Assembly (NCBI RefSeq): GCF_019670125.1
Contig: NZ_AP023033.1
Location: 628,501-692,500 of the forward strand
Length of the DNA: 64,000 nucleotides
Reading direction: 5' to 3'
Source: Agarivorans aestuarii
Lineage (GTDB): Bacteria; Pseudomonadota; Gammaproteobacteria; Enterobacterales; Celerinatantimonadaceae
Positions 1 through 64,000 of this stretch are shown here, piece after piece. A program made the position numbers and the translations under genes. The first letter of the stretch is position 1. Each line of letters opens with the position of its first letter. The notes under the pieces were generated by a model. The model was not told the DNA's origin. It was given only the letters and a program-made list of their open reading frames with translations, and made no database searches.

Positions 1-107
1 ATAAGTATTGGCGTAATGGTAGCGCTTTTTACCAAGAACCCGGCAATACAAGCACTATTTACGCGCAAACCGAGTTGGTTATATACAGGTCTTCCGCCAA
101 ACTATAG
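1..107 (+). CDS. possible 3' end of an upstream gene
   Basis: The third frame is open from the window edge to a TAG at 105-107, and its 34 residues look protein-like, with aromatic and polar residues (YWRNGSAFYQEPG). I do not recognise the family. The first frame is also open, to a TGA that overlaps the tagO start as ATGA, so which frame is real cannot be settled here. If this is a gene tail, it would be cotranscribed with tagO. Confidence 0.35.
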   Translation, partial: KYWRNGSAFYQEPGNTSTIYAQTELVIYRSSAKL

Positions 108-140
108 TCTAAGTGTTAATGATAAACGCGAGAGGGAATT

Positions 141-776
141 ATGAGCAAAAAAGGATGGATAACGGCCTTACTGTTAACGGCTCCTTGGGTTCATGCTGCG
201 GAACAAGGTTCATTGAATCGTTGTGTTGCCGTGGTTGACCATTTGGAGCGCTTACAATGCTATGACAGTACAATGAGGGAGCTGCAGAATAAAGATAGTA
301 GCGCTCAAACTGAAGCTGTTGACAATACTGCTGTTGTGGCTGTTGCTCCGCTTGTTGCAACTGGAGCGTGGACCTTAAAGCGCGATGCTGAGGATGAGGA
401 AAACAACTTAATTGCTCAGTTAAAAGTCGACCCGACTGATTCAAGCGCGCCTCAAGGCACAAGCTTGAGCATAAAATGCCGGAAAGGAAGCGCTGAGATT
501 AGTATCGCTTGGCTGGCTTATATAGGGCGTGACGTTTATGTCACTTCCGGAGAAAAAGGCCAAAAGGGCAAGCGCGAGAATTGGCGTTTAAAAGATAATG
601 ACACCACCAGTGTTTATCCATTCGATAGCCAAGACTTAATTAATCGATTATATGGAATGGATTACTACTTAGCGCAAGTGCAGCCGGTGAGTGACGGTGC
701 TTTGGTTGCTAGCTTTAATGTCTCCGGTCTAGAAGAAACCCTTAGACCACATAAAGACTTATGTGGTTTAAAATAA
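141..776 (+). CDS. tagO: type VI secretion accessory protein, TagO/VasI family
   Basis: A 211-residue protein with a Sec signal peptide (cleavage likely after WVHA, near residue 19), so it acts in the periplasm. The N-terminal motif with Cys, ERL and CYD (residues 28-42) is characteristic of the VasI/TagO family found in type VI secretion clusters. Further cysteines near residue 113 and close to the C-terminus may form disulfides. The GAGAGGG ribosome site supports the ATG at 141. No other type VI gene is visible downstream; the cluster, if any, would lie left of the window. The biochemical role of the family is not firmly established. A hairpin with a T-run follows the stop. Confidence 0.75.
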   Translation: MSKKGWITALLLTAPWVHAAEQGSLNRCVAVVDHLERLQCYDSTMRELQNKDSSAQTEAVDNTAVVAVAPLVATGAWTLKRDAEDEENNLIAQLKVDPTDSSAPQGTSLSIKCRKGSAEISIAWLAYIGRDVYVTSGEKGQKGKRENWRLKDNDTTSVYPFDSQDLINRLYGMDYYLAQVQPVSDGALVASFNVSGLEETLRPHKDLCGLK

Positions 777-780
777 AGCC

Positions 781-805
781 AAAAGCGTCTACGGGCGCTT
801 TTTTT
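781..805 (+). terminator. Rho-independent terminator after tagO
   Basis: AAAAGCG pairs with CGCTTTT around an 8-nt loop and runs into a T-tract. It lies just after the tagO stop and touches the stop codon of the convergent MATE gene. Confidence 0.7.
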
Positions 806-2171
806 AGCCTACTTGCTCTGCAGTAAGATTGTTTTGCCAAGCTTTGGTAAAATAATGTCTAAAGCACAGTACTATTTTAATCGCCTCTTCAACAAACATC
901 ACTGCATATACCCAATGAAATGGCCATTCCGCCCAGAAAGCGGCTATAGCAGTGAGTGGCAAGCCAAACAACCACATAGCTAAAAAGTCGGTGCGTAAAC
1001 AAAACTTGTTTTCGCCTCCTGCTCTAAGTACTCCGTGAATAACCATTAAATTGAGCATTTTCAACCACATAGCGCCGGCCATAATTAATAGTGCAGGTTT
1101 GGCTATAGGTAGCACCTCAGGCTGATCGAGGTTCAACCAGCTCAAAATAGTAGCATTGTTTAGTATTATTACTAAGCCAATGGCTAAACTACCAACTAGA
1201 GCAATTGCGATGAATTGAATAGATACTGAGTAGGCTTGGTCAAAATTGTCTTGCCCTAATTGCTGTCCTACAACTACTGAGCAAGCCACTCCCATACCAA
1301 AAAATAAGGAATGACTTAAAGACTCAAATGGACCAAGCATACTGAATACGGCAAGCTCTTCTGTTCCCATTCTTCCAAAGATTATTTGATAGCTAAGTGT
1401 GCCTATAGCCCAAAGCAGCGAGTTAAAGACTAACGGAACGGCGAGTTTTCTGTATTTAGTACGCAGTGCCGGCATTGTGCCTGTGCAGGGAGTAAATAGT
1501 AGCCAGTGTTTCATCCGAAGAAGTACCAACCCCAATACCATTAATTGGATTACTCGCGCGACTGTTGTTGCTAGGGCTGCTCCAGCAACTCCGAGCGCCG
1601 GCACACCTGCTCCTCCATGAATAAACCAATGATTTAAACCAATATTCAAAAAGATGGTAAAAGCAGCCATGAATAATGGTAGCCAAGTTTGACCGCTAGC
1701 TCGCATACTAGATTCTGTGCCGATCACAAAGTGGGTGAGAATTAGCATTGGCAGGCTAACTAGCAAGTACTCACTCCCCACAGATATGACTAGGCTGGAA
1801 TCGCTTTGCATACTCATCATCTGCTTAGAAAATAGGCCAACACATAAAGATATTGGGAGCAGTAACTTAACACCGTTTATGAGTGTGATAACGGTGATTG
1901 ATTTGGCTTCACCTATGTTTCCTTTTCCCCAATATTGAGCGACAAGAGAGCCGTTAGCATTGGCTAGCCCTGCCATTATCATTATGATTACAAAATGCCA
2001 TTTACTGGCCGCGCCAACTGAGGCAGTAGCGCCATGTCCTAAACCACTTACCATTAAAACATCGGCTAAAGAAAGGCAGGCAACCAAGGCTGTTTGTAGA
2101 GCAACAGGCAAGGCTAACTGAGTAAAGTTGTGTAGCATATTGGGATTATGGGAACGAGTTTTTGCTAACAT
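804..2171 (-). CDS. MATE family multidrug/Na+ efflux transporter
   Basis: About 455 residues with roughly twelve hydrophobic segments, the usual MATE length. The N-terminal region (LALPVALQTAL...LADVLMVSGLG) and the internal repeat starting near KLAVPLVFNSLLWAIG match the two-bundle MATE layout. It should extrude cationic drugs or metabolites across the inner membrane using a Na+ or H+ gradient. The frame stays open to 2264, but I place the start at 2171 because AGAGG lies 8 nt upstream, the mature family N-terminus begins there, and the longer version would run into the divergent regulator. The neighbouring AraC-type gene (start 2248) shares the 76-bp gap and may regulate it. The substrate is not predictable from sequence. 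Confidence 0.85.
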   Translation of the reverse strand: MLAKTRSHNPNMLHNFTQLALPVALQTALVACLSLADVLMVSGLGHGATASVGAASKWHFVIIMIMAGLANANGSLVAQYWGKGNIGEAKSITVITLINGVKLLLPISLCVGLFSKQMMSMQSDSSLVISVGSEYLLVSLPMLILTHFVIGTESSMRASGQTWLPLFMAAFTIFLNIGLNHWFIHGGAGVPALGVAGAALATTVARVIQLMVLGLVLLRMKHWLLFTPCTGTMPALRTKYRKLAVPLVFNSLLWAIGTLSYQIIFGRMGTEELAVFSMLGPFESLSHSLFFGMGVACSVVVGQQLGQDNFDQAYSVSIQFIAIALVGSLAIGLVIILNNATILSWLNLDQPEVLPIAKPALLIMAGAMWLKMLNLMVIHGVLRAGGENKFCLRTDFLAMWLFGLPLTAIAAFWAEWPFHWVYAVMFVEEAIKIVLCFRHYFTKAWQNNLTAEQVG

Positions 2172-2247
2172 GATAAACGCCTCTAGGTAAACGCCAATAA
2201 TGTAAGCTAGTATGCCTACTTTATACATGTTGAATTCAGGCGGTTTG

Positions 2248-3105
2248 ATGTCCATTCCAATCATTGAGGGTAGGTATAAAGACCGGGTTAGTATGCACGA
2301 CTCTTGCAGAGAGCGTTTTATTACCCAACAGAAAATTGTTGGATTACATGAACAAGAAATCTATATGGCGGGCCTTGCCGACATGCGAGAGCAGTATTTG
2401 GTCGAGCGCAAAGGCCCTAGTATGCATACCTTGCTGTTTACCTTACAAGGTCAAGGCTTACTGGAGACCTGCAATGGTTCTCAGTTGCTTACAGCAAACT
2501 CCTTAGCGGTACTACCTGCGGGAAAGCCATTTAGGTTTTTTATTGGTGATGACGTTAATCACTGGCAGATGGCTTGGTTGCTGTTAGATGTGAAAAGGTT
2601 GTGGTTGGGTAGCCAACTAAATGAGCAAAAAGTGGTAGCCAGTGAGTATGCTGAGAGTGTTTGGGCTTTATTAAGCTTAATGATTGCTTCGCACTGTAAC
2701 CCGTTAAAACAAAGCTTATGGTTGAGTGAACTCGTGACTAATTTAGAAAGTGCCTTGTTACTTGGAGCAGGGCAAAACACCGCTCAACAACGAGTGAAGT
2801 CTGCCTTTGAGCAGGTGTCATTGCAGCTGCATCAAAACTGGACGGTAAAAGATATAGCTAGTTTGAGTTGTTTAAGTGAAGCGCATTTAAACAGAGTTTC
2901 AACTAGGCTGTTCGAACGCTCTGCATATCAACACCTTATTTACTTAAGGATAGAGAAGGCTCAAGAGCTGTTACGTTATAGTCAATGGAGTTTAGCGATT
3001 ATTGCCACGCACTTGGGATATAGCGATGCTTACAGCTTTTCTAAGAGCTTTAATCAAGCCGTGGGGTGTTCTCCCAAGGTGTATAGGTTGAGAAATGCTG
3101 GTTAA
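2248..3105 (+). CDS. AraC family transcriptional regulator
   Basis: A 285-residue regulator. The N-terminal half (to about residue 170) is a cupin-like effector region (HTLLFTLQGQGLLETCNG...LPAGKPFRF). The C-terminal 100 residues carry the two AraC helix-turn-helix motifs, with WTVKDIASLSCLSEAHLNR in the first and the typical IATHLGYSDAYSFSKSFNQAVGCSPKVYR in the second. I chose the ATG at 2248, preceded by AGGCGG at a good distance, over the upstream ATG at 2212. It diverges from the MATE pump, so control of that pump is plausible. Its 3' end overlaps by 4 bp the convergent periplasmic-binding gene. The ligand is unknown; the cupin suggests a sugar or small organic compound. Confidence 0.88.
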   Translation: MSIPIIEGRYKDRVSMHDSCRERFITQQKIVGLHEQEIYMAGLADMREQYLVERKGPSMHTLLFTLQGQGLLETCNGSQLLTANSLAVLPAGKPFRFFIGDDVNHWQMAWLLLDVKRLWLGSQLNEQKVVASEYAESVWALLSLMIASHCNPLKQSLWLSELVTNLESALLLGAGQNTAQQRVKSAFEQVSLQLHQNWTVKDIASLSCLSEAHLNRVSTRLFERSAYQHLIYLRIEKAQELLRYSQWSLAIIATHLGYSDAYSFSKSFNQAVGCSPKVYRLRNAG

Positions 3106-4190
3106 TCTTTAATTAGCAGTTTTATACCGGTTGGAAAAAATGCAGCTTCAGATGTAGTTAATATGCTCATCTTTTTAAAGTTTATATTATTCCAGTTTGC
3201 TTGTTGAAGCTGATGAACAAGTAAAGGATCGTGCTGAGTAACTAGGTCGACCTGAATATTAGGCATATTGGCTAGCAGTTGCTTGTTTACTCCATTGAAA
3301 TAATCGTAAAGGTAAACTATAGCAGAAGCGGCTGCTAATACTTGCCCACCGGCACTAACATGATATTCGCCTTTTAGCATTAGTGGAAAGATATCAAGTT
3401 GCCAGTCAACCCCTCCAATTATTACATCAATACCAGGCCTCAATCCCATTTCTACTAGTGCTTGATGAGCACCCAGTGCGTTGCTATCAGATGCGCACCA
3501 TATGATCTTGGTATCTGGAAATCGTTTTAGTAGCTTAAGGGTTTTAGCTTTGCTGGTAGCTTGGCTCCAGTTGGTATGAGTAATTTGATTAAGTTTTACT
3601 TCACTTGTTTCTTCTAGTGCATCAAGGAGACCTTGGTTTCGTAGTGCTGATATCTCATCATGCCTTCCTGATAGGGCAACTAGCTCTATCGGGGGGGGGA
3701 ACATACGCTCTGCTTCTTTAAATAGGCTTAAGGCTAATTTGTAGCCACTTTCATGATCGTTAAAGCCTTTTTGAGTTAACCAGTAGCTAAATTTTTCTCT
3801 AGGGTAGCCTAAGTTCTTATAGTCGCGTTCGTCTAAAGAGTTTTCTAATGTGATAAATGGAAGTTGTAGCTGTTCTAAGGTAGAAAAAAGAAGAGCGTTA
3901 TCATCACCGCTACTGGCCATAAATATGACAGCATCAATTGGAGTGCTTTTATCCTCTAAAGCTTCAAAAATAGGGTACAGGGCGCTTCGTTTCTTTTCAT
4001 TTACTCTTTTGTATATGACCTTAATATTAAGTTGCTGGGCTGCGATAGCAACTAGTTCTTGAGCTTTATCCCAATTGGGCTGCCCCTTTTGTGCTGGATT
4101 AATAAATAATATGTTCAGTGCCCAAGATAGCGGAGAGAAACAAAGCAGAGTGAACATCAAAAAAAAGGATAAATATTTTATTTTGAGCAA
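3102..4190 (-). CDS. periplasmic sugar-binding-like protein (Peripla_BP_4 type)
   Basis: A 362-residue protein with a Sec signal peptide (cleavage near SWA, residue 25). The mature part has the type I periplasmic-binding fold: an N-terminal INPAQKGQPNWDKAQELVAIAAQQL segment, the strand-loop VIFMASSGDD, and the hinge-side IIWCASDSNALGAHQALVEMG and VIIGGVDW motifs of ribose/autoinducer-2-type binders. No ABC permease or ATPase is beside it, so it may feed a two-component or chemotaxis receptor instead of a transporter, as LuxP and similar proteins do (inference). A run of nine C on the coding strand (3691-3699) encodes three prolines in mid-gene and is a possible slippage site. The ligand is unknown. 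Confidence 0.72.
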   Translation of the reverse strand: MLKIKYLSFFLMFTLLCFSPLSWALNILFINPAQKGQPNWDKAQELVAIAAQQLNIKVIYKRVNEKKRSALYPIFEALEDKSTPIDAVIFMASSGDDNALLFSTLEQLQLPFITLENSLDERDYKNLGYPREKFSYWLTQKGFNDHESGYKLALSLFKEAERMFPPPIELVALSGRHDEISALRNQGLLDALEETSEVKLNQITHTNWSQATSKAKTLKLLKRFPDTKIIWCASDSNALGAHQALVEMGLRPGIDVIIGGVDWQLDIFPLMLKGEYHVSAGGQVLAAASAIVYLYDYFNGVNKQLLANMPNIQVDLVTQHDPLLVHQLQQANWNNINFKKMSILTTSEAAFFPTGIKLLIKD

Positions 4191-4262
4191 ATTTAACTCC
4201 CTATGTAGTATTAATAGATAGTCTTTTGCCTTAGAAAGTGTAGACCGAATAGGCTTATAACG

Positions 4263-4295
4263 AAAATAAAAGGAGTAGCAATTTTGCTACTCCTT
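4263..4295 (-). terminator. Rho-independent terminator of the GH5 gene
   Basis: On the minus strand AAGGAGTAGCA pairs perfectly with TGCTACTCCTT around a 4-nt loop and is followed by TTTATTTT. It lies 13 bp beyond the GH5 stop codon. Confidence 0.85.
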
Positions 4296-4307
4296 AGAGA
4301 CGGTGTT

Positions 4308-6503
4308 TTAATTGTCTATCTGAATGTTATCGATAGTAATCTCCACATTAACGGCAGCATCGCCAGAGCCTGCATAAAAGGCAAGGCCTAGCTCTTGAAC
4401 GTTGCTAAGTGCTCCGTCAACAGGAAGTGTCCAGCTAACTTCTGTCCACGTATCTGCTGTTAGATCTGTCCAAGGTCCTTCATTCCAGGTAAAACCTTCA
4501 CCAGTCTTAGCAAATACTTTGCCGCCAGTAATGCCACTTGCTACCGCTTCGCTAGATAACTTAACCATGAAGCTAGCTGCACTTAAGGTACCACTGCCGC
4601 CAACAGCTTGAACAAAGTTAGGCTTCTTCTCTGCCCCTGCTTCATTAACGGTCATTAGTACTGCTTTAGAACTATCTACGCCGCCGTCAGTTGTTAGTGA
4701 AAGGGCTACCGTTCCACTGCTATCCGACGTGCCAGAAAGCTCTGTAGGTACGCTGTCATTCGCTTCAAAGTCATAGGTAAAACTTGGTTCTACTGGCGGC
4801 TCTGGCAACTCCGCTTGAGCGAGTAAGCTTACATCATCAAAGTAGATTGCTACCCCATCAGCGGCCGCACTGTTTTCACCGGCATAAATTTGTACACCTA
4901 ACTCACGAATGTCGGTTAACACTGTCGCTGGTGTCCATGAGAACAAGGTCCATTCGCCTACATTGGCGTTAAACCAATCACCTTCTGCCCAAGTCCATGC
5001 GTCACCGGTTTTAACAAAGATCTTACCACCGCTATAACCTGCGTCTGCTGCGGCTTGAGGAATTTTAACCCAAACGTTCACTGTTGCCACTTCCGGCATG
5101 GTTTGAGGATCAACAGGAAGTAAGAGGTTGGTTTGCTTCTCTCCTTCGGCTTCCGTTGCACGCAAACTTAGTGCGTTACTATCGCTTCTTCCTTCAGCTG
5201 CGGTTATCTCTAGCTGGCCACTACCAGAACTATCTGAAGAGGAACTAAACCCAAATGGCACCTCACCGTCTTCGAAATCATAGCTCGAGCCTGCACTTGG
5301 GTCTGGAGCATCGGCTCCGCTAAGGGCTCTAACACAGTTCAAAACTGAAGCTTGATATTGGTTTGTCCATTGCCAAGAGATCCCGCCTGCGTATTCATTT
5401 TCACTTAGTCTTACACATAGTTGCTCTTCGCCGATGGGGTCACCAAAGTAGTCAAATTCAGCTGGCTTATATGCATCTTTATCTGCGAAGAACTCGCCAA
5501 TAACTACGGGTTTATCTAACTCCCAATAACTGGCTTTGTGGTAGAACGGAGACCAAGTACCTTCTTTTCCTTGGTCGTCGTAATAGTGAGGCGCATAAAA
5601 ATCTAGCGCGGCATTATCACCACCCAAAGCAATCATGTTGGCATCAGAGTAATGGTTAGTACCTCCAAAACCATCAGCATTAAGTAAGCCAAGAGATTTA
5701 GGTCCAGTCGTTACAAGTACCTGTTCACCCAGTTCATCAGCTTTGTTATGGATGGCATTACTTAAAATTGCAGTAGTTGTGTGAATGTCGTTGTAGTCGG
5801 GGACTAGAGCGCTGTCTAAGCTTTCACGGTCAATAAACCAAGATTCAGTCATGTTTTCTGGTTCATTAAATAAATCTATTGCCACTAAAGCTGGGTGGCC
5901 TGCAACTCGGTCAAGTAATGGGTTTAAGAAGTTGTCGATGTAACCTTGAAGCACATTTGAGTCTGTTAGTAAGGAGTGGTTAGCGCTTAATACTTGATTG
6001 GTCATGTTCGCCTGAGTTGCCGCTAACATGTCAAATGACCACAAACATGGCATTACATAAATGCCTTTTGCTTGCGCAAGATCTAAAGCTCGCTCTATGT
6101 CGTCGATAACTTGCTGCTGATCTGCTGCAGGTGCAATAGCGCTGCGGTCAGCGTTCCAAACTGGGCTTTGGGTTCCATTTACGTGTATCCACCATCGAAT
6201 GGTGTTACCGCCTGCTTCTTTCACTTGGTCAAGCATATGGTTTAGTTGGGTTTCATCTAAACCTTGGCCAAAGTCTTCAGCAAAGCTAAGCCATGCTACA
6301 TTCACACCGTTAAGGTAAATATCGTTACCTTGATAAGAGATAGTATTTACACTGGTTCCGTTACCACCAGGGGATTCGTAACCTGGTTCTTCACCTCCTC
6401 CACCATTTGAAGGGTCATTAGCATAGCTTGCATCACACCCAGTAAATTGGGTAGCAACTAATGCGAGTGTTAACGCTGAAGCGATTTTGTTTATCCTGAA
6501 CAT
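4308..6503 (-). CDS. GH5 endo-beta-1,4-mannanase-like lipoprotein with two CBMs
   Basis: 731 residues. A lipoprotein signal (FTGC, Cys23) is followed by a Gly/Glu/Pro-rich linker and a GH5 barrel (about 52-395). The general acid/base is Glu214 in LFNEP, the nucleophile Glu337 in VIGEF, and HYY near 306 fits the GH5 substrate-side His. Two related beta-sandwich modules follow (about 407-570 and 585-731); both begin YDFE and end with a conserved ELGVQIYAG / ELGLAFYAG strand, like the mannan-binding CBM27/CBM11 group. It should cut beta-mannan or glucomannan at the cell surface. The Asp after the lipid Cys would mean inner-membrane retention under E. coli Lol rules, which may not hold here. Four operator palindromes lie upstream. 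Endo-glucanase activity cannot be excluded without a search. Confidence 0.82.
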   Translation of the reverse strand: MFRINKIASALTLALVATQFTGCDASYANDPSNGGGGEEPGYESPGGNGTSVNTISYQGNDIYLNGVNVAWLSFAEDFGQGLDETQLNHMLDQVKEAGGNTIRWWIHVNGTQSPVWNADRSAIAPAADQQQVIDDIERALDLAQAKGIYVMPCLWSFDMLAATQANMTNQVLSANHSLLTDSNVLQGYIDNFLNPLLDRVAGHPALVAIDLFNEPENMTESWFIDRESLDSALVPDYNDIHTTTAILSNAIHNKADELGEQVLVTTGPKSLGLLNADGFGGTNHYSDANMIALGGDNAALDFYAPHYYDDQGKEGTWSPFYHKASYWELDKPVVIGEFFADKDAYKPAEFDYFGDPIGEEQLCVRLSENEYAGGISWQWTNQYQASVLNCVRALSGADAPDPSAGSSYDFEDGEVPFGFSSSSDSSGSGQLEITAAEGRSDSNALSLRATEAEGEKQTNLLLPVDPQTMPEVATVNVWVKIPQAAADAGYSGGKIFVKTGDAWTWAEGDWFNANVGEWTLFSWTPATVLTDIRELGVQIYAGENSAAADGVAIYFDDVSLLAQAELPEPPVEPSFTYDFEANDSVPTELSGTSDSSGTVALSLTTDGGVDSSKAVLMTVNEAGAEKKPNFVQAVGGSGTLSAASFMVKLSSEAVASGITGGKVFAKTGEGFTWNEGPWTDLTADTWTEVSWTLPVDGALSNVQELGLAFYAGSGDAAVNVEITIDNIQIDN

Positions 6504-6527
6504 TTCTAATCCTTAATAACTACATTG

Positions 6528-6543
6528 ATCGTAACGTTATCTT
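6528..6543. promoter_or_regulatory. mannan-regulon operator 1
   Basis: Palindrome ATCGTAACGTTATCTT, centred on CG at 6535/6536, 32 bp before the GH5 start codon. It matches 12 or more of 16 positions of the shared consensus ATCGTAACGTTACGAT. The central CG and the symmetry are typical of LacI-family operators. Confidence 0.7.
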
Positions 6544-6598
6544 TATGTCGCTTAAACAAGGCTTTAGTGACATAACTATCGTTAGTTTTTATGGAAGA

Positions 6599-6614
6599 GT
6601 GATAACGTTGTCAC
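6599..6614. promoter_or_regulatory. mannan-regulon operator 2
   Basis: Near-perfect palindrome GTGATAACGTTGTCAC, centred at 6606/6607, about 100 bp upstream of the GH5 gene. It resembles a CRP site, but the half-sites GTGA and TCAC are 8 bp apart, not 6, so I group it with the other palindromes. Confidence 0.6.
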
Positions 6615-6695
6615 TTTTCTCTGATGTTCTCTTGTGTGTACTAGTCATTCTATATATGACGCTATCTAATGTATGATCAATTAGCTTTTAGCTTA

Positions 6696-6711
6696 ATCGA
6701 ATCGTTACGAT
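6696..6711. promoter_or_regulatory. mannan-regulon operator 3
   Basis: ATCGAATCGTTACGAT, 14 of 16 matches to the shared consensus, centred at 6703/6704 between the GH5 gene and nudK. Confidence 0.62.
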
Positions 6712-6764
6712 TGTGTGTGTTTGATCAGCTTTTTCTAACAAAATAGTTTGATTGCATACAGTTT

Positions 6765-6780
6765 TGTGATTTCACTCAAA
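6765..6780. promoter_or_regulatory. CRP-like site
   Basis: TGTGATTTCACTCAAA matches TGTGA-N6-TCACA at 9 of 10 informative positions. It sits 14 bp before operator 4 and would allow catabolite control of the divergent GH5 and nudK promoters. Prediction only. Confidence 0.45.
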
Positions 6781-6793
6781 CTATTATACATTA

Positions 6794-6809
6794 ATCGTAA
6801 CGTTACGGT
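6794..6809. promoter_or_regulatory. mannan-regulon operator 4
   Basis: ATCGTAACGTTACGGT, 15 of 16 matches to the consensus, centred at 6801/6802. It is the nearest operator to nudK (about 150 bp upstream) and the best copy in this intergenic region. Confidence 0.72.
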
Positions 6810-6914
6810 TGGTTGGGTGCTATGGTATTTGTGAAATGTGTTTTAAGCGCTTTCAAAGTTAATACATTTCATTAGCTATTTGTAGCATCCTTTCTTTTTT
6901 TTCGGATTCTTTCC

Positions 6915-6942
6915 AAGCCGCTGTCTTTAGCGGTTTTTTTTT
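6915..6942 (+). terminator. orphan Rho-independent terminator directly before nudK
   Basis: CCGCT pairs with AGCGG around a 6-nt loop, extended by a G-T and two A-T pairs, and is followed by nine T. No gene precedes it on this strand, and the nudK ribosome site begins 5 nt after the T-run. It could act as an attenuator of nudK or end a short RNA started near operator 4. Confidence 0.7.
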
Positions 6943-6957
6943 GCCTAAAGGTTAGTG

Positions 6958-7542
6958 ATGAGTGATACCAAAGTAGAAATTTTAAAAAGGCTGGTACTAT
7001 CAAAGTGTTGGTATACCTACTCTAAGTATTCGTATCGTTATAAAGCAAAGGCTAGCGCTTGGCGAACTCAGCATCGTGAGGTACTTAATAAAGGAGATGG
7101 CGCAGCGGTTTTGTTATTTAACTACTCGAGAAAAACAGTGGTACTCGTTAAACAATTTCGTTTACCTACCTATTTAAACGCTCACTCTACTGGTCTAATG
7201 ATTGAAACTTGTGCTGGTGTATTAGATGGAATGTCTCCTGAAGAATGTATTAAAAAAGAAATACTCGAAGAAACCGACTTTATTATTGATGATCCAGAAC
7301 CTGTAATGACAGTTTATATGTCTCCTGGCGCTGTGACGGAAAAAAACTACTTGTTTGTGGCTGATTATTCAGGTGCTGAGCGGCCTAACTTGGGTGGAGG
7401 GCTCGCCAGCGAAGAGGAATTTATTGAGGTGTTAGAGCTTCCTTTTGAGCAAGCTTATTCGATGTTTGAGAATGGCGAAATCGTTGATGGCAAAACCATT
7501 ATGTTGTTGCAGTATGCAAAGCTAAATATATTTTTCGATTAA
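6958..7542 (+). CDS. nudK: Nudix hydrolase, GDP-mannose pyrophosphatase NudK-like
   Basis: 194 residues, close to E. coli NudK (191), which hydrolyses GDP-mannose to mannose 1-phosphate and GMP. Family-specific stretches are visible: GDGAAVLLFNYSRKTVVLVKQFRLPTY, ETCAGVLDG, YMSPGAVTEK, GGGLASEEEFIEVLELPFEQA and GEIVDGKTIMLLQY. The Nudix box spans about residues 87-109 with core KEILEE; the usual late Gly is replaced by Asp (EETD), so activity may be altered. I prefer ATG 6958, with AAAGG 6 nt upstream, over GTG 6955. It is followed after 17 bp by the isomerase gene and probably forms an operon with it. Its place in a mannan locus suggests a mannose or GDP-mannose housekeeping task (inference). 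Confidence 0.82.
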   Translation: MSDTKVEILKRLVLSKCWYTYSKYSYRYKAKASAWRTQHREVLNKGDGAAVLLFNYSRKTVVLVKQFRLPTYLNAHSTGLMIETCAGVLDGMSPEECIKKEILEETDFIIDDPEPVMTVYMSPGAVTEKNYLFVADYSGAERPNLGGGLASEEEFIEVLELPFEQAYSMFENGEIVDGKTIMLLQYAKLNIFFD

Positions 7543-7559
7543 GTGGGGAGATTGAATTA

Positions 7560-8447
7560 ATGGAAAATAAAATTGAATTAGGCTTATCACAGTGGGCGTT
7601 CCATCGGGCTATCTTAGGGGATAGTAGAGACAACTACGATAAATACTTAGCTACTCTGCAAAATGACCCAGAAAAAGTACTTCGCGGAAGTATGGCCAAC
7701 CGAGACATTGTCGAGCAAGCACTCCAACTAGACGTGAAGGTGGTTGACCTGGTTAATTTATTGTTTTTTTCGAGAGTATCAGATGTTCAGTGGCTACGTA
7801 GCTGGAAACAGGATGCTGAACAGCAAGGGGTGCGATTTGCTTGTTTGATGTGTGACGAGCTGGGTCATTTGGCTGCGAGTAGTGTGAAAGAAAGGCAAAA
7901 ATCAATAGAGCTGCATAAACAATGGCTAACGGCCGCTGCAGAGTTAGGCTGTTCTCAGTTGAGAGTAAATGCTTATGGTGACGGTAGTTACTTACAACAA
8001 CTTCGCCATTGTAGTGAAAGCTTAAAGGTATTATGTGATTCGGCAGCATCGATGGGTATTAGTATTGTGGTGGAGAATCATGGTCATCCATCGAGTAATG
8101 GGGCTTGGTTGGCGATGCTAATTGAAAGTGTTGAGCGGGACAACACGGGAGTTTATATCGATTTTGATAACTTTTTTATGGGAGGTTGGCATCATTCGCC
8201 AAAGCGTTTGTACGACCGTTATCAGGGTATGGAGGATCTAGCTAATATTACGGTAGGCGGCAGCGCTAAATCTTACGCTTTTGATCAGAGTGGTAATGAA
8301 ACAACAGTCGATTTTGCTAGATGTGTGAGTATTTTGACGGAGGCAGGATTTAGTGGTGTGTTATCTGCTGAATATGAGGGTGATCTTCATTCCGAGTATG
8401 ATGGCTCAGCTAAAACTCTGGCTCTGCTTAACAAGGTGCTGAATTAG
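7560..8447 (+). CDS. sugar phosphate isomerase/epimerase, xylose isomerase-like TIM barrel
   Basis: 295 residues with the AP_endonuc_2/xylose-isomerase-like barrel. Likely metal-ligand regions are VVENHGH (about 176-182), YIDFDNF (about 200-206) and the final Glu of LSAEYEG (about 272-278); the fold usually binds a divalent metal through Glu, Asp, His and Glu. The family includes epimerases, isomerases and dehydratases of sugars and inositols, so the exact substrate is open; a mannose-derived sugar is suggested only by the neighbourhood. A strong GGGGAG site precedes the ATG, and the 17-bp gap to nudK indicates cotranscription. No signal peptide, so it is cytoplasmic. Confidence 0.72.
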   Translation: MENKIELGLSQWAFHRAILGDSRDNYDKYLATLQNDPEKVLRGSMANRDIVEQALQLDVKVVDLVNLLFFSRVSDVQWLRSWKQDAEQQGVRFACLMCDELGHLAASSVKERQKSIELHKQWLTAAAELGCSQLRVNAYGDGSYLQQLRHCSESLKVLCDSAASMGISIVVENHGHPSSNGAWLAMLIESVERDNTGVYIDFDNFFMGGWHHSPKRLYDRYQGMEDLANITVGGSAKSYAFDQSGNETTVDFARCVSILTEAGFSGVLSAEYEGDLHSEYDGSAKTLALLNKVLN

Positions 8448-8663
8448 CAAATAACTCGTTCAAGTATTTAACAACCAGAACTATATACTGGGCTTAACTC
8501 GCTTTTGTTTTTTTGGGTGAGGCTCGGTATTACATACCTGCAATATTTACTATCATTTTGACTAAATTTTCCCTAGAAAACTGATTCACTTACCACCAAT
8601 TACTCTCTTTGTTACTACCGATTCTGTTGCTGTTGCAACTTAGCTACGAAGTGGTAATCTTTA

Positions 8664-8679
8664 TTCGTAACGTTATCAT
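8664..8679. promoter_or_regulatory. mannan-regulon operator 5
   Basis: TTCGTAACGTTATCAT, centred at 8671/8672, 60 bp upstream of the oxidoreductase start. The remaining 8448-8732 gap shows no other clear element. Confidence 0.66.
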
Positions 8680-8732
8680 TATTGTTTTGTGATGATAATT
8701 TGATGTTTGCCATTTAAGTAGTAAGGTTGAAT

Positions 8733-9722
8733 ATGCACTCACTTCCTAATCAGTCCAAAGCATGGACATTTACCACCGATATATCAGAGCCACAAGACAT
8801 GGACTTGCGTTGGCTTGCCCTTAATAAACCGCAGGGAACCGACGTTGTTGTTGAAAACAAGGCTATCTCCTTAAATCCCGTAGATTGGAAAATAATCCAC
8901 CCCGGTATGGTGGGGAGTGATGGGTATAAAGTTTCTGGTGTTGATGGGGCGGGGGTGGTTGTAGCAGTGGGCCCCGAGTCTGATATTAATGTTGGAGCGC
9001 GAGTTGCTTATCATCAGTCTTTGTCTCGCCAAGGCTCCTATGGGGAACATGCTGTGGTCGACGGTCGTTTAGTTTTTGAAATTCCTAGTGATGTGGATTT
9101 TCATGTGGCGACAGCTCTTACCTGCACAGGCTTAACCGCGTGGCAGGCTCTTGAGAAATTACCCACTTCTTGTGGGTCATATTTATTGGTTAATGGAGCC
9201 GGTGGCTTGGTAGGTAGACTGGCTGCAGAAATAGCTGTAAATAAAGGATTTAATGTAGTTGCTGTTGCGGATAGCCAGCATCATGAAGCATTGAAACATG
9301 CCGGTGTTACGCAATGTTTTGACTATAAGCAATCTGGTTGGCGTCGCGATTTGGGCGCGTTTTTGTCGGCGCAGCCTGCGTTTGCCGCTATTGATACTGT
9401 AAACCGAGCAAGCGCTGAAAGCCTGTTTAATTTTGTAGATGTAAATGGTCATATCGTTACTATCCAAGATCGTTTTGAGAAAAATCCATTTCCGAGCTTT
9501 GATAAGGCTATTTCGATTCATGAAGTAGCCTTAAATGTATTTAACAAACACTTCTCTCCACGAGAAATGCGTAGTTTGAGGCGTGGTTTTAGTACCTTAG
9601 TTAGGGACCACCAACTAGCTGTAAACTCTCGACTATCAACCATCTCTTTTGATGAAATTCCTGAGGCTTTAGAGAAGCTTAAAGCAGGCTTAGCATCTAC
9701 AAAATTTGTCGCTATTTTGTAA
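8733..9722 (+). CDS. MDR superfamily zinc-independent alcohol dehydrogenase/quinone reductase
   Basis: 329 residues, a medium-chain dehydrogenase/reductase. The GroES-like N-terminal part contains NPVDWKIIHPG and GVDGAGVVVAVG. The Rossmann domain has LLVNGAGGLVGRLAAEIAVNKG, a variant of the NADP-binding motif. The zinc-ligand Cys/His pattern of classical alcohol dehydrogenases is missing, so a quinone or enone reductase role is more likely. The ATG at 8733 has AAGG 6 nt upstream, better than TTG 8727. An operator of the mannan set lies before it and a strong terminator after it, so it is a single-gene unit in the regulon. Its substrate and its link to mannan use are not known. Confidence 0.8.
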   Translation: MHSLPNQSKAWTFTTDISEPQDMDLRWLALNKPQGTDVVVENKAISLNPVDWKIIHPGMVGSDGYKVSGVDGAGVVVAVGPESDINVGARVAYHQSLSRQGSYGEHAVVDGRLVFEIPSDVDFHVATALTCTGLTAWQALEKLPTSCGSYLLVNGAGGLVGRLAAEIAVNKGFNVVAVADSQHHEALKHAGVTQCFDYKQSGWRRDLGAFLSAQPAFAAIDTVNRASAESLFNFVDVNGHIVTIQDRFEKNPFPSFDKAISIHEVALNVFNKHFSPREMRSLRRGFSTLVRDHQLAVNSRLSTISFDEIPEALEKLKAGLASTKFVAIL

Positions 9723-9831
9723 GGACGTCTAGTTTATTGGGCTCCATATTTGGCGGTTTATTTTGTTGAAAGAGCCATTTGTAAAATAAGTAAATACTGT
9801 ACTTAGTTGAATCCATATCAAATAAATATAA

Positions 9832-9865
9832 AAAGCTTGAGCTTGCTCAAGCTTTATTTTTTTTA
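9832..9865 (+). terminator. Rho-independent terminator after the oxidoreductase gene
   Basis: AAAGCTTGAGC and GCTCAAGCTTT form an 11-bp perfect stem with a 2-nt spacer, followed by ATTTTTTTT. Confidence 0.85.
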
Positions 9866-9882
9866 GTTTGCTTTAAGTCACA

Positions 9883-9898
9883 ATCGAAACGTTACGAA
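9883..9898. promoter_or_regulatory. mannan-regulon operator 6
   Basis: ATCGAAACGTTACGAA, centred at 9890/9891, about 70 bp upstream of the GH26 gene starting at 9959. 14 of 16 matches to the consensus. Confidence 0.68.
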
Positions 9899-9958
9899 TT
9901 TGTTTATATTTGCCGTGTAAAAAAGTTGGCATGCGCAGCCTTTGTATTCACGTAACTA

Positions 9959-11584
9959 ATGGATTTGACGAAAATGAATCAAGTTAAAAAGAAGTTGTTA
10001 GTAGCCTCGCTAGCTGCAATAAGTGTAGCTAGTTCATTCGGACTGGCAGCAGATACTTATACCTTGAGTAATGCTTCTTCTACACAAACAACGGCTGACA
10101 TCTACAATTGGATTGCCCACTTACCTAACCGAAATACTAACTCTTTGTTAAGTGGGGCTTTTGGAGGTTATGCCAACGTATCTGACTCTAATGGATTTTC
10201 AAGTTCTGAGTCAGATAACATTAATGCTTTAGCCAGCCAACGACCTGGTATTTACGCTTGTGATTATGCCAGAGGCTGGGATGTGACTGCCGCAGGCAGT
10301 GAAAGTGACTTGATAAACTATAGTTGTAATGCCCAACTGATTTCTCACTGGCAATCGGGTGGTTTAGTGCAAATTAGCAACCATCTACCAAACCCTATAT
10401 TTGAAGGGAATATTGCCTACTACAACGATTCAGGTAAAGCGGTTGGAGGACTCAATTCAATCGTCTCAAATGATGACCTTGCCAAATTATTAGTCGATCA
10501 GTCAGCTGAACGGATCCGTTGGTTGGCTATTTTAGACAAAGTAGCAGAAGGCCTACAAGAGTTAGAAGATGCTGGTGTTCCAGTCATCTATCGCCCACTA
10601 CACGAAATGAATGGCGAGTGGTTTTGGTGGGGAGCCACCTCTTACAACTCAAGTGATCAAACTAGGCAGCAGCTTTATGTGGACCTATACAAAGACATGT
10701 TCGACTACTTTACCAACACCAAAACTCTAAACAATCTTATTTGGGTGTATTCGCCCGATGCTAAACGCAATGCTAAAACTGCTTTTTATCCAGGCAGTGC
10801 TTACGTTGATATTGTTGGTTTAGATGCCTATTTAGATGACTTTAGTTTGATGAACGGCTACTGTGAAATGCTAAGTTTAAACAAACCCTTTGCTTTGGCT
10901 GAAGTGGGTCCTGACCAAAACAAGGGCCAATTTAACTATCACGAAATGATCAAGGTGATAAAAAGCCACTTTCCTCAAACAAGTTACTTTATTCCATGGA
11001 ATGATGTTTGGAGCCCTACTAACAACTTGAAAACCAGTGAAGCCTTTAATCACGATGCTGTGGTTAATTTAGGTGAGATATGGGAAGGCGAACACCTCTC
11101 GAGTATTGTTGAAACTGCCCCTTTTCAAACAGAAGTTCTTTATGATTTTGAAAGTGGAACCGAGGGGTGGGGAAGTGAGTCTCAAAGTGTATCTGGTTAT
11201 TGGGCTGTTAATGAGTGGGCGTGTTCTGGAGGGCAATCACTTAAAGCCAATATTGAGTTAAAGAATGATGATACATTTGATCTAAAGGTGGCTTCGGCCT
11301 TAGATCTTTCGGATAAAAACTCTCTTTCAGTACTCGTGCGTTTGGCCTCTTGGGGTAACGTTGGTTCTGGCCTCAAAGCTAAATTGTACCTCAAAACTGG
11401 TCCAGAATATCAATGGTTTGACGGTGGAGAGCTGACCATTACCAATGGGCAAACAAACACTGCAATACTTGATTTGAATACGGTTGTTAATCGAAACGAT
11501 ATCAGGGAGCTGGGTATTTATTTCTCGACCGGTTCAGCAAGTGGTTCAACGGCGCTATATATCGATAAGGTACTTGCCTATTAG
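9959..11584 (+). CDS. secreted GH26 beta-mannanase with C-terminal CBM
   Basis: 541 residues. A Sec signal peptide (KKKLLVASLAA... to about residue 30) has no lipid Cys, so the enzyme is released. The GH26 barrel (about 45-385) carries the family acid/base Glu216 in YRPLHEMNGEWFWWG and nucleophile Glu315 in FALAEVGP, plus the conserved IWVYSPD. A beta-sandwich module follows (about 393-541: LYDFESGTEGW to LYIDKVLAY), like the second module type of the GH5 protein. It should cut beta-1,4-mannan. The ATG at 9974 (MNQVKKK) would give a cleaner signal peptide; neither start has a good ribosome site. One operator lies upstream and a terminator follows. GH26 also includes other activities, but the motifs fit mannanase. 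Confidence 0.88.
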   Translation: MDLTKMNQVKKKLLVASLAAISVASSFGLAADTYTLSNASSTQTTADIYNWIAHLPNRNTNSLLSGAFGGYANVSDSNGFSSSESDNINALASQRPGIYACDYARGWDVTAAGSESDLINYSCNAQLISHWQSGGLVQISNHLPNPIFEGNIAYYNDSGKAVGGLNSIVSNDDLAKLLVDQSAERIRWLAILDKVAEGLQELEDAGVPVIYRPLHEMNGEWFWWGATSYNSSDQTRQQLYVDLYKDMFDYFTNTKTLNNLIWVYSPDAKRNAKTAFYPGSAYVDIVGLDAYLDDFSLMNGYCEMLSLNKPFALAEVGPDQNKGQFNYHEMIKVIKSHFPQTSYFIPWNDVWSPTNNLKTSEAFNHDAVVNLGEIWEGEHLSSIVETAPFQTEVLYDFESGTEGWGSESQSVSGYWAVNEWACSGGQSLKANIELKNDDTFDLKVASALDLSDKNSLSVLVRLASWGNVGSGLKAKLYLKTGPEYQWFDGGELTITNGQTNTAILDLNTVVNRNDIRELGIYFSTGSASGSTALYIDKVLAY

Positions 11585-11602
11585 CACCATTTTTAGAGTT
11601 AT

Positions 11603-11645
11603 AGCGGCAACTCCAATGAAGTTGTCGCTTTTCATCTTTTTTTTG
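11603..11645 (+). terminator. Rho-independent terminator after GH26 gene
   Basis: AGCGGCAACT pairs with AGTTGTCGCT (one G-U) around a 7-nt loop, followed by TTTTCATC and eight T. Confidence 0.8.
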
Positions 11646-11692
11646 AAGGAGCATGCATAATTTACATACTTTTGTGATCTTAAGGTTAATTT

Positions 11693-11708
11693 ATCGTAAC
11701 GTTGTCAT
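11693..11708. promoter_or_regulatory. mannan-regulon operator 7, before the chemoreceptor gene
   Basis: ATCGTAACGTTGTCAT, centred at 11700/11701, 64 bp before the chemoreceptor start. 13 of 16 matches to the consensus. The terminator after the GH26 gene separates the two units, so the site most likely serves the receptor. Confidence 0.68.
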
Positions 11709-11763
11709 TGGTCTATTTGAGAAGATTAATAGAAGCATGTTGTAGATAACTAAGGATGGATTC

Positions 11764-13851
11764 ATGAATGTTCTTCAAACTATGCGTATAAGCAGGCGAA
11801 TTTTCATATTGGTTTTGATGCCACTGATTATCATCTTGTTTTTTGCTAGCGAGCAAATTAATAGAGCGCTAAGCCAGCAAAAGGCGATGCATGAGCTAAG
11901 TTTGGTTATTCAATACATTCAGCAGCTTTCGCCCCTTTTAGCCGCGCTTGATAAAGAGCAAAACTCGGTCGCTGACTTTTTAAGAGTAGATGAAAAACAA
12001 AGCTCTCAGCAATTGGCTCTTCGTTCTGCAATGAACAAAGAGCGGGCCGATACAAAATCACATGAACAACAGTTACTCCATTTTTTGTCTGAAAATGAAG
12101 CAACCCTCGCTAACTCGGGCTCTTGGACAGATGAGGATTTAGCATTTATTCGCAAGAAGCTAAAACAGCTAGATCTCATCAGGCTTGTAGCGGATGAAAA
12201 ACAAGTAAGTTCAGATAAGTATAAAAGCCAGTTTGATGATCAAACTATATGGACTGGTGTGGATATACAGCGCACTAGAATGGCTTTATTACACACTATT
12301 AGTAAGGTGGTTGAAGTGGCAATGCGAGACCATGATCTAGGTATGATCGCTAATGCTTACTACTATCTGTTGCTTGCTTCTAGCGCAAACAATGAACTAC
12401 ATGAAAACATTAACTCAGCCTTATCGAGTCAAATGGGAGGTTATACTTTTGGCCAAATGATGCTGTATCGTGAAAAGGAAGGTAGCTTTAGGGAAATGTA
12501 TGTTCGTTATGCAAGTACCGAATCAATGGCGGTATATCAAAAAGCTTTCTTAGATTCTGGATTATTAGGATCATTAACCAATGCTTATTGGGATGTATTT
12601 GATTCATATAAGTTTATCGACAAATCTGCTCTAACTTTACGTCCTGAGCTACAACGCCGTTGGCCGAGTCTCGCTCAACAAACTGCCCAAGCCTATCAAC
12701 GCGTTGAAGACGGATTGTTAGCAAGTTTATCTGCTACAAAAGATCTTAAAGTTAGTGAAGCACAACACCTTCTTCGCATGTCAATATTTTGGGTTGCAGC
12801 GGCTATCGTTATTACTTTAGTGTTTTCGTATCTTGTAGCTAACAGTGTTACTAAACCGATTGACTCATTGGTGCGAAGCTTTACCCAGTTAGCTAAAACT
12901 AGAGACATGAGTTTTAGATTGGCAGCCAAAGGGAGAAATGAAATTACCGCTCTGGGAGAGGCCTTTAATCAATTAATTGAAAGCTTCAATGAAGCCTTAG
13001 TTGGAGTAAGGCAACAATCTAAAACCATGGGTGAAACTACCGAACAAGTGGCTGGCGCGATGCAGTTGTCTCTAAATTTATCCGCTCGCCAGCAAGAGTC
13101 TACAGACAGTATCTCAGTAGCAACCAACGAGATGACTACCACCATTCAAGAAGTGTCTAATATGGCTCAGCAAACTTCCACAGCGGTGCAAACGGCCCAT
13201 ACAGTGTCTTTAGACAGTGCTCGCTGTGTGGATTCTAGTCGTGAGCTGATGGTTAAGCTAACTGAGGAGCTAGGTGATACAAGCCAACAAGTAGAAAACT
13301 TAAATTCAGAGGCGGCACAAATTGGCAACATACTTAATGTGATTAGAGACATCTCTGAGCAAACCAACTTACTTGCGCTGAACGCTGCTATTGAGGCAGC
13401 AAGGGCTGGTGAAAAGGGGCGGGGCTTCGCGGTAGTTGCTGATGAGGTGAGAAATTTAGCGACTCGAACTCAAGACTCAACGAAACAGATTCAACAGCAA
13501 ATTGAATCATTGTTCGTAGGAGCGTCAGCAGCCACGGAGAAAATGAAAGCATTAAAAGAAGAGGGCAGTAACGCTGCTGATTTGGTACTCAAAAGCTCAG
13601 CTTCTTTTGAAGAACTAAAACAAGAGTTGGATAAAGTTCTGGATATGGCGACTTATATTGCAACTGCCACCGAGGAACAAACGCTGGTTTCTAATGACAT
13701 AAACAAACGTACCGTTGAAATGAGAGATGATTCTAGCGACCTAGCTTCTCAAGCCTCTAAAACTATGGAAATGACCGAGTTACTTAAGAAAGATGGTAGT
13801 ACGTTACAAGGCTATGTTGACCGCTTTAAAGTATCAGAAATGCCTTCTTAG
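11764..13851 (+). CDS. methyl-accepting chemotaxis protein, NIT-like helical sensor
   Basis: 695 residues. The first membrane segment is at about 14-28 and the second at about 340-362, which enclose a roughly 310-residue, mostly helical periplasmic sensor that resembles NIT-type (nitrate/nitrite sensing family) domains, though the match is not certain. A HAMP domain follows ([20 protein letters not shown]...). The cytoplasmic signalling hairpin has the diagnostic [34 protein letters not shown] tip at about 532-570, where CheA and CheW dock. There is no C-terminal NWETF pentapeptide. The upstream palindrome places it in the mannan regulon, so it may sense mannan products or an associated signal. 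The sensor fold itself gives no ligand. Confidence 0.88.
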
Positions 13852-13871
13852 AATTAAACAAAGTGGTGTGA

Positions 13872-13934
13872 AGTATAGATTTACTCATTTAGGATAAATC
13901 TATACTCGCTCACTGTTTTGTTGCTAAAACAGTG
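13872..13934. terminator. paired hairpins between convergent chemoreceptor and HupE-like genes
   Basis: Two stems: AGTATAGATTTA/TAAATCTATACT (12 bp, 11-nt loop, 13872-13906) and CACTGTTTT/AAAACAGTG (9 bp, 6-nt loop, 13911-13934). The second includes the HupE-like stop codon. Neither has a long T-run outside the stem, so termination is probable but not certain. Confidence 0.45.
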
Positions 13935-15066
13935 GATTGAAATCTATTCCCGATGCTCTTTCTGCCAACCAGATGAGGGCGACAATACCTACTAATGAAC
14001 TACCCCCTCTAAGGATAAACGTTTGGTAGAACTTGTATTCCCGACAGTAATAAAGTAACGGGAGTAACACAGCAACAATAATTAGTTGACCAACTTCCAC
14101 ACCAACATTAAAGGCGATTAAAGCAACATAGGTTGCTGTTTTTGGTAAAGATAATTCTAACAAGACATTGGCGAAGCCAAAGCCATGGATCAAACCAAAA
14201 ATAAAGGTGATTAGTGTTAATTGTTTATTTACTCTTGGGAATAAGCAATTTAATGCCACAACAATCACTGACAGCGCAATAATTGATTCGGTGATGCGAG
14301 CAGGAGGAAGGCTAACCCAGCCTAAAACAGCACTGATTAAAGTGATGCTATGGGCAACCGTAAATGCGGTAACAATTTTGAGTGTCTCTAAGGTGACCTC
14401 TTTAAATGATTCTTTGGCATGCCACTGTTTGTTAGAGATAAATAGTACAGCCGGTAAGATCAAACACACCAGAAACAATATATGATCAAGACCTATCCAG
14501 ATATGCCAAATACCTTCAATCAAAAACTCTTTAATGGTTTGGGTAATGCTGATTTTCTCTAGAGATATGCTTTGCTCGCGTTGGTCGCTAAAGAAGCGAA
14601 CTTGGGTCATGGCATCGCCTTGGGTAAGGTGCATAGAGCCACTGTGCTCTTCATCATTTTCAAAAAGCAGGTTGTAGCTTGCAGAGATACTTTGCTCTAT
14701 TGTTGGGCACTGATGTTCGAGCAGAAATCGTAGATAGTTACCGCTGCCATGAATCACAAATTTGTGGTTACTGATAGTGTATTCACAACTTTTCCCATCG
14801 AAACGAATGCTTAAATTGTTACTGATGTACTGGCTAATAGCATTTGCAGGGTAGTTGCGCTCTTCCTCCACGCTAAGCTTTCCATCTGAATTTTCGTCTA
14901 AGTTGAAGCGCTTGTTTAGCTCACCAGTTGTGAGATCAAATTGTAATTCCGCATGCCCTTTTTCATCTAAAGTTACGACTAAGTGACCGCCTTCCCCTAA
15001 GTTGTGAGCATATGAAGTTATGCTTGTTGTAATAAGCAGAAAAAAAACTAAATAGATACTTTTCAT
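13924..15066 (-). CDS. HupE/UreJ-like membrane protein with EF-hand-bearing exported domain
   Basis: 380 residues. A signal peptide ends near SYA-HN (residue 20), and an exported beta-rich domain extends to about 165. It contains a canonical EF-hand loop, Asp57-x-Asn59-x-Asp61-Gly with Glu68 at position 12, so calcium binding is likely. The rest has about six or seven membrane helices, beginning with HIWIGLDHILFLVCL and including FGLIHGFGFANVL, signatures of the HupE/UreJ_2 family. Some relatives are proposed metal (Ni/Co) transporters, but that role is unproven for this type. It lies 73 bp after the MBL-lipoprotein gene on the same strand, with a hairpin between them. Coexpression is possible but partial. 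Confidence 0.72.
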   Translation of the reverse strand: MKSIYLVFFLLITTSITSYAHNLGEGGHLVVTLDEKGHAELQFDLTTGELNKRFNLDENSDGKLSVEEERNYPANAISQYISNNLSIRFDGKSCEYTISNHKFVIHGSGNYLRFLLEHQCPTIEQSISASYNLLFENDEEHSGSMHLTQGDAMTQVRFFSDQREQSISLEKISITQTIKEFLIEGIWHIWIGLDHILFLVCLILPAVLFISNKQWHAKESFKEVTLETLKIVTAFTVAHSITLISAVLGWVSLPPARITESIIALSVIVVALNCLFPRVNKQLTLITFIFGLIHGFGFANVLLELSLPKTATYVALIAFNVGVEVGQLIIVAVLLPLLYYCREYKFYQTFILRGGSSLVGIVALIWLAERASGIDFNPLF

Positions 15067-15088
15067 GTTGTACGTCTCATAGCAACAA

Positions 15089-15113
15089 AGCGAAACACCT
15101 TGGGTGTTTCGCT
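15089..15113 (-). terminator. hairpin between the MBL-lipoprotein and HupE-like genes
   Basis: AGCGAAACACC and GGTGTTTCGCT form an 11-bp perfect stem with a 3-nt loop. On the minus strand only a weak TTGTTG tract follows. It may lower expression of the downstream HupE-like gene or stabilise the upstream mRNA. Confidence 0.5.
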
Positions 15114-15139
15114 AATAGTAAGTTGTAAGTGATTGCTTG

Positions 15140-17791
15140 TTATTCGGCCACAGAGCGCCATTTGTCTAGGTTAGGTAGATAGACCTTTTGGTGTAGGGCT
15201 TGTTGTTGGCTATCGGAATAGTCTGGGTAGCGTAAATCACCAACCTCATCGATGGCCAAATCCTTCATCGTTTCGTAAGTCCATTCAACTTCCCCATCAT
15301 CATTGCTTGTTGCACGAATGATTAGATGGCCTATATCAAAACTCATCAGCATCTCTTTGTAGCGACTGCCATGACGCCTTAGAAAGTTCACCGCTTCCAT
15401 GGCGTCTTGAGTGAAGGCGCCTCGCGCGTAGACCACTTCACTGGCCGGAACGAAAATTAGTGATGGGTCGACATTTTTTACGTACTCTGGATTGATAGAG
15501 CCGTGCCAATGGTGGTTCCCATACAATACCTGCCCGGTAATGGCACCTAGCCCATATTCACGCATAATGCGGTCTTGGTTATGGGCATAAATGTCACCTT
15601 GGAACTGCACTGTAAAGTCTTGGTAATTCATGCTAAATGCTAAGGAGTTGGCATTTAAATCACAGGAGTTAACAGCGATGGCATCTTCTGAACAAGAGTC
15701 ACCAAACGTATTGAGAATTTTTACGTTGGTACCTTCAAATTCAAACTCTCGTCCACTGGAAAAAAAGTTTCTATCACCGCCGTCTTCTTCGTGCATCGAG
15801 CGTTGCACCATTACATTTGGAAAGGCGTTTACAAAAGCTTCGTGTCCGTCGGAGATAAACCCATCATAAACTTGGCGTCGATAAGTTCCGGCAATATGGT
15901 CTCCGTGAGGGTGAGTTAACCATAGGTAGTCTGGCTCAATGTTGTTGGCTTTAAGGAATGGAATTACTCTATCAAGGTTCACCCACCATTGGCCTAAATC
16001 TACAATCAGCGTTTTACCGCTGGGCATTAAAAATGCCGCAGCATTACCGTGGCTAGAGTCAAAAAAGATCACAACAAAGTCGTTGTTAACAGGTTCTTGC
16101 TTACTCACTATTGCCAGTTGTGTTTTTTGAATGTCTCCATTAGAAAGCTGCCAAGATATTTCATAATCTCCAGGAGCTAAGTTCGCTAACTGTTGGCTAC
16201 TTAAGTGCGCAAAAAAACCGCCATAAATGACGCTAGTGAATCGGCCCTCAATGACATCCTTGTACTCTTCTACTTCATATTGCAGTTCAGCATCTTGTAC
16301 CTCAGAGTCTTCAGCTAACCCACTAATGGTCACTTGGGTGAGTTGATTACCATAGGGGTCAACTTTGATTGATAATTGCTTTGGCTTGTCTAGGTAGAAG
16401 CTTTGTTGCTTAGGCCCAATTTTAGCGGCCATGGCAACTGGCTCTCGTGATACGTCAAAGTAGTCAAAGTCTTGGTATCCCCAACTTTTGATGATTTCAA
16501 TTTTGTTGCTGCCTTCTTTAAACTCCATGGGGAAATTGGCTGTTTCCCAATAGGTTCGACTGGAGCGAAAACCTGCGCCAGGTAAAGCAAACTCATCATT
16601 CACTTTTATATCTTGTGCTTTATCGCTACTGCCGGTTCGATAGCGGAAACTTACGTTATACAAACCCGCTTGGGCTACGTTTACATAGAACAGCAAGTTA
16701 CCGCTATTTTCCATGCTGACATACTTACCACCACTGGCTGCATCATCAAGGGTATCCCAGTCTGAGTCCCCATAACTGCGAACTTTCATTAGTTCGCCAA
16801 GGGTTACATCTTCGGCTTCATAGCGATCACCTGCTGGGCCCGTTAGATTTTCATCCTCAATGACTTTGATTTCAAAGGTTGTCGGCTCCATGTAGTCAAA
16901 GTCGACCTGTGCTTGATACGAGCCGGGTTCAAGTTGGGAAAGGCCATCTGCACTGATTGTTAGTTGGTTGCACTCATCATTTAGCGTATAGCTCGCGGGT
17001 TCTCCACCTATAGACACACCAACTAACTTGTTGGTATTTAGTTTTAACTCTGCAGAAATTGGGTTCATTTCTTTGGTATAGTGCACGCCTTGTGTGAGTG
17101 CATATTGAGAAGCAAATCTTATAGGGCTGCTGCTCACTTCCAATTGGTCAAAAATGGTATATCCCCACGACAGGCGAATCTCCATAGAGTAGTTCCCAGC
17201 CTCCAATTCAGGACGCATTATGAACTCGTGCCATTGGGGATCAGCATGCTCTAAGAACTCATAGCCCCATTGGGAGAATGCAGCATTTTCGTGCTGATCG
17301 TCTTGCAGGTTGGTATGGTCTAATTGCCCGTCTTTATACAAGAATATGTGTTGTTTTTTGTATCCTGGCTGAGTGTTTGCGTGGATTTTAAATTCATACA
17401 CACCGTCTTCGGGAATGCTTATGTTATGCAGGTATAGCTTTCCAGAATTACCATTCATGTATACATATTGACCATTGCTCGCAGGGTCTAAGCTTAACTC
17501 TCCGTCACCGTCATGTTGTAAAGTTGGAGCATTTCCAATAACGGCTCCTTTTTCTAAACTCTCATCAAAGGCCGCTTCAAACTCATAATTGTCATAGCTC
17601 TCTACCTGCCAGTCTGTATCGACAACCGATTCGGCCATTAAAGGTAGGCAGCTAGCAGGGATAATGTTATCTACGGGGGTGTCATGAGTATTCGCATTAT
17701 TGTTATCAGATGAGAAACATCCTGCTAGAGCGCCACTCATAAAAGTGGCTATTAGCAATGTTGCAATTTTAGGGGGCTTACACTTGTTCAT
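15140..17791 (-). CDS. lipoprotein with two CBM6/35-like modules and a ComEC-type metallo-beta-lactamase domain
   Basis: 883 residues. Lipobox ALAGC (Cys25). A first beta-sandwich module spans about 60-220 (GQYVYMNGNSGKLYLHNISIPEDGVYEF). A second, CBM6/CBM35-like module spans about 322-447; it starts RYEAEDVTLGE and holds GGKYVSMENSG and AGLYNVSFRYR, with a WGYQDFDYFDVS end. Ig-like spacers follow each. The C-terminal part (about 571-825) is a metallo-beta-lactamase fold: VIFFDSSHGNAAAFL, then the metal motif HPHGDH (627-632), QGDI (Asp733) and a His-rich GNHHWHG (758-764), in the style of ComEC/Rec2 hydrolases. It should be a surface-anchored metal-dependent hydrolase docked on polysaccharide. 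The bond it cleaves is unknown. Operator 8 lies 65 bp upstream. I know no characterised protein with this architecture. Confidence 0.75.
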   Translation of the reverse strand: MNKCKPPKIATLLIATFMSGALAGCFSSDNNNANTHDTPVDNIIPASCLPLMAESVVDTDWQVESYDNYEFEAAFDESLEKGAVIGNAPTLQHDGDGELSLDPASNGQYVYMNGNSGKLYLHNISIPEDGVYEFKIHANTQPGYKKQHIFLYKDGQLDHTNLQDDQHENAAFSQWGYEFLEHADPQWHEFIMRPELEAGNYSMEIRLSWGYTIFDQLEVSSSPIRFASQYALTQGVHYTKEMNPISAELKLNTNKLVGVSIGGEPASYTLNDECNQLTISADGLSQLEPGSYQAQVDFDYMEPTTFEIKVIEDENLTGPAGDRYEAEDVTLGELMKVRSYGDSDWDTLDDAASGGKYVSMENSGNLLFYVNVAQAGLYNVSFRYRTGSSDKAQDIKVNDEFALPGAGFRSSRTYWETANFPMEFKEGSNKIEIIKSWGYQDFDYFDVSREPVAMAAKIGPKQQSFYLDKPKQLSIKVDPYGNQLTQVTISGLAEDSEVQDAELQYEVEEYKDVIEGRFTSVIYGGFFAHLSSQQLANLAPGDYEISWQLSNGDIQKTQLAIVSKQEPVNNDFVVIFFDSSHGNAAAFLMPSGKTLIVDLGQWWVNLDRVIPFLKANNIEPDYLWLTHPHGDHIAGTYRRQVYDGFISDGHEAFVNAFPNVMVQRSMHEEDGGDRNFFSSGREFEFEGTNVKILNTFGDSCSEDAIAVNSCDLNANSLAFSMNYQDFTVQFQGDIYAHNQDRIMREYGLGAITGQVLYGNHHWHGSINPEYVKNVDPSLIFVPASEVVYARGAFTQDAMEAVNFLRRHGSRYKEMLMSFDIGHLIIRATSNDDGEVEWTYETMKDLAIDEVGDLRYPDYSDSQQQALHQKVYLPNLDKWRSVAE

Positions 17792-17855
17792 TTATCCTTC
17801 AACTCCAAAAGTGTATTAGTGATTTAAATCGATTTTTGTTCATAGTGAATACTAA

Positions 17856-17871
17856 ATCGTAACGTTTTCAT
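17856..17871. promoter_or_regulatory. mannan-regulon operator 8
   Basis: ATCGTAACGTTTTCAT, centred at 17863/17864, 65 bp before the MBL-lipoprotein start on the minus strand. 13 of 16 matches. It lies in the 271-bp gap shared with the divergent GH26 lipoprotein gene. Confidence 0.66.
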
Positions 17872-18008
17872 TTTTATTTAAGGAATATGATGCCGATGAC
17901 TTTTCGAGTACTTGATGATTTGTCATCTTGATAACTATCGATTGTTATTTGGGAGTTTATAAAGAGAGGGATATCTAAGTTTCAGTAAGTTTCTATAGAA
18001 TAACCTTT

Positions 18009-18024
18009 GTCGTAACGATACGAT
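18009..18024. promoter_or_regulatory. mannan-regulon operator 9
   Basis: GTCGTAACGATACGAT, centred at 18016/18017, about 39 bp before the GH26 lipoprotein start. 13 of 16 matches, with a mismatch on the right of the centre. The position would overlap a promoter, which fits repression. Confidence 0.62.
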
Positions 18025-18062
18025 TTCTGGCGTTTTTGTTTTGAATTTTACAAGAGGTATGT

Positions 18063-19241
18063 ATGAAGTTATCTCCGTTTATTGCGGCACTTACAATAGC
18101 TTTAGTCTCGACGGGCTGCGTTAGCTCTGGCAATGATAGAACCGAAGAGAGCAATAAAGCTGCTCAGTTAAGTAATCCAGATTCCTCGCTAACAACCCAA
18201 GAGCTATACAGAAAGTTAGTAAGCCTAGAAGATAAAACTGAGAACAAACTACTTAGTGGGTTGTTTGGCGGATATAGTGACATTGAAAGAACCGATTACG
18301 GCCGCTATAACGGAGATGGTGAGTTTGTTCAGGATGAACAAGGTCAAAAAGTAGATGATAATGAAATGGTGCGAATTGAAAAAGTAACTGGTAAACGCCC
18401 CGTCATTTATGCCTGTGATTTTGGTCTGGGATGGAACGCCTATGAGAAAGCAAGTGATGCTATTTATACCGGCTGTGCTGAAGATTTAATACTTAAAGCC
18501 AAGCAAGGCCATGTAGTACAAATTAGTAACCACTTAATTAGCCCAATCAATACTTTTTCAGATAACTTTAAAACCGCAGTTAGTAACCAAGAATATGCCC
18601 GTATTTTTGAAACCGGAAGTGTGGAGCGCGCACGTTGGTTAGACATAATGGATGAAGTTGCCATCGGATTAGAGAAGTTTAAGCAAGCCGACGTGCCAGT
18701 TATCTTTAGGCCCTTGCATGAAATGAACGGCGATTGGTTTTGGTGGGGAGCTGATAACGCAGAGGGCGGCACCGCCGAGCGGCAGGCACTGTTTGTTAAG
18801 TTATATCAAGACATGCACAAGTACTTAAGTGAAGATAAGGGCTTAAACAATTTGATCTGGGTTTATTCACCTGACCGGGGGCGACCTTCTTTAGTAGAGT
18901 ATTACCCTGGTGATGCTTACGTAGATATTGTTGGCTTAGATGCATACTTTAATGGGCAAGCAGATATTGATGATCTAAAAGCTGACTATAGGGTGATGAC
19001 CACCACGTTTAACAAACCTTATGCATTAACCGAAACCGGGCCCCGTTCAAATTGGAATCCAAATGGACGATGGCTACCTAAAACGCCATTTGATTACCAT
19101 AACCTAATCAAAGAAATTGAAAAGGATATGCCAAAAACAGCCTTTTTTATTACCTGGAACACGGGCTTTGGCCCTTCTTGGAACCTGAACGCAAAAGAGG
19201 CCTTTAATCACCCTTGGGTGGCTACCTTAGGCGAGTTTTAA
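18063..19241 (+). CDS. GH26 beta-mannanase lipoprotein
   Basis: 392 residues. Lipobox VSTGC (Cys19) with Val at +2 predicts outer-membrane attachment. A single GH26 domain fills about 45-392: acid/base Glu220 in FRPLHEMNGDWFWWG, nucleophile Glu324 in ALTETGP, and IWVYSPDRG and YVDIVGLDAY typical of the family. There is no binding module. It is clearly related to the secreted GH26 at 9959 over the whole barrel. A membrane-bound GH26 without CBM usually works on short mannooligosaccharides at the periplasmic side or cell surface, which suggests exo- or mannobiose-releasing activity (inference). An AGAGGTATGT site precedes the ATG. A terminator follows. Confidence 0.87.
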   Translation: MKLSPFIAALTIALVSTGCVSSGNDRTEESNKAAQLSNPDSSLTTQELYRKLVSLEDKTENKLLSGLFGGYSDIERTDYGRYNGDGEFVQDEQGQKVDDNEMVRIEKVTGKRPVIYACDFGLGWNAYEKASDAIYTGCAEDLILKAKQGHVVQISNHLISPINTFSDNFKTAVSNQEYARIFETGSVERARWLDIMDEVAIGLEKFKQADVPVIFRPLHEMNGDWFWWGADNAEGGTAERQALFVKLYQDMHKYLSEDKGLNNLIWVYSPDRGRPSLVEYYPGDAYVDIVGLDAYFNGQADIDDLKADYRVMTTTFNKPYALTETGPRSNWNPNGRWLPKTPFDYHNLIKEIEKDMPKTAFFITWNTGFGPSWNLNAKEAFNHPWVATLGEF

Positions 19242-19250
19242 GTTTAAGCA

Positions 19251-19289
19251 TCCCTCAAAAAGGCTGAGTTAGGTAGCCTTTTTGAGGGA
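19251..19289. terminator. bidirectional terminator between convergent genes
   Basis: TCCCTCAAAAAGGCT pairs perfectly with AGCCTTTTTGAGGGA (15 bp) around a 9-nt loop. The T-run is inside the stem on both strands. Confidence 0.75.
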
Positions 19290-19316
19290 GTGTAATTCGA
19301 TTAAAGTTATGGACTT

Positions 19317-20075
19317 CTAATCTTGATAAGCTTTAATTAGGTAGTACTCTTCAAGCTGTTTTATCTCACCGCTATCTTTCATCTCTTGGAGCTTACGATT
19401 AACTTGAGGTAGGTATTTTACAAAGGGGGAATGTTTTGAAAAAGCCATGTAGACTTTTTCTGTTTTAACCGGTGCAAAACTTAAAGAAAACTGATCTTTA
19501 TAGCCCAATTTAGCAAGCTGAATCTTGGCGTTGAACTCAGAAGCAATAACATAGTCGATTCTTCCTGCTAGCAGTTTTCCTATGTTCTGCTCAAAGTATT
19601 TTACTTTGTCGATGTCCAGTTTATTCGCTATAAAGCTATCTAATTCGACTCCCCAACTATCTCCAATGATGCTGCCTCCAGTTAACCCGGTAAGTTCGTT
19701 TAAGGTAATCAGTGGAAGTTGGTTTTCTTTGTTGGTAATAATAACAATGCGATCTTCAGAGTAGTATGGGTCACAATAGACTAAGTAGTCAGCCCTCTCT
19801 TCGGTGAAGTAAATGCTATTGATTAAGTCTATAGAGCCTTGATAAGCGCCAGATACCGCTCTCTTCCATGGGAGAAGCACTGGTTCTGTAGTAATGCCTA
19901 GTTCATCAAAAATCAATTCAACTAGTTTGGGACCCACTCCAATTAAGTTGCCTTCTTCGTTCGCCCAGCTAATTGGAGCTTCAGTCGGGTGGGAAGAGTA
20001 TTTGAGGCGCTTTTGTGCATGGGTATCGGTGGAAAGACCGATTAACAAAACAGCTGCGAGTAAAAGTAATTTCAT
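19317..20075 (-). CDS. extracellular solute-binding protein, family 3-like
   Basis: About 252 residues with a Sec signal peptide (MKLLLLAAVLLIGLSTDTHAQ). The mature part has SBP family 3 features: ISWANEEGNLIGVGPKLVELIFDELG, LLPWKRAVSGAYQGSIDLI and the second-lobe VIASEFNAKIQLAKLG. No ABC permease or ATPase lies beside it. Many stand-alone members in marine Gammaproteobacteria are of unknown function, and some feed sensory systems. I place the start at 20075, since the frame upstream to 20126 adds a poor N-terminus, but the ribosome site is weak in both cases. The ligand is probably an amino acid or similar small polar molecule, at low certainty. Confidence 0.7.
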   Translation of the reverse strand: MKLLLLAAVLLIGLSTDTHAQKRLKYSSHPTEAPISWANEEGNLIGVGPKLVELIFDELGITTEPVLLPWKRAVSGAYQGSIDLINSIYFTEERADYLVYCDPYYSEDRIVIITNKENQLPLITLNELTGLTGGSIIGDSWGVELDSFIANKLDIDKVKYFEQNIGKLLAGRIDYVIASEFNAKIQLAKLGYKDQFSLSFAPVKTEKVYMAFSKHSPFVKYLPQVNRKLQEMKDSGEIKQLEEYYLIKAYQD

Positions 20076-20785
20076 CTTCAAATGAGTATTTATAAGCTTT
20101 GCCAACCTGCATACTGTTAGTATCATTTAAATAACATATAGCAATGAATAGCTCGATAAGCAAAGCTAGGACCTCTGCGGCATTAGCAGAGTTTCACGTT
20201 AGAGTTGTAGGGAGTATCTAGAGTCGTCAATAGGCTCGTGTTAGCACCTCTTGTGCATCCACGGTTTTGCAACAGTTCTCGCTTTTAGTTTAACGGAGAT
20301 TTCTTGATATGCTCTTAAACTAATCATTTGGTTGGTAAGAGTTTTGTTATGCATCGTTGAATTAGCGTGTCCGCTATTGTAATTACCTGTGGGTTTTAGC
20401 GTCAGTTCGCTTTAGTCCAAAACCAATTGTGTGAACACTACAATCACAAATAACATGCTAAGCAGGCAAAAATTATTGGCTAGATACCGCTTTTTGTAAG
20501 CGCAGCGATGTAAAAATAGGATGTATTTAAACTGTTGTGGGGTATAAGTTGGGGTATCTAAAATACAGATTGAATAAATTTACAATTTTATCAAATGCTT
20601 ATGTTTTGATGGGCGACATGATATAGCCAGCTTCTCAAGCTTGAAAAAAGGGTAGGCTTTTTAGCTTGCCCTTTTTTATTGGCTGAAACTCACGCATACT
20701 CAAGATGTGACTGCAACAAATGCGCTATGGTTTAGGATTGAACGATGGAGTTAAGCGCAGCTAACCACGTTAAGGAGAACGAGTT
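20076..20785. other. gene-free stretch with a hairpin and an orphan terminator
   Basis: About 700 bp without a supported gene. Visible elements are a short hairpin CTCTGC/GCAGAG near 20173-20191 and a strong terminator at 20644-20677. A short non-coding RNA ending at that terminator is possible; I could not identify a convincing promoter. Confidence 0.4.
20644..20677 (+). terminator. orphan Rho-independent terminator
   Basis: AAAAAAGGGTAGGC pairs with GCTTGCCCTTTTTT (two wobbles, one mismatch) around a 6-nt loop. No gene ends before it on either strand. Confidence 0.65.
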
Positions 20786-21277
20786 ATGCGATTTTTGTTA
20801 GCATTAAGTTTATTGCTATGTTCCTCATTCAGCTCTGCTGAATTAGCAACGCCACAAGACGAACCGATACTAACCATTGCTGGCCTTATTCAGCATGGAA
20901 ATAATCAAGGTGCAGCAGACTTTGACCTAAAGATGCTACAGGCCTTGCCACAGCACACCATTGTTACACGCCACCCCTGGGTTGAAACCCGCCATCACTA
21001 CAAAGGCCCAAGAGTGGCTGAAGTACTCGAGTTAGCCGGGGCTCAATCGAGCAAGCTTACCTTAGTGGCCTTGAATAATTATGAAATTGAGATCGACTTT
21101 TCCGACATAGAGAAGTTTGAGCCTATCTTGGCTTGGTCTGATAACGATCGTCCAATGCGGGTGCGAGATAAAGGCCCATTGTGGTTAATGCTGCCGATAG
21201 ATGACCATCCCGAATTGCTGCAAATGCCTTATAATGATTTTATGATTTGGCAGTTACGACGCATTATTGTTAAGTGA
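20786..21277 (+). CDS. small exported molybdopterin-domain-like protein
   Basis: 163 residues with a Sec signal peptide (cleavage near SSA, residue 18). The mature part resembles the sulfite-oxidase-type molybdopterin-binding fold (PILTIAGLI..., VETRHHYKGPRVAEVLELAGA..., DRPMRVRDKGPLWLMLPIDDHPEL), a family of small periplasmic proteins. It has no cysteine after the signal, so it cannot bind the cofactor through the usual Cys. A sensory or partner role is therefore more likely than catalysis (inference). The GGAGAACGAGTT region precedes the ATG. It lies 12 bp before the GGDEF-EAL gene and is very probably cotranscribed with it, so it may act as its periplasmic partner. Confidence 0.65.
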   Translation: MRFLLALSLLLCSSFSSAELATPQDEPILTIAGLIQHGNNQGAADFDLKMLQALPQHTIVTRHPWVETRHHYKGPRVAEVLELAGAQSSKLTLVALNNYEIEIDFSDIEKFEPILAWSDNDRPMRVRDKGPLWLMLPIDDHPELLQMPYNDFMIWQLRRIIVK

Positions 21278-21289
21278 GCCTAGCTATTG

Positions 21290-23197
21290 ATGAATTGGCT
21301 TACCCAGCTTTCGCAAAAATATAAGAAGTTTTTAATTTCCTTAGTGGTATCACTGTTTGTGGTCAGTGCGGTCATCAGTATTTACCAATTAAGGCAAATT
21401 ATTCAACTACTTGAGTCGCCTAAGTCGTCTACGTCTTGGTCGGTTGTTCAGTTGCAAATGGAGCATCGTCGTTTCATTAATTCGCTGCAGCTGTATCGGC
21501 TTGGCGGCGTTAAGCATTCTGACCTGATGCTGCGTTATGACATTTTGTGGAGTCGTTTCCCGGTGCTGTTAGAAGGCCAAGAAAATGCGGGCTTTCATAA
21601 TATAAAGTCTGCCAGACAATTGGTTCGAGAACTGTTTCAAGAGGTTCAACGTATCGAACCTTTACTGCAAGCTTTACCGCCTAGTCATGAAAAATTTGAG
21701 CAGGTTATTGAACGGCTGAATATGTATTCGGCGCCTATCAACACCCTGGTGAATAAAGAGTTTCAGCGAAATAGCGAGTTTGATAAGAAAACCGACTTTA
21801 AGTTATTGCAACTGCAGCTGATTTTGTCTTTTGCTATTGGTGCGCTGCTAATTAGCGGCTCCATTTTGATTGTGATGATAGTGCGCGAGAATCATATCAA
21901 CCGCTATCTTGCTAATCATGATGTGCTCACCGGCCTACCTAACCGCGCCGGTTTACGAGAATTTATTGCGAGTCTAGAAAACAATCGTCGTGATTACGCG
22001 ATTATGGTGCTAGACCTTAACGGCTTTAAAAGCATTAACGACAGCTATGGTCACGAGTATGGCGACCGCATCTTAAACGTGGTGGCGCAGCGCTTAAATG
22101 GGCAAATGCGCCACTGTGATTATGCGGTGCGTTTAGGTGGTGATGAATTTGCCATTGTACAAACTAGAGTGCGCTCTAGTGAAGATTGCTCGGGCTTCGC
22201 GCAGCGCTTAATTAACGTAATAGAAAAGCCTATGTCTTTAGAAGACAGGGAGTGCTTTGTAGGCACCAGTATCGGCATTAGTACCGCCTTAGATAGCCAA
22301 GACGACTGGCTAAGCATATTAGGCCAAGCTGATACCGCGATGTATCAGGCTAAGCAGGAGTCACGTTGCAGCTCTTGGAAATTCTTCGAAGGACAAATGC
22401 AACTGGCTAAAGAGCGAGAGCAGCACCTACTTAGCCAGTTTCGTGATGCCTTAGAAAACCAGCAAATGAGTTTGTTTTACCAACCTATTTTGGACCTAGC
22501 GAATGACAAAGTGGTCGGTGCCGAAGTGCAAGCGCGCTGGGAGCATCCGGTTTATGGTTGGGTAGAGCAGGCCGAGTTGGTCGATGTTGCCCATGCTTGC
22601 GGCAGTGTGGTGGCGTTGGAGTCTTGGGTACTGCGAGCATCCACTCAGCAACTTAAGCGTTGGCAGCATGGCTTAAATACCAATTTGCAATTGGCGGTGT
22701 CGATTTCTTCATCCACCTTACACAACGACTTATTAGTCCTGGTGAACAAAGTATTAATTGAAAGCCGAATATTGCCACATCGCTTAATCATTAACATTAT
22801 CGATAGCAACCAACAAATGCTATTAGATTGTGTGGATGCCATTCGTGAGTTACGCAGAATTGGGGTGAGTTTATCACTGGATAATTTTGGTAGCGCAGAA
22901 TGCCCCTTGGAATTGCTTAATCACCTGCCTGTACAGTACTTGCGCGGCGCTAAATCCTTAATGTCGGACTTGCTTAATACCAGCGACAAACAGCCTATGT
23001 TGATAGCCACAGTGATGTTTGCCAATCGTTTGGGAGTGAAATTATTGGTAGACGGCGTAGAGAATCAACAGCATTTAGAGCAGCTTAAAGACATTACAAA
23101 AGAAGTGTTGGTATTGGGAGCGGCTGTCGCTGCGTGGGCGCCAGCCGAAGAGTTCTCCCCTTACCTGAGAGCATTTGCAGATCGCGCTAGCGAGTAA
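21290..23197 (+). CDS. diguanylate cyclase with degenerate EAL domain
   Basis: About 635 residues. Membrane segments at about 13-33 and 178-199 enclose a helical periplasmic sensor. The GGDEF domain (about 205-370) has an intact GGDEF (284-288) and a RxxD inhibition site (RHCD, 275-278), exactly five residues ahead. The EAL domain (about 375-625) is degraded: EAL reads EVQ, the DDFG(T) motif is DNFGSAECP, the IDK Lys-Asp region reads RGAK, and EGVE is DGVE. It should make cyclic-di-GMP with product inhibition, while the EAL half probably does not hydrolyse it and may bind ligand or partners. TTG 21287 is the alternative start. The gene follows the small exported protein. Confidence 0.86.
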   Translation: MNWLTQLSQKYKKFLISLVVSLFVVSAVISIYQLRQIIQLLESPKSSTSWSVVQLQMEHRRFINSLQLYRLGGVKHSDLMLRYDILWSRFPVLLEGQENAGFHNIKSARQLVRELFQEVQRIEPLLQALPPSHEKFEQVIERLNMYSAPINTLVNKEFQRNSEFDKKTDFKLLQLQLILSFAIGALLISGSILIVMIVRENHINRYLANHDVLTGLPNRAGLREFIASLENNRRDYAIMVLDLNGFKSINDSYGHEYGDRILNVVAQRLNGQMRHCDYAVRLGGDEFAIVQTRVRSSEDCSGFAQRLINVIEKPMSLEDRECFVGTSIGISTALDSQDDWLSILGQADTAMYQAKQESRCSSWKFFEGQMQLAKEREQHLLSQFRDALENQQMSLFYQPILDLANDKVVGAEVQARWEHPVYGWVEQAELVDVAHACGSVVALESWVLRASTQQLKRWQHGLNTNLQLAVSISSSTLHNDLLVLVNKVLIESRILPHRLIINIIDSNQQMLLDCVDAIRELRRIGVSLSLDNFGSAECPLELLNHLPVQYLRGAKSLMSDLLNTSDKQPMLIATVMFANRLGVKLLVDGVENQQHLEQLKDITKEVLVLGAAVAAWAPAEEFSPYLRAFADRASE

Positions 23198-23501
23198 GCT
23201 GTTTGAAGTCGGCCAGTAAGCTGTGGATTTGCTCTAGTTTGGCAACCATTACCTTTAATTGAGTAACAAAGTGCTCGTCGTCTTGGCTTTCTTGTAGTAG
23301 CACCAAATCACTCGCTAACTCTTCTACATAGGGTAAAAACTGTTGGTCTTTGGCCTTAAATAAACTGTCTTTAAACAACTCGGTATACTTGGCTTTGCCT
23401 TGCTCTTGTTGTTGCTGAATCACCGTGTCAGCATCAATAGCCTTGTGGTAGATGTCTTTGAGGTTTTCTTGTATTTGCTCAATGAGCTTGGTTTTATCCA
23501 T
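23187..23501 (-). CDS. conserved small helical protein of unknown function
   Basis: About 104 residues (108 from GTG at 23513). The sequence is charged and helical throughout, with heptad-like spacing (LIEQIQENLKDIYHKAIDADTVIQQQQEQGKAKYTELF) and no signal peptide or membrane segment. I do not recognise the family. The 3' end overlaps the GGDEF-EAL gene by 11 bp in a convergent way. It lies upstream of nothing on its own strand except epmB, whose stop is about 75 bp before this start, so cotranscription with epmB is possible. A cytoplasmic coiled-coil adaptor is only a guess. Confidence 0.55.
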   Translation of the reverse strand: MDKTKLIEQIQENLKDIYHKAIDADTVIQQQQEQGKAKYTELFKDSLFKAKDQQFLPYVEELASDLVLLQESQDDEHFVTQLKVMVAKLEQIHSLLADFKQLTR

Positions 23502-23575
23502 GAATGTGGTCACTGTATTTGGGTGAATACGCGCTTAACTCAAATGGCAGTTAAGCCTTGTTCTGTTGCTTTAGT

Positions 23576-24598
23576 TTAGCTCAAGCCAATATCTATTGGT
23601 GTTTTACTGCGTTTGCCTGCTTGCTCGCGGGCTAAGCGAGGAACTAAAAAGCCAGGTAAGCGTTGATACAAGTCTCGCATTATCGACACTGCGCTTTGCT
23701 CGTCAATATCGTAATGTGCTGCGCCTGCAACTTTATCGAGCAAGAACAGGTAGTAGGGCAAAATATTGGCCGAGAATAAGGCCTCACTTAACTTTGCCAA
23801 AGTGTTGGCATCATCGTTTATATCTTTTAGTAGCACACCTTGGTTAAGCAGGGTAATACCCACTTGGTGTAATTTGGCAAAGGCGCTGCTTAGCTCCTGG
23901 TTTATCTCGTTGGGGTGGTTGATATGGCTTACCACAATGGTTTGCAGGCGAGATTGAGCCAGCAGCTCGACCAATTCGTTTGTAATGCGGCTGGGGATCA
24001 CCACCGGTAAACGGGTGTGAATACGCAGACGCTTTAAGTGGGTAATTTTCTCTAGTTGTTCAACTAACCAAGCAAGCTGTTGGTCGTTTGCCATTAGTGG
24101 GTCGCCACCACTAAATATCACTTCATTAATCGCTTCATCTTTAGCTATGTAATCTAAGGCTTGCTGCCAACCTTGTTTATTCGGGCTGTTATCCTGATAG
24201 GGAAAGTGGCGACGGAAGCAATACCTACAGTTTACCGCGCAGCCGCCACGCACTATAAACAGTACTCGGCTTTGGTATTTATGTAGCAAACCTGGCACAG
24301 CGGCTTGGTGCTCTTCAAGGGGGTCTTGGCTAAAGCCTGCAACGTCAATAAATTCTGCTTGTTGGGGTAATACCTGTAGTAGCAACGGGTCTTTAGGGTT
24401 GCCACTTTGCATGCGTTTGGCAAAGCTTAAAGGTACGCGCATTGGGAATAATTTGCGGGCTGCAATGTCTAATTGATAGTTTTCTGGGTCCAATTGCAAA
24501 AATTGCAGCAGATCTTTGGGAGCTGTGATGGCGTTTGCCAGCTCTTTTTGCCAATTACCCTGCACAGCAGCGTCGTTTCGCGGTATTATTCGCAACAT
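23576..24598 (-). CDS. epmB: EF-P--(R)-beta-lysine system lysine 2,3-aminomutase EpmB
   Basis: About 340 residues, a radical SAM enzyme. It converts (S)-alpha-lysine to (R)-beta-lysine, which EpmA then attaches to EF-P. The iron-sulfur motif CAVNCRYCF has the CxxxCxxC spacing, after the family sequence SRVLFIVRGGC. VIFSGGDPLMAND and RIHTRLPVVIPSRI are also typical, as are the PLP-side motifs YYLFLLDKVAGAAHYDI. The start at 24598 (MLRIIPRN) fits E. coli EpmB; the longer frame to 24661 would overlap efp. It diverges from efp 34 bp away, the classic arrangement. Confidence 0.93.
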   Translation of the reverse strand: MLRIIPRNDAAVQGNWQKELANAITAPKDLLQFLQLDPENYQLDIAARKLFPMRVPLSFAKRMQSGNPKDPLLLQVLPQQAEFIDVAGFSQDPLEEHQAAVPGLLHKYQSRVLFIVRGGCAVNCRYCFRRHFPYQDNSPNKQGWQQALDYIAKDEAINEVIFSGGDPLMANDQQLAWLVEQLEKITHLKRLRIHTRLPVVIPSRITNELVELLAQSRLQTIVVSHINHPNEINQELSSAFAKLHQVGITLLNQGVLLKDINDDANTLAKLSEALFSANILPYYLFLLDKVAGAAHYDIDEQSAVSIMRDLYQRLPGFLVPRLAREQAGKRSKTPIDIGLS

Positions 24599-24632
24599 TG
24601 AAATTGATATTACCTTGTAAGTAGAGGACCAA

Positions 24633-25199
24633 ATGGCGTCATATAGTACCAGTGAATTCAAAGGCGGGCTAAAAATTATGCTCGACGGCGAGCCTTATGC
24701 AATTCTAGAGAATGAATTTGTAAAACCAGGTAAAGGCCAAGCGTTTAGCCGCGTTAAATTACGCCGTTTACTAACCGGTAAAACTTTAGAAAAAACCTTT
24801 AAGTCGGGCGAGTCTGTAGAGGCGGCCGACGTGATGGATTACGAATTAGCCTACTTGTATAACGATGGCGAATTCTACCATTTCATGAACAACGATACTT
24901 TTGAGCAAATTGCTGCAGATGAAAAAGCTGTCGGCGACACGGCTAAATGGTTAGTTGAACAAGACATATGTGTTATTACTACTTGGAATGAAAACCCAAT
25001 CTTAGTGACGCCTCCTAATTTTGTTGAGTTAGAAGTAACCGAAACTGACCCTGGTCTTAAAGGTGACACTGCCGGCACTGGTGGTAAACCTGCTACTTTA
25101 ACCACAGGTGCAGTAGTACGTGTGCCTTTGTTTATCCAAATTGGCGAAGTGGTAAAAGTTGATACTCGCAGCGCTGAATATGTAGGCCGTGTAAAGTAA
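24633..25199 (+). CDS. efp: translation elongation factor P
   Basis: 188 residues, the usual length, with the three beta-barrel domains. It relieves ribosome stalling at consecutive prolines by entering the E site. The modification site is Lys34 in KPGKGQAF, the residue that EpmA beta-lysylates; both EpmB (next door) and EpmA (at 29676) are encoded nearby. The C-terminal end ([27 protein letters not shown]) is complete. It diverges from epmB, and the promoter must lie between 24598 and 24633 or inside epmB. An EpmC hydroxylase is not in the window. Confidence 0.96.
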
Positions 25200-25218
25200 T
25201 CACTACTTCACAAAATTT

Positions 25219-25243
25219 AAGGGAGCTTAGGCTCCCTTTTTTT
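25219..25243 (+). terminator. Rho-independent terminator of efp
   Basis: AAGGGAGC/GCTCCCTT with a 4-nt loop and a run of seven T, 20 bp after the stop. Confidence 0.88.
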
Positions 25244-25336
25244 ATTTGGTTTTTTGTTTAAGATCTAGTTTGATCAACTGACTTTTTAGATGAAAAATAT
25301 GTTTGCTAGTTGAATAAAATTTCCTCGTTAATCGCT

Positions 25337-25350
25337 TTGATTTAAGTCAA
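25337..25350. promoter_or_regulatory. FNR-like site upstream of a small gene
   Basis: TTGATTTAAGTCAA matches the FNR/ANR consensus TTGAT-N4-ATCAA at 9 of 10 informative positions. The centre is about 84 bp before the start codon at 25427, which suits a class II promoter with an untranslated leader of about 40 nt. Confidence 0.6.
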
Positions 25351-25426
25351 TTTTAAACTTTGCGCAAACGCTATTTGTCTGCAATGCTTAAGCAATGACT
25401 CACTTAATGACAAAAAGGTTATCAGT

Positions 25427-25645
25427 ATGGATGCGGTGATAGAAGCACCAGTAGGACACGTAAGTAAGCGTTACTCCCACAAGCTGAGCTTTGCTAAAGG
25501 TGGAGGTGATTACCCAACGGGCGTGTTTGAGCAATTGGCTTGTAAAGAAGCCGAGTTGGATATGCTTAAACAACGAGAAATGCAGTTAGAATCTGAAATT
25601 CGTTTACTTAAACGTAACTGCCAGCGAGATTTGAAAACAGGCTGA
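25427..25645 (+). CDS. small protein of unknown function
   Basis: 72 residues. I do not recognise it. The first 35 residues are mixed with a Gly-rich SFAKGGGDYPTG stretch, and the last 35 form a short charged helix (EQLACKEAELDMLKQREMQLESEIRLLKR) with a coiled-coil pattern. It has two cysteines (near 39 and 66). AAAAGG 8 nt before the ATG supports translation, and the FNR-like site at 25337 suggests expression under low oxygen. It stands alone on its strand, between efp and frdD. A DNA- or protein-binding regulator is possible but not shown. Confidence 0.6.
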   Translation: MDAVIEAPVGHVSKRYSHKLSFAKGGGDYPTGVFEQLACKEAELDMLKQREMQLESEIRLLKRNCQRDLKTG

Positions 25646-26156
25646 TTTTTTTCGCCTGCTATTTCCTACCTAACCTAGTAAAAGTATTGCCTATGGCGCT
25701 ACTAGCACGATATGTGTGTGAGCCTTTTACTAGGTATAGTCGATATCTAAAATCACCACTTCTTTCATAGCTCTGTAGTTCGCTCGCCCAAAAGCTTTCC
25801 TGCTTGGCTAATGCTGTGCAGGCGCTACTGTTTGCATTGATGGTTTTAATTTGTTGGTGATGCTCTGCTCACTAACGGCTCTCTTCGATTTTGTTGGTAT
25901 AAATTGTCGCTAGGTGAGCTAGGATTTGCAGCTCTGCTGTGGCGAACACCTGGCTCCTGTTTCTTTACCTGAGTAACTATTGGCTGTGTACCTTTGTTTC
26001 GCGTCTTAGTCACCCTGTTTTTTAGCAATGCTACGCGCTTATTGGGTAGGCATTTTTGCGGGTGACTGGGTTATGCTTTGTCGAAGCCTATTGTGGGCAG
26101 GTGTTCTAACGCTAGCGGGGAATACACTGGAGAGGGTTATTTGTCGAATAACAGAG
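25646..26156. other. gene-free stretch with a long stem
   Basis: About 510 bp without a supported gene. The notable feature is a perfect 12-bp inverted repeat ACCTAGTAAAAG / CTTTTACTAGGT at 25673-25684 and 25724-25735 with a 39-nt loop. The other open frames here look like chance. Confidence 0.4.
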
Positions 26157-26180
26157 CGTGGGCTAAGCGCTTAGCCCACG
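26157..26180. terminator. perfect palindrome after frdD
   Basis: CGTGGGCTAAGC|GCTTAGCCCACG, 12-bp perfect arms. TTTATT follows on the plus strand and CTCTGTTATT on the minus strand, so it could end transcription from either side. Confidence 0.6.
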
Positions 26181-26193
26181 TTTATTAAACTAC

Positions 26194-26547
26194 TTACACA
26201 AGGCCTAGTAATAGCAAGGTTGCGCAAGCAATAGAGCCTGCAAATGCTACGCCGTAGAACAATGCTTTTACTAAGTTGCCAGCGTGAATGCCGAAGTCAT
26301 GCAGGGTGTGATAGAGGCGATGCATACATAACCAAAGTGGTAAGCTAATCACTATCCAAATTACTGCTGCGCCTAACCAGTGTTGGGAGAAGGCTAGGAG
26401 TCGCTCATAAGAGAATTGTTCGCCCGGAATAATTCCCATAGGCACCAGTAAGCCGGTAATTAAAATAGCAATAGGTGTGAAGAGCGCAGCAACCATACCG
26501 CCAGCGCCAAACATTCCCCAAAATACAGGTTCATTAGAACGTTTCAT
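26194..26547 (-). CDS. frdD: fumarate reductase membrane subunit D
   Basis: 117 residues with three membrane helices, matching FrdD (119 in E. coli). The N-terminal KRSNEPVFWGMFGAGGMVAAL and the LPLWLCMHRLYHTLHD motif are typical. With FrdC it anchors FrdAB and holds the menaquinone site. It is the last gene of frdABCD; frdC ends 9 bp upstream. The palindrome at 26157 probably ends the operon. Confidence 0.94.
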   Translation of the reverse strand: MKRSNEPVFWGMFGAGGMVAALFTPIAILITGLLVPMGIIPGEQFSYERLLAFSQHWLGAAVIWIVISLPLWLCMHRLYHTLHDFGIHAGNLVKALFYGVAFAGSIACATLLLLGLV

Positions 26548-26556
26548 TGGTGTCTC

Positions 26557-26946
26557 CTAAATCAAAACCAAGATTAAGCCAGCTAAGCTTATTACTGCCA
26601 AAGCGCCGTACATTCCACTTACTATCCAGCTGTCGGGTACGCGCTTTTGGCCTAGCCAAATGTTGGCGGCTTTGGGGGCTAAGCTAAACCAGGTAATGCT
26701 GTGGTATAGCGTCCACGCAAGGCTGAGTAGGTGAAATACAATCCAGCCGGGTTGGCTCATGGCTTCCACCCAGCCATTAAAGGCTTCGGCGCCTTGGCTT
26801 AAGCGAAATAAGCCAAATAGCAATACAAAGCTGTAGATGGCAATCACTAGGCTTGAGCCTTCACGGATGATGTACTTGGTATGAAACGTGTTTTTTAGCC
26901 ACCACGTTGCACCCATTTTTCTTTCATAAGGTTTACGTTTGCTCAT
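26557..26946 (-). CDS. frdC: fumarate reductase membrane subunit C
   Basis: 129 residues with three membrane helices. The start SKRKPYERKMGATWWLKN is the family signature, as is the Glu of REGSSLVIAIYSFVLLFGLFRL used near the quinone. It anchors the catalytic subunits in the inner membrane. The gene starts 2 bp after frdB, so translation is likely coupled. Confidence 0.94.
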   Translation of the reverse strand: MSKRKPYERKMGATWWLKNTFHTKYIIREGSSLVIAIYSFVLLFGLFRLSQGAEAFNGWVEAMSQPGWIVFHLLSLAWTLYHSITWFSLAPKAANIWLGQKRVPDSWIVSGMYGALAVISLAGLILVLI

Positions 26947-26948
26947 GC

Positions 26949-27683
26949 TTACTCTCCTGGCTTGAACATGGCTATTACATAGTCTTTGGCGCTATCTACT
27001 TTACCAAGTTGAATCGCTGCTGCTGGGTCTACATCTTTCGGACATACCTTCGAGCAGTAACCAACAAAGGTACAGCCCCAAGCGCCTTCTTCAGCGTTTA
27101 CTATCTTCATGCGCTCTGCTTTGCCTGCGTCACGGCTATCTTGGTTATAGCGATGAAGCAGCGCTAATGCGGCAGGTCCAGTAAAGGATTTATCTAAGCC
27201 ATATTGCGGACATGCGGCATAACAAAGGCCGCAATTAATACACATAGAAAACTGCTTGTATTGGGCCATTTGCTTAGGTGACTGAGTGTGGCAACCATCT
27301 TCTAAAGCACGCGGGTTGTCATTGATGATGTAGGGCTTAATAGCTTCCAACTTCTCAATAAAGTCGCTCATGTCTACCACTAAATCGCGCTCGATGGGGA
27401 AGTTCGCTAAGGCTTCGACTTTCATTCCGTTTTTATAATCACGAAGGAAGGTTTTGCAGCCAAGTTTTGGAACGCCATTTACCATCATGCCGCAGCTGCC
27501 ACAAATGGCCATGCGACAGGACCAGCGATAGCTAAGAGTGGGGTCGAGTTCGTCTTTAATGTAAGCCAAGGCTTCTAGCAGTGACATCTCGTTGGTGAAG
27601 GGCACATCATAACTTTGCCATACCGGTTCGTTATCGCTTTCTGGGCGGTAGCGCAGAATATCGATTTTAATTGAGTCTGTCAT
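26949..27683 (-). CDS. frdB: fumarate reductase iron-sulfur subunit
   Basis: 244 residues, as in E. coli. The N-terminal [2Fe-2S] site has Cys in [15 protein letters not shown] and CKTF. The C-terminal part holds the [4Fe-4S] and [3Fe-4S] sites in [31 protein letters not shown]. It passes electrons from menaquinol to FrdA in anaerobic fumarate respiration. The gene lies 1 bp after frdA. Confidence 0.96.
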
Positions 27684-27684
27684 G

Positions 27685-29490
27685 TTAGTTTGCCTCCGCT
27701 TGTTTCTTGGCTGCTTCTTGGGCGTCGGCTGCTGCGCCGTAGACTCGTTCGGCGGGTTGTGACTTAGTAATATTCACATCGCTATAGCTAATTTCTGGCG
27801 CGCTATCCGGGCGGTAGTTAGCCAAGGTATGTTTAAGGAAGTTCACGTCATCACGCTTTTCGAAGCCGTCAATACGTTGGTGAGAGCCACGGCTCTCTTT
27901 ACGGTTGATGGCCGAAACTGCCATAGCTTCGGCTACGTCGAGCAGATAACCCAGCTCAACCGCGTATAACCATTCAGTATTAAATACTTCGCTGTCATCC
28001 ACCAACTTGATGTTTTTATAACGCTGTTTTAACTCGGCAATTTTGTCGATGGTTTGCTGCATGGTTTCTGCGGTGCGGTAAATACCCACGCCCGCTTCCA
28101 TGGTGCGACCTAGCTCATTGCGTATATCTGAGGTTTTCTCATCGCCTTGGTTGGTTTTTAGCGCTTGGTAACTCGCTAAGGTTTGCTCTGCTTGGGCGAG
28201 TAAACTGGCGCTGTCGCTATGTTCGCTAACAATGGCATTACGTGCAGCCGATTCGCCAGCCACTTGGCCAAACACGGTAATTTCGGTTAGTGAGTTTGAG
28301 CCTAAGCGGTTAGCGCCGTGTAAACCTACTGACGAACATTCGCCAACAGCATACAAGCCCTTCATTGAGGTGGCGCAACGTCCGTCGGTTTCAATACCGC
28401 CCATGGTGTAGTGAACGGTTGGGCGCACTGGGATTGGCTCTTTCACTGGGTCTACACCCATGTAGGCTTTGGCCAGTTCGCAAATAAACGGCAAACGCTC
28501 TAGTAAGTAGTCTTCGCCTAAGTGGGTTAGATCTAGGTTTACGTAGTCGCCGTTAGGTCCTTCAATGGTGCGGCCTAATTGTGCCTCTTGCCAAAAACAC
28601 TGGCTTAAGCGGTCACGTGGGCCTAGTTCCATATATTTGTTTTCGGGTTTGCCTACCGGTGTTTCTGGCCCTAGTCCGTAATCTTGTAGGTAGCGGTAGC
28701 CGTCTTTATTAGTAAGAATGCCGCCTTCACCACGACAACCTTCGGTCATCAAGATGCCTGAGCCAGGTAAGCCAGTTGGGTGATATTGGACAAACTCCAT
28801 ATCTCGCAGGGGCACACCATGGCGATAAGCCAGTGCCATGCCGTCACCGGTCACAATGCCGCCGTTAGTATTAAAGCGATAGACACGGCCTGCGCCGCCA
28901 GTGGCAATAATTACCGATTTAGCTTGGATAAGCTTAGCTACGCCTTCGGCAATGTCTAGGGCGATTAGGCCTTTTACTTCACCATCTTCAACCACGAGGT
29001 CGAGCACAAAGTGTTCGTCGTAGCGTTTAATGCTGGGGTGTTTGATAGAGGTTTGAAACAGGGTATGAAGAATGTGGAAGCCACTTTTATCAGCGGCAAA
29101 CCAAGTACGCTCAATTTTCATGCCGCCAAAACGGCGCACATTTACGCTACCATCTGGGCGACGAGACCAGGGGCAACCCCAATGCTCTAGCTGGGTAAGC
29201 TCTTTAGGCGCGCGTTCAACAAAAAAATCTACAACGTCTTGCTCACACAACCAATCGCCACCCGAAACGGTGTCGTTAAAGTGGTTTTCAAAGCTGTCGT
29301 GGTCTTGGGCTACGCCAGCAGCACCACCTTCGGCGGCAACCGTGTGGCTGCGCATTGGGTATACTTTTGAAATTAGTGCCACTTCTAACTCTGGGTGCTG
29401 TTCTGCAACTTCAATAGCAGCACGCAAACCTGCGCCCCCAGCGCCAACAATGGCAACATCAGTTTTGATTACTTCCACGCTTTTCTCCAT
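27685..29490 (-). CDS. frdA: fumarate reductase flavoprotein subunit
   Basis: 601 residues from the ATG at 29490, the length of E. coli FrdA; the frame stays open to 29550 but that part precedes the family N-terminus. It has the FAD motif [14 protein letters not shown], the covalent-flavin His in [12 protein letters not shown], and the catalytic loop around YRPDSAPEI with conserved His and Arg in the capping domain. It reduces fumarate to succinate as the terminal step of anaerobic respiration. An FNR-like palindrome (29537-29550) lies about 50 bp upstream, which fits oxygen control. It heads the frdABCD operon. Confidence 0.96.
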
Positions 29491-29536
29491 ACGAAATAAG
29501 CCTACAATGATTGTGCGGGTATTAGCTTTTTGGTGT

Positions 29537-29550
29537 TTGACTAAAATCAA
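29537..29550. promoter_or_regulatory. FNR-like site upstream of frdA
   Basis: TTGACTAAAATCAA matches TTGAT-N4-ATCAA at 9 of 10 informative positions, 47 bp before the frdA start on the minus strand. frdA is a classic FNR target in related bacteria. The close distance to the start leaves room only for a short leader. Confidence 0.62.
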
Positions 29551-29675
29551 ATATTGACGCTACTTTGCGCAAGCGGCTGAGATAATTTGTCTTTTGAGAT
29601 ATAACTCCCGCTTTTGTTAGCAAAGTGGTATAAAACCTCGCGAAACTCTCTAACTCAATGCAGGAAAAAATTTGC

Positions 29676-30650
29676 ATGTCTGAAACACTTTGGCAACCCT
29701 CGGCAAGTATTCAATCTCTTCAGCAGCGGGCGAAAATCATTAATAAAATCAGATGTTTTTTTGCCAAGCGTGAAGTGATGGAAGTTGATACTCCCTGTTT
29801 GAGCCAAGCCTGCGTGAGCGATGTGCACTTGCATAGCTTTAGTACAACTTTGTCTGGGCCGGCAGCACCCAAAACCATGCCTTTGTATTTACAAACCTCG
29901 CCCGAGTTTCATATGAAGCGATTACTGGCTGCAGGAAGTGGCTGTATTTACCAGTTGGCTAAAGCTTTTCGTAATGAAGAAGCGGGGCGTTTTCATAATC
30001 CTGAGTTCACAATGCTGGAGTGGTACCGTATTGGTTTAGACCATTTTGCCTTAATGGATGAAATGGATGAGTTAATCACCGAGGTCTTGGCTTGTGATAA
30101 GGCAGAGCGCATAAGCTATGTTGAAGCCTTTGAGCGACACCTTGGCATCAATCCCATCAATGCTAGCCAAGCTCAGTTTGTTGCTGTAGCTAAACGTCTA
30201 TCGGTTGAAGATTTAGTGGCGAATGAGCCTGATCGAGACACCATTTTGCAGTTGTTATTTAGCTTGGGCGTTGAGCCTAAAATTGGCCAGCAGCGCCCTT
30301 GTTTTGTTTATCACTTTCCAGCATCACAAGCCGCGCTAGCTAAAATTTCAGCAAAAGATCCACAAGTCGCAGAACGCTTTGAGCTGTATTTTAAAGGTGT
30401 AGAGTTAGCCAACGGCTTCCATGAGCTCACCGATGCCAAAGAACAGGCTGAGCGTTTTGCTAAAGACCAACAACAGCGTGAGAATATGGGCTTGCCAGCG
30501 GTTCAAGTTGATAAACATTTTCTAGCTGCACTTGGTGCGGGCTTGCCCGCTTGTGCGGGAGTTGCTCTAGGTATTGACCGCTTGTTGATGCTGGCCCTAG
30601 ACGCGGCCAATATTCAAGCGGTGCAAAGTTTTAGTGTTGACCGCGCTTAA
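29676..30650 (+). CDS. epmA: EF-P beta-lysylation protein EpmA
   Basis: About 324 residues, a truncated class II lysyl-tRNA synthetase paralogue without the anticodon domain. It ligates (R)-beta-lysine to Lys34 of EF-P. The class II motif 2 ([21 protein letters not shown]) and motif 3 ([10 protein letters not shown]) are clear. The start at 29676 ([13 protein letters not shown]) matches E. coli EpmA, with AGGA 10 nt upstream; the track-long frame starting at 29658 adds six residues. It diverges from frdA, as in related genomes. Confidence 0.95.
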
Positions 30651-30659
30651 GGTTGTCAG

Positions 30660-30677
30660 CGGGAGCTCTCGCTCCCG
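30660..30677. terminator. hairpin between epmA and the anion symporter gene
   Basis: CGGGAGC-TCTC-GCTCCCG (7-bp stem, 4-nt loop) between two convergent genes. There is no T-run on either side, so it may be a stability hairpin or a weak terminator. Confidence 0.45.
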
Positions 30678-30688
30678 TACTTAGTTAC

Positions 30689-32092
30689 CTATAAAAATAC
30701 CATCATTGCCAAGTAAAGCAGGGTTAAACCGGTGCAGCCAATAACGCCACCTACCTTAATCAGGTCTTTGGTCTCGATAAAGCCAGTAGAGTAGGCCAAG
30801 GCGTTAGGCGGGGTGCTTACCGGTAGCATCATGCCTAAGGAAGCAGATAGCGCCACAATGATCAGTAGTGTAGTAATGCCGCCGTCACCATCTAAGCCGT
30901 TTAAGCTGGTGGCTACCGCAGCGGCAATCGGCATAATTAAGTTGGCGGTGGCAGTGTTCGACATAAAGTTCGCCATTACCACACAAACAATCGATAGCGC
31001 TACAATCACCGCTAAGGTTGGCAGACTGGCAAAGTCGATAGAGGTGGCGATTTTGGCGGCTAAGCCGCTTTTCTCCAGTGCCATGCCCATGGCGATACCA
31101 CCGGCCACTAGCCAGAGTACGTCCCAGTTAAATAGCTTGAGATCGTCTTTGCCAATGACCCCGGTGAGGGTGAACACTGCTAAAGGAATTATCGCCACTA
31201 CGTAACTGTTCATGCCATGCCAGGCGGTGCTTAACCACAATAAAATGGTGAGCGCGAAGGTGGCATATACAATGTAAGCCCGGGTACTTTTTTGAAAGCG
31301 GCCTTTTAGATTGAGTTCTAATACACCGGTTTCCGAGGGGTAGAGCTTGCACAACAAAAACCAGCCAATCGCTAATTGAATAATCACAAAGGGAATGCCA
31401 AAAGCCATCCAAGAAGCGAAGGTAATTTGTCCTTCGGGAATATATTGCAGGGCGATTGCGTTTGGTGGGGTACCAATAGGAGTACCAATACCACCAGTAT
31501 TAGCCGCCACGGGAATTGCCAAAATCAGACCTTTCATACCAAGGTCGTTACGTGGCGCGGCGGCAATTAAGGGGCCTACAATCGCCAGCATCATTACGGT
31601 GGTAGCAGTGTTGCTCATAAACATACTGAAAATTGCGGTAATTAGCATGATGCCAAGCATTATCATTGGGATGCGCTTACCAAAAGGCTTTAGCAGTACT
31701 CGGGCTAAGTTGTTGTCTAGCTCAAACTTAGACGCGCCAATGGCTAGGGCGAAACCGCCCATAAACAGGATGATGATTGGCGATGAAAAAGCATTAAAGA
31801 TACTGGTATAAGGAAGCAAGTCGCCCATTGGCGCAGGCCCGGTATCGGCCACTATGGCACTAATCCCTTGGTTAGAAATGAGCACCAGTTCTAGGGTGAT
31901 GATTAATAGTGAAGTGGCAAACACTGGCACTGGTTCAAAAATCCACAGCAGCGCCGCTAATACAAAGATAGCAATGATACGGTGTTGAACTACGGTTAAT
32001 TCCGGTAGTGGAATTGCACTGGTGGGAAGCGCCAGTATTAACAGGGGAACAATAAAACAAACCAGCAGTTTGAAATGTTTTTGCACGGCCAT
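30689..32092 (-). CDS. SLC13/DASS family sodium:anion symporter
   Basis: 467 residues with about eleven membrane helices. It has the two divalent-anion:Na+ family SNT motifs (SNTATTVMML and SNTATANLI), each followed by a hinge (GIGTPIGTPPNAIA; STPPNALAYSTG). It imports dicarboxylates, tricarboxylates, phosphate or sulfate with Na+. The substrate is not fixed by sequence; C4-dicarboxylates would fit the nearby fumarate reductase (inference). It is not cotranscribed with the mechanosensitive channel gene, as about 69 bp separates them, though they share the strand. Confidence 0.88.
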   Translation of the reverse strand: MAVQKHFKLLVCFIVPLLILALPTSAIPLPELTVVQHRIIAIFVLAALLWIFEPVPVFATSLLIITLELVLISNQGISAIVADTGPAPMGDLLPYTSIFNAFSSPIIILFMGGFALAIGASKFELDNNLARVLLKPFGKRIPMIMLGIMLITAIFSMFMSNTATTVMMLAIVGPLIAAAPRNDLGMKGLILAIPVAANTGGIGTPIGTPPNAIALQYIPEGQITFASWMAFGIPFVIIQLAIGWFLLCKLYPSETGVLELNLKGRFQKSTRAYIVYATFALTILLWLSTAWHGMNSYVVAIIPLAVFTLTGVIGKDDLKLFNWDVLWLVAGGIAMGMALEKSGLAAKIATSIDFASLPTLAVIVALSIVCVVMANFMSNTATANLIMPIAAAVATSLNGLDGDGGITTLLIIVALSASLGMMLPVSTPPNALAYSTGFIETKDLIKVGGVIGCTGLTLLYLAMMVFL

Positions 32093-32161
32093 GATCGAGG
32101 GTCTCTGGGCTAATTAATTGAAATAGTAGTTTTTTGTAGCCCTAAGATAGCAAAATCATGC

Positions 32162-35100
32162 TCAGGTATTGAGAGATATATCTAATTGTGGGTAGGCTAT
32201 CTCTACCTTATTCGCCTTAAACTTGTCATTGATCAAAGTGTACAGTTCATGGGTCATCGGTAAGCGGTAACGCATTTCACTTACGTGGATACGCATCTCA
32301 AATTTCATTCCGTTATTGGTGTACTCGGTAAAGTAGATTTCTGGAGCTGGATTGGCCAATACGAGGCTATTTGCATCAACTGCTTCTTGCAGCAGCTTGG
32401 TGACTAATTCATTATCAGAGCCCTGTTTTACTTGCACCATTAGCACCACGCGGGTGATGGGATCGGTAAGCGACCAGTTAATAAACTGCTCGGTAATGAA
32501 GGCTTTGTTGGGTACGATAATTTCTTTGCGATCCCAATCCACAATTGTAGTAGCGCGCGTTTCGATATTAGAAATAGTACCGGTAAGTTCGCGAATGGTG
32601 ACGGTATCGCCAATTCTAATTGGTTTTTCAAACAAGATAATTAAGCCAGAAATAAAGTTAGCAAAGATCTCTTGAAGGCCAAAACCTAAACCAACGGTGA
32701 GCGCTGCCACTAGCCATTGTAATTTCGACCACTCGATACCCAGTAAACCAAATCCACTGAAAATACTAAACAATATCACCATGTAATTAATCATGGTGGT
32801 GATAGCAAAACCAGTGCCTGGGTTAAGGGATAAGTGCTGAAGCACCATTAGTTCTAGTAAGCCTGGCAAGTTGCGAATTAATACCACTGCAAAGAAAAAT
32901 ACCAGCAAGGCCGAGCCTAACGAGCGCAGGGTAATGGCATCTACCGTTGCGACGCCGGCGCGGCTGCTATTGCTTTCCCATAGGGTGACATTATCTAAGA
33001 ATGAGAAGGCGCTGGTCATTTCCGACCAACTCAGCAGCAGAATTAGCACTAAAGACAATACAAAGGCGGCGCGTAATAAGCCTAAAGACTGGGCACTAAT
33101 GGTGTCTAGGTCGATAACCGGTTCATCGATTGAGTCGATAACACCTTCGTTGGAGCTGTTTGGATCCTCTTCTTCAGATTGGCGTTGGGCAATCATTTCG
33201 GCGCGGCGCACCTTGGCTCGGTCAAAGGCAATTCGGCGGCGTTGCAATAGCATCCAGCGATGAATAAGCAAATAACCCAGTAAGAAAACTGCAGCAATGA
33301 TGAAGCTAAGCACTACTTGCCAATAAACCGTAAATGCTGTGGCAAAAAAGCCAGCAGCAGAAGCCAGTGCAGCCATTAGGGGAATGCTAATGGCGGCGCC
33401 CCAAATCAGCTTTTTAGCTAATTGCGGTGCTTTAAAAATGTCTAAGTGATAGTTAACCGGAAGCTCAATGCGATAGATGCTATGAAAGCCATAAGCCACC
33501 CACAATAGCAGCACTATAAAGCTCAAGCGTGCCAAGCCACTATAGGTGGGTTGGCTGGTTTGTAATATGCACAGATTGAGAATAAATACTAAGGGTAAGC
33601 TTACGTAAACCAAGCGGCGGATTAAAGTAATGGCTTGGCTGATATTTACCAAAGGCCATTTGAAATGGGTATTTAGGAGGCCATTTTTTTGGCAAAACTG
33701 CTGCAGTAAGTGAAATAGCCACAATACGATGGCAACGTTAAATAAGGCATCTCCCACGTCGCGGGCGAAGGAAGATTCCCACTCATACATCAGGGCAAAA
33801 CCTGCGCTAGCAATAAATAGCGCCAAGGGTGTGGCAAATACCGCACTGACTAACAAATTGGCAAGGGTATAGCTAAATTTGTCACGGGTAATGTTGCCGG
33901 TCTTTGAATCGACGCGCTGCAGGTATCCTTTAAGCCAATGTTTTTTTAGGTAGTAAACGTAAGCAACACTGGCTGCCACTAACACCAACCAGGCTAACCA
34001 TAGCCAAGACAGCTTGGTGGTGGCATTGCTGAGTTGAGAATACTGCTGAGCGCTAAATAACCAAATCAAGGAGTAACGAATATCACTGAAAAAGCTTAAA
34101 TCGATAGCTTTTACGTCGGCCGTCCAGAATAGCTCTTGATTGGCCTCTTGGTTGATGGTGTTAAGTTGACTATTGAGCTTGGAATAATCCAGCTTGAGTC
34201 TTGCTAGCTCAAATAATCTGGCATCTAGCTCTAATAGATACTTATCAGACAGCTGCTGATTAAGCTTTAAATGCTGATTAAATACTCGAGCTTGTTCTTG
34301 ATTTAAGCTGGCGATGAACTCGCGCTGAGCCTTTCTTTGGCTTTGATTACGTTGGTTGTAAAGCAGATTTTGGTGGCGATGTTTACTGATCCGCACTTCA
34401 ATAATCTGCTGCTCTATTGGCGCTACCGCTTTGAATTTTGGCAAACTGGTGATTTGCTCTCGTAGGTATTCACCGTATGAGCGAGTGACCTTCAGCCAGG
34501 AAACTTGTTCTTTAAAGTTGGCAAAGGTGAGTTTGATGTGTTCAAGCTCGTCGTTTACTTCTTCTTGTAAGTCGGCAATTTCTTCACTTTGCTCAAATAA
34601 GGCCGATAGTTCAGTTTGTAGTAATTGGTTCTGTTCAACCAAGTTCTTCACTATTGGGTCATTCAGTAATTCGGGAGCGGTAAAAGCTAGCTGATCAGAC
34701 AGACGCTGAGCTTCTGCTCGATGTTCTAGCGATAGTCGATTTTTAACACTTTCTAGAATGCGCTTTTCTGCCAATTGCTTGCGTTGGAGCACGCTTAATT
34801 CAAGTTGCAGTAGTTCGTTTCGATGGTTTGCACTTTGGGCGGCAAGTTCCACCATGGCCAGTTGAGCCGTTAAGCTGGCTTCGTTGACTTGGGCGCGAAC
34901 TCGTTCGGCTTCTTCCACTTCGTTAAGTACGCCAAACTCCAATTGCTCAAGCTTGGCACGCACCGTGGTTAATTGCTCTCGCAGTGGGCCGCTGCGCTGG
35001 TGATTTTCACTTACGTCTAAATCGATGCGGTATTGGCGCTGTTTTAGCTCGTCAATTTGGCTGTTGGTATTGCTTAGCTGAGCTTGCCAGATAGTGAGCT

Positions 35101-35440
35101 GCTCACTTAATTGATTCGAATTTAGCGATGCTAAGTTGTCGATTACCGGCGCTTGATATTGATTAAGTTGCTCTTGTTGTTCTTTTCGTAGGCGGGAGAA
35201 ATTGTTGATAATACCGCGGTAGTATTTGGCTTTTTCGCGGTAACTATTGCCCTCTTTTAATAGCGCTAAGGATTCTTCATAGATGAGTTGCTGTTGTTGG
35301 GTATTTAAGTTGCTGGGCTGGGTATCGAGAGAGCTAATTAAACCTTTGAGATGAGATTCTCCACCCACGTTGGCCTGTGCCGCTAAGCAAAAAAACAGTA
35401 GCGATACTAGGAAACCGCGAGAGAAAATCGATAAAGTCAT
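32162..35440 (-). CDS. mscM: large MscS-family mechanosensitive channel, MscM-like
   Basis: 1092 residues, similar to E. coli MscM/YjeP (1107). A signal peptide (to about 23) is followed by a long periplasmic coiled-coil region (about 25-460), about eight extra membrane helices, and the MscS core at the C-terminus with GLGFGLQEIFANFISGLIILFEKPIRIGDTVTI. It opens under membrane tension to release solutes in hypo-osmotic shock. The order mscM-psd-rsgA with divergent orn is that of E. coli, which supports the name. A hairpin lies between it and psd, so it is partly separate from the rsgA-psd transcript. Confidence 0.88.
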   Translation of the reverse strand: MTLSIFSRGFLVSLLFFCLAAQANVGGESHLKGLISSLDTQPSNLNTQQQQLIYEESLALLKEGNSYREKAKYYRGIINNFSRLRKEQQEQLNQYQAPVIDNLASLNSNQLSEQLTIWQAQLSNTNSQIDELKQRQYRIDLDVSENHQRSGPLREQLTTVRAKLEQLEFGVLNEVEEAERVRAQVNEASLTAQLAMVELAAQSANHRNELLQLELSVLQRKQLAEKRILESVKNRLSLEHRAEAQRLSDQLAFTAPELLNDPIVKNLVEQNQLLQTELSALFEQSEEIADLQEEVNDELEHIKLTFANFKEQVSWLKVTRSYGEYLREQITSLPKFKAVAPIEQQIIEVRISKHRHQNLLYNQRNQSQRKAQREFIASLNQEQARVFNQHLKLNQQLSDKYLLELDARLFELARLKLDYSKLNSQLNTINQEANQELFWTADVKAIDLSFFSDIRYSLIWLFSAQQYSQLSNATTKLSWLWLAWLVLVAASVAYVYYLKKHWLKGYLQRVDSKTGNITRDKFSYTLANLLVSAVFATPLALFIASAGFALMYEWESSFARDVGDALFNVAIVLWLFHLLQQFCQKNGLLNTHFKWPLVNISQAITLIRRLVYVSLPLVFILNLCILQTSQPTYSGLARLSFIVLLLWVAYGFHSIYRIELPVNYHLDIFKAPQLAKKLIWGAAISIPLMAALASAAGFFATAFTVYWQVVLSFIIAAVFLLGYLLIHRWMLLQRRRIAFDRAKVRRAEMIAQRQSEEEDPNSSNEGVIDSIDEPVIDLDTISAQSLGLLRAAFVLSLVLILLLSWSEMTSAFSFLDNVTLWESNSSRAGVATVDAITLRSLGSALLVFFFAVVLIRNLPGLLELMVLQHLSLNPGTGFAITTMINYMVILFSIFSGFGLLGIEWSKLQWLVAALTVGLGFGLQEIFANFISGLIILFEKPIRIGDTVTIRELTGTISNIETRATTIVDWDRKEIIVPNKAFITEQFINWSLTDPITRVVLMVQVKQGSDNELVTKLLQEAVDANSLVLANPAPEIYFTEYTNNGMKFEMRIHVSEMRYRLPMTHELYTLINDKFKANKVEIAYPQLDISLNT

Positions 35441-35539
35441 TGGTAAACAGCCATGGTTAAGACCGCATCATTGCGCTTAGCTTTGTTAGTTATTTTATAT
35501 TAAATATTTGAAATAGCGTAATAATAAGCAGAATTGAAT

Positions 35540-35567
35540 AAGCCTTGGTAAAGAATTACCAAGGCTT
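35540..35567 (-). terminator. hairpin between psd and mscM
   Basis: AAGCCTTGGTAA and TTACCAAGGCTT (12-bp perfect stem, 4-nt loop). On the minus strand only ATTCAATT follows, so the T-tract is weak. It may limit read-through from psd into mscM. Confidence 0.5.
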
Positions 35568-35574
35568 GCAGTAG

Positions 35575-36429
35575 CTATTCAGCTTTAGTTGCAAAGTGAG
35601 TCCCCATTACGGTGGCAACTGTTGGCGCTAGTGATTGCTCAAATTCTATGGCGTCTTTGGCAAATAGCATCACTACGGTCGAGCCTAACTTAAAGCGGCC
35701 CATTTCTGCGCCTTTATCTAGGCTAATTTCTTGGTCTTGATAATTCCAAGTGAATACTTGTTTGCCACCTGGTGGCGTTACTGTACCTGACCAAATGGTT
35801 TCTATGCTGGCTACAATGGTGGCACCCACTAATACCATGGCCATGGGGCCAAACTCGGTATCAAAAATTGCCACTACGCGTTCATTGCGGGCAAACAGGT
35901 TAGGCACGTTGGCAGCCGTTAGTGGGTTAACCGAGAACAGTTGCCCTGGTACGTAGACCATTTTACGCAGTTTACCTTTACAAGGCATGTGAATGCGGTG
36001 GTAGTCTTTGGGGGCTAAGTAGATGGTAGCAAAGTCGCCGTCGCTAAATTCTTCGGCTAAAGCCTTATCTCCGCCGAGTAGCTCGCGGGCACTGTAGTCA
36101 TGGCCTTTGGCTTGAATCAGTTGGCCATGCTGAATAGGCCCTAATTGGCTTACTGCGCCATCTACAGGGTGAGCTAAGTTGTAGTCGCCATCAACAATTG
36201 GGCGGGCACCCGGCTTTAATGGGCGGGTAAAAAACGCGTTAAAGCTTGAATAAGCGCTGGGTTCGCTGTGAACCGCATCGTTCATGTCTACTTGATAGCG
36301 ATTAATGAACTTTTTAATCACCCAATGGCTTAGCTTTCCTGCTTCAGCTTGAGCTAGTTTACCCACTAAACGGGATAAACCATGTTGAGGAAAGCAGTAC
36401 TGGGCGGCAACTTTAATTTTGTCTAACAC
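35575..36429 (-). CDS. psd: phosphatidylserine decarboxylase proenzyme
   Basis: 284 residues. The LGST motif (248-251) is the self-cleavage site, where Gly249-Ser250 gives the pyruvoyl cofactor of the alpha chain. The catalytic Asp90 (HPVDGA) and His147 (YHRIHMP) are present. It makes phosphatidylethanolamine from phosphatidylserine at the inner membrane. It follows rsgA after 28 bp. Confidence 0.96.
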
Positions 36430-36457
36430 GCTAAGTTCTCGTTGTTTATTGGTTTGA

Positions 36458-37498
36458 TTATTTCTTTCCGGGAATAGCCCGAGAAGGTTTGTTACTTTCC
36501 ATCGTTTCGAGAATGCGCTGGTAGCTGTCGAAACGTTGTTGCGAAATTTTGCCAGAGTCTATCGCTTCTTGCATTGCGCAACCAGGATCTCCTTGGTGCT
36601 TGCAGTCACGAAAACGGCATTGATTTAACCAAGGGCGAAATTCGATAAAGCCCCAGGCTACTCGGTCTTTTTCAAGATGCCATAGTTGAAACTCTCGAAC
36701 CCCTGGGGAATCGATTAAGCGACCGCCACATAGCAAGTGATATAAGCGTGCAGTGGTAGTGGTGTGCTGACCAAGCCCTGACATCTCGGAGACTTCTTTG
36801 GTATCTATGCTCTGCTCAGGCAATAAGCTATTCACCAATGAGCTTTTACCCACGCCAGACTGACCAACAAAGATGCTGGTTTTATTGCTTAACTGCTGGC
36901 TTAAATCGTCAAGCCCTTCGGCTTGTTTGGTGCTGGCGTAGATAACTTTGTAGCCGAGTTGCTGATAATTTTTGAGTTGTGCTTCTATAACGCTGCGCTG
37001 TTCTGCATCAAGTAAATCAACTTTGTTCAGCAGAATAATTGGCTCAAGATCAACATCTTCTACGGCAACTAAATAGCGGTCTACGATGCTGGTGGAAAAC
37101 TCGGGAAGTACCGCAGACACAATGACAACTTGGTCGATATTGGCGGCAATAGCTTTAATTCCATCATAAAAATCGGGGCGAGTAAGCACTGAACGGCGCT
37201 CGTGACAGGCTTCAATTACCCCACGAATGCCGGATTGCTCTTCGTTGCCGGCACGCCAAACTACTTCATCTCCACTAACTAAAGAGCCTACTGAACGGCG
37301 CATATTACAACGGAACACTTCTCCATTGCTGGCTTCCACATCGGCATGTTGACCGAAGCGGCTAATGATAGTTCCCTCTTGTTGAGGGCCCAACTGGTCA
37401 TCTAACCATTGGTGGCTATCTTGTTTTTTTAAGCGCTTTTCTTGGTTGCTGCGCACACGGCGAAGCTGACCTTGGCTCAGTTTCTTTCTCTTTGTCAC
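36458..37498 (-). CDS. rsgA: small ribosomal subunit biogenesis GTPase RsgA
   Basis: 346 residues. N-terminal OB fold, then a circularly permuted GTPase: NKVD (158-161), P-loop GQSGVGKS (212-219) and the G3-like DSPGVREF (about 263-270), in permuted order. The C-terminal zinc site is C-x4-C-x-H-x5-C (294-307). It checks late 30S assembly. It diverges from orn, 93 bp apart, and is followed by psd. Confidence 0.96.
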
Positions 37499-37591
37499 GA
37501 AAACTGCTATTCAAGTAAGTGTAATAAATCGCTATGATACCGCTTATCAAAGATTTGCGGAAAATATTTCCGAAATATAAATAGGGTCAAC

Positions 37592-38146
37592 ATGACTGTT
37601 AGTGAACAGAACTTAGTTTGGGTTGATATGGAGATGACTGGTCTCGAGCCCATGACTGATCGCGTTTTAGAGATCGCGACGATTATTACCGATGCTCAAT
37701 TAAACATTCTTGCAGAAGGGCCAGTGATAGCTGTGCATCAATCTGATGAGGTGTTGGCGGGCATGGATGAGTGGTGTACAACTACTCATACGGGTTCTGG
37801 TTTAGTTGACCGAGTGCTTGCTAGCACTATTAACGAACAGCAAGCTGCTGAACAAACTATTGAGTTTATTAAGCAATGGGTACCTAAAGGGGTATCACCA
37901 ATGTGTGGTAATAGCATTGGCCAAGATCGCCGCTTTATGCATCAGTATTTGCCTGAGCTTGAGCAATTCTTCCATTATCGAAATATTGATGTGAGCACGG
38001 TGAAAGAATTGGCTCGCCGTTGGCAGCCTGAGATTCTAGATGGCTTCACTAAAAGTGGTACCCATCTCGCGCTAGACGACATTCGTGAATCGATTGCTGA
38101 AATGCAGCATTATCAAAAAACCTTCTTCAAACTGGGCGAAAACTAA
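37592..38146 (+). CDS. orn: oligoribonuclease
   Basis: 184 residues, typical length (181 in E. coli). DEDDh exonuclease motifs: [10 protein letters not shown] (Asp, Glu), [10 protein letters not shown] (Asp) and the final HLALDDI with His and Asp. It degrades 2-5-nt RNAs and pGpG, the linear product of cyclic-di-GMP breakdown. The GGGTCAAC region precedes the ATG. No terminator is seen before the tRNA promoter downstream. Confidence 0.96.
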
Positions 38147-38186
38147 ACAAACAGTTTGAGAGCTGCAAATTTTTCTTTTACAGCTC

Positions 38187-38214
38187 TTGCAAAGGTAAAA
38201 ATTCCTCGTATAAT
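38187..38214 (+). promoter_or_regulatory. promoter of the tRNA-Gly array
   Basis: TTGCAA (38187-38192) and TATAAT (38209-38214) are 16 bp apart. The GC-rich TCGCAGCCC just after is like the discriminator of stringently controlled stable-RNA promoters. Confidence 0.75.
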
Positions 38215-38290
38215 TCGCAGCCCTAAACAACGTGAAGGCACGGCCTTACGACTGTTAGGCTTGTCACTTTTGTTAGTGATAAAGAATTGA

Positions 38291-38353
38291 GCAGCACTGG
38301 CTCAGTGTGGGTACAAAGAGTAGCGCAACCATTGGTTAGGCTCTCGACACACT
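38291..38353 (+). repeat. tRNA-like half element A
   Basis: Begins GCAGCACTGGCTCAGTG, two changes from the tRNA-Gly 5' end, then diverges. It can fold: AGTGTG pairs with CACACT around a hairpin with GAG/CTC, AGC/GCT and AACC/GGTT (loop ATT). It lacks anticodon and T arms. It is the first of three copies spaced exactly 213 bp apart. Confidence 0.7.
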
Positions 38354-38372
38354 AAATAGTGATAAAGATTAA

Positions 38373-38448
38373 GCGGCACTAGCTCAGTTGGTAGAGCGCA
38401 ACCTTGCCAAGGTTGAGGTCATCAGTTCGAACCTGATGTGCCGCTCCA
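38373..38448 (+). tRNA. tRNA-Gly(GCC) 1
   Basis: 76 nt including the encoded CCA. The acceptor stem GCGGCAC pairs with GTGCCGC, the anticodon loop is TTGCCAA (GCC) and the T-loop has TTCGAAC. It decodes GGC and GGT. First of three identical copies under one promoter. Confidence 0.97.
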
Positions 38449-38503
38449 AATTTAAAGCTTTAGCTAATACCAAGTAGTTAAAGTTAGTTTTAAGAAAGAT
38501 TAA

Positions 38504-38566
38504 GCGGCACTAGCTCAGTGTGGATATAAAGAGTAGCGCAACCTTCGGTTAGGCTCTCAACACACT
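38504..38566 (+). repeat. tRNA-like half element B
   Basis: Begins with the first 16 nt of tRNA-Gly exactly, then leaves the tRNA sequence. The same fold as element A, with loop TTC in place of ATT inside the AACC/GGTT stem. Lies between tRNA copies 1 and 2. Confidence 0.72.
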
Positions 38567-38585
38567 AAATAGTGATAAAGATTAA

Positions 38586-38661
38586 GCGGCACTAGCTCAG
38601 TTGGTAGAGCGCAACCTTGCCAAGGTTGAGGTCATCAGTTCGAACCTGATGTGCCGCTCCA
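38586..38661 (+). tRNA. tRNA-Gly(GCC) 2
   Basis: Identical to copy 1, with GCC anticodon and encoded CCA, exactly 213 bp downstream of it. Confidence 0.97.
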
Positions 38662-38716
38662 GATTTAAAGCTTTAGCTAATACCAAGTAGTTAAAGTTAG
38701 TTTTAAGAAAGATTAA

Positions 38717-38779
38717 GCGGCACTAGCTCAGTGTGGATATAAAGAGTAGCGCAACCTTCGGTTAGGCTCTCAACACACT
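38717..38779 (+). repeat. tRNA-like half element C
   Basis: Identical in sequence to element B, 213 bp downstream. Lies between tRNA copies 2 and 3. Confidence 0.72.
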
Positions 38780-38798
38780 AAATAGTGATAAAGATTAA

Positions 38799-38874
38799 GC
38801 GGCACTAGCTCAGTTGGTAGAGCGCAACCTTGCCAAGGTTGAGGTCATCAGTTCGAACCTGATGTGCCGCTCCA
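38799..38874 (+). tRNA. tRNA-Gly(GCC) 3
   Basis: Identical to copies 1 and 2, with encoded CCA. The array ends with a strong terminator 5 nt later. Confidence 0.97.
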
Positions 38875-38878
38875 AACT

Positions 38879-38913
38879 AAAGCCCTGCATCATTGATGCG
38901 GGGCTTTTTTTTT
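38879..38913 (+). terminator. Rho-independent terminator of the tRNA array
   Basis: AAGCCCTGCATC pairs with GATGCGGGGCTT (one wobble) around a 3-nt loop, followed by a long T-run. Confidence 0.9.
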
Positions 38914-38940
38914 GCCTCTTGTTTTGTGGCCAAGCGATTA

Positions 38941-39102
38941 ATACCAATCGTTCTAAGTAACGGTTTATTCTATCTGGTCAAAATACTCGATAACTGCGTT
39001 AGAATTTTTAATTGTAGAATAATTACTTATCGAAAAATCCTGCCTTATTCTCGATAATTTTACCTGCGTTATTTCTGAACACTTACTTAGTGTGATTGGT
39101 AT
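38941..39102. repeat. MITE-like element with 20-bp terminal inverted repeats
   Basis: 162 bp. The ends ATACCAATCGTTCTAAGTAA (left) and the inverse of ATACCAATCACACTAAGTAA (right) match at 17 of 20 positions. The interior is AT-rich and has repeated CTCGATAA and TGCGTTA words. Such TACCAATC-ended repeats are common in Alteromonadales and Shewanella genomes (general knowledge). It lies between the tRNA terminator and the DNA repair gene and encodes no convincing protein. Confidence 0.62.
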
Positions 39103-39177
39103 AAAATACGCAAACCTCTGTTGGTGGTTTAAGCTGGTGCTTAAAGTAAGCATTTTGCTTCCATAAAAGGGTGAACA

Positions 39178-39897
39178 ATGGATCAAGTCAAGCAAGTTCA
39201 ACAAGCCCTACGTGAGTTTGCTGAGCCAGAAAAGGCCGCGTTTTTGCCGACATTTTTTCAAGCATTGCCCGGCGGTTATGGCGAAGGTGATCAGTTTTTA
39301 GGTATTCGGGTACCTAACATAAGAAAAGTTGCCAAAGCTTACCTTTTACCGCTAGAGCAACTTACAGACTTAATTTGTTCTGTTTTTCATGAAGAGCGCT
39401 TTTTTGCTCTGGTAGTCATGTGTCAGCATTATCAAAAAGCTAAGTCTGATGACGAGCAACAAGCAGTGTTTGCGTTTTATCAGCGCTATATTAAGAACGT
39501 GAACAATTGGGATTTAGTGGATTGCTCAGCCCCTAAAATTGTTGGGCCTTTTATCTGGCATCATCAAGATTGGGAACTGCTCGAACAATTTGCTAGCAGT
39601 ACTAGCATGTGGCAGCAGCGCATTGCTATGGTGAGTTGCTTTTACTACATACGCCAAAATGACGTTGATATTACGATTGCGCTAGCTAAGCGTTTTCATA
39701 GTCATACTCACCCCTTAATGCACAAAGCGGTGGGGTGGATGCTTAGAGAGCTGGCCAAGAGAGATAAGCCTGCGGTAGAGTTTTTTTTGCAACAGCACCT
39801 TAGCGTCCTGCCTAGAGAATTGCTGCGTTATAGCATTGAGCATTTTGACGAGCCGCTTCGCCAATCTTACTTAAGCGGCTCTATTCTCGAATCTTAA
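39178..39897 (+). CDS. DNA alkylation repair protein, AlkD-like HEAT repeats
   Basis: 239 residues. All-helical HEAT-like repeats of the AlkC/AlkD family: FFQALPGGYGEGDQFLGIRVPNIRKVAK near the N-terminus and NWDLVDCSAPKIVG, both family signatures. AlkD excises 3- and 7-alkylpurines from DNA without base flipping. It stands alone, convergent with the glucokinase gene, with no gap between the two stop codons. Confidence 0.85.
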   Translation: MDQVKQVQQALREFAEPEKAAFLPTFFQALPGGYGEGDQFLGIRVPNIRKVAKAYLLPLEQLTDLICSVFHEERFFALVVMCQHYQKAKSDDEQQAVFAFYQRYIKNVNNWDLVDCSAPKIVGPFIWHHQDWELLEQFASSTSMWQQRIAMVSCFYYIRQNDVDITIALAKRFHSHTHPLMHKAVGWMLRELAKRDKPAVEFFLQQHLSVLPRELLRYSIEHFDEPLRQSYLSGSILES

Positions 39898-40635
39898 TTA
39901 GCTTTGATGCTGGGCGTACATGGCTGCGCCAACAATGCCAGCTTGGTTTAATCCTTGAGCTGGCAAAGTTTCTGCTTTTAGATCCAGCTGTGTTTGGTAT
40001 TTTTCGAATTTTTTACTGGCACCGCCACCAATAATGAAGCAGTCGGGCGACATTAAAAACTCGAGACGCTGTAGGTAAAGGTTGAAACGCTTGCCCCATT
40101 TTTTCCAGCTTAGCTCCTCTGCTTCGCGCACTCTGGCGCTGGCGTAGTGTTCGGCTACACGTCCTTCTAGAATAATATGGCCAAACTCGGTGTTGGGAAG
40201 CAATTCGCCATTTACAAATACTGCGCTACCTAAGCCGGTGCCTACGGTAATAATTACTACCACACCTTGGTGTTGGTGACCCGCGCCAAACGCCATTTCG
40301 GCCATACCGGCTGCATCGGCATCATTGACTACATAACATGGGCAGTCGGTATATTCAGCGAATAAGGCCTCAACGTTGGTGCCAATCCAGCTTTTATCAA
40401 TATTAGAGGCAGTTTGGGCAACCCCATGGTGAACCGTTGCAGGAAAGCCGCAACCAATAGGCCCTTGCCAAGAGAAATGCTCAACCATTTGCTTTAAGCT
40501 TTGGGCTACTGCTTTGGGCGTGGCAGGCTGTGGGGTGGCAATGCGGTGGCGCTCGCTAATTAGCTCGCCAGTGGTAGAGTCTACGATGGCCGCCTTTATG
40601 CCGGTGCCACCAATATCAACGCCAAGTAAGTGCAT
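39898..40635 (-). CDS. ppgK: polyphosphate glucokinase-like ROK kinase
   Basis: 245 residues, short for a ROK protein and typical of polyphosphate glucokinases. Phosphate-1 loop [17 protein letters not shown], catalytic-base Asp in [12 protein letters not shown], phosphate-2 loop [14 protein letters not shown], and EFGHI before the sugar site. It would phosphorylate glucose with polyphosphate and/or ATP. The zinc-binding Cys motif of other ROK kinases is absent, which fits this group. Confidence 0.82.
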
Positions 40636-40694
40636 GAGCTGCTTCCATTTTATTTGTTCTTAAAAAGTGTAACAGAACTTGTTCTGCCGATGCA

Positions 40695-41828
40695 TTAAGC
40701 ATCGCGAGTTAATCCTTTTTCTATAATACGGATCAAACGGGCAGTTTTGCGAGAATCTTTTGCCGCTTTGTTTTGCTGTTGCTCTATTGCCCAGTCAACG
40801 TGGTGTTGGGCAACGGCTTCAAGCCCTTGCTTGGCGCTTAGCGCATCAATAGCTTGTTGTGAATAGGCGGCGTTGCCTAAGGCAATGGCTACATTACGTA
40901 GCCACTGTTGATAGCCGATCCGACGAATTGGCGAGCCTTCGGTTTTTTTTAGAAACTGTTCTTCGGTCCATGCAAACAAGGTAAGCAGAGTAGGTTGGTC
41001 TAGCGATTCTCTTGCGGCAAAATCAGCTTCTTGAGTGAGTTGGGCGTAACGGTTCCATGGGCATGTGAGCTGGCAATCGTCGCAGCCGTAGATGCGATTG
41101 CCCATTAGCGGCCGTAATTCTTCATCTATTATCCCATCGTATTCAATGGTGAGATAAGAAATACAGCGACGCGCATCTACTTGATAGGGTTCTACAATGG
41201 CCTGCGTGGGGCAAATGGTGATGCAGGCAACACAATCACCACATTGCTCGTCAACCGGCTGGTCGATGGGCAGGGGTAAATCAACAAACAATTCGCCTAA
41301 GAAAAACCACGAACCGGCACCTTGGTTGATGATTAAGCTGTGTTTACCAGTCCAGCCTAAACCTGCTTTGGTGGCCAGTTGGCGCTCCATTACCGGGGCA
41401 GAATCGACAAAAGGGCGCATGTTTAGCTGCTGTTGGCAGTAATCGTTAATCGCTTTACCTAGCTGATTTAGCCGCTTACGCATTAGTTTGTGGTAGTCAC
41501 GCCCCAGCGCATAACGGCTAATATAGGCCTGTTCGCTGGCGCTGAGGCTTTGGGCAAACTTAGCGTCTTCCGGCAGGTAATCCATGCGCACCGAAATGAT
41601 TCGTTGGGTGCCTTCATGCAGCTGCTCTGGGTGTTTGCGAAGCTCCAGATTACGGGCTAAATAGTCCATTTCTCCGTGGTAGTTTTTTGCCAGCCATTGC
41701 TCAACATCTTGATGATGTTGACTGAGATCCACATCTGTTATGCCGATCTGTTGAAAACCTAGCGATTTAGCGGTTAGCTTGATATGTTGAACCAGCTGTT
41801 TTAGGTCTATTTCGGATAGTAGGGACAT
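40695..41828 (-). CDS. queG: epoxyqueuosine reductase
   Basis: 377 residues. It makes queuosine in tRNA from epoxyqueuosine with cobalamin. Two [4Fe-4S] motifs are seen, CGDCVACITICPTQAI and CDDCQLTCPWN, plus the conserved start LGFQQIGITDVDLS that matches E. coli QueG. Its ATG (41826-41828) overlaps that of nnr by 2 nt on the opposite strand, so each gene's promoter must lie in the other. Confidence 0.94.
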   Translation of the reverse strand: MSLLSEIDLKQLVQHIKLTAKSLGFQQIGITDVDLSQHHQDVEQWLAKNYHGEMDYLARNLELRKHPEQLHEGTQRIISVRMDYLPEDAKFAQSLSASEQAYISRYALGRDYHKLMRKRLNQLGKAINDYCQQQLNMRPFVDSAPVMERQLATKAGLGWTGKHSLIINQGAGSWFFLGELFVDLPLPIDQPVDEQCGDCVACITICPTQAIVEPYQVDARRCISYLTIEYDGIIDEELRPLMGNRIYGCDDCQLTCPWNRYAQLTQEADFAARESLDQPTLLTLFAWTEEQFLKKTEGSPIRRIGYQQWLRNVAIALGNAAYSQQAIDALSAKQGLEAVAQHHVDWAIEQQQNKAAKDSRKTARLIRIIEKGLTRDA

Positions 41829-43347
41829 GGCTCCAGAGCACCGATTGTTTTCGCACAGTTTACCACAGAGTTTATGGCGCGCCGAAGTGGTGAAACACCA
41901 AGAAGCAGTGCTGGCTCACCAGCAAGGTACTAGCTTGTATTCTTTAATGGAGCAAGCGGGCTTAGCTGCCTTTAAACTAATGCAATGCCAATGGCCCAAT
42001 GGCAAGCGTATTTTAGTGTTAGCCGGTGGTGGCAACAACGGCGGAGACGCCTTGGTGGTTGCGCGATTGGCTAAGCAAGCAGGTAAACAGGTAAAGGTGC
42101 TTGCTTTAGGTGACTTAGAACGTATGCCTAGCGAAGCGCAGAAAGCCTTAGCGGCCTGGCAAGCCGAGGGTGGGCCGCTTGATCTTAGTCAACAATTTGA
42201 TTGGCCCAGTGATGTAATTATTGATGGTGTATTGGGGATTGGCTTAAACACTGAGGTTCGCGCGCCATTGCAGGCATTGTTCGCCCAAATCAATCAAAGC
42301 GGCGTGCCAGTGCTAGCCTTAGATTTACCCTCAGGTTTATCTGCCGATACGGGAAAGCTATTAGGAAGTGCAATAAAAGCCAGCGCTACCATTTGTTTTA
42401 TCGCTGCTAAGCAAGGTTTATTTATCGGACAAGCGCCTGAGTATGTGGGCAAACTAGTTTTTGCCGGTTTGGGGTTAAGTGATTTATTCGAGCAACAAAA
42501 TACTACTGCAGTTAGCCTAGCTGATTATGCTCAGCTAGGCTCTTTGCTCGCACCTAGAGCCAAAACAGCGCATAAGGGCAGTTGTGGTCGAGTGGCTCTA
42601 GTTGGCGGCAATGTGGGAATGGCGGGCGCCATTCGTATGGCTGCTGAGGCGAGTTTACGTTCCGGTGCTGGCTTGGTTAATGTATTTACTCAGGCGCAAA
42701 ATCAGTCTGTTGTGAGCACCGGCCGCCCAGAGTTAATGGTTGCAGCAGTGGCTAAGCATTCTCTTCAGCAGCTCGATTGGTGCTTAGCCCAGGCAAGCTG
42801 CAAAGTAATTGGCCCTGGTTTGGGGCAAGATGAGTGGGCGCAAGCGCTGTTTTCGTCAGTATTAAATGATGATAAAGCCTGCTTGGTAGATGCAGATGCA
42901 CTTAACCTTTTAGCAAAAGCACCGATGCAGCGTAACCATTGGGTATTAACGCCGCATCCAGGTGAGGCAGCACGTTTATTGAAATGCTCCGTGGCTGAAA
43001 TAGAAGCTGATAGAATTGCTGCTGCCCAAAATATTCAGCACCGTTATGGCGGCGTATGTGTACTAAAAGGCGCTGGCACCGTTGTAGCTGGCGCGCAAGG
43101 GCAAGTGAGAATTTGTACCGCAGGTAACCCCGGCATGGCTTCGGGCGGGATGGGAGATGTTTTGTCTGGTATAATCGGCGGCTTAATCGCCCAATTTGCA
43201 GCTAAGCATTTATTATTCGATATTGTCTGCCTCGGGGTATGTATTCATGGTATGGCTGCAGATAGAGCTGCAGAACAGGGAGAAAGAGGCATGCTGGCCT
43301 CAGATCTAATGCCTTTTATAAGACAACTAGTGAATCCAAAATTGTAA
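41827..43347 (+). CDS. nnr: bifunctional NAD(P)H-hydrate epimerase / ADP-dependent dehydratase
   Basis: 506 residues, both repair enzymes in one chain as in E. coli Nnr. N-terminal YjeF_N epimerase (about 20-220: LVLAGGGNNGGDALVVAR; VIIDGVLGIGL). C-terminal carbohydrate-kinase-like dehydratase (about 235-500) with VLTPHPGEAARLL and the catalytic GMGDVLSGIIGG. It restores NAD(P)HX to NAD(P)H. Start codons overlap those of queG. It overlaps tsaE by 1 nt (TAATG). Confidence 0.95.
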   Translation: MAPEHRLFSHSLPQSLWRAEVVKHQEAVLAHQQGTSLYSLMEQAGLAAFKLMQCQWPNGKRILVLAGGGNNGGDALVVARLAKQAGKQVKVLALGDLERMPSEAQKALAAWQAEGGPLDLSQQFDWPSDVIIDGVLGIGLNTEVRAPLQALFAQINQSGVPVLALDLPSGLSADTGKLLGSAIKASATICFIAAKQGLFIGQAPEYVGKLVFAGLGLSDLFEQQNTTAVSLADYAQLGSLLAPRAKTAHKGSCGRVALVGGNVGMAGAIRMAAEASLRSGAGLVNVFTQAQNQSVVSTGRPELMVAAVAKHSLQQLDWCLAQASCKVIGPGLGQDEWAQALFSSVLNDDKACLVDADALNLLAKAPMQRNHWVLTPHPGEAARLLKCSVAEIEADRIAAAQNIQHRYGGVCVLKGAGTVVAGAQGQVRICTAGNPGMASGGMGDVLSGIIGGLIAQFAAKHLLFDIVCLGVCIHGMAADRAAEQGERGMLASDLMPFIRQLVNPKL

Positions 43348-43817
43348 TGAAAACGTGGCATATTGAATTAGCTGATGCAGAGCAAACAGTAGCTTTAGGT
43401 GAACTTCTCGCCAAGGCGTGTCAGCGAGCATCAGTGATTTATTTAGAAGGTGATTTAGGGGCTGGAAAAACCACTTTAACCCGTGGTTTTATTCAAGGTA
43501 AAGGCCACGAAGGTAAGGTTAAAAGTCCTACCTACACCTTGGTTGAACCCTATGAGTTGGGTGATTGGCGAGTTAATCATTTTGATTTATACCGTTTGGC
43601 CGACCCAGAAGAACTAGAATTTATTGGTATTCGTGATTACTTTGCCGACGATTGTTTGTGTTTGGTGGAGTGGCCTGAAAAGGGCCTGGGCTTTTTACCA
43701 GCAGCAGACTTATTGGTTGAGCTAGCTTACCGAGGTGAGCAGCGCAGTGCTCAAGTGAAAGCATTGAGCGAACAAGGACAAAAAGTAGTGGAGTGGTTGA
43801 GTCAACATGCTGGGTAG
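43347..43817 (+). CDS. tsaE: tRNA threonylcarbamoyladenosine biosynthesis ATPase TsaE
   Basis: 156 residues. Walker A in EGDLGAGKTTLTRG, Walker B-like LCLVEWPEKG, and the SPTYTLVEPYE motif. It powers the TsaBDE complex that makes t6A37 in ANN-decoding tRNAs. It overlaps nnr by 1 nt and amiB by 11 nt. Confidence 0.95.
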   Translation: MKTWHIELADAEQTVALGELLAKACQRASVIYLEGDLGAGKTTLTRGFIQGKGHEGKVKSPTYTLVEPYELGDWRVNHFDLYRLADPEELEFIGIRDYFADDCLCLVEWPEKGLGFLPAADLLVELAYRGEQRSAQVKALSEQGQKVVEWLSQHAG

Positions 43818-45162
43818 TTTTAAATTAAGCCGCTGGATAGGCTTAGGCTTAGGCTTGTATTTGCTTTGTGGGCTGGCAATGGCCAGTAGCGATGTTTCGG
43901 GAGTGCGTGTTTGGAGCAGCCCTGACAATACTCGTATTGTATTGGATTTATCTGGTGCGCCAAAATTTAGCCATTTCAATTTAAACAAACCAAATCGCCT
44001 AGTGTTGGATCTTTCTAGTAGTAAAATGCTCAGCGATTTGAGCAAAGTGCCCTTATCGGGTGACTTGGTTAAAAAGATCCGACCTAGTACGCCAAAGGCT
44101 AAAGGCGATTACCGCTTGGTTATCGAGTTATCGCAAGCGGTTAATCCTACGGTGTTTGCACTCAAACCAACCGGAAACTATGGCCATCGGCTGGTCATCG
44201 ACCTGCCAGACAAAGCCGGTAGCGCGCAAATAAAAAAGCAACAGCAGCAGATTTCCAAAGCTAAAACTCAGCAACAGTTAGCCGGCAATCGCGATATTAT
44301 TATTGCTATCGACGCCGGCCACGGCGGTGAAGATCCCGGCGCAATTGGCAACAAAAGAACCTACGAGAAACACATTACCTTGGCAATAGCCAAACGCGCC
44401 CAGCGTCTAATAAACCAAGAGCCGGGCTTAAAAGCCGTGTTAATTCGCGAAGGTGACTACTTTGTTAACCTTAATAAGCGCTCGCAAATTGCTCGTAAAA
44501 ATAAAGCCGATTTCTTAGTCTCTATTCATGCTGATGGATTCACTTCCTCGCAACCAAAAGGTGCCTCTGTGTGGGTGGTGTCTACTCGCCGGGCTAAAAG
44601 TGAAGTAGGTCGCCATTTAGAAGATCACGAAGCCGAATCTGATCTGCTTGGCGGCGTGGGTGAAGTAATGGGCAGCGTAGAAAATGACGCCCACCTTAAC
44701 TTCGCCTTGATTGACATGCAGATGGACTACTCAATGAACACCGCCTATGAAGTGGCGAAGAAAGTATTGTCGGAGCTGGGCAAAGTGACCTCGCTGCATA
44801 AAAAGCGCCCAGAGCATGCTAGCCTCGCGGTACTAAAGTCTCCCGACATTCCCTCTATTTTGGTTGAAGCAGGCTTTATTACTAACCACAAAGAAGAGAA
44901 GTTGCTTAAAACTGGCAATCATCAAGAGAGAATTGCTAAAGCGGTAGTGAAAGGCATTAAAGCCCATTACCGCGCCAAGCCCTTGGCTGGCACCTTGTAT
45001 GCGCAAACCTATGGGGTGCGTAAACATACGGTAAGAAAAGGCGAGTCTTTGTCGGTATTGGCAGCGCGCTACAATACTAGCGTGGCAGGTTTAAAAAAGG
45101 CCAACAAACTGACTTCCAATACCTTGCGCATTGGTCAAGTGCTGACCATCCCAAATAGTTAA
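43807..45162 (+). CDS. amiB: N-acetylmuramoyl-L-alanine amidase AmiB/AmiC type, with AMIN and LysM
   Basis: 451 residues. Signal peptide (to about 27), AMIN domain (about 30-135), Amidase_3 catalytic domain (about 158-378) with zinc ligands in DAGHGGEDPG (His), YEKHITLA (Glu), SIHADGF (His) and catalytic Glu in VEAGFITN, and one LysM repeat at the end (about 403-450). It splits daughter cells by cutting septal peptidoglycan, activated by EnvC or NlpD. The mutL start lies 4 bp downstream. Confidence 0.93.
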   Translation: MLGSFKLSRWIGLGLGLYLLCGLAMASSDVSGVRVWSSPDNTRIVLDLSGAPKFSHFNLNKPNRLVLDLSSSKMLSDLSKVPLSGDLVKKIRPSTPKAKGDYRLVIELSQAVNPTVFALKPTGNYGHRLVIDLPDKAGSAQIKKQQQQISKAKTQQQLAGNRDIIIAIDAGHGGEDPGAIGNKRTYEKHITLAIAKRAQRLINQEPGLKAVLIREGDYFVNLNKRSQIARKNKADFLVSIHADGFTSSQPKGASVWVVSTRRAKSEVGRHLEDHEAESDLLGGVGEVMGSVENDAHLNFALIDMQMDYSMNTAYEVAKKVLSELGKVTSLHKKRPEHASLAVLKSPDIPSILVEAGFITNHKEEKLLKTGNHQERIAKAVVKGIKAHYRAKPLAGTLYAQTYGVRKHTVRKGESLSVLAARYNTSVAGLKKANKLTSNTLRIGQVLTIPNS

Positions 45163-45166
45163 CTCA

Positions 45167-47002
45167 ATGCCTATTCAAATATTGCCAGCGCAGCTGGCTA
45201 ACCAAATTGCCGCCGGAGAAGTGGTAGAACGCCCCGCTTCGGTAGTTAAAGAGCTGATTGAAAACTGCCTTGATGCCGGCGCTACTCGTATCGATATTGA
45301 GATTGATAAAGGTGGCGCAAAGCGCATTTTAATTCGCGACAACGGCAGTGGCATTGCCAAAGACCAGCTAGGCTTGGCGCTAAGTCGCCATGCAACTAGC
45401 AAAATCGACAGCCTTGATGATTTAAGTGCCATAGCCACCTTGGGCTTTCGCGGTGAAGCACTGGCAAGTATTAGCTCGGTCTCTCGCTTAAGTCTAAGTT
45501 CTCGTACTGCTGAGCAAGAACAAGCTTGGCAAGCTCAAGCTGCTGGTCGTGACATGCAAGTTAGTTTGCAACCCTGCGCCCACCCAGTTGGTAGTTCGCT
45601 AGAAGTGCTCGATTTGTTTTTTAATACGCCTGCACGGCGCAAGTTTTTACGCACTGAGAAAACCGAGTTTTCGCACATTGATGAGCTGTTGAAACGTTTA
45701 GCCTTGAGCCGTTTTGATGTGGCGCTGAGTTTAAAACACAATGGCAAATTAATCCGTCAGTATCGCATAGCCACAGACTTGGATAAGCAGCTGAAGCGAG
45801 TAAGCACAGTATTTGGTGCCCCTTTTGCTAACCACTGTTTGCATCTAGATAATCAGCATGACCAACTACGTTTACACGGTTGGTTAGGTTTACCGGAAGT
45901 GGCACGTGCGCAAAACGACCAGCAGTATTTTTATGTGAACGGTCGGATGATGCGCGACAAGTTGCTACAACACGCTATTCGCCAAGCATTTGCAGCCTAT
46001 TTACCCGATGAACAATATGCCAGTTATGTATTATTTTTGGAGTTGCCATTAGACCAAGTCGATGTGAATGTGCACCCGGCTAAACATGAAGTGCGCTTTC
46101 ATCAAGCCCGTTTGGTACATGACTACATCGTACAAGTATTGGCATCAGCCTTGAGCAAAATACCGGCCCATAATCACACTGGCGAACTGCCGGTTTGCCA
46201 AGATGAACCGGCAAACGAAATGTTCGCTCAACCACTAGAGCCAGTTGGCCATGGATACACCAGCGCTGCTCCCGCGACGCCGAGAGTGAGCGAAGGCCGT
46301 CAGAGTTACCAGTCAAGCTTACAACGAGCCGATAAGCCGCGAGCCTCAGAATTATCCGCTAATCATCAGTGGTTGAGCAGTACTGCCGATTTTTCTAGCC
46401 AAGCTGCCAGTGCTAGCCCTACAAACTCTGTTAGTTCCAAGTCACAGGCCGCCGCGCTTTATCCTTTGCATTTAGTGGAAAGCGCATACTTGTTAGCGCG
46501 TATTGGCGAGAAGCTAGTATTGTTAGATCTTTGGGCCAGCCAGCAAAATCTCGCCTATACCCAAGCAATGCAGCAGTGGCCGCAGGGCTTAGATAGCGTT
46601 CCTTTATTATTACCATTAAAGCTAGCTCTAGATGAACCGATGCATCTGTTACTTAGTCAACAACAAGAAGCGCTTAAGCGGATTGGTTTTGCGTTTAACA
46701 TTGCTAACAAGCAACAAGTTATTGTTGCCCAAGTGCCTAAGCTGATACGCAAGGCTGACTTTGCTCAGTTAATTCCAAGTTTGTTAATGGCGATGAGTCA
46801 GCTTCCTGAGTCTGAATGGCAGCAAGCCGAGGTATTGTTAAGTGGTTTAGTTAAGCTACAAAACAAACCCAATGAGTACAGTTGGCAGCAAGCTATAGAG
46901 CTAAGCCAGCAACTGCATAGTCACTATGCTAATCAATTGCCTCAGCACTTATGGCAAGCTGTAGATCTAAGCACCTGTATCAAGGGTTTCAATCATGATT
47001 AG
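45167..47002 (+). CDS. mutL: DNA mismatch repair protein MutL
   Basis: 611 residues, as in E. coli (615). GHKL ATPase motifs [20 protein letters not shown] and [12 protein letters not shown], then [13 protein letters not shown] of the transducer part, a low-complexity Ser/Ala linker (about 350-430) and the C-terminal dimer domain. It lacks the DQHAxxE nuclease motif, as expected where MutH is used. It overlaps miaA by 8 nt. Confidence 0.96.
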
Positions 47003-47921
47003 CAATCTGCCAGTGATTACCTTAATGGGGCCTACGGCCTCTGGAAAAACTGCTTTGGCAATTGAGCTTCATCAGCAAATAGGTGCAGAATTAGTTAGTG
47101 TTGATTCTGCATTAATTTACCGTGGAATGGATATCGGCACCGCTAAGCCAACTGCCGAAGAGCAGCGACAAGCCCCACACGCTCTAATTGATATTTGCGA
47201 TCCTACTGAAGTGTATTCAGCCGCCGATTTTCGCCGCGATGTTCTAGAGCAAATTGATGCCATTCATGCGCGTGGTAATGTCCCGCTCTTGGTGGGCGGC
47301 ACCATGTTGTATTTTAAAGCCTTAGTGGACGGCATTGCTGATTTGCCAGAAGCAGATGCAGCCTTACGCAATGAGATTCAGCAGCAAGCAGCAGACGGTT
47401 CTTGGGAAAGTTTGCATCACGAACTTAGCCAATACGATCCCACCTCCGCAGCAAGGATCAATGTAAACGATCATCAGCGCTTAATGAGGGCGGTTGAAGT
47501 ATATCGTTTAACCGGTAAATCTCTGACTGAAATTAATAATCAACCGGTTGCGGCCTTACCTTATAAAATCCATCAGTTTGCGATTGCGCCGAAAGAAAAA
47601 GCCCAACTACACCATCTAATAGAGGTGCGATTTAAGATGATGCTGGAACTTGGCTTTGAAGCCGAGGTCAAATCGCTGATGCAAAGAGGGGATCTCGATT
47701 TATCTTTGCCATCAATGCGAAGCGTTGGGTATCGCCAAATGTGGCAATACCTTAGTGGTGAGATGGATTACGATGAAATGGTGTTTCGAGGCGTAGTAGC
47801 TACGCGGCAATTAGCTAAAAAACAAATGAACTGGTTAAAAAGCTGGTCAGATCTCACTTGGTTACAGAGTGGTGATCCAATAAATAACGAAATAATTACT
47901 AATTCGCTAAGTGATACTTGA
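46995..47921 (+). CDS. miaA: tRNA dimethylallyltransferase
   Basis: 308 residues. P-loop [29 protein letters not shown], and [16 protein letters not shown]. It adds a dimethylallyl group to A37 of UNN-decoding tRNAs. It overlaps mutL and precedes hfq by 86 bp, where the -10-like TATAAT at 47954 suggests an extra hfq promoter. Confidence 0.97.
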
Positions 47922-47989
47922 AATTGTCGCTATAAGGCTCCAAGTTAGTGGTATATAATCGAATTTGATCTATGCCAATTAATTAATAA

Positions 47990-48256
<267 letters not shown>

Positions 48257-48305
48257 CATTTGCGAAGGCTTATCAGCCTTGGTAAGTGCCAAGGAGTAAA
48301 ATAGC

Positions 48306-49598
48306 TTGTTTGACCGTTATGAAGCAGGTGAACAAGCCATCTTAGTGCATGTAAATTTTAATGACGAAGATGAGCGAGAAGACCTGGAAGAGCTGAAGAT
48401 GTTAGTCAGTTCTGCAGGCGTAAATGCGGTGGCTACCATCACCGGTAGCCGAGTTTCTCCCCACCCTAAGTACTTTGTAGGTGCCGGAAAAGCAGAAGAA
48501 ATCGCAGAATTAGTGAAAAGTGCCCAAGCGGATGTGATCATTTTTAATCACGCTTTATCGCCAGCACAAGAGCGAAACCTAGAAATGCTCTGTGAGGCGC
48601 GGGTTTTAGATCGTACCACCCTCATTTTAGATATTTTTGCTCAACGAGCGCGAACCCACGAAGGTAAGTTGCAAGTTGAGTTAGCGCAATTGCGCCATAT
48701 GTCGACCCGATTAATTCGCGGCTGGACTCACCTAGAAAGACAAAAGGGCGGTATCGGTTTACGCGGCCCAGGTGAAACCCAGTTAGAAACCGATCGACGT
48801 TTATTGCGTGCGCGAATTAAACAAATTCAACAGCGTTTAGAAAAAGTAGGCAAGCAACGAGAGCAGGGCAGACGAGCGAGGCAACGTGCCGAGTTACCCA
48901 CTGTTTCCTTAGCGGGTTATACCAATGCTGGTAAATCAACATTGTTTAATCGAATTACTGAATCTAAGGTGTATGCAGCCGATCAGTTGTTTGCCACCCT
49001 AGACCCAACGTTGCGAAAAATTGATATTGAGGATGTAGGTAAGGTGATTCTTGCCGATACCGTGGGCTTTATTCGCCACCTTCCTCATGATTTAGTGGCG
49101 GCGTTTAAAGCTACCTTAACCGAAACCCGTGAAGCCCAGCTATTATTACATGTGATTGATTGTAGTGATGAAAGAATGGCTGAAAACGTAGAACAGGTTG
49201 AGGTAGTATTAGAAGAGATTGGGGCGGGAGAAATACCTTTCCTGCAGGTCTACAATAAAGTAGATCAGCACCCAGATATGAGTCCGCGTATTGAGCGTGA
49301 TGACCAGGGTTTACCCCAAAAAGTGTGGGTATCAGCGTTAACGGGAGAAGGTTTGTCTTTGTTGTATAAGGCAATCAGCGAACGTTTGGTTGGTGACATG
49401 GTTAACCACACTTTGCGTTTACCACCCAGTGAGGGGCGCTTGCGTAGTCGTTTGTATCAGTTAGACTGCGTAGCAGGTGAACGTTTAGACGATGAAGGAA
49501 ATATCGTTTTAGATATTCGACTCGATGCTATTGCGTGGCAGCGGTTGGATAAGCAGTTCGACCATAGTTTGGAAAGTTTTATTGCTCAATGTGAGTAG
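48306..49598 (+). CDS. hflX: ribosome-splitting GTPase HflX
   Basis: 430 residues. N-terminal HflX domain (VLVHVNF...; GAGKAEEIAELV), then a GTPase with GYTNAGKST (P-loop), DTVGFIRHLPHDL (G3) and NKVD. It splits stalled 70S ribosomes, for example in heat stress. Start codon is TTG at 48306, with AAGGAG 9 nt upstream; it gives the family N-terminus FDRYEAGEQA. Confidence 0.96.
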   Translation: MFDRYEAGEQAILVHVNFNDEDEREDLEELKMLVSSAGVNAVATITGSRVSPHPKYFVGAGKAEEIAELVKSAQADVIIFNHALSPAQERNLEMLCEARVLDRTTLILDIFAQRARTHEGKLQVELAQLRHMSTRLIRGWTHLERQKGGIGLRGPGETQLETDRRLLRARIKQIQQRLEKVGKQREQGRRARQRAELPTVSLAGYTNAGKSTLFNRITESKVYAADQLFATLDPTLRKIDIEDVGKVILADTVGFIRHLPHDLVAAFKATLTETREAQLLLHVIDCSDERMAENVEQVEVVLEEIGAGEIPFLQVYNKVDQHPDMSPRIERDDQGLPQKVWVSALTGEGLSLLYKAISERLVGDMVNHTLRLPPSEGRLRSRLYQLDCVAGERLDDEGNIVLDIRLDAIAWQRLDKQFDHSLESFIAQCE

Positions 49599-49626
49599 GC
49601 ATTAACTATAATTTCTGGAGACACAG

Positions 49627-50814
49627 ATGGCCTGGAATGAGCCTGGCAACAAAGGTGGCGGCGGTGACCGTGACCCTTGGGGCAATAACAATAAAAATGG
49701 TAATCAGGGTCCGCCTGATTTAGATGAAGTAATTACTAAGCTAAGCCGTAAGTTTGGTGGCATTTTTGGTGGTGGTAAAAAACCATCATCTGGTGGCAGC
49801 AGCGGTGGTGTGAGTGGTTTTGGCATTGCTGTAGTAGTGGTCATCTTGGCTGTTATTTGGGTAGCGAGCGGTTTCTACACCATTAAAGAAGCTGAAAAGG
49901 GCGTAATTCTTACCTTTGGTAAATACGATCCTGAATCAGGTTTGGTAGATTCTGGTTTGAACTGGAAAGCAACCTTTGTTCAAGAAGTGATTCCAGTGAA
50001 CGTAGAGGCTATTCGATCTTTACCTGCGTCGGGCTTTATGCTGACTGAAGACGAAAACGTAGTACGCGTAGAGATGGATGTACAGTACAAAGTGGTTCGT
50101 CCACATGCTTACCTGTTTAGTGTAACTGCGCCAGATGATAGCTTGGCACAAGCTACCGACAGTGCCCTGCGTTACGTGATTGGTCACACCACCATGGATG
50201 ATATTTTAACCACGGGTCGTGAAGTTGTGCGTAGCGAAACCGAAGCCTTATTAAACAAAATCATCGAACCTTATAACTTAGGTATTGAAGTGGTTGACGT
50301 GAACTTCCTGCCGGCTCGTCCGCCAGAAGAAGTTAAAGATGCCTTCGATGATGCTATCTCTGCACAAGAAGATGAGCAGCGTTTCATTCGTGAAGCCGAA
50401 GCCTATCAACGTGAAATTGAACCACGAGCACGTGGTCGAGTTCAGCGTATTGAGCAAGAAGCCCAAGGTTATCAAGAGCAGATTGTATTGCGTGCACAAG
50501 GTGAAGTGGCTCGTTTTGAGCAGTTGCTTCCTGAGTATGAAAATGCACCAGACGTAACTCGCCACCGTTTATATCTAGAAACGATGGAAGAAATTTACGC
50601 TAAGTCGAACAAGGTGTTGATTGACGCATCTAACAACAGCAACATGCTTTACTTGCCTATCGACAAGCTAATGGAGCAAGGCCAGCAGCCTACTCAACGT
50701 AAATCTAGCTCGGGCAACAAACCATCTACTATAAGTTCAGAGCCTGCTAGCTCGATTCCGTCACGCCCTTCGTCGATTCGAAGCAGTGACCGCTCTAGTT
50801 CGGGGAGAAACTAA
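49627..50814 (+). CDS. hflK: FtsH protease modulator HflK
   Basis: 395 residues. Gly/Asn-rich cytoplasmic N-terminus, one membrane segment (about 64-84), SPFH/band 7 domain, then a helical stretch and a Ser-rich tail (about 360-395). With HflC it forms a cage around FtsH in the inner membrane and limits its proteolysis. It is followed by hflC after 3 bp. Confidence 0.96.
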   Translation: MAWNEPGNKGGGGDRDPWGNNNKNGNQGPPDLDEVITKLSRKFGGIFGGGKKPSSGGSSGGVSGFGIAVVVVILAVIWVASGFYTIKEAEKGVILTFGKYDPESGLVDSGLNWKATFVQEVIPVNVEAIRSLPASGFMLTEDENVVRVEMDVQYKVVRPHAYLFSVTAPDDSLAQATDSALRYVIGHTTMDDILTTGREVVRSETEALLNKIIEPYNLGIEVVDVNFLPARPPEEVKDAFDDAISAQEDEQRFIREAEAYQREIEPRARGRVQRIEQEAQGYQEQIVLRAQGEVARFEQLLPEYENAPDVTRHRLYLETMEEIYAKSNKVLIDASNNSNMLYLPIDKLMEQGQQPTQRKSSSGNKPSTISSEPASSIPSRPSSIRSSDRSSSGRN

Positions 50815-50817
50815 GCC

Positions 50818-51693
50818 ATGAAACAATTAGCTATTTTTGGCATTATTTTAGCCTTGTTAGTGGGTTACTCGTCGGTATTTGTAGTGAACGAAGGCGAGCG
50901 CGGTATTGTTATTCAGTTTGGTAAAGTAAAACGTACCGCTGATGGCGCAACCAAGGTTTACCCACCGGGTTTACAGTTTAAGGTTCCATTTATTGATTCT
51001 GTGCGTACTTTAGATGCACGTATTCAAACTTTAGATGGCAACGCTGACCGTTTTGTAACCTCTGAGAAAAAAGACTTAATCATTGATTCTTACGTTAAAT
51101 GGCGAATTGCAGATTTTTCACAGTTCTACCTTTCAACCGGTGGTTCGGTACTGCAAGCTGAGTCTCTGTTAACACGTAAAATCAACAATGGTCTTCGTAG
51201 CGAAATTGGTGCTCGTACCATTCGCGATATCGTATCTGGTGAGCGTGGCCAAGTAATGGAAGATGCACTTAAACGTATGGCGCGTTCTTCTGAGATTGGT
51301 ATCGAAGTTACCGATGTGCGTATCAAGCAAATCAACTTACCTGATGAAGTAAGTAGTAGTATTTACCAACGGATGCGTGCAGAACGTTTAGCAGTAGCTA
51401 AAGAACACCGTTCGCAAGGTCAAGAGCAAGCCGAGATTATTCGCGCTAACGTTGACCGCCGTGTAAATGTATTGCTGGCCGATGCAGATAAGCGTGGTCG
51501 CGAAATGCGTGGTGACGGTGATGCTACAGCCGCTAGAATATACGCAGACGCTTATACTAAGAACCCAGAGTTCTATAAGTTCTGGCGTAGCTTGGCGGCT
51601 TATCGCACCAGTTTCGATAATGGTGGAGACGTAATGGTGTTAGAACCAGATAGCGAATTCTTCCGTTACATGAAAGAACCTGCGAAACAATAA
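50818..51693 (+). CDS. hflC: FtsH protease modulator HflC
   Basis: 291 residues. An N-terminal membrane anchor (about 3-21), then the SPFH domain (VVNEGERGIVIQFGKV), ending EFFRYMKEP. Partner of HflK. A terminator begins 8 bp after the stop and separates it from yjeT. Confidence 0.96.
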   Translation: MKQLAIFGIILALLVGYSSVFVVNEGERGIVIQFGKVKRTADGATKVYPPGLQFKVPFIDSVRTLDARIQTLDGNADRFVTSEKKDLIIDSYVKWRIADFSQFYLSTGGSVLQAESLLTRKINNGLRSEIGARTIRDIVSGERGQVMEDALKRMARSSEIGIEVTDVRIKQINLPDEVSSSIYQRMRAERLAVAKEHRSQGQEQAEIIRANVDRRVNVLLADADKRGREMRGDGDATAARIYADAYTKNPEFYKFWRSLAAYRTSFDNGGDVMVLEPDSEFFRYMKEPAKQ

Positions 51694-51701
51694 TACTGAG
51701 G

Positions 51702-51725
51702 GCCCAGTTAACGCTGGGCTTTTTT
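51702..51725 (+). terminator. Rho-independent terminator of hflKC, abutting the yjeT start
   Basis: GCCCAG-TTAACG-CTGGGC followed by six T. The T-run ends at the base before the yjeT ATG. Confidence 0.85.
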
Positions 51726-51914
51726 ATGACAGATTCTGTATTACTTGCATTGGCTCTAGTGTGCCTTATCGAAGGCCTAGGGCCTTTATTGTTTCCTAAG
51801 CGTTGGAAACGCCTACTAAAAACAATATCGGAAGCGCCAGCGAGTAATATTCGGCAAATTGGTCTCGGCTTAGTGGGTGTTTCTATTATACTCTTGTATG
51901 TGATTAATCTTTGA
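51726..51914 (+). CDS. yjeT: DUF2065 family inner-membrane protein YjeT
   Basis: 62 residues with two membrane helices, matching YjeT (DUF2065), a small protein of unknown function kept between hflC and purA. LALALVCLIEGLGPLLFPKRWKR is the family signature. The ATG follows the hflC terminator directly, and no ribosome site is seen, so it either uses read-through mRNA or a leaderless-like start. The next gene is purA. Confidence 0.85.
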   Translation: MTDSVLLALALVCLIEGLGPLLFPKRWKRLLKTISEAPASNIRQIGLGLVGVSIILLYVINL

Positions 51915-51983
51915 CCTTGGCACATAAAATCGGTATAACATGCACCCCTTGACTGTCCGATTTCTGCTAGAATCGCTTTTTAA

Positions 51984-53297
<1,314 letters not shown>

Positions 53298-53313
53298 TTA
53301 GTAACGTGCTAAT

Positions 53314-53342
53314 AAAAAGGCTGCCCTTAGGCAGCCTTTTTT
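53314..53342. terminator. bidirectional terminator between purA and ispB
   Basis: AAAAAGGCTGCC / GGCAGCCTTTTT (12-bp stem, 4-nt loop), with T-runs on both strands. Confidence 0.9.
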
Positions 53343-53365
53343 GTATCTGTGGTGCTTAAAGCCGG

Positions 53366-54337
53366 TTAAGCGGCTCGGTCGGCAGCAATATTGGCAAGGC
53401 TCATTAGTGCTTGCTTATAGTCACTATCAGGAATGATGCTTAAGGCATCAATGGCTTTTTGTGCTTCTTCGGCTGCACGTTTGCGACAATACTCAAGCGC
53501 CTTGGTTTTATCTAGAATGGCTAAGATGGCATCCAATTGGTCGCGTGAGCCACCTTGTTTAATGGCTTCGCTTATAAGCGTTTTATCGCTTGGCTCAGCT
53601 TGTTCCATTGCATAGATAAGCGGTAGGGTAGGCTTACCCTCTGCTAAGTCATCACCAACGTTTTTGCCCATCTCTGCTTGGTCTGCCACGTAATCCAGTA
53701 CGTCATCCATAATCTGAAAAGCAGTGCCAAGATATTTGCCGTAGTTTTGCATGGCTAACTCAACCTCAGCGTTTTGCTCACCGATGACTGCTGCTAAGCG
53801 AGTGGCGGCTTCAAATAACTTGGCAGTTTTGCAGTAGATTACTTCAAAGTAGCGTGCTTCATCAGTACCGGGGTCGTTGCAGTTAATAAGCTGTAATACT
53901 TCACCTTCGGCGATCACATTGGTGGCGTCAGCGAGTATGTCCATTACCTTAAGGTTTTGTAATTGGGTCATTAACTGGAAAGAGCGCGAATAAAGGAAGT
54001 CACCTACCAATACGCTAGCTGCATTACCAAAGCGGGCATTGGCGGTATCTTTACCGCGGCGTAACTCCGATTCATCTACTACGTCATCATGTAGCAAGGT
54101 AGAGGTATGAATAAACTCGATAATCGCGGCAAGTTTAATGTGTTGATCTTGGCTATAACCTAAAGCTCGCGCGGCCAATACCGTTAGCAAAGGTCGGATC
54201 CTTTTGCCGCCGCTATTTACAATATAAAAAGAGATTTGGTTGATGAGGGCCACATCTGATTCGAGTTCTTTAAATATAAGCTCGTTTACTGCAGACATGT
54301 CTTGATCAGACAGCTTTTTTATCGCATCCAATTGCAT
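53366..54337 (-). CDS. ispB: octaprenyl diphosphate synthase
   Basis: 323 residues, as in E. coli. First Asp-rich motif LLHDDVVDES with RRG after it, second QIMDDVLDY. It extends FPP with IPP to the C40 chain for ubiquinone and menaquinone side chains. It diverges from rplU, the usual arrangement. Confidence 0.95.
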   Translation of the reverse strand: MQLDAIKKLSDQDMSAVNELIFKELESDVALINQISFYIVNSGGKRIRPLLTVLAARALGYSQDQHIKLAAIIEFIHTSTLLHDDVVDESELRRGKDTANARFGNAASVLVGDFLYSRSFQLMTQLQNLKVMDILADATNVIAEGEVLQLINCNDPGTDEARYFEVIYCKTAKLFEAATRLAAVIGEQNAEVELAMQNYGKYLGTAFQIMDDVLDYVADQAEMGKNVGDDLAEGKPTLPLIYAMEQAEPSDKTLISEAIKQGGSRDQLDAILAILDKTKALEYCRKRAAEEAQKAIDALSIIPDSDYKQALMSLANIAADRAA

Positions 54338-54579
54338 AATTTCTTATTAGAGGTTGATGCCGATGATTCAGCAACTAAGGGTGATAATTTAATGCATTAA
54401 TAGTATCTCAATTCCTTGGTTTAAGCAGCTTTCGCCGCGCAAAATTCTTGGCCTTGCGTGATTTTTAAACTTTTTTGAAATTCCCCTTGCGGGAACAGAT
54501 CTTTTTCCGTAGAATCCGCCGTCATTGTTGAGAATTATAGACACCTTGAAATATCAGGTGTAAGCGGAGTTTGAAAAAA

Positions 54580-54891
54580 ATGTACGCGGTTATCCTAAGT
54601 GGTGGTAAACAACACCGTGTGGCCGAAGGTCAAACACTTCGCCTTGAGAAACTAGACGTTGAGACTGGTAACACAGTTGAATTTGATAACGTATTACTAG
54701 TTGCGAATGGCGAAGACGTTAAAGTAGGCGCACCTTATGTAGATGGTACCAAAGTAACAGCTGAAGTTGTTTCTCATGGTCGTGGCGATAAAGTTAAAAT
54801 CGTTAAGTTCCGTCGTCGTAAGCATTCACGTAAGCAACAGGGCCACCGTCAGTGGTTCACTGAAGTTCGCATTACAGGCATTAACGGTTAA
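54580..54891 (+). CDS. rplU: 50S ribosomal protein L21
   Basis: 103 residues from the ATG at 54580 ([18 protein letters not shown]), as in E. coli; the TTG at 54571 is a false extension. GGAG 10 nt upstream. C-terminus [25 protein letters not shown] is the family signature. Binds 23S rRNA and L20. Followed by rpmA after 17 bp. Confidence 0.97.
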
Positions 54892-54896
54892 TTTAG

Positions 54897-55166
<270 letters not shown>

Positions 55167-55184
55167 ACGTCCAACTCGATATTT

Positions 55185-55216
55185 AAAAAGCCCCGCAACA
55201 GCGGGGCTTTTTTTTT
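55185..55216 (+). terminator. Rho-independent terminator after rpmA
   Basis: AAAAAGCCCCGC-AACA-GCGGGGC followed by nine or more T. Separates rplU-rpmA from obgE. Confidence 0.92.
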
Positions 55217-55285
55217 CCAAGAAACCACTATTTCGCTTACGAAGTAGGCGTGGTGCATTATAGTTAAGCGATAATGCTGGAGTGA

Positions 55286-56461
<1,176 letters not shown>

Positions 56462-56499
56462 TAAGCTATCACCAGTGGTAGTATGACTTGGATCGTTAA

Positions 56500-57321
56500 A
56501 TGTTACGCTCATTTAGAAACTCTCCGGAGCCTGTTCAGGCTCCGGTTCGTATTATTTCTCTAGAACAACAAACTCGGATTTGCCGTGTCGCAGTACAAGC
56601 CGGCAGAATCATGCAGCAACATGGCGCTGAGAGTAAGTTAATTGAAGAAACAACAGTCCGCTTAGGTAAAGCATTAGGCCTTGATAGTGTTGAGCTGGCA
56701 ATTACCGCCAATGCACTGATTCTTACAGGCTTGTCGCAAGGGCGTTGTATTACAACCACTCGGCGAGTTTACGACCGTGGCATTAACATGCATATGGTGT
56801 GTGAAGTGCAGCGAATCACCATAATGGCGGAGAAGCAGCTATTAGATGTTGATGATGTAGTAAAACGTTTAGAGCGCTTGCAGCCTTACAAGCATAACCG
56901 CTGGTTAGTGGTATTTATGATTGGTATGTCTTGCGCGTGCTTTAGCCGATTGTTTGGTGGTGACTGGGCTGTATTTGCCATGACCTTTGTAGCCTCTGCC
57001 ATAGCGATGCTATTTCGACAAGAAATGGCGCATCGCCATCATAATCCAATTTTAAATTTTGGTATGACTGCTTTTGTAGCTACGACTATCGCCGGCCTTG
57101 CGGTGCGTTACGATATTGGCAACCAACCGCAAACGGTGATGGCCGCATCGGTATTACTACTGGTGCCTGGCTTTCCTTTGATTAATGCGGTGTCAGACAT
57201 GGTTAAAGGGCATATTAGCATGGGGATCTCGCGCTGGTTTTTCGCCTCTTTACTTAGTTTGGGCGTAGCCATGGGAATAGCGCTTTCTATGTGGGCTACT
57301 GGCGTAAGTGGGTGGTTATAA
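56500..57321 (+). CDS. yjjP: threonine/serine exporter large subunit, YjjP-like
   Basis: 273 residues. N-terminal cytoplasmic part (RICRVAVQAGRIMQQHGAESKLIEETTVRLG) is the ThrE_N signature, followed by about five membrane helices. It pairs with the next gene product; E. coli YjjP and YjjB export succinate, while Corynebacterium ThrE exports threonine. The stop overlaps the next start by 1 nt (TAATG), which suggests coupled translation. Confidence 0.88.
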   Translation: MLRSFRNSPEPVQAPVRIISLEQQTRICRVAVQAGRIMQQHGAESKLIEETTVRLGKALGLDSVELAITANALILTGLSQGRCITTTRRVYDRGINMHMVCEVQRITIMAEKQLLDVDDVVKRLERLQPYKHNRWLVVFMIGMSCACFSRLFGGDWAVFAMTFVASAIAMLFRQEMAHRHHNPILNFGMTAFVATTIAGLAVRYDIGNQPQTVMAASVLLLVPGFPLINAVSDMVKGHISMGISRWFFASLLSLGVAMGIALSMWATGVSGWL

Positions 57322-57788
57322 TGATTGAATTACTCGCATTACTAGTTGAAGACGCGCTATTTTCAGCGGTCCCTGCGGTTGGCTTCGCCATGGTCTTTAA
57401 TGTGCCTACTCGCATGTTAGGCTTTTGCGCCATTGGAGGAGCCTTCGCGCATAGCCTTAGGACCTTATGTATTTATTGGGGCGTGCCGCTTGAATGGGCT
57501 ACTTTGGTGGCTTCTACTAGCGTAGGCTTAATTGGCGTTTACTGGTCGCGTCGTTATTTGATCCCTCGTCCAGTATTTACCGTGGCCTCTATAATTCCGA
57601 TGATTCCAGGTAGCTACGCATTTACTACCATGGTGGGAATTATTAGCTTATATAGTAATGGCTTTAGTGAACCGCTACTGGCTACTATTATTGAAAATGG
57701 TTTAAGGACGATGTTCATTTTAATGGCCTTAAGTTTTGGCTTGGCCATTCCCTCAGTTGTGATATATCGCGGCCGCCCAATCGTGTAG
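57321..57788 (+). CDS. yjjB: threonine/serine exporter small subunit, YjjB-like
   Basis: 155 residues with about five membrane helices. The ATG at 57321 begins MIELLALLVEDALFSAVPAVGFAMVFNVP, the YjjB/ThrE_2 N-terminus; the longer frame to 57291 overlaps yjjP too far. IPGSYAFTTMVG is also typical. Works with YjjP. Confidence 0.88.
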   Translation: MIELLALLVEDALFSAVPAVGFAMVFNVPTRMLGFCAIGGAFAHSLRTLCIYWGVPLEWATLVASTSVGLIGVYWSRRYLIPRPVFTVASIIPMIPGSYAFTTMVGIISLYSNGFSEPLLATIIENGLRTMFILMALSFGLAIPSVVIYRGRPIV

Positions 57789-57814
57789 GCCGTTTAGTTT
57801 AAAAAGGTAAAACA

Positions 57815-58300
57815 GTGAAAGTAGCAATGATAGCCGCAATGGCAAAGCACCGGGTCATCGGAAAAGATAATCAAATGCCATGGCACTTACCAGCCGATCT
57901 TAAGCATTTTAAAGCGGTGACTATGGGCAAGCCGGTGATTATGGGGCGTTTAACTTACCAATCAATTGGTCGTCCTTTGCCTGGGAGACTAAATGTGGTG
58001 GTAAGCCGAAATACAGAACTCGCTATAGAAGGTGTTAGCGTGGTTAATACTGTGCAAGCGGCCTTGGATTTAGTTAAAGATGAAGCTGAAGTAATGATTA
58101 TTGGTGGCGGTAATATTTACCAGCAATGCTTGGCTTTTGCCGATACGTTGTATTTAACCTTTATCGACAAAGAAGTGAAAGGGGACGCTCACTTCCCTGA
58201 TTATCAGCAATATCAGTGGCAGCAGTTAGAGAGTGAGAAACATCAGGCTGATGAGAAGAATCCTTATAACTACGAATTTGTAACACTGGCCCGAGTTTAG
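57815..58300 (+). CDS. folA: dihydrofolate reductase
   Basis: 161 residues. NRVIGK-like HRVIGKDNQMPWHLPADLKHFK holds the active-site Trp and Asp; VIMGRLTYQSIGRPLPGRLNVVVSR and MIIGGGNIYQQCL bind NADPH. GTG start at 57815 with AAAAAGG 7 nt upstream. Convergent with apaH (4-bp overlap). Confidence 0.97.
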   Translation: MKVAMIAAMAKHRVIGKDNQMPWHLPADLKHFKAVTMGKPVIMGRLTYQSIGRPLPGRLNVVVSRNTELAIEGVSVVNTVQAALDLVKDEAEVMIIGGGNIYQQCLAFADTLYLTFIDKEVKGDAHFPDYQQYQWQQLESEKHQADEKNPYNYEFVTLARV

Positions 58301-59127
58301 CCCACCGCATTATCGTTTAGGCACTCTTGGGTGTACATGCGCTGGTCCTCCCAGCGCAGCATCGATAAATGGTTGCCCCATACACAGCCAGTATCAAGCC
58401 CTGAGACTAAGTCATGTTTACTCTTACCCATTAGCGCGGCCCAGTGACCAAACACTATGTGGGTCTCTTTTAGGTGCTTTCCCGGGATTTCAAACCAAGG
58501 TTTAAGGTTAGGGTTGGTATTTTTGTTTGGTGGGACTTTTGATTCAAAATCCAAGCTGGCATCTGGGAAACAATAGCGCATACGAGTAAATACATTGATG
58601 ATGCAACGCAGGCGATCATAACCCACTAACTCATCACTCCAATGAGCGGGCTCATTGCTGTACATATTCTTAAGCAATGATAAGTAATCATCACTGGCGA
58701 GGTGCTTATGCACTTCTTTACCGAGTTTGATTGCCTTACTGACTTTCCATTTCGGATATATGCCAGCATGCACCATCACTACATCGTAGTGGGGGTGTTT
58801 CTTAATTAGCGGCTGTTGGCGTAACCAATACAGTAATTCTTCTTTGTCGGGGGCTTCGAGTAAATCTTGTAGCTTATCGCGACGCTTGGCTCGGTGAATA
58901 CCGTTGGCTACCGCTAATAAATGCAAATCGTGATTGCCTAGTACCACTTGAGCGGCACTACCTAGATCCTTAACAAAGCGTAAGGTTTCTAGTGATTTAG
59001 GACCGCGAGCAACTAAGTCTCCAGCGAGCCAGAGCTGGTCTTTTTTTGCGGAGAATTTGCACTGTTTTAGCAGTGCTTTTAATTCATCCAAGCAACCTTG
59101 AATGTCACCAACAAAATAAGTCGCCAT
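58297..59127 (-). CDS. apaH: diadenosine tetraphosphatase (symmetrical)
   Basis: 276 residues. Metallophosphatase motifs GDIQGCLDEL, GDLVARGP and GNHDLHLLA, then VMVHAG and FGHWAAL. It cuts Ap4A to two ADP and can remove Np4 caps from RNA. Last gene of the lptD-surA-pdxA-rsmA-apaG-apaH run; apaG lies 13 bp before it. Confidence 0.97.
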   Translation of the reverse strand: MATYFVGDIQGCLDELKALLKQCKFSAKKDQLWLAGDLVARGPKSLETLRFVKDLGSAAQVVLGNHDLHLLAVANGIHRAKRRDKLQDLLEAPDKEELLYWLRQQPLIKKHPHYDVVMVHAGIYPKWKVSKAIKLGKEVHKHLASDDYLSLLKNMYSNEPAHWSDELVGYDRLRCIINVFTRMRYCFPDASLDFESKVPPNKNTNPNLKPWFEIPGKHLKETHIVFGHWAALMGKSKHDLVSGLDTGCVWGNHLSMLRWEDQRMYTQECLNDNAVG

Positions 59128-59140
59128 GGCTCACCTTAAA

Positions 59141-59524
59141 TTAGTGAAGCTTATTAGGAAGTGATAAACGAAACGGTGGGATCTCCGCTTCAAATTCGTT
59201 ACCTGCTTCGTCAATCAGCGTGTAGCTTCCTTGCATTACCCCTACTTCAGTGGCTAGCACGGCACTGCTGGTATAAGAAAAAGGTTTTTCCGGTTTAAGG
59301 TGGGGCTGTTTACCCACAACACCGTCGCCTTTCACTTCATTTACTTTGCCGTCGCCGTCGGTAATCACCCAGTGTCGTCGCAATAACTGCAGCGCTTCAG
59401 CGCTGCAGTTACGAATAGTAATGGTGTAAAAAAAAGCGAACTGTTGTTTTTCTGGAACTGAGTGCTCAGGTAAAAAGCCTGATTCTACTTCAATATCCAA
59501 GTCATATTCTGGGGTATTACTCAT
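59141..59524 (-). CDS. apaG: ApaG protein
   Basis: 127 residues, single ApaG/DUF525 domain ([61 protein letters not shown]). A fibronectin-like fold of unknown function; usually next to apaH. Overlaps rsmA by 8 nt. Confidence 0.94.
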
Positions 59525-60347
59525 CGCTGCTAGAAGCCTGCAATAACTGTTTTTTGTCTATGTAATTAGCAATATCACAAAATTGCTGAATAGTTAAATT
59601 TTCTGGGCGCAGCGTGGGCTTTAAATCAAGTTCGGCTAAATGCTCAACCGTAAGTAAGTTACCTAATGCGTTACGAATAGTTTTGCGGCGTTGATTAAAG
59701 GCCTCTTTACATACTCTGTCTAAGGTTGCTAACGAGTTAAGCGGGTAAAGTGTGCTCTCGTAAGGCTCTAAGCGCACCACGGCAGAGTCAACCTTAGGTG
59801 GCGGTGCGAAAGCCTCTGGCGGAACTTCTAAGGCTGGCATTACATTACATTGCACTTGAGTCATTACACTTAAACGGCCGTAAGCTTTACTATCTGGGCC
59901 TGCAGCCATGCGTTTCACCACTTCTTTTTGCAGCATAAAGTGCATATCAGAAATTGCGCTGGTAAAGCTCAGCAGGTGAAAAATAAGCGGCGTTGAAATG
60001 TTGTAAGGTAAGTTACCAAATACCCGCATTTTTTGTTCGGGCTTAGCTAACTGCATAAAATCGAATTTAAGCGCATCAATTTCATGAATAGTAAGCAGGC
60101 TGGCTAGGGTAGGGTGCTCGCGTAGGCGCTGGGCTAAGTCGCGGTCTAACTCTACCACTTGTAGGTGGCCAGCGGTGGTGGCAACGGGCTCAGTTAAAGC
60201 GCCTAAGCCAGGGCCAATTTCAACCAGGTTTTCACCTGTTTGAGGGTAAATAGTTGCTACAATTTGGCTAATAACTGAGTCATTGTTAAGGAAGTTTTGA
60301 CCAAAACGTTTACGGGCGCGGTGTCCCTGATGAACTTGTTTATTCAT
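59517..60347 (-). CDS. rsmA: 16S rRNA (adenine1518/1519-N6) dimethyltransferase
   Basis: 276 residues. [14 protein letters not shown] motif [12 protein letters not shown], catalytic [10 protein letters not shown] and the C-terminal [11 protein letters not shown]. It dimethylates two adenines in helix 45 of 16S rRNA. Overlaps pdxA by 8 nt and apaG by 8 nt. Confidence 0.97.
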
Positions 60348-61338
60348 GTTCTCGCTCTACCATATCAATGGCTTGTTCGATGGCGGTAATCATACTTCCA
60401 TGATCGGCTTCACCAGTTCCCGCTAGCTCTAAGGCTGTTCCGTGGTCAACTGAGGTTCTTATAAAGGGTAGACCAAGTGTAATGTTTACCGATTGGCCAA
60501 AACCTTTATATTTTAGCACTGGTAGGCCTTGGTCGTGGTACATGGCTAACACTGCGTCGGCTTCTGCTAAATACTTATCTTGGAAGAGCGTATCTGCAGG
60601 TAAGGGACCGATTAAATTCATACCATGTAGCTCACGCATTTCGTCAAGTAATGGAATGATAATATCCAGCTCTTCGCGACCAAGGTGGCCATCTTCGCCA
60701 GCATGGGGATTTAGGCCACAGACAAATATCTTCGGCTGTTTAATCGCGAACTTGGTTTGCAGGTCATGATGCAAGATGCTGATAATATTGTATAGGCGCT
60801 CATGAGTGATGGCTTTGGCTACATAGGCTAAAGGTAGATGAGTAGTGGCTAAGGCAACCCGCAGACCTTCGGTTGCAAGCATCATTACAACATCGGCAGT
60901 ACCGGATTGCTGGGCAAAAAACTCGGTATGTCCACTAAAAGACACGCCCGCTTTATTAATAATGCCCTTGTGCACAGGGCCAGTAACTACTGCAGCAAAC
61001 TGACCATTCATGTTGCCATCACTAGCAAACTTCAAGGTATTTAGCACATAGTGACCGTTGGCCTCATCTAACTGCCCAGCTACTGCTGGACTGGTCATCG
61101 CAATTGGCGCAACCGTTAAGGTGCCAGCTGCTTGTGGCTTAGCCGCCTGTTCTGGCTGATAAGGGAGTAGGGTAATATCCATACCCAATTGGCTAGCGCG
61201 CTCTTTAAGCAAGCGAGGATCGGCAACTACCACTAGCTCCATTGGCCAATCACGCTGGCTAATGGCCAGCACTAAGTCTGGACCAATACCCGCGGGTTCA
61301 CCTGGGGTAATAGCTATTCTAGCAACAGGCTTACTCAT
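60340..61338 (-). CDS. pdxA: 4-hydroxythreonine-4-phosphate dehydrogenase
   Basis: 332 residues. [13 protein letters not shown], the metal ligands HTEFF(A) His, [15 protein letters not shown] His and [14 protein letters not shown] His. It oxidises 4-phosphohydroxy-threonine in vitamin B6 synthesis. Overlaps surA by 4 nt. Confidence 0.97.
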
Positions 61339-62612
61339 GCCTCACCATCCAGTATCTCTACGTATGCTTCTTCGCGTAGCTCTTCTTGCCACGATTGGGT
61401 TTCTTCATTGAACTTACGATTGAAGATCATTTGATAAGCACGGTTTTTACTGGCTTTATTGGTTGTGTCGGTGGTGCGTTTGTCTAGAACTTCCATTAAG
61501 TGCCAGCCAAAGGTAGAGCGGAAAGGCTGGCTAAGCTCGCCGACTTCTAAACGGTTAGCTGTGTCTCTAAATGCCGGTACAAATACACTAGGGTCTGACC
61601 AACCTAATTCTCCACCACGCACAGCTGAGCCCGGATCTTCAGAATACTGGCGAGCTAACTCTTCAAATGTCACTTCGCCTAAGATCAATTGCTGGCGGAA
61701 CTCGGAGAGCAAACTTTGCGCCTTTTTATCGCTCAGAATAATCGAAGGTTTAATTAGAATATGGCGAGCATTCACCTCCAAGGTTTCAACTTTTTGCAAA
61801 CCTTCAGCGTCCAATACCATAATGATATGTAGGCCTGAATCAGTGCGAACAGGACCCATTACTGAACCTTGGTGCTGGTTTCTTACCACTCCAGCAAACA
61901 ACGTTGGCATTTCTTCAATGGTCATCCACCCCCAGTCTCCGCCTTCTAAGGCTTTTGGACCTTGCGAGTGAGTCATTGCCAACTGGTTAAAGTTTTCACC
62001 ATCTTTAAGCTGCTGAACTAGGCTTTCTGCTAACTGTTGTGTGGCTTGTTCATCACCAGAAATACGCAGTAAAATGTGACCTACTTGATAGCGAACAGTG
62101 CCTTTGTCTTGCTCTTCTATAAGTTTCATTAAGGCATCAATTTCTTGCTCGGAAACATTTACGCGACGTTGAACCTGACTGCGACCTACTTCGCCAAGAA
62201 CAATTTCGGTGCGAATGTCTTCACGAAACTGATTATAGCTAATGCCTTGCTTAGCTAAGTCATCTAAGAATTCTTCGCGGCTTTTCTTTTCACCGGCAAT
62301 AATGTTGTCGATGGTGTTTTCTAGTTGGCTATCACTAATCTTAATACCCAGACGATCCGCCAGCTGAAGCTGTAGGCTTTCAAGAATAAGCCTGTCCATC
62401 ACTTGTTGCTGTAATTCATCTTCAGGTGGTAGCTCCTGTTCCGCCCCTTTGGAATTACGCATAACTTTGTTGGTGAGTTCATCAACTTGGCTCTGAGTGA
62501 TCACATCATTATTGACAATGGCGACAACTTTATCGAGCAATTGCTCTTGAGCTTGAACCAGCCCAGTTGTAAGCATAAGCATACTTAAACTAAGCAAAAA
62601 TAATCTTTTCAT
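61335..62612 (-). CDS. surA: periplasmic peptidyl-prolyl isomerase/chaperone SurA
   Basis: 425 residues. Signal peptide (to about 21, VQA-QEQ), N-terminal chaperone region (about 22-170) and two parvulin domains (about 171-275, 283-385). It carries outer-membrane proteins, LptD included, to the BAM complex. lptD starts upstream at 64000 or beyond. Confidence 0.96.
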
Positions 62613-62674
62613 TTCGTTCCTATCATTACTGCGAGCAAAACGCCGCTTACTCTATCATATTTGGGTTAAAGGTT

Positions 62675-64000
62675 TTAATTGTTGAGGTAAAAGGGGCGTC
62701 CATATTTAAAGTTACCACCTTCCAGCATTTCTTCTCGACTGCTGGTATCGCTGCCACCTAGGCCTTTAATTTCGAAATCGAGGCGTAGCGAGGTATCAAA
62801 TTCGCCCACTCGGTCGACGCCTGAGCTGTCATCAACATAGGTGCTTTGCAAGCCGCGTTGGTATGTAAGGCGGATGCCCCAGCAGCAAGAGCTATATTGA
62901 ACACCTAAGTAGCTCTCGATACTGCGATCTAAAATCATGTCACGGTAATAACTACCCACTGCAGATACGCTATCAGTGATGGGCCAAGCCACCTTGGTTC
63001 CCACTTGGTTTACATCACTCACCATGGTTTCAGTGGCTTGCGAATATCGGTAGTTCATTTGCACCAGTTTTTGCGCTTCGGGGCGCCACTCAATAGCGGC
63101 ATTGGCCTTGTTAAGTCGTCCTTCTAATGTGTCGATTTGAAAACCAGTATGGCCGTACCAGTCTCGCTGGATATTAGCGTCAGCTTCAAAGGCCAGCGCT
63201 GAGCTGGAGTTATCTGAAGGTTCACTACCCGGTATTAAGGTGGTGCGGCTGGGTTCAAAATAGATAATTTGGCCAAGGCTTAAACGCAGTGTCTCTTGAT
63301 TACTCGGTGATAAAAAGCGCGAGTGAACACCAAGGGTGATTTGGTTGGCATCGGCAATTCGGTCTAAACCGCTATAGCGTTTGTCTCTAAATAAGCCGTA
63401 GTAATCTTGTTGTAGGTTATCGGTATCATAAATCCCAATATCATCTTGATTGGTATAAGGGATGTACAAGTACTTAATCACAGGTTCTAGGGTTTGGGTG
63501 TAGTTATCGCCAAACCAAAGGGTATTTCGGTCAAAGTTTAAGCCGCCTTCAATACTCACTTTAGGCAGAGTACGATTAACTGAGCTGGCTAAATAATCAT
63601 ACTCAAAGTTACTACCTTTATCTTGGCTATAATAGGTATGCATTAAGGCTAAGTCAGCTTTGAAGAAACCTGCTGGCACCACATATGGCAAACTTAAACT
63701 AGGTTCAAAGTGCACCCGTTGAGCAGTGTATAAGCTACTATCACTGTGAGTGAAATTACTGATTTCTGAATCAAAACCAAACTGCAGCGTTTGCCAGTTT
63801 AAATCCCAGTCACCGGCAAAGCTTAACTGCGGAAGCAGTGTATGTGGTTGCTCGGTGTTACCCAGTACCTGAAAGTCTTGCACTAACAGCTCGGTGTACC
63901 AGTTTTTGGTGTGATAACCCACATCACCCGTTTGCAGCAATTGGTTCTCGTTTACTTTGCCAAGCTTGTCACCTAAGTCATTAAAGTAATTGTCATCACT
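62675..64000 (-). CDS. lptD: LPS-assembly protein LptD, C-terminal part
   Basis: Partial; the frame stays open to the window edge (first visible residues SDDNYFNDLG, from the edge), giving about 441 of an expected 750 or so residues. The visible part is the C-terminal beta-barrel region, with many aromatic strand patterns, QVQYSSCCWGIRLTYQRG holding the adjacent Cys pair used in LptD disulfides, and a final FYLNN. It exports LPS to the outer leaflet with LptE. surA is 62 bp downstream. Confidence 0.93.
   Translation of the reverse strand, partial: SDDNYFNDLGDKLGKVNENQLLQTGDVGYHTKNWYTELLVQDFQVLGNTEQPHTLLPQLSFAGDWDLNWQTLQFGFDSEISNFTHSDSSLYTAQRVHFEPSLSLPYVVPAGFFKADLALMHTYYSQDKGSNFEYDYLASSVNRTLPKVSIEGGLNFDRNTLWFGDNYTQTLEPVIKYLYIPYTNQDDIGIYDTDNLQQDYYGLFRDKRYSGLDRIADANQITLGVHSRFLSPSNQETLRLSLGQIIYFEPSRTTLIPGSEPSDNSSSALAFEADANIQRDWYGHTGFQIDTLEGRLNKANAAIEWRPEAQKLVQMNYRYSQATETMVSDVNQVGTKVAWPITDSVSAVGSYYRDMILDRSIESYLGVQYSSCCWGIRLTYQRGLQSTYVDDSSGVDRVGEFDTSLRLDFEIKGLGGSDTSSREEMLEGGNFKYGRPFYLNN

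Follow-up and report, generated by a model that had tools for sequence, protein, structure and literature searches.

Mannan degradation is usually framed as the work of glycoside hydrolases, phosphorylases, acetyl esterases and LPMOs. The described proteins closest to the lipoprotein analysed here carry a metallo-beta-lactamase (MBL) domain or a CBM35. Pce/CbpE of Streptococcus pneumoniae (1WRA, 2BIB) couples an MBL phosphorylcholine esterase with modules that bind a polymer. According to PMC8579336 and PMC12455585, the MBL domains of ComEC are nucleases that depend on Mn, and a His of the HHGS motif is apparently the residue of ComEC for which the latter proposes DNA binding. CBM35 modules are known from GH26 mannanases (3ZM8). 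Among the papers listed for open-access literature, subscription papers being outside the scope, none concerned an MBL enzyme that takes part in mannan degradation or is fused to a CBM35; a Teredinibacter paper lists MBL and CBM35 in separate proteins, and the word "lactamase" has no hit in the mannan papers PMC9860051 and PMC10492685. The original prediction on this DNA knew of no described enzyme of such build, a statement that holds for the papers listed and is qualified by the analogous Pce/CbpE.

Domain architecture and metal site

The window (the whole stretch of 64,000 nucleotides that was analysed, G000:C1:628501-692500) contains an open reading frame at exactly the predicted position, 15140-17791; it lies on the minus strand, which the original prediction had not given, and encodes the protein detailed in Table 1. 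The lipobox with Cys25 was recognised by eye in the translation, SGALAG standing ahead of the cysteine. The two beta-sandwiches previously called CBM-like are of CBM35 type: the protein belongs to the CBM35 family by its Pfam CBM_35 (PF16990) score of 48.1 bits against a cut-off of 28 (E 1.8e-12, two stretches, the best at 360-447), and the two sandwiches are homologous to each other (29% identity, pairwise E 5e-10, or 7e-4 at a database size of 1e6). Judging from this similarity, the first sandwich is a CBM35 copy that has diverged. In the PDB the CBM35 part matched 3ZM8 best (E 3e-11); from this similarity and the locus setting, mannan binding is predicted.

Table 1. Features of the lipoprotein gene, its product and its surroundings (window positions)
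Feature	Residues	Position	Strand	Basis or remark
Gene of the CBM35-MBL lipoprotein		15140..17791	-	883 aa, ATG start
Signal peptide with lipobox, Cys25	1-25	17717..17791	-	Lipobox by eye; helix 8-25 in the model
First, degenerate CBM35-like module	about 60-225	17117..17614	-	Homology to the second; beta strands from 91 in the model
CBM_X2-like domain	243-308	16868..17065	-	Pfam E 2e-4, under cut-off
CBM35, second module	about 322-450	16442..16828	-	Pfam, PDB match, BLAST
Linker domain	about 455-565	16097..16429	-	Ig-like only by position and predicted strands; aligns with homologues
MBL domain, ComEC/Pce subgroup	about 570-843	15263..16084	-	NCBIfam, Pfam, PDB match, model
HPHGDH, motif II of the metal site	627-632	15896..15913	-	Sequence, alignments
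D733, motif IV Asp	733	15593..15595	-	Invariant in 62 relatives
NHHWHGS, group-specific form of motif V	759-765	15497..15517	-	Alignments
GH26 (beta-mannanase family), divergent neighbour		18063..19241	+	Pfam
GH26 with mannanase galactose-binding-like domain		9959..11584	+	Pfam; operator copy upstream
GH5 with mannanase galactose-binding-like domains		4308..6503	-	Pfam; operator copies upstream
Palindromic operator copy (predicted)		17855..17872	.	3 mismatches; 63 bp upstream of the MBL gene
Palindromic operator copy (predicted)		18008..18025	.	3 mismatches; 37 bp upstream of the divergent GH26
Terminator-like hairpin, 11-pair stem		15089..15113	-	After the MBL gene; consensus match only

The ComEC-like nature of the MBL domain is corroborated by the NCBIfam model ComEC_Rec2, which spans 560-784, i.e. 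the MBL part only, with E 1.4e-8 and a score far under the equivalog cut-off. Pfam Lactamase_B scored 22.4 bits on the whole protein (cut-off 22.7) and 24.3 bits on residues 560-883 alone. The top PDB matches of the whole protein were the ComEC MBL domain and CBM35 modules. Structure prediction, proposed at the outset as a check, gave ComEC and Pce as top matches: the ComEC nuclease domain is the closest family in both structure and sequence, Pce/CbpE the second-best structural match, and sequence profiles also ranked ComEC above Pce. Ten-residue blocks over 571-840 average pLDDT 70-96 in 22 of 27 cases and 45-61 in the other five (631-670, 791-800), the first of which holds D631 and H632; the model is poor at this stretch and in its N-terminal CBM half.

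The metal site is complete, as predicted, with HPHGDH, D733 and His 760, 761 and 763 all present; H627, H629, D631, H632, D733 and H760 are kept in the alignment with both cross-lineage homologues (see below). Among the 62 listed ComEC-like relatives, D598, H627, D631, H632 and D733 are invariant, 61 have H at position 760, and at position 629 there are 57 with H and five with D. With its predicted alpha-beta/beta-alpha fold, HxHxDH, motif IV Asp and motif V His, the domain is a member of the metallo-beta-lactamase superfamily, and H627, H629, D631, H632 and D733 probably bind a dinuclear metal centre, to which H760 may contribute.

Homologues and group signature

The suggested search for further CBM-MBL pairs returned two CBM35-MBL proteins, both in Bacteroidota (the phylum of G639; 2 of 395 sampled genomes), matching residues 349-843 with 34% and 32% identity (E 3e-55 and 2e-51). 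Pfam finds a CBM35 and an MBL in both homologues (in genomes G653 and G658), which also begin with a hydrophobic stretch and have a linker domain between the CBM35 and the MBL; the linker domains alone gave no BLAST match between the lipoprotein and the homologues, and when scanned singly in NCBIfam the homologues had weak matches to several MBL models, ComEC not being first. As they are 94% identical and come from one order, in which two of four genomes carry the gene, they were counted as one independent case. Out of three CBM35s compared, that of one MBL homologue (L142) is closest to the window CBM35, with 57 bits versus 36 bits for the CBM35 of the neighbouring GH26, which suggests that the CBM35 and MBL domains were inherited jointly.

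Of the 12 genomes searched from the source family, the source genome itself has the gene and the other 11 lack it. Matches were found in 7 of the 295 genomes of the source order (six with MBL stretches only), 3 of the 398 of the source phylum (two MBL only), four of the five genomes of the earlier loci (none with both domains in a single match) and 109 of the 395 from the phylum of G639, mostly with just two candidates scored per genome and with both domains within one match in two. At E 1e-15, they comprised 2 of 369 genomes in the source class (its own and one ComEC-length MBL match) and 6 of 44 in the phylum of G638 (MBL only). Plasmid records were matched by the window protein (4) and the L142 protein (23), none at 80% query coverage. 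Single-protein scans of genome contigs and viral contigs revealed no close homologue; an alignment-led scan gave at least 84 relatives in the former and one more in the latter, and among those listed (80 kept) the matches were confined to residues 509-876, none extending into the CBM35.

Alignment A3 consists of the window protein and 62 loci of L015-L095, taken from 81 loci (80 genomic, 1 viral); the 19 outside it are eight of ComEC length, six short GloB-like ones, L094, L038 (truncated), L051, L071 and L075. Because A3 includes the window protein, a profile comparison against it was set aside as not independent. ComEC-like MBLs that are secreted or lipoproteins are widespread, and the 63 rows of A3 include HHH_3 in 10, a lamin tail domain in four and SLH in three. 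L011, L012 and L014 are secreted ComEC-like MBLs of haloarchaeal plasmids, each followed by a DUF3006 gene. Haloferax Hvo_1477 was discarded as a case of ComEC-like MBLs degrading DNA: it has a thermonuclease domain, the MBL domain being present only in its larger haloarchaeal homologues.

Invariant across the three CBM35-MBL proteins are DxxHG (H581), THxHxDH, DxYxxNQ from D733, NHH[WF]HGS (759-765), ExxYARxA (785-792) and WTYET. The ComEC-like signature (DVGQGD, GHHGS, YGHPH) is absent from all three, with NHHxHGS in place of GHHGS. The 62 listed relatives have Q at position 581 in 60 cases and H in two, D583 in 57, G at 759 in 45 and N in one, S at 762 in 59, gaps at 786-789 in 56-59, Y793 in 56, G794 in 50 and H795 in 56; Pce reads HTHSDH and NHHHD at the aligned positions. 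In quick trees of 100 rows and of 96 rows (four long-branch rows dropped), the three proteins grouped together with SH-aLRT values of 96 and 92; the stem of the group has a length of 1.7-1.85 changes per column and in both trees may attract other long branches. These trees speak for the grouping and not for a particular place relative to ComEC. A deltaproteobacterial MBL (L090:5986-6837), on a very long branch, starts with NVGHGQ, resembling the DxxHG of the group.

Mannan loci and predicted operator

The palindrome AATCGTAACGTTACGATT, rightly noticed earlier as common to the lipoprotein gene and the mannanases, occurs at six window sites with at most 3 mismatches, against 0.02 expected, and none of 100 shuffles reached six. 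This predicted operator of a LacI-type mannan regulon adjoins the MBL gene and is common to the mannan genes, the two copies at the MBL gene ranking with the more degenerate of them. A tighter pattern, drawn up from the six window sites, had 17 matches in the genome versus 19 for the reversed control, a total not above chance; 14 of the 17 fall within 594,584-646,523, about 1.1% of the genome, and eight of these lie outside the window that supplied the pattern, at least one (620,486) being inside a gene.

This 52-kb beta-mannan regulon (G000:C1:594584-646523), whose right end is window 6697-18023, encodes two GH5-CBM27 and two GH26 proteins, a further GH5, two GH130 phosphorylases, an epimerase, PMM, PMI, LamB, an ABC importer, a LacI-type regulator (L097:10338-11396) and a 2015-aa CBM35-X2 protein. 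The "mannan-like glycan" of the original prediction is thereby narrowed, through GH26, GH5-CBM27 and GH130, to beta-1,4-mannan. The 2015-aa protein (L096:11134-17178) has CBM5/12-like and several CBM35 and X2 modules and no catalytic family above the Pfam cut-off; by eye we take it to be GH113-like. The divergent GH26 lacks a close homologue in the 11 other family genomes, two of which have a homologue at 31-33% identity. Directly downstream of the MBL gene, a HupE/UreJ_2 membrane protein (13924-15066, minus strand; weak homologues in 2 of the 11) has an N-terminal DENSDGKLSVEE resembling a calcium loop by eye; it was rejected as an operon partner given the terminator-like hairpin in between (such sites number 8 in the region vs 5.2 in shuffles).

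In G653, the MBL gene lies between a T9SS-sorted protein and GH26 and CBM35-GH26, its surroundings holding GH26, GH2, GH5 and GH3-CBM6, with GH130 further away; G658 has ORFs of matching lengths in the same order. A GDSL acylhydrolase and a CE2 esterase are located 13-16 kb from the MBL gene of G658, on a flank that was scanned in this genome only. No esterase family was found among the scanned proteins of the source genome's region, where part of the ORFs were scanned and three have no clear family.

Proposed function and described systems

The best explanation as a whole, to which we give somewhat better than even chances, is that of a mannan-docked surface MBL hydrolase which cuts a non-glycosidic bond and is co-expressed with the mannanases. 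Release of the LacI-type repressor, which would bind the palindrome, would cause expression of the lipoprotein together with the mannanases; at the outer surface, the CBM35 modules would anchor it on beta-1,4-mannan; the MBL domain, with two metals, would activate water for attack on a non-glycosidic bond on or next to the mannan; and removal of this bond may then open the chain to the GH26 and GH5 mannanases. By analogy with Pce on teichoic acid, the bond would most likely be a phosphoester or phosphodiester, which is placed first because the substrates of both characterised proteins in this part of fold space are of phosphodiester type and motif V of the group is Pce-like. The lipoprotein is thus probably an undescribed tool removing something attached to mannan. 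More tentatively, it could be the founder of a family of polysaccharide-targeted MBL phosphodiesterases, the CBM35 bringing a Pce-like site to beta-mannan that carries phosphodiester groups or cross-links; if true, this would mean that natural beta-mannan has a phosphorylated form which bacteria from two or more distant lineages degrade. Among the literature matches listed, nothing pertinent to phosphorylated mannan in diatoms appeared by title.

It is unlikely that the lipoprotein is a mannan-anchored extracellular nuclease, which would keep the activity of ComEC, its nearest family in structure and sequence, and cut DNA in the algal or biofilm matrix for access to mannan and as a phosphorus source. 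HHH_3, of a type known to bind DNA, is found in those 10 A3 rows, but Pfam detected no DNA-binding domain in the lipoprotein, the operator and the Bacteroidota locus link the gene to mannan genes, and the three members are without the Q581, D583, S762, Y793, G794 and H795 of the relatives' motifs. Extracellular DNA, one of the substrates first suggested, is less likely because these ComEC-type motifs are lost. Rather improbable as well is removal of O-acetyl or other acyl groups from mannan by the MBL domain, standing in for the usual SGNH esterase. Mannans are often acetylated, as stated in PMC9860051, and the scanned proteins of the source region include no esterase; an acetyl ester is nevertheless less likely since GDSL and CE2 enzymes are already encoded at the G658 locus. 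No carbohydrate acetyl esterase with an MBL fold is known to us. A sulfatase of MBL type that works on sulfated mannan has a low probability; its structural match has a Z 7-12 lower than those of ComEC and Pce, at the level of many other MBLs. Least credible is a non-catalytic or mannan-unrelated passenger of recent domain shuffling with no part in mannan use, which would suit a group of three members present in one of 12 family genomes but is opposed by the conserved metal-site residues, the operator copy at the gene and the joint presence of CBM35 and MBL in mannan loci of two lineages.

The preferred reading, a mannan-docked MBL hydrolase, would matter in that CBM35-MBL proteins in mannan loci of two distant lineages point to a feature of environmental mannan which current enzyme sets may not explain, and which the protein itself could serve to find. 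Within the same regulon, the 2015-aa protein resembles the window's CBM35 (residues 348-500, E 6e-8) and shares X2 domains (by Pfam) and an upstream operator copy; it differs in having no MBL. In the CBM35-bearing GH26 mannanases, the catalytic partner is a glycoside hydrolase, whereas here it is an MBL. Compared with the ComEC MBL (9IC4) and with the ComEC-like MBLs that are secreted or lipoproteins, the 883-aa lipoprotein has no membrane channel or OB fold, competence and OB families being absent from its Pfam matches, so it is not a ComEC DNA-uptake nuclease; it has a CBM35, lacks the three ComEC-like motifs and belongs to a separate, long-stemmed tree group. Pce/CbpE is analogous in build and in its motif V, with 18-19% identity; there the module is choline-binding (no such repeat family is among the Pfam matches here) and the target teichoic acid, whereas here the module is a CBM35, the order of modules is reversed and the proposed target is mannan.
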